DNA of 10,720 nt from an uncultured Terrimonas sp. Its GTDB lineage: Bacteria; Bacteroidota; Bacteroidia; Chitinophagales; Chitinophagaceae. Where the stretch lies: contig CAMPJQ010000045.1 in assembly GCA_946886925.1 (NCBI GenBank), positions 1-10,720 of the forward strand. Direction: 5' to 3'. Position 1 is the first letter of the stretch, and each line of letters begins with the position of its first letter. Made by a program: the position numbers and the translations under genes. The notes below the pieces were generated by a model. It saw only the letters and a list, made by a program, of their open reading frames with translations, was not told where the DNA came from and searched no databases. This document shows positions 1 through 10,720 of the stretch, in pieces.

Positions 1-1
1 A

Positions 2-85
2 AATCCTGCCATAATAACACGCATAAAAAAGATCAAGCAAAATGAGCATACAGAACATGAAAATTTTCCTTTCATTAAAAAATAA
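2..85 (+). CDS. C-terminal end of a probable sulfatase (partial, runs off left edge)
   Basis: The frame starting at base 2 is open to a TAA at 83-85 and encodes 27 residues ending in HTEHENFPFIKK. The pattern of a 'P-x-I-x-x-x-I-x-x-I' helix followed by H-T-E-x-x-x-F-P-F is what many Bacteroidota arylsulfatases carry at their extreme C terminus, so I infer that the upstream gene is another S1 sulfatase. Its stop lies 14 bases before the ATG of the complete sulfatase, which is operon spacing and supports this being a real gene end. Only the tail is visible, so the family call rests on a short motif. Another open frame (frame 1) ends at 43-45 but has no recognisable content. Confidence 0.55.
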   Translation, partial: NPAIITRIKKIKQNEHTEHENFPFIKK

Positions 86-99
86 AAACAAGAAAACGG

Positions 100-1620
100 A
101 TGAAAAGAATTATACTAATAACGCTCATCCTCATTACAGCCTGTGCTGCACTCACAGCGCAGCCAAAAGCAAAGCGCCCCAATATCGTTATCATTCTTTC
201 TGATGATCATGCTTACCAAACCATCAGTGCATACGGTAGTAAGCTCATGCAAACCCCCAATATAGACCGCATTGCAAAAGAAGGTGTGCTGTTCAGCAAA
301 GCCTATGTTACCAATTCTATATGCGGGCCAAGCAGGGCTGTTTTGCTCACGGGCAAATACAGTCATAAAAACGGGTTCAAGGATAATGAAACCTCCAATT
401 TCAATGCCGGGCAGGACCTCTTTGTAAAACAATTGCAGGCCAACGGTTATCAAACCGCGTGGGTAGGCAAATATCATTTGGGAACACAACCACAGGGCTT
501 CAACTTCTGGCAAATATTCCCCGGACAAGGCAGCTATTACAACCCCGATATGCTAATGATGGACGGCAGCAGGAAAAGAATAGAAGGGTATGCCGCCAAT
601 ATTGTTGAGGATGTAACCGAAAGCTGGTTAGACCAGCGGGATACCAGCAAACCATTTTGCCTGGTGATCGGGCATAAATCTACCCACCGTACATGGATAC
701 CCGACACAACTGACATGGGCACGTTTGATGATGTTACTTTTCCCTTGCCGGAAAATTTTTATGATGCGTACGATAACAGGGCGGCGGCAAAAGTGCAGGA
801 CATGACCATTGCCAAAACAATGATATTGGGTTATGATCTGAAAATGCTGGCTGCCGGTGATAAAGAACCTGCCGTTGAACGGATGAATGCCGCACAACGT
901 GCTAAATTTGATGCATATTATCAACCCATTTATGCAGATTTCAAAGCCCGTAATTTGTCGGGCAAAGCGCTAACAGAATGGAAATACCAGCGCTATATGA
1001 AAGATTACCTGAGCACAGCAGCCTCATTAGACAGGAATATAGGACGAACACTGGATTATTTGGACCAGCATGAATTAACTGATAATACCATAGTGATGTA
1101 TTTATCGGACCAGGGATTTTACATGGGTGAACATGGATGGTTTGATAAACGGTTCATGTACGAAGAGTCATTCAGAACACCGATGATGATGCGTTACCCA
1201 GGTGTAATTAAACCAGGTACAAAGCTGAACGAGTACGTAATGAACCTTGATATTGCACCTACCTGCCTCGACGCCGCCGGAGTAGCTATACCGCAAGACA
1301 TACAGGGAAAATCTATATTGCCTTTGCTCAATGGTAAAGCAAAAGGCCGTGAAGCGATGTATTACCACTATTATGAAAATGGTGAACATTCCGTATCGCC
1401 TCATTTTGGTGTGCAAACAAAAAAATATAAGTTGATCCGTTTTTACAAAAGAGTGGATAGCTGGGAGCTCTACGATCTGCAGAAAGATCCTCACGATATG
1501 TATAACCTGTATGGCAAAAAAGAATATGAAAAAATTACACGGCAGTTGAAATCACAGCTTAATGCATTGATAGCACAGTATGAAGATGAGGATGCAGGGC
1601 GGGTATTGAACGGTGGTTAG
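100..1620 (+). CDS. Exported S1-family sulfatase, N-acetylglucosamine-6-sulfatase / mucin-desulfating type
   Basis: This enzyme should hydrolyse sulfate esters from a glycan in the periplasm or at the cell surface. Residues 1-20 form a signal peptide (MKRIILITL... to about A20). The catalytic signature C75-G-P-S-R79 followed by LTGK is the CxPSR motif whose cysteine is converted to formylglycine by a maturase encoded elsewhere. Metal ligands are visible as D35-D36 and D337-Q338, with other expected active-site residues K124, H126, H192, H345 and K350. The length of 506 residues is normal. The sections GKYHLG, GHKSTHR, the 'PGQGSYYNPD' stretch near 141-150 and the WKYQRYMKDYL helix resemble the subfamily holding GlcNAc-6-sulfatases and mucin-desulfating sulfatase (SulfAtlas S1_11). 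That subfamily call is from memory, so the exact substrate is uncertain. It sits 14 bases after another probable sulfatase and 63 bases before a fucosidase, as in a glycan-utilisation operon. Confidence 0.9.
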   Translation: MKRIILITLILITACAALTAQPKAKRPNIVIILSDDHAYQTISAYGSKLMQTPNIDRIAKEGVLFSKAYVTNSICGPSRAVLLTGKYSHKNGFKDNETSNFNAGQDLFVKQLQANGYQTAWVGKYHLGTQPQGFNFWQIFPGQGSYYNPDMLMMDGSRKRIEGYAANIVEDVTESWLDQRDTSKPFCLVIGHKSTHRTWIPDTTDMGTFDDVTFPLPENFYDAYDNRAAAKVQDMTIAKTMILGYDLKMLAAGDKEPAVERMNAAQRAKFDAYYQPIYADFKARNLSGKALTEWKYQRYMKDYLSTAASLDRNIGRTLDYLDQHELTDNTIVMYLSDQGFYMGEHGWFDKRFMYEESFRTPMMMRYPGVIKPGTKLNEYVMNLDIAPTCLDAAGVAIPQDIQGKSILPLLNGKAKGREAMYYHYYENGEHSVSPHFGVQTKKYKLIRFYKRVDSWELYDLQKDPHDMYNLYGKKEYEKITRQLKSQLNALIAQYEDEDAGRVLNGG

Positions 1621-1683
1621 GATCAACGATAATTATTCCTTTTACAGTACAAAAAATATAATCCCTATCTCACATTTAAAAAG

Positions 1684-3192
1684 ATGAATAAGAACAAACT
1701 GATAGTCGCAGCGTGTACACTATTGTGCAATATAACTTTAGGTCAGCAGGCAAAAGAAAACTATGCGCTGATACAGCCAGGAGATACGGAAAGAGATATT
1801 ATTAACAAGGCGGCTAATGTAACGCCTTCACCGCGACAGTTGCGCTGGCAACAACTGGAACTAACGGCATTTTTTCATTTTGGCATCAACACTTTTACCG
1901 GTAAGGAATGGGGTGATGGAACGGAAGACCCTCAAATTTTTTATCCCACTGCATTAGACGCGAAGCAATGGGTGATCACTGCAAAAAACGCCGGCATCAA
2001 ACAGGTGATCATTACGGCCAAACACCACGATGGCTTTTGCTTATGGCCTACAAAAACCACCCGCCATTCGGTGGCAGCCAGCCCCTGGAAAGAAGGTAAA
2101 GGAGATGTGGTAAAGGAAGTAGCTGATGCATGCCGCGCCTATGGCATTGGGTTTGGTATTTATTTATCGCCGTGGGACAGGAATGCTTCCGTATACGGAA
2201 CGGATACCTACAATGATTTTTTTGTTCAGCAACTCACAGAATTGCTCACCCGTTATGGACGTGTGGACGAAGTGTGGTTTGATGGCGCCAATGGTGAGGG
2301 ACCCAACGGGAAAAAACAGGTGTATGATTTTGAAAGATGGTATAGGCTTATACGTGAGCTGCAGCCTGCTGCCACTATTGCCATTATGGGACCAGATGTA
2401 AGATGGGTAGGAACCGAAAGTGGCTATGGGCGCGAAACAGAATGGAGTGTTGTGCCTGCCAATAATTTAGATCAGAGTGAAATTGCTTCGGGTTCCCAGA
2501 ACGGCCTTGCTTTTAAGCCGCAGGGCGACATGACCGGAAATGATTTGGGCAGCCGGGAAAAAATTATGAATGCAAAGGGGCTGGTATGGTACCCGGCAGA
2601 AACAGATGTATCTATACGCCCGGGATGGTTTTATCATCCCAAAGAAGACGACAGAGTGAAGACACCGGAAAAACTGCTTGACATTTACTATAGTTCTGTA
2701 GGAAGGAATGGTGTTTTATTGCTGAATATCCCACCCGATAAAAGAGGGGTGATCCATGAAAATGATGTAGCAAATCTGATGGCATGGAAGAAATTGATTA
2801 CTGAAACTTTTGCCGTGAATCTTGCCAATGGAGCAAGACTGAATATTGGAAACAAGGGAAAGTTTATTCTTGATCATGACTACGATACATACTGGACCAC
2901 CAGGAAAACTGATACCACGGCTGTTATTGAGCTCAAACTGAAAGAGAATAAAACATTTGATGTACTGCTGCTGCAGGAAAATATTACTGTTGGGCAGCGC
3001 ATTGAGCAATTTGTTCTGGAATACCAGGATGGAAAAGAATGGAAAAAAATTGCGGAGGGCACAACTGTGGGGTATAAACGATTGATCCGCTTTGATCCAG
3101 TAACGGCAAACAAAGTGAGGCTTCGTATCCTGTCATCAAGACTAAACCCTACGCTCTCTGAATTCGGATTGTATAAGCAGGCTCAACCGTGA
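1684..3192 (+). CDS. Exported GH29 alpha-L-fucosidase with C-terminal F5/8-type C (CBM32-like) domain
   Basis: The protein should remove alpha-linked L-fucose from glycan ends. Residues 1-20 are a signal peptide ending in LG-QQ. The GH29 (beta/alpha)8 domain covers about 47-365, with H65 in FHFG, E76-W77, the KHHDGF motif with H114-H115 and the nucleophile D200 in VWFDGA. E245, in the GTESGYGRETEW stretch, lies exactly 45 residues after the nucleophile. That is the spacing I recall for the D/E pair in GH29-B enzymes acting on alpha-1,3/1,4-fucosides of Lewis-type structures, so E245 is the likely acid/base. Residues about 375-500 form a beta-rich F5/8-type C domain (DYDTYWTT near 399-406, ending LSEFGLYK), probably for sugar binding. 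The 502-residue length suits this architecture. It is 63 bases downstream of the sulfatase on the same strand with no visible terminator between them, so the two are probably co-transcribed and act on the same sulfated, fucosylated glycan. Confidence 0.92.
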   Translation: MNKNKLIVAACTLLCNITLGQQAKENYALIQPGDTERDIINKAANVTPSPRQLRWQQLELTAFFHFGINTFTGKEWGDGTEDPQIFYPTALDAKQWVITAKNAGIKQVIITAKHHDGFCLWPTKTTRHSVAASPWKEGKGDVVKEVADACRAYGIGFGIYLSPWDRNASVYGTDTYNDFFVQQLTELLTRYGRVDEVWFDGANGEGPNGKKQVYDFERWYRLIRELQPAATIAIMGPDVRWVGTESGYGRETEWSVVPANNLDQSEIASGSQNGLAFKPQGDMTGNDLGSREKIMNAKGLVWYPAETDVSIRPGWFYHPKEDDRVKTPEKLLDIYYSSVGRNGVLLLNIPPDKRGVIHENDVANLMAWKKLITETFAVNLANGARLNIGNKGKFILDHDYDTYWTTRKTDTTAVIELKLKENKTFDVLLLQENITVGQRIEQFVLEYQDGKEWKKIAEGTTVGYKRLIRFDPVTANKVRLRILSSRLNPTLSEFGLYKQAQP

Positions 3193-3281
3193 ATGGAGGA
3201 GGTTACAGGTTACAGGTCTCAGGCAGGGACGTATGCCCTGCAACTTGCAACTTGTACCCTGCGCCCCGCACCCTGTAACCT
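3193..3281. repeat. Inverted array of degenerate 7-bp repeats between convergent genes; possible bidirectional terminator
   Basis: The gap between the fucosidase stop and the Rieske stop is built from 7-bp units. On the right side six units follow in perfect 7-bp register from 3240: GCAACTT, GCAACTT, GTACCCT, GCGCCCC, GCACCCT, GTAACCT. The left side (3200-3220) carries the same unit in reverse orientation: AGGTTAC, AGGTTAC, AGGTCTC. The outer arms pair perfectly (AGGTTACAGG at 3200-3209 with CCTGTAACCT at 3272-3281). At the centre a hairpin forms from GCAGGG (3223-3228) and CCCTGC (3236-3241) with a 7-base loop. The last unit overlaps the TAG of the Rieske gene by two bases. A fold-back over the whole gap could stop transcription from both sides, although there is no clear U-tract. 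A related element lies at 5334-5366. Confidence 0.7.
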
Positions 3282-3711
3282 AATTAACCGTAAGCGTATT
3301 ATTATTAACGGTAACTGTATACTTTTTTAACGATGATGGAGCTGGTCCCATGGTTACGGCTCCGCTGATATTATATTCACTGCCATGACAGGGACATTTA
3401 AATCCGCTGGCGCCGGCATCGTAATTTACAGTGCATTGCATATGTGTGCAAATAAGACTTAATGCCACAAAAGAAGCGGCCACATTGCCTGTTGCCGTTC
3501 TGATAACAATTACACTACCGCTGGATTTTGAACTTCCGACCGAAGCAAGTTCCGAATTAAGATTGGCCGTAATCAGAGCATTTCCGCCACCGCCGGGTGG
3601 AGGAGGTTGAACATTATTATCTGAAGATTTGGAACAGGCTGCTAATAAACTTCCCGCGCATATGGCTACGGTTGCCTGGCTGATGTCATGAAGAAAATCC
3701 CTGCGTTCCAT
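3280..3711 (-). CDS. Small Rieske [2Fe-2S] lipoprotein
   Basis: This 143-residue protein carries a Rieske iron-sulfur cluster and should act as an electron-transfer protein on the outer side of the inner membrane or in the envelope. The cluster motifs are C88-T-H90-x-x-C93 and C106-P-C108-H109-G-S. By family rule C88, H90, C108 and H109 bind the cluster and C93/C106 form the disulfide. The Pro loop is seen as GPAP near 122-125. The N terminus has RR-D-F-L (residues 3-7), like a twin-arginine signal, then a hydrophobic stretch and a lipobox LAAC with C26. A low-complexity Ser/Asn/Pro/Gly linker (about 27-44) separates the anchor from the domain. It lacks the transmembrane helix and long neck of bc1 Rieske subunits, and no cytochrome b gene is nearby. 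It begins 22 bases after the DUF5777 stop and looks like the last gene of the minus-strand operon. Confidence 0.9.
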   Translation of the reverse strand: MERRDFLHDISQATVAICAGSLLAACSKSSDNNVQPPPPGGGGNALITANLNSELASVGSSKSSGSVIVIRTATGNVAASFVALSLICTHMQCTVNYDAGASGFKCPCHGSEYNISGAVTMGPAPSSLKKYTVTVNNNTLTVN

Positions 3712-3733
3712 ATATGTTTTTTAAGATGAATAA

Positions 3734-4630
3734 TTAACGTTTTTTACCCAGATTGAAAGAACGTGAAATATTGAAGCCAAAATAAATATCACCCTTCCCC
3801 CAACTCCCGGTAGTACGTCCAAGGAATAAAGGCTCCACCATGCCCTGGGAGTTGGTAACATGCACCTGGAAAACATGCCCCCCTGTTTCAATATCAAAGC
3901 CGGCCGAAAATGAATTATACACTTTGAATGAATTGACCTGGTTATCGGGCAGGTAATTATACTCGATATTAATGCTCGAACGTTTAGTAATCTTCATTCT
4001 GCCCCCTATACCCAATACAAATACATCATTTTTATCGGCTACCGTTGGCACCAGGTTATAGTGCAGGTATGACGGAGACAATTGCAGCGACAAATTCCTG
4101 CTGAGCTTTCTGGCCACCAGCAACTGCAAAGTGTAACTGGTGCGGTACTTCGCGTTGAGATACGGTTTATCGCTATACCTTAGCGAAGTATAAGCTACAC
4201 CTGCCAGCGCAGTAACCGAAAGCGGAATGCGTCCGGCGGGGCCCTCAGATTGGCGCAGTAATTTACCTTTCAGGTAACCGTCGTATGTTTTCTGAAAAGT
4301 ACTTCGACCAATGCCCACCGTTAGTTCATCGGTTAGCCCATAGTCAAATCCCATGCGCATGGTAGCATTGTCTAATCCAAAAAATTCGTATCCCCCTTCA
4401 TTTATTTTCCCAAAACGGTGCATGATCATAAACAACAGTACTCCTTTGGCGGGCGTTTCTACAGATTGTGTATTGATGATATGCGTGCCTTTGAATGTTC
4501 CTGTAACATGACCAGCCTCTTTATTTACCATCATGGAATCTTCCAGCATATTGAGCAAACTGGAATCCTGCGCCGTTGCGATCCCGGCAAAGCCTGTGCA
4601 CAAAAAGAAAAACAATGCATAATATTTCAT
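3734..4630 (-). CDS. DUF5777-family outer-membrane beta-barrel protein
   Basis: The ATG at 4628-4630 begins MKYYALFFFLCTGFAGIATAQ, a clean signal peptide. The longer frame from 4687 would add 19 residues ahead of it that are polar and unsuited to export, so I take the shorter start (298 residues). The mature part has alternating beta-strand segments, the motif 'MHRFG...GYEFFGLDNATMRMG', then 'DYGLTDELTVGIGRS' and a final strand ending NISRSFNLGKKR. This matches what I recall of the DUF5777 barrel family in Bacteroidota, whose function is unknown. It probably sits in the outer membrane. It lies 93 bases after the YceI gene and 22 bases before the Rieske gene, which suggests a role together with those envelope proteins. 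The barrel assignment is firm in style; the family name is from memory. Confidence 0.75.
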   Translation of the reverse strand: MKYYALFFFLCTGFAGIATAQDSSLLNMLEDSMMVNKEAGHVTGTFKGTHIINTQSVETPAKGVLLFMIMHRFGKINEGGYEFFGLDNATMRMGFDYGLTDELTVGIGRSTFQKTYDGYLKGKLLRQSEGPAGRIPLSVTALAGVAYTSLRYSDKPYLNAKYRTSYTLQLLVARKLSRNLSLQLSPSYLHYNLVPTVADKNDVFVLGIGGRMKITKRSSINIEYNYLPDNQVNSFKVYNSFSAGFDIETGGHVFQVHVTNSQGMVEPLFLGRTTGSWGKGDIYFGFNISRSFNLGKKR

Positions 4631-4723
4631 CCGTATATTTTTAATGTTTTTATTGGTTGGATGGAACGCCCTGATATATATTCCCATTTGTGTTAAATCT
4701 TTTACATGGGCGTTTCATATAGT

Positions 4724-5269
4724 TCATTTTACAGGTTTGCAACTAATATTCACCTGCACATCAATTTGTTCGGCAATTTTGTCTCTTACAATACCCGGGA
4801 TTGTGATGTCAAAATCCTGCGGCAAAAGAGCAAAACGGGCCGTTCCCGTCAACCCATCCCCCGTGATCTCAATAGTTGCCGGCGTGTTAATGGATTTTTC
4901 CACACCATGCAATGTAATCACACCCTGTGCCTGCACATTGTACACCCCTGGCTTCTGCGGATCAACATCACCGGTAAATGTTCCTTTAAAAGTTGATTTG
5001 GGATGCCTGTCGCTTTCTACATAATTTTCGTTAAAATGCTCCTGCATCAGTTCCTTTCTGAATAAAAAACTTTTCATGAGCATAGAAAAAGCGATTTTTT
5101 TTTTGGAAAGATCTATAGCGGCATATACCTGGTTATTTTCTGCCTTAATATCTTCCATTGGTGTTTTGGAAAAAAAGTTGATAACACCGGTTCTGGTAAT
5201 ATACACTTGCGCGGATGCCACCGGAATCAACAGTGCGCAGAATGCAATAAGTAATACAGATTTCTTCAT
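4724..5269 (-). CDS. Periplasmic YceI-family protein (lipocalin-like, polyisoprenoid binding)
   Basis: Residues 1-20 are a signal peptide cut after ASA (MKKSVLLIAF... ASA-QV). The mature 160 residues match the YceI fold: 'VINFFSKTPMEDIKA' near 29-43, 'AIDLSKKKIAFSM.MKSF.F' near 51-70, 'HFNENYVESDRHPKSTFKG' near 78-96, and 'GVITLHGVEKSI' near 116-127. YceI domains are small beta-barrels that in known structures hold long isoprenoid chains, so a quinone or other polyprenyl lipid is the likely ligand; that is knowledge of the family, not something the sequence proves. The length is typical. The start is the only good ATG, with the signal peptide directly following. It sits between the cytochrome c lipoprotein (99-base gap) and the DUF5777 barrel (93-base gap). 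Those wider gaps leave room for an internal promoter or RNA processing, but I see no convincing -7 box in either. Confidence 0.9.
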   Translation of the reverse strand: MKKSVLLIAFCALLIPVASAQVYITRTGVINFFSKTPMEDIKAENNQVYAAIDLSKKKIAFSMLMKSFLFRKELMQEHFNENYVESDRHPKSTFKGTFTGDVDPQKPGVYNVQAQGVITLHGVEKSINTPATIEITGDGLTGTARFALLPQDFDITIPGIVRDKIAEQIDVQVNISCKPVK

Positions 5270-5333
5270 GATCTAAATTTTTTGTGGCAAGGATGTAGCT
5301 GGCGGATTAGTTGGTTAATCGATTCCTTTCATT

Positions 5334-5366
5334 AGGGTGAACCCTGCAACCCTTAACTTGTAACCC
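5334..5366. repeat. Second, shorter copy of the degenerate 7-bp repeat element
   Basis: On the plus strand the units are AGGGT (reverse arm), then GAACCCT, GCAACCCT, TAACTT and GTAACCC, i.e. the same G-Y-A-A-C-Y-T unit as at 3240-3281 with one-base slips. The left end forms the near palindrome AGGGT-GA-ACCCT (5334-5345). It ends two bases from the TAA of the cytochrome c gene (5369-5371), just as the first copy abuts the Rieske stop, and has the same orientation relative to that gene. It may help stabilise or end the 3' end of the upstream mRNA segment. Confidence 0.55.
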
Positions 5367-5368
5367 GT

Positions 5369-5740
5369 TTAATCCTGCTTCGTTCCTGCCGCTATCCAGG
5401 CCTTTATTTTATTGATCTCGCAATCAGACAGTTTGCCTCCGTTATCAGGCATGGGGGGATAGCCGCTGGCATGGGTAATTACGCCCACCAGGTTACCGTT
5501 ATCGGCCTGCGTTTTAACATTAGCATATCCATCTAAACTAACATTACCATTTACGATACCATTGGCATGACAGGAGTAACAGTTGGTTGTAATAATGGGT
5601 AAAATATCTGCACTGTATTTCATGCCGCTGGTATCGCATTGCTGTACTGTCATCAACATATCTTCGGATGCTTTGGAACAGCTACCCAAAGCCAAAACAA
5701 AAAGAATCAGAGCCCATATATATAGAAGACTACGGATCAT
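5369..5740 (-). CDS. Small c-type cytochrome lipoprotein
   Basis: A 123-residue single-heme cytochrome c anchored by lipid. The signal peptide MIRSLLYIWALILFVLALGSC carries a lipobox LGSC with C21 as the lipidated residue. The heme site is C54-Y-S-C57-H58, and M97 in YPPMPDN is the likely sixth ligand. C35 and C107 could form a disulfide, as the fold suits the pattern 'ADILPIITTNCYSCH...PPMPDNGGKLSDCEINKIKAWIAAG', which is common in Bacteroidota and Planctomycetes small cytochromes. It should carry electrons in the periplasm or at the membrane surface. The gene starts 10 bases after the OB-fold gene stop, so the two are co-transcribed. A 7-bp repeat element follows its stop. Its electron partner is not shown by sequence; the Rieske lipoprotein three genes on is the obvious candidate. 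Confidence 0.88.
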   Translation of the reverse strand: MIRSLLYIWALILFVLALGSCSKASEDMLMTVQQCDTSGMKYSADILPIITTNCYSCHANGIVNGNVSLDGYANVKTQADNGNLVGVITHASGYPPMPDNGGKLSDCEINKIKAWIAAGTKQD

Positions 5741-5750
5741 ACGCTTGATT

Positions 5751-6161
5751 TTATAAAATGATGATGCAATCGGTTAGGTTAACATCCATATTAAAGCCTG
5801 TGCATTTTCCCTTCACCACTATTTCCATCCCTTTTGTTATATGATTTGACTCTAAAGCTGATGCAGGTGAAAAAAAACAACTTATACCACCTCCCTCCGG
5901 CTGCATGCCCAGTATCAATACTGCGCCATTGCCATTAAGGATAATGTCATCTACCTTTCCTTTAACCTCAATTACTTTGTTTAGAAACTTCTCATTTGCC
6001 GCAGCCTCATCGGTATTATAACCTTCATACAAAAGGGCGGCGCTCACAGAAAATTGGGTGTCTTTGCCAGCTATACCTTCCCGCGGCTTATTGTACCAGT
6101 ACCAGGCAACTGCCAGGCATACCGCTACCAGTGCCAAAAAAAGAATTATTTTTTTTCGCAT
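5751..6161 (-). CDS. Membrane-anchored OB-fold protein (tRNA_anti-like family)
   Basis: The N terminus MRKKIILFLALVAVCLAVAWYWYNKPREG is a single membrane anchor with its tail outside the cytoplasm. The rest (about 100 residues) fits the 'tRNA_anti-like' OB fold: a leading helix 'SAALLYEGYNTDEAAANEKFLNK', then strands 'VIEVKGKVDDIILNGNGAVLILG', 'GGGISCFFS', 'KGMEIVVKGKCTGFNMDVNLTDCIII'. Despite the family name there is no reason to think it binds tRNA; the domain is found in envelope proteins of Bacteroidota with no known role. I chose the ATG at 6159-6161 over a TTG three codons upstream (6168-6170), because it leads directly into the anchor; the protein is then 136 residues. The two cysteines are kept in the domain core. 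It lies 23 bases after the beta-barrel regulator gene and 10 bases before the cytochrome gene. Confidence 0.72.
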   Translation of the reverse strand: MRKKIILFLALVAVCLAVAWYWYNKPREGIAGKDTQFSVSAALLYEGYNTDEAAANEKFLNKVIEVKGKVDDIILNGNGAVLILGMQPEGGGISCFFSPASALESNHITKGMEIVVKGKCTGFNMDVNLTDCIIIL

Positions 6162-6184
6162 ATGCTTCAATACTATTGCTATCG

Positions 6185-7561
6185 TTAATGGAATTTCTTT
6201 CCGATACCTATAAATATACCACCACTGTTTAGTGAAAGATTACCCTTGCCCATACCGGAAACAGGCAACCTGAAATAAGGTTCTATACGAAACTGAAAGG
6301 ATTTCCCGATGCTCCGTTCATAGCCTACCCCCAGGTTTATAGCTGCCATCCAGGCTTGTGAATTTTCTTTGTACGTATATCCTTTTGTGTGCACATCGCC
6401 GTAATATTCATAGGTGTAATCGTAATATTCTTTGTTCATCAAATAAGACGACATGCCACCCGTAATGAACCAGTCGTTGTTTTTACCGGTACTGAAATTG
6501 TAACGTATATTAACCGGTATAGTGATCATACGGCAATTTCCGTCAACCGAATAAATTTCTGTATTGTTCCAGTACTGGCCCAGTTTGGCTTTGTCGAAAT
6601 ATTCACCTTTTGTATAGTAAAGTTTCTTTTCCCATAATGCTCCGGCTTCTGCATTCCACCGTTTGCTAATCCGGTAGCCGAACAATAACCCGGTACTATA
6701 TCCTAAACCCGATATTTTTTGAAACTTAACCGTACTTATATCGGGGGCTACCAGCGCCTGCATATAGAAATACCGGTTCTTGGTTAATGACGGAATCTGT
6801 TTAGCCTGTTCCTGCGGCGGATCCTGTTGAACCTTACCGCTTTCGCGAACCGTGTGGTTATGCATCATATATTGTTCTGCTGTTAGCCCGGGCAATACCA
6901 TGCCCCTCATGTCAACTTTTTGCAGGAGCAAAGCAGGCGCATACGACAAACCCCTTAATGACTCTCCTGCTTTGTCCTGCATATTTCCCAACTTATCCTG
7001 GTAGCTCGTTACATGTTGAGAACTTCCATTGGCATAAGGCAAGGGCGTGGTTTTTATTTTATTATCCCGGGTGTATTGATTTTTGGGATCATTTTTTGAT
7101 ACAGCATCGTTCAGCCTTTTATCAACATTATGGCTTAACTGCAAACCTCCGTCTTTGTCTTCATCGGTTATCAAAGAACTGCTATTGGTTTGATCACGGA
7201 CAGAATTACTGCCTGGCTTTGCCTTATCGGCGTCTGTAAAATCAAGGCCACGCACAGTACCGGCAGGCTGCATTTTATTGGTTCCGGGCTGCTGATAGGT
7301 AGTTTCACCTGCATTTTTTACCGGGCGTTTATTAAAATTTTTTTCCCAGGTATTATGCGCCATCCACCCGGCAGGGAACAACAGGAACCACCAGAAAATA
7401 AACCGGCGTTTTTTCTTTTTACCCCCTTCCGGCAAACTTTGTACGCTGTGCAAACTGGCATGCACGCTTTCCCAGTCAGACGCCTTTTGGGTATCCATCT
7501 CATAGTTTTCCGCAGCTTTACGGAAAAGATGTTCCATATCATCATTCTTCAGGTAAAACAT
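6185..7561 (-). CDS. Dual membrane-spanning regulator (Dma-like anti-sigma factor with C-terminal outer-membrane beta-barrel)
   Basis: The 458 residues have an unusual order. Residues about 1-50 are cytoplasmic and charged (EHLFRKAAENYEMDTQKASDWESV), ending in a KKKKRR stop-transfer block. Residues 54-68 (FIFWWFLLFPAGWMA) are one transmembrane helix. Residues about 70-260 are low-complexity, rich in N, Q, K, S, T and D, and probably disordered, long enough to cross the periplasm. Residues about 263-458 are a small outer-membrane beta-barrel with aromatic strand ends, finishing IFIGIGKKFH. This is the plan of the dual membrane-spanning anti-sigma (Dma) proteins described in Bacteroides thetaiotaomicron, which hold a partner ECF sigma factor and react to outer-membrane state. 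The gene overlaps the ECF sigma gene by 13 bases, which fits that pairing. A second ATG at 7535-7537 (residue 9, MEHLFRK) would give an 11-base gap instead; the first is preceded by AAGGA nine bases away. Function is inferred from architecture and context. Confidence 0.8.
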   Translation of the reverse strand: MFYLKNDDMEHLFRKAAENYEMDTQKASDWESVHASLHSVQSLPEGGKKKKRRFIFWWFLLFPAGWMAHNTWEKNFNKRPVKNAGETTYQQPGTNKMQPAGTVRGLDFTDADKAKPGSNSVRDQTNSSSLITDEDKDGGLQLSHNVDKRLNDAVSKNDPKNQYTRDNKIKTTPLPYANGSSQHVTSYQDKLGNMQDKAGESLRGLSYAPALLLQKVDMRGMVLPGLTAEQYMMHNHTVRESGKVQQDPPQEQAKQIPSLTKNRYFYMQALVAPDISTVKFQKISGLGYSTGLLFGYRISKRWNAEAGALWEKKLYYTKGEYFDKAKLGQYWNNTEIYSVDGNCRMITIPVNIRYNFSTGKNNDWFITGGMSSYLMNKEYYDYTYEYYGDVHTKGYTYKENSQAWMAAINLGVGYERSIGKSFQFRIEPYFRLPVSGMGKGNLSLNSGGIFIGIGKKFH

Positions 7562-8124
7562 AACACATTATCCTTATTATCTTTTACAAGGTATTTTTGC
7601 AGAAACGCCCTGGCCCTTGCAAGGTTCGATTTTGATGTACCAACAGATATGCCCAGTATCTTCCCGATTTCCTGGTGCGAATAACCGTCAATTACATACA
7701 TATTGAACACGGCTCTGTACGAGGGACTCAGTTTTCTTATCAACTCAATAATTTCTTTATACAGCAACTGCTCATCTGATCTCACTTCGGCTTCATGACC
7801 GTTCCATGCATCTTCTGTTATAGGTTGATACTTTTTTTGTGCCTGGTTTACACGTATATGGTCTATTGCCGTATTAATTACTATCCTGCGCATCCATGCC
7901 ATCAATAAACTTTCCACATTGGCGGCATGCAGATATTCAAATTTGCCGAAAGCCCGGAATATCTTTATGAAAGCATCGTTCGTAACTTCGGCGGCGACTT
8001 CATAGGAACTGAGATAACGGTATACCGTTTTTAATGCAAATCCCAGGTATTTTTCGTAAAAAACCTTCTGACATTTCGCATCATTGGCAGCACAGCCCTT
8101 TATCAGATGTAACAATTGTTCCAA
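7549..8124 (-). CDS. ECF-type RNA polymerase sigma-70 factor (Das-like partner of the downstream regulator), TTG start
   Basis: A 191-residue ECF sigma factor. Region 2 spans about 20-95 ('FYEKYLGFALKTVYRYL', 'EVAAEVTNDAFIKIFRAFGKF', 'WMRRIVINTAIDHIRVNQ'), and region 4 about 125-185 ('IIELIRKLSPSYRAVFNMYVIDGYSHQEIGKILGISVGTSKSNLARARAFLQKYL', the helix-turn-helix that reads the -35 box). There is no in-frame ATG before region 2. The frame is closed by a TAA 27 bases upstream, so translation must begin at TTG 8122-8124, TTG 8113-8115 or a rare ATA. TTG at 8122 gives the usual family N terminus (LLHLIKGC...). A TTG start may keep the level low. The gene overlaps the anti-sigma-like gene by 13 bases, suggesting translational coupling. 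It leads a run of six minus-strand envelope genes, which are candidate members of its own regulon. Confidence 0.92.
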   Translation of the reverse strand: MEQLLHLIKGCAANDAKCQKVFYEKYLGFALKTVYRYLSSYEVAAEVTNDAFIKIFRAFGKFEYLHAANVESLLMAWMRRIVINTAIDHIRVNQAQKKYQPITEDAWNGHEAEVRSDEQLLYKEIIELIRKLSPSYRAVFNMYVIDGYSHQEIGKILGISVGTSKSNLARARAFLQKYLVKDNKDNVLCFT

Positions 8125-8159
8125 ACCGCTTATAAACTTTATTGTTATTAATTACGGGG

Positions 8160-8211
8160 TTTGCTGAGCAAAGGTTGCGCAGCAACCCTAAATTTTTACC
8201 CTTGGTAAAAA
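8160..8211 (-). promoter_or_regulatory. Three consecutive perfect hairpins in the probable 5' leader of the sigma operon
   Basis: Three perfect inverted repeats with three-base loops follow one another. TTTGC/GCAAA is at 8160-8164 and 8168-8172; GGTTGC/GCAACC at 8173-8178 and 8182-8187; TTTTTACC/GGTAAAAA at 8193-8200 and 8204-8211. They lie 36-87 bases ahead of the TTG start and downstream of a candidate -7 box at 8231-8238, so they would be in the mRNA leader. The middle hairpin resembles two 7-bp repeat units (AGGTTGC, GCAACCC) head to head. No U-run follows, so a simple terminator is unlikely. A role in mRNA stability or start control is inference. Confidence 0.5.
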
Positions 8212-8230
8212 CTATAACGTAAAGACTCAC

Positions 8231-8238
8231 CAAAGATA
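8231..8238 (-). promoter_or_regulatory. Candidate Bacteroidota -7 box for the sigma operon
   Basis: Read on the minus strand this is TATCTTTG, a perfect match to the Bacteroidota housekeeping -7 consensus TAnnTTTG. It would place the transcript start near 8224 and leave a leader of about 100 bases. No good TTTG is found at the usual 19-23 base spacing, so only half of the promoter is supported. Confidence 0.4.
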
Positions 8239-8246
8239 TGCGGTTG

Positions 8247-8310
8247 GTTTGCAAACACGGCGAAAAGGAAATTGGTATTTCCCTGTATAACGGTTACAAC
8301 TTCAAAAGTT
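8247..8310. promoter_or_regulatory. Cluster of palindromes upstream of the sigma-operon -7 box (possible operators)
   Basis: Three symmetrical sites are visible: the perfect 10-bp palindrome GTTTGCAAAC at 8247-8256; GGAAAT-TGGT-ATTTCC at 8267-8282 (6-bp arms, 4-base spacer); and AACTT-CAA-AAGTT at 8298-8310. The first lies in the stretch between the candidate -7 box and a -33 position and the second just upstream, where a dimeric regulator could bind. No known regulator site is recognised. The rest of the 238-base gap between the sigma and DinB genes (8125-8362) shows no gene. Confidence 0.35.
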
Positions 8311-8362
8311 TTGCATTCGTTTTTTAAGCCGCCCAGTTTGAAGGAAGGCAGGGATATGTGGG

Positions 8363-8863
8363 CTAAAATCCTCTGTCATCTGCTGAAGGTCCGTAAATAG
8401 AAGGCACGGGTATATTATTCAGGCGCATATATACGGTTAATTGCCCGCGATGATGAACCATATGATTAATCGCTGATTCGACATTTTCTTTTTTGGAAGA
8501 AGTGTACAGCACCTGCCCCTGGTTTTTAAGAGCTAAAAGTTCGGCAAGTTCCCCTTCCTTAATAAGGCTTAGTGCCTTTTTCGCTCCTTCCACATTCTCA
8601 TCAAAATGCGCTACCAGTTCGGCGGTGTTTGTTGGTTTAACATGTTCAAAACTGGCAAAATCAATCTCAGATTTCTCGATCATATGTGTGATCCATTTAG
8701 GAATTTCCGCCACCAGTAAGGCCAGATAACCCATGGTCATAGATTTTTCGTGGGGCTTCCAGCCAAATAAACTTTCAGGAATTCTTTCCAAACATTTACG
8801 GGTAGCAGTAACTTCTGCTTCCAGTTCTTTTACAAATGCTTCGCTAAAAATGGTATCGTTCAC
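8363..8863 (-). CDS. DinB-fold (DinB_2) family protein, GTG start
   Basis: A 166-residue four-helix-bundle protein of the DinB/YfiT-like superfamily, whose members are often metal-dependent thiol transferases or of unknown role. The conserved C-terminal motif is H134-M-V-H-H138-R-G-Q-L-x-x-Y-M-R, where H134 and H138 are the expected metal ligands. The helix that usually gives the first histidine reads GYLALLVAEIPKW (45-57), with Leu near residue 50 where many relatives have His, so the metal triad looks incomplete. The GF-W-KPHEKSMTMG section (33-45) is typical. The start is GTG at 8861-8863; the frame has a TAA nine bases further up, so no ATG is available. It is divergent from the propeller gene and 238 bases upstream of the sigma gene on the same strand. 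The cytoplasmic location is inferred from the lack of a signal peptide. Confidence 0.88.
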   Translation of the reverse strand: MNDTIFSEAFVKELEAEVTATRKCLERIPESLFGWKPHEKSMTMGYLALLVAEIPKWITHMIEKSEIDFASFEHVKPTNTAELVAHFDENVEGAKKALSLIKEGELAELLALKNQGQVLYTSSKKENVESAINHMVHHRGQLTVYMRLNNIPVPSIYGPSADDRGF

Positions 8864-8993
8864 AATATTTGTTTATATGAAAAGTATACTAACTACAAAT
8901 TTGCTACCAAATTCAAGTTATAATCTGCGATTTAGTATATTTAAAGAACGGCTGCTCCTGTATACCGAAAGTGTTTGAGACAACATTTAAGTT
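8864..8993. promoter_or_regulatory. Divergent intergenic promoter region
   Basis: This 130-base AT-rich gap separates two divergent genes and must hold a promoter for each. For the minus-strand DinB gene, TTTG (8908-8911 complement) and TACTTTTC (8879-8886 complement) are 21 bases apart and approximate the -33/-7 pair, with the last base of the -7 box off consensus. For the plus-strand propeller gene, TATATTTA at 8936-8943 matches seven of eight -7 positions but has no clear -33 partner. Both are tentative. Confidence 0.35.
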
Positions 8994-10043
8994 ATGAACT
9001 GTATATTTTTCAGACTGCCTGTTTTATATTTCATCTCCGGTAAAAATAAAATGACTGGCTGCCTGCTTTTATTGTTTGTTCATACAGGCTGCAATAATAT
9101 GCCTGAAGAAGCATTAATAAATACGCTGCAAAAAGAAAATGAGTTTACTATTCAGAAAAAAGATACACTAGCAAAAATTGAAGTATTGTATCGTTCCTCA
9201 AACAATGGAAAAACCTGGTCTTCCTTTTCCAATGGTATTCCGGAAAACGCTACTGTGAGTGGATTTACGACAAAATCAAATAAGATTTTTTTGGTTACTG
9301 TAGCACATGGTGCTTTTGTTTGGGAAAGCGGCTTTGCCGAATGGGAGCCCATCAATAATGGGCTGCCTGATAGTGTAAATCTTAATGCCATTGCTGTAGC
9401 AGAAAATGTATTGGTGACAGGAACGCTCAGGCAGGGGATATTTGTGTCACCAGATGAAGGCAATACCTGGAAACCTTCCGGCAAGGGCTTGCAAAATATA
9501 TCTGTAAGGGCTTTCATTTTTACAAAGGATATATTTTTAGCCGGAACAGATAAAGGAATTTATGCTTCCCCCGATAAAGGAAACACATGGGAACATGTAT
9601 TTGGCTTAATGCAGGTAAATGGATTTACCACTTTAAACGAAAAGATTTATGCAGCCGCCGCAAATGGCGCAGTAATGACAAATAATTCAGGAAAAACCTG
9701 GGAATATATATACAAGCAACATACATTACACGACATATCCAATGATGGGCAGTTTATATATGCAATGACATTGGGAGAAGGTTTATTAAAAACGAGTAAT
9801 GATGGACTGAACTGGCAAAATGCCAATACCGGGTTTGGCCCGGTAAACTTTTACACTTTTGAAGTTAAGAACAGGAACCAGGATCTGTTTGCAGCGCAAT
9901 GGCATGGCATTTATTATTCGGCTAACCGGGGAAGGTACTGGTCTAAAATTAATACCGGCCACAATGGATTGCCCGGTTCAACTGCATTTACAACGCTGGA
10001 AGTAACCGACTTTGGCATATTGGCCGGAACGGGCCTCAAATAA
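8994..10043 (+). CDS. Seven-bladed Asp-box (BNR-like) beta-propeller, probable lipoprotein
   Basis: The 349 residues are built from about 40-residue blades. Six clear Asp-box turns (S/T-x-D/N-x-G-x-T/N-W) lie at 68-75, 152-159, 192-199, 229-236, 267-274 and 309-316, and a worn one near 110-117, giving seven blades. The protein ends in 'ILAGTGLK', the inner strands of a blade whose outer part 'VLYRSSNNGKTW' is at the N terminus, i.e. ring closure by both ends. Repeats of this kind occur in sialidases, Ycf48 and xyloglucanases, but no sialidase FRIP arginine motif is visible, so an enzyme call is not justified; a binding or scaffold role is possible. The N terminus carries K18-N-K-M20-TGCLLLLFVHTGC33, a short lipoprotein-like signal with C33. 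An ATG at 9051 (M20) is an alternative start but would lose the lysines. It lies alone between a divergent DinB gene and a 270-base gap. Confidence 0.82.
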   Translation: MNCIFFRLPVLYFISGKNKMTGCLLLLFVHTGCNNMPEEALINTLQKENEFTIQKKDTLAKIEVLYRSSNNGKTWSSFSNGIPENATVSGFTTKSNKIFLVTVAHGAFVWESGFAEWEPINNGLPDSVNLNAIAVAENVLVTGTLRQGIFVSPDEGNTWKPSGKGLQNISVRAFIFTKDIFLAGTDKGIYASPDKGNTWEHVFGLMQVNGFTTLNEKIYAAAANGAVMTNNSGKTWEYIYKQHTLHDISNDGQFIYAMTLGEGLLKTSNDGLNWQNANTGFGPVNFYTFEVKNRNQDLFAAQWHGIYYSANRGRYWSKINTGHNGLPGSTAFTTLEVTDFGILAGTGLK

Positions 10044-10313
10044 AATCGTCAACCATCGCATGCTTTCAAAAGATTATTTAATTCTCTAAACAGTTTATAA
10101 GCCTTTATACTGCCTGAAACAGCGTATCCGGGGGCCGAAGATGGATGCATGCTTCATTGAAGTATTGTCGCATGCAACCCCTTAAATTGCCGTAGATACC
10201 CCTCCCATACACCAATTAATGATTTTAGGTTTGTTGTGTATTAAACAACTGCCGGAAAAATAAGACCCCGGAAAGATTTTGAAATGTAAATCAATAATAA
10301 AACTAAAATCAAT
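10044..10313. other. 270-base intergenic region with GCATGC motifs; no gene seen
   Basis: No coding frame with recognisable content is seen on either strand; the minus-strand frame through 10182-10535 is the shadow of the downstream DinB gene. GCATGC occurs three times (10058-10063, 10147-10152, 10170-10175). The last two form a perfect 7-bp inverted repeat, TGCATGC/GCATGCA at 10146-10176, enclosing TTCATTGAA. No clear terminator follows the propeller gene. Confidence 0.5.
10226..10233 (+). promoter_or_regulatory. Candidate -7 box for the second DinB-fold gene
   Basis: TAGGTTTG is a perfect match to the Bacteroidota -7 consensus TAnnTTTG, 80 bases ahead of the ATG. It would give a leader of about 70-75 bases. 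No TTTG is found at the usual -33 spacing, so the call is tentative. Confidence 0.35.
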
Positions 10314-10720
10314 ATGGAAACAAAAACAGTCAGCAACCGGATGTTTTCTATCGTTGTGCTGTACGATATGCAAACAAAGTTTTTTGCAAATGTTATTGAA
10401 GGACTTTCTGACGAAGACAGGCACAAGCGGCTCAATACAAAGGCCAATCATATTGCCTGGCTTACGGGAAGCCTGGTAGAACAACGCTACGAAATAGCGA
10501 ACCTGCTTGGCTCTGATCTTAAGCAATCGGCGCATGAGCTTTTTAAAGACAATAAAGGTATACAGGATGATATTACTTATCCTTCACTGGCGGCATTTAA
10601 AAAAGACTGGGAAAGCATTACGCCTGTTTTAAGAGAAGCACTGGTTACCGCAGATGATAAAAAGCTTGATGAATCCTTTGAGATGATGCCGGGTATGAGC
10701 ATGACTTATTATGACCTCAT
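10314..10720 (+). CDS. Second DinB-fold family protein (partial, runs off right edge)
   Basis: From the ATG at 10314-10316 the frame is open to the end of the window, giving 135 residues without a stop. It reads METKTVSNRMFSIVVLYDMQ..., with a first helix ending 'FANVIEGLSDED', then N45-H46-IAWLTGSLVEQRYEIANLLG, the second helix of DinB-like bundles, and 'MPGMSMTYYDL' at the edge, just before the segment where these proteins carry their H-x-x-x-H metal motif. Many relatives have 'GH' in the helix-2 motif; here it is G52-S53, so the first metal histidine may be absent, as in the other DinB-fold protein at 8363-8863. The missing C-terminal part should be about 30-40 residues. The 'AATATGG' start context has no Shine-Dalgarno, common in this phylum. 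Its role is unknown. Confidence 0.8.
   Translation, partial: METKTVSNRMFSIVVLYDMQTKFFANVIEGLSDEDRHKRLNTKANHIAWLTGSLVEQRYEIANLLGSDLKQSAHELFKDNKGIQDDITYPSLAAFKKDWESITPVLREALVTADDKKLDESFEMMPGMSMTYYDL

What the first reader, a model, noticed from the sequence alone, without database searches (positions are those of the whole stretch)
3280..8124. A sigma/anti-sigma pair heading an envelope redox gene set: candidate undescribed system
Seven minus-strand genes follow one another: ECF sigma factor, dual-membrane regulator, anchored OB-fold protein, cytochrome c lipoprotein, YceI protein, DUF5777 outer-membrane barrel, Rieske lipoprotein. Gaps are -13, 23, 10, 99, 93 and 22 bases. The set has one heme centre, one 2Fe-2S centre, a fold known to hold isoprenoid chains and a barrel of unknown role, but no cytochrome b, oxidase or dehydrogenase. 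Inference: an outer-membrane-sensing sigma factor controls a small electron- or quinone-handling module in the envelope. I do not know of a published description of this whole set.
Basis: partly seen in the sequence, partly recalled or inferred. Interest (0 to 1): 0.75.

Follow-up and report, generated by a model that had tools for sequence, protein, structure and literature searches.

The report
Sigma-controlled outer-membrane redox operon
A stretch of bacterial DNA carries an outer-membrane-sensing switch next to genes for a small electron-carrying kit in the cell envelope; the kit recurs across its phylum with three kinds of electron carrier, and its job is still unproven.

Summary
In detail: seven same-strand genes at 3280-8124, from an Agriterribacter-like bacterium. 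The set is a real, recurrent module. In 60 DUF5777 loci, one from each of 60 Bacteroidota genomes, YceI lies within 3.5 kb in 52 and the cytochrome in 43; in the flanks beyond, 1 and 0. The carrier varies: cytochrome c, Rieske or (new here) a cupredoxin lipoprotein. The regulator has the published Dma domain order. Its clade was found in 22 of 247 genomes, all 22 among the 98 with a DUF5777 match (P = 3e-10, kinship ignored). I found an ECF-like promoter, GGCAACC-N~16-CGTAT, before the sigma gene (window 8180-8150, minus strand), before most sigma genes of the same clade elsewhere, and at some DUF5777 operons without a neighbouring sigma gene. Control of the module is thus well supported in silico; the redox mechanism is inference. 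Best guess: a Dma-type switch turns on an outer-membrane electron/isoprenoid-quinone kit, most likely antioxidant. No paper in the library contains 'DUF5777'. Not shown: co-transcription, ligands, direction of electron flow.

The parts
8150..8180 (-). Predicted ECF-type promoter GCGCAACC-TTTGCTCAGCAAACC-CCGTAATT, 25 bases before the sigma start codon
   Evidence: PWM score 19.0; background 99th percentile 14.6 (n=1166). The window site is one of the training sites.
7549..8124 (-). ECF sigma factor (191 aa, TTG start)
   Evidence: overlaps the regulator gene by 13 bases
6185..7561 (-). Dual-membrane regulator, Dma-like anti-sigma (458 aa): cytosolic helices 8-18 and 27-38, TM helix 53-75, disordered tether about 80-240, C-terminal barrel 264-457
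   Evidence: AlphaFold2: barrel pLDDT 92-98, tether mostly under 50; genome co-occurrence
5751..6161 (-). Membrane-anchored OB-fold (tRNA_anti-like) protein; alternative TTG start at 6170
5369..5740 (-). Monoheme cytochrome c lipoprotein with an export-signal-like mature N-terminus (CSKASED)
   Evidence: nearest solved family cytochrome c6
5270..5368 (-). 99-base gap holding an intergenic repeat (GTTACAAGTT...GGTTGCAGGGT type); no promoter-motif site on the operon strand
4724..5269 (-). YceI-family lipocalin with ordinary signal peptide (by eye)
3734..4630 (-). DUF5777 outer-membrane barrel, 12 predicted strands
   Evidence: (pLDDT 90.2); likely start ATG 4630
3280..3711 (-). Rieske [2Fe-2S] lipoprotein, ligands C88-x-H90 / C106-x2-H109, extra cysteines C93 and C108

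Best explanation
The locus is one regulated unit. The regulator spans both membranes: its barrel sits in the outer membrane, a long disordered tether crosses the periplasm, and a small cytosolic domain holds the ECF sigma factor. A disturbance at the outer membrane releases the sigma factor, which recognises GGCAACC-N~16-CGTAT and transcribes its own operon (positive feedback), and in some other genomes a distant DUF5777 operon. The product is an outer-membrane redox kit: YceI carries an isoprenoid (probably menaquinone) through the periplasm; a high-potential one-electron carrier lipoprotein (here cytochrome c and Rieske; elsewhere also a cupredoxin) sits on the outer membrane, perhaps surface-exposed; the DUF5777 barrel is its docking partner or pore; the OB-fold protein is an inner-membrane partner. 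The most likely job is to bring reducing power to the outer membrane to quench oxidative damage, by analogy with BcnA-LcoA. Shown by computation: gene content, recurrence, carrier replacement, predicted folds, promoter motif, genome co-occurrence. Inferred: sigma release, quinone ligand, direction of electrons, antioxidant role.
For: Recurrence: near/far counts in 60 loci, YceI 52/1, cytochrome 43/0. Carriers: Rieske in 2 of 68 cytochrome loci and 9 of 13 without (Fisher 1.4e-7); 1 of 43 against 5 of 17 (p=0.006); cupredoxin where neither is present in L227 and L233; 130 of 141 loci hold at least one of the three. Regulation: GCAACC upstream of sigma in 18 of 23 sigma-regulator loci against 53 of 1258 other genes. 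Sites not used in training: 8 of 10 further sigma genes of the clade against 1 of 11 weaker paralogues; 5 of 7; 13 of 20 (six of them the loci). Module genes without adjacent sigma carry it in L019, L006, L079, L053, L056, L204 and L240. Regulator only in genomes with DUF5777, 22 of 22. Dma order of domains, and Dma2 loss strongly raises its own operon in B. thetaiotaomicron (passages). YceI proteins hold isoprenoids or ubiquinone-8 in most structures, and BcnA-LcoA limits lipid peroxidation (abstract, passages). YceI-like and cytochrome c domains in one protein, Cbp2D (passages).
Against: No expression, heme, EPR or ligand data. Most DUF5777 loci have no regulator nearby (near in 8 of 60), so this control is lineage-specific. 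In the 60-locus set module genes as a whole are not clearly richer in the motif than other genes (4 of 194 against 4 of 651, p=0.09). Of six sampled loci whose regulator lies elsewhere, 2 reach 14.5 and one is 14.48, against 1 of 46 without regulator (p=0.03). Genome-wide the strict motif is no commoner than its reversed control, 29 against 30 in 8 genomes. Carrier swaps: at most 3 informative independent pairs on supported branches, sign test 0.25. The OB-cytochrome association is not independent of kinship. No cytochrome b561 is in the set. Dma1 and Dma2 of B. thetaiotaomicron act on vesiculation and PULs, not redox.
Confidence: 0.5

Rival explanations
1. An outer-membrane electron conduit: electrons leave the cell through the DUF5777 barrel and a surface cytochrome (or Rieske, cupredoxin) to an extracellular acceptor or to surface oxidative enzymes such as LPMOs.
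For: Monoheme cytochromes have an acidic mature N-terminus like the Bacteroidota lipoprotein export signal: acidic at +6 and at +7 in 78% each of 51 with a lipobox out of 66, against 31% each in 16 other lipoproteins (signal described, passages). Cbp2D of Cellvibrio has predicted YceI-like and cytochrome domains and a proposed role in LPMO reduction (passages).
Against: One heme in the window's carrier; 12-strand barrel, nearest by VIA-align to KdgM, FapF and NanC. Class I cytochrome c, Rieske and cupredoxin are high-potential carriers as a rule (recalled), a poor fit to low-potential metal respiration. The window's own signal is imperfect, with K at +3 but acids only at +6 and +7.
Confidence: 0.2
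2. The electron carriers feed an inner-membrane terminal oxidase or reductase encoded elsewhere; YceI and DUF5777 are envelope accessories and the module is part of ordinary respiration.
For: Cytochrome c6-like carrier, bc1/b6f-like Rieske, wide presence, 98 of 247 genomes.
Against: The usual partners are YceI and an outer-membrane barrel, and the carrier class changes; control by an envelope-spanning regulator would be unusual for core respiration (inference).
Confidence: 0.15
3. A lipid or isoprenoid transport system: YceI and the DUF5777 barrel move a polyisoprenoid or anionic lipid; the redox proteins only modify it or keep the site reduced.
For: YceI structures hold isoprenoids (passages); barrel fold close to channels for anionic sugars (KdgM, NanC) and, lower, to FadL-type transporters.
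Against: A one-electron carrier of some class is near in 130 of 141 loci, which points to electron transfer as a core need.
Confidence: 0.15

Closest known systems
Dma/Das dual membrane-spanning anti-sigma systems of Bacteroides thetaiotaomicron (PMC13088901: abstract, introduction and passages seen; the 2024 PNAS paper PMC10927553 is not held)
   Same: Order of domains: N-terminal anti-sigma domain, TM helix, disordered tether, C-terminal barrel; adjacent ECF sigma gene; operon headed by the pair.
   Different: Cargo is a redox module, not vesiculation or PUL genes; ECF21 membership of the sigma factor not tested.
BcnA-LcoA lipocalin/cytochrome b561 system (PMC9113575: abstract and passages seen)
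   Same: YceI-family lipocalin linked to a heme protein; envelope protection shown there by mutants.
   Different: No cytochrome b561 here; c-type cytochrome, Rieske or cupredoxin lipoprotein instead, plus an outer-membrane barrel.
Cbp2D/Cbp2E of Cellvibrio japonicus (PMC12542752: passages seen)
   Same: Predicted YceI-like domain together with a c-type cytochrome domain, acting outside the cell.
   Different: In one large carbohydrate-binding protein; no barrel and no sigma control in the passages seen.
Outer-membrane porin-cytochrome conduits (MtrCAB, Cyc2; recalled)
   Same: Outer-membrane barrel with a c-type cytochrome.
   Different: Single heme, 12 predicted strands, carrier is a separate lipoprotein.
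bc1 / b6f / alternative complex III (recalled)
   Same: Rieske or cytochrome c subunits.
   Different: No cytochrome b or membrane quinol oxidoreductase among the window genes scanned.

Membership tests
Dma anti-sigma family | Single transmembrane helix after a short cytosolic N-terminal helical domain | tested here: met
   helices 8-18, 27-38 and 53-75 (middling confidence); which side is cytosolic is inferred
Dma anti-sigma family | Long intrinsically disordered tether | tested here: met
   no secondary structure between residues 76 and 263, mostly pLDDT under 50 up to 236; the stretch varies in length and sequence among relatives
Dma anti-sigma family | C-terminal beta-barrel | tested here: met
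   9 strands 264-457, pLDDT 92-98; Pfam OMP_b-brl_2
Dma anti-sigma family | Encoded beside an ECF sigma gene | tested here: met
   relatives
Dma anti-sigma family | Cognate sigma belongs to ECF21 | not testable with these tools
   No ECF-group models at hand; NCBIfam sigma70-ECF above its cut-off, Sig70_bacteroi1 below
Dma anti-sigma family | Represses its sigma factor | not testable with these tools
   Needs a deletion or binding assay
YceI lipocalins | YceI domain | tested here: met
   PF04264 54.1 bits (cut-off 23.7); matches 5ixg, 1y0g
YceI lipocalins | Bound isoprenoid or quinone | not testable with these tools
   Needs purified protein
BcnA-LcoA system | Linked cytochrome b561 gene | tested here: not met
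   none among the window genes scanned
Rieske proteins | C-x-H ... C-x2-H cluster ligands | tested here: met
   C88, H90, C106, H109
bc1 / b6f complexes | Cytochrome b partner | tested here: not met
   none among the window genes scanned
Multiheme porin-cytochrome conduits | Multiheme cytochrome | tested here: not met
   one CxxCH in the window's cytochrome (relatives often have a second, diheme one)
Surface-exported lipoproteins (LES) | K-(D/E)2 or related acidic signal at +2 to +6 | tested here: inconclusive
   family pattern Y/S-Y/K-D-N-E-E is similar; the window's CSKASED has K at +3 but acids at +6 and +7 only

The most novel reading that the evidence does not exclude
DUF5777, YceI and an exchangeable one-electron lipoprotein form an undescribed outer-membrane redox apparatus of Bacteroidota, a small wire or radical sink in the outer membrane that works with three chemically different carriers (heme, 2Fe-2S, copper) and is switched on in part of the phylum by a dedicated envelope-spanning Dma/ECF pair through a GGCAACC/CGTAT promoter.
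Probability: 0.35. Interest if true: 0.8.

Novelty: new variant of a known kind. Interest (0 to 1): 0.62.

Why it matters
DUF5777 matches occur in 98 of 247 sampled Bacteroidota genomes (5 of the 98 only weakly), yet no paper in the library holds the name. The work gives the family its usual partners, a class of cofactor, a regulator and a testable promoter. If right, it would show how an outer membrane, which has no respiratory chain of its own, is supplied with electrons, and it would add redox to what Dma-type regulators control.

Tried and rejected
Rfam: no match at the gathering threshold in the window. Generic sigma-70 promoter and terminator scan: 11 and 6 sites, about the number in shuffles, not used. 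Strict motif over 8 whole genomes: 29 matches against 30 for the reversed control; 8 of the 29 lie outside the predicted genes, 6 of these 48 to 74 bases before a gene on their strand: 5 are the sigma gene and one a radical-SAM/B12-binding protein. A looser pattern in 4 genomes gave 97 matches against 189 of the control. So no genome-wide regulon is claimed. DUF5777 by sequence against solved structures: none to E = 1. OB protein as a CcmE-type heme chaperone: no CcmE among the 25 of 45 families shown for 22 members; its best solved relative is a putative nucleic-acid-binding lipoprotein, 3f1z, E 0.0036. The OB/cytochrome association (42 of 68 against 0 of 13; 13 of 43 against 1 of 17, p=0.05) is not independent of kinship, so no mechanism is drawn from it. 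The flanking sulfatase and fucosidase were not seen as part of the set in relatives by eye; DinB gave 4 ORFs in 81 sequences, window included. Paper searches with YceI and redox terms (none; 20 of 202 listed; 12 of 1,213; 15 of 36) showed, in the listings, no title that describes the set; the Riemerella iron study (passages) names a YceI gene only.
Full report
Observation. The window holds seven minus-strand genes at 3280-8124 in the order sigma, regulator, OB-fold, cytochrome c, YceI, DUF5777, Rieske, with Pfam matches for each; the cytochrome match is just under Pfam's cut-off, but CxxCH and a conserved Met-Pro are present. The nearest named relatives are Agriterribacter (L001, A. humi, 92%).

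Recurrence. With profiles grown from the window proteins, within 3.5 kb and on the same strand, 69 of 81 loci (window included) hold YceI, 68 the cytochrome, 42 the OB protein, 25 the regulator, 23 the sigma and 11 Rieske. These are the closest relatives, so I drew a second set: 98 of 247 evenly drawn Bacteroidota genomes have a DUF5777 match, 5 of them only weakly, E 1e-4 to 1e-7. I picked by hand, from the match list, one locus from each of 60 of the 98, mostly stronger matches. YceI was near on the same strand in 52 of 60, cytochrome in 43, OB in 14, Rieske in 6, regulator in 8, sigma in 7; in the remaining flanks beyond 3.5 kb, either strand, the counts were 1, 0, 0, 0, 0 and 3. The gene set is real; DUF5777, YceI and a carrier are its core.

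Exchangeable carrier. In the first set Rieske occurs in 2 of 68 loci with the cytochrome and in 9 of 13 without (Fisher 1.4e-7); in the second, 1 of 43 against 5 of 17 (p=0.006). L068 keeps sigma-regulator and has Rieske where others have the cytochrome. L227 and L233 have sigma-regulator, neither cytochrome nor Rieske, and a plastocyanin-family lipoprotein beside YceI; a cupredoxin also stands beside the cytochrome in L230. In all, 130 of 141 loci have at least one of the three. On a quick DUF5777 tree the carrier state changes at least 7 times (11 loci without any carrier left out), but at most 3 informative independent pairs lie on supported branches (sign test 0.25), so the exclusion is not proven free of kinship. 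The window and L001 carry cytochrome and Rieske together; L244 has Rieske and a larger cytochrome.

Regulator. AlphaFold2 gives two short N-terminal helices, a helix at 53-75, an unstructured stretch to residue 263 and a confident barrel 264-457. This is the order published for Dma proteins of B. thetaiotaomicron, where loss of Dma2 strongly raised the genes of its own operon (PMC13088901, passages). I read the pair as Dma/Das-like; ECF21 membership was not testable. A profile of the regulator finds it (E <= 1e-20) in 22 of 247 genomes, and all 22 are among the 98 (handles compared by eye; hypergeometric 3e-10). By coordinates 15 of the 22 have it within about 3 kb of a DUF5777 match. The profile was partly built from DUF5777-linked regulators, at most six candidates per genome were scored in that search, and genomes are related, so the probability is indicative.

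Promoter. The hexamer most enriched in the 120 bases before the sigma gene is GCAACC: 18 of 23 sigma-regulator loci against 53 of 1258 other genes; CCGTAT is also enriched, 7 against 29. A two-block weight matrix was trained on 14 site strings from these loci, the window's among them (99th percentile of 1166 other genes 14.6). Of the 12 listed non-sigma genes above that line among those 1166, 7 are module genes (L017 and L009 OB, L079, L050 and L071 cytochrome, L053 and L056 Rieske; the L050 site lies inside the preceding gene) and 5 are not; among operon-first genes L019 cytochrome (19.3), L006 OB (18.4) and L059 OB (15.0) also pass. I then searched 18 genomes whose listed locus lacks an adjacent same-strand pair: 12 have a strong regulator match (E 1e-50 or better) elsewhere or, in L059, divergent and beside it. 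Of these 12, six (L006, L019, L053, L056, L059, L079) have a module site of 14.6 or more, the other six (L013, L016, L023, L046, L055, L075) not; none of the six genomes without a strong match has one. Sites not used for training: 8 of 10 scorable sigma genes of the strong clade reach 14.6 (one of them heads a second DUF5777 copy), against 1 of 11 weaker paralogues; 5 of 7 new sigma-regulator loci; 13 of 20 in the phylum sample without the training locus, six of the 20 being loci. In Pontibacter the distant sigma gene and the cytochrome operon share the variant CCGTGATG. Against: L151, the Hydrotalea sigma gene, scores 6.5 although its OB operon scores 18.4; in the 60-locus set module genes pass 14.6 in 4 of 194 against 4 of 651 others (p=0.09), though two of those four others are a cupredoxin gene heading YceI-DUF5777 (L227) and a heme-protein gene before the cytochrome (L254); of six sampled loci with a distant regulator two pass 14.5 and one has 14.48, against 1 of 46 without (p=0.03); genome-wide the strict motif is no commoner than its reversed control.

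Effector proteins. DUF5777 is predicted as a 12-strand barrel with pLDDT 90; the closest solved folds by VIA-align are KdgM, FapF and NanC, which shows fold, not function. YceI matches solved YceI proteins, most of which hold isoprenoids according to PMC9113575 (passages). The Rieske ligands are intact, with the extra cysteine pair of bc1/b6f-type proteins (role of the pair recalled). The monoheme cytochromes have an acidic mature N-terminus resembling the Bacteroidota lipoprotein export signal of PMC5080379 (passages), imperfect in the window.

Mechanism. I think the switch senses the outer membrane and the kit supplies it with electrons through a quinone or isoprenoid carrier and a high-potential one-electron lipoprotein, most likely against oxidative damage, by analogy with BcnA-LcoA. 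The high potential of the three carrier classes is recalled knowledge. Conduit, respiration and lipid-transport readings remain open.

Novelty. The control half is a known class with a new cargo. For the effector half, the search for DUF5777 found no paper and searches with YceI, Rieske, cytochrome, quinone, Bacteroidetes or Bacteroidota listed no title that describes it; only part of each listing was shown, and the library lacks most subscription papers. I rate it a new variant of a known kind.

Noticed in passing
window 100-3192: A sulfatase and an alpha-L-fucosidase with an F5/8 type C domain lie on the opposite strand next to the operon's end, perhaps a sulfated-fucan utilisation pair; not seen as part of the module in relatives (by eye).
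   Followed up: partly
window 3235-3281 and 5341-5365: A repeat of the type GTTACAAGTT...GGTTGCAGGG lies below the Rieske gene and in the cytochrome-YceI gap; L001 has the same kind of repeat in that gap.
   Followed up: partly
L013 11061-15306, L016, L050, L063, L077, L078: A second YceI gene is followed by proteins of about 950 and 255 aa near the DUF5777 operon; representatives are a Reg_prop/Y_Y_Y histidine kinase (L078) and a LytTR response regulator (L042): perhaps an alternative control system for the same module.
   Followed up: partly
L054 11073-11831 and four further loci: A protein gene directly follows DUF5777 in five loci; the representative scanned is rhomboid-family.
   Followed up: no
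L014 7952-8812, L230 12438-13307, L073 7431-8300, L039 2868-3335: Lipoproteins with PF03640 repeats, or a CHRD domain (L039), sit in or beside the operon in several lineages.
   Followed up: no
L201 3746-7180, L245 1581-4097: In some loci with the order OB ... DUF5777-cytochrome-YceI the neighbours include a FecR-type anti-sigma protein (L201) or a TonB-plug/FecR_C protein (L245).
   Followed up: no
L012 and L038: Records titled Beijerinckiaceae and Euryarchaeota carry Bacteroidota-like DUF5777 loci; the bins are probably mislabelled or contaminated.
   Followed up: no
window 8363-8863 and 10314-10718: Two DinB-type genes flank a BNR/sortilin-like repeat protein gene (8994-10043); the second DinB-like assignment is by eye only.
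   Followed up: no
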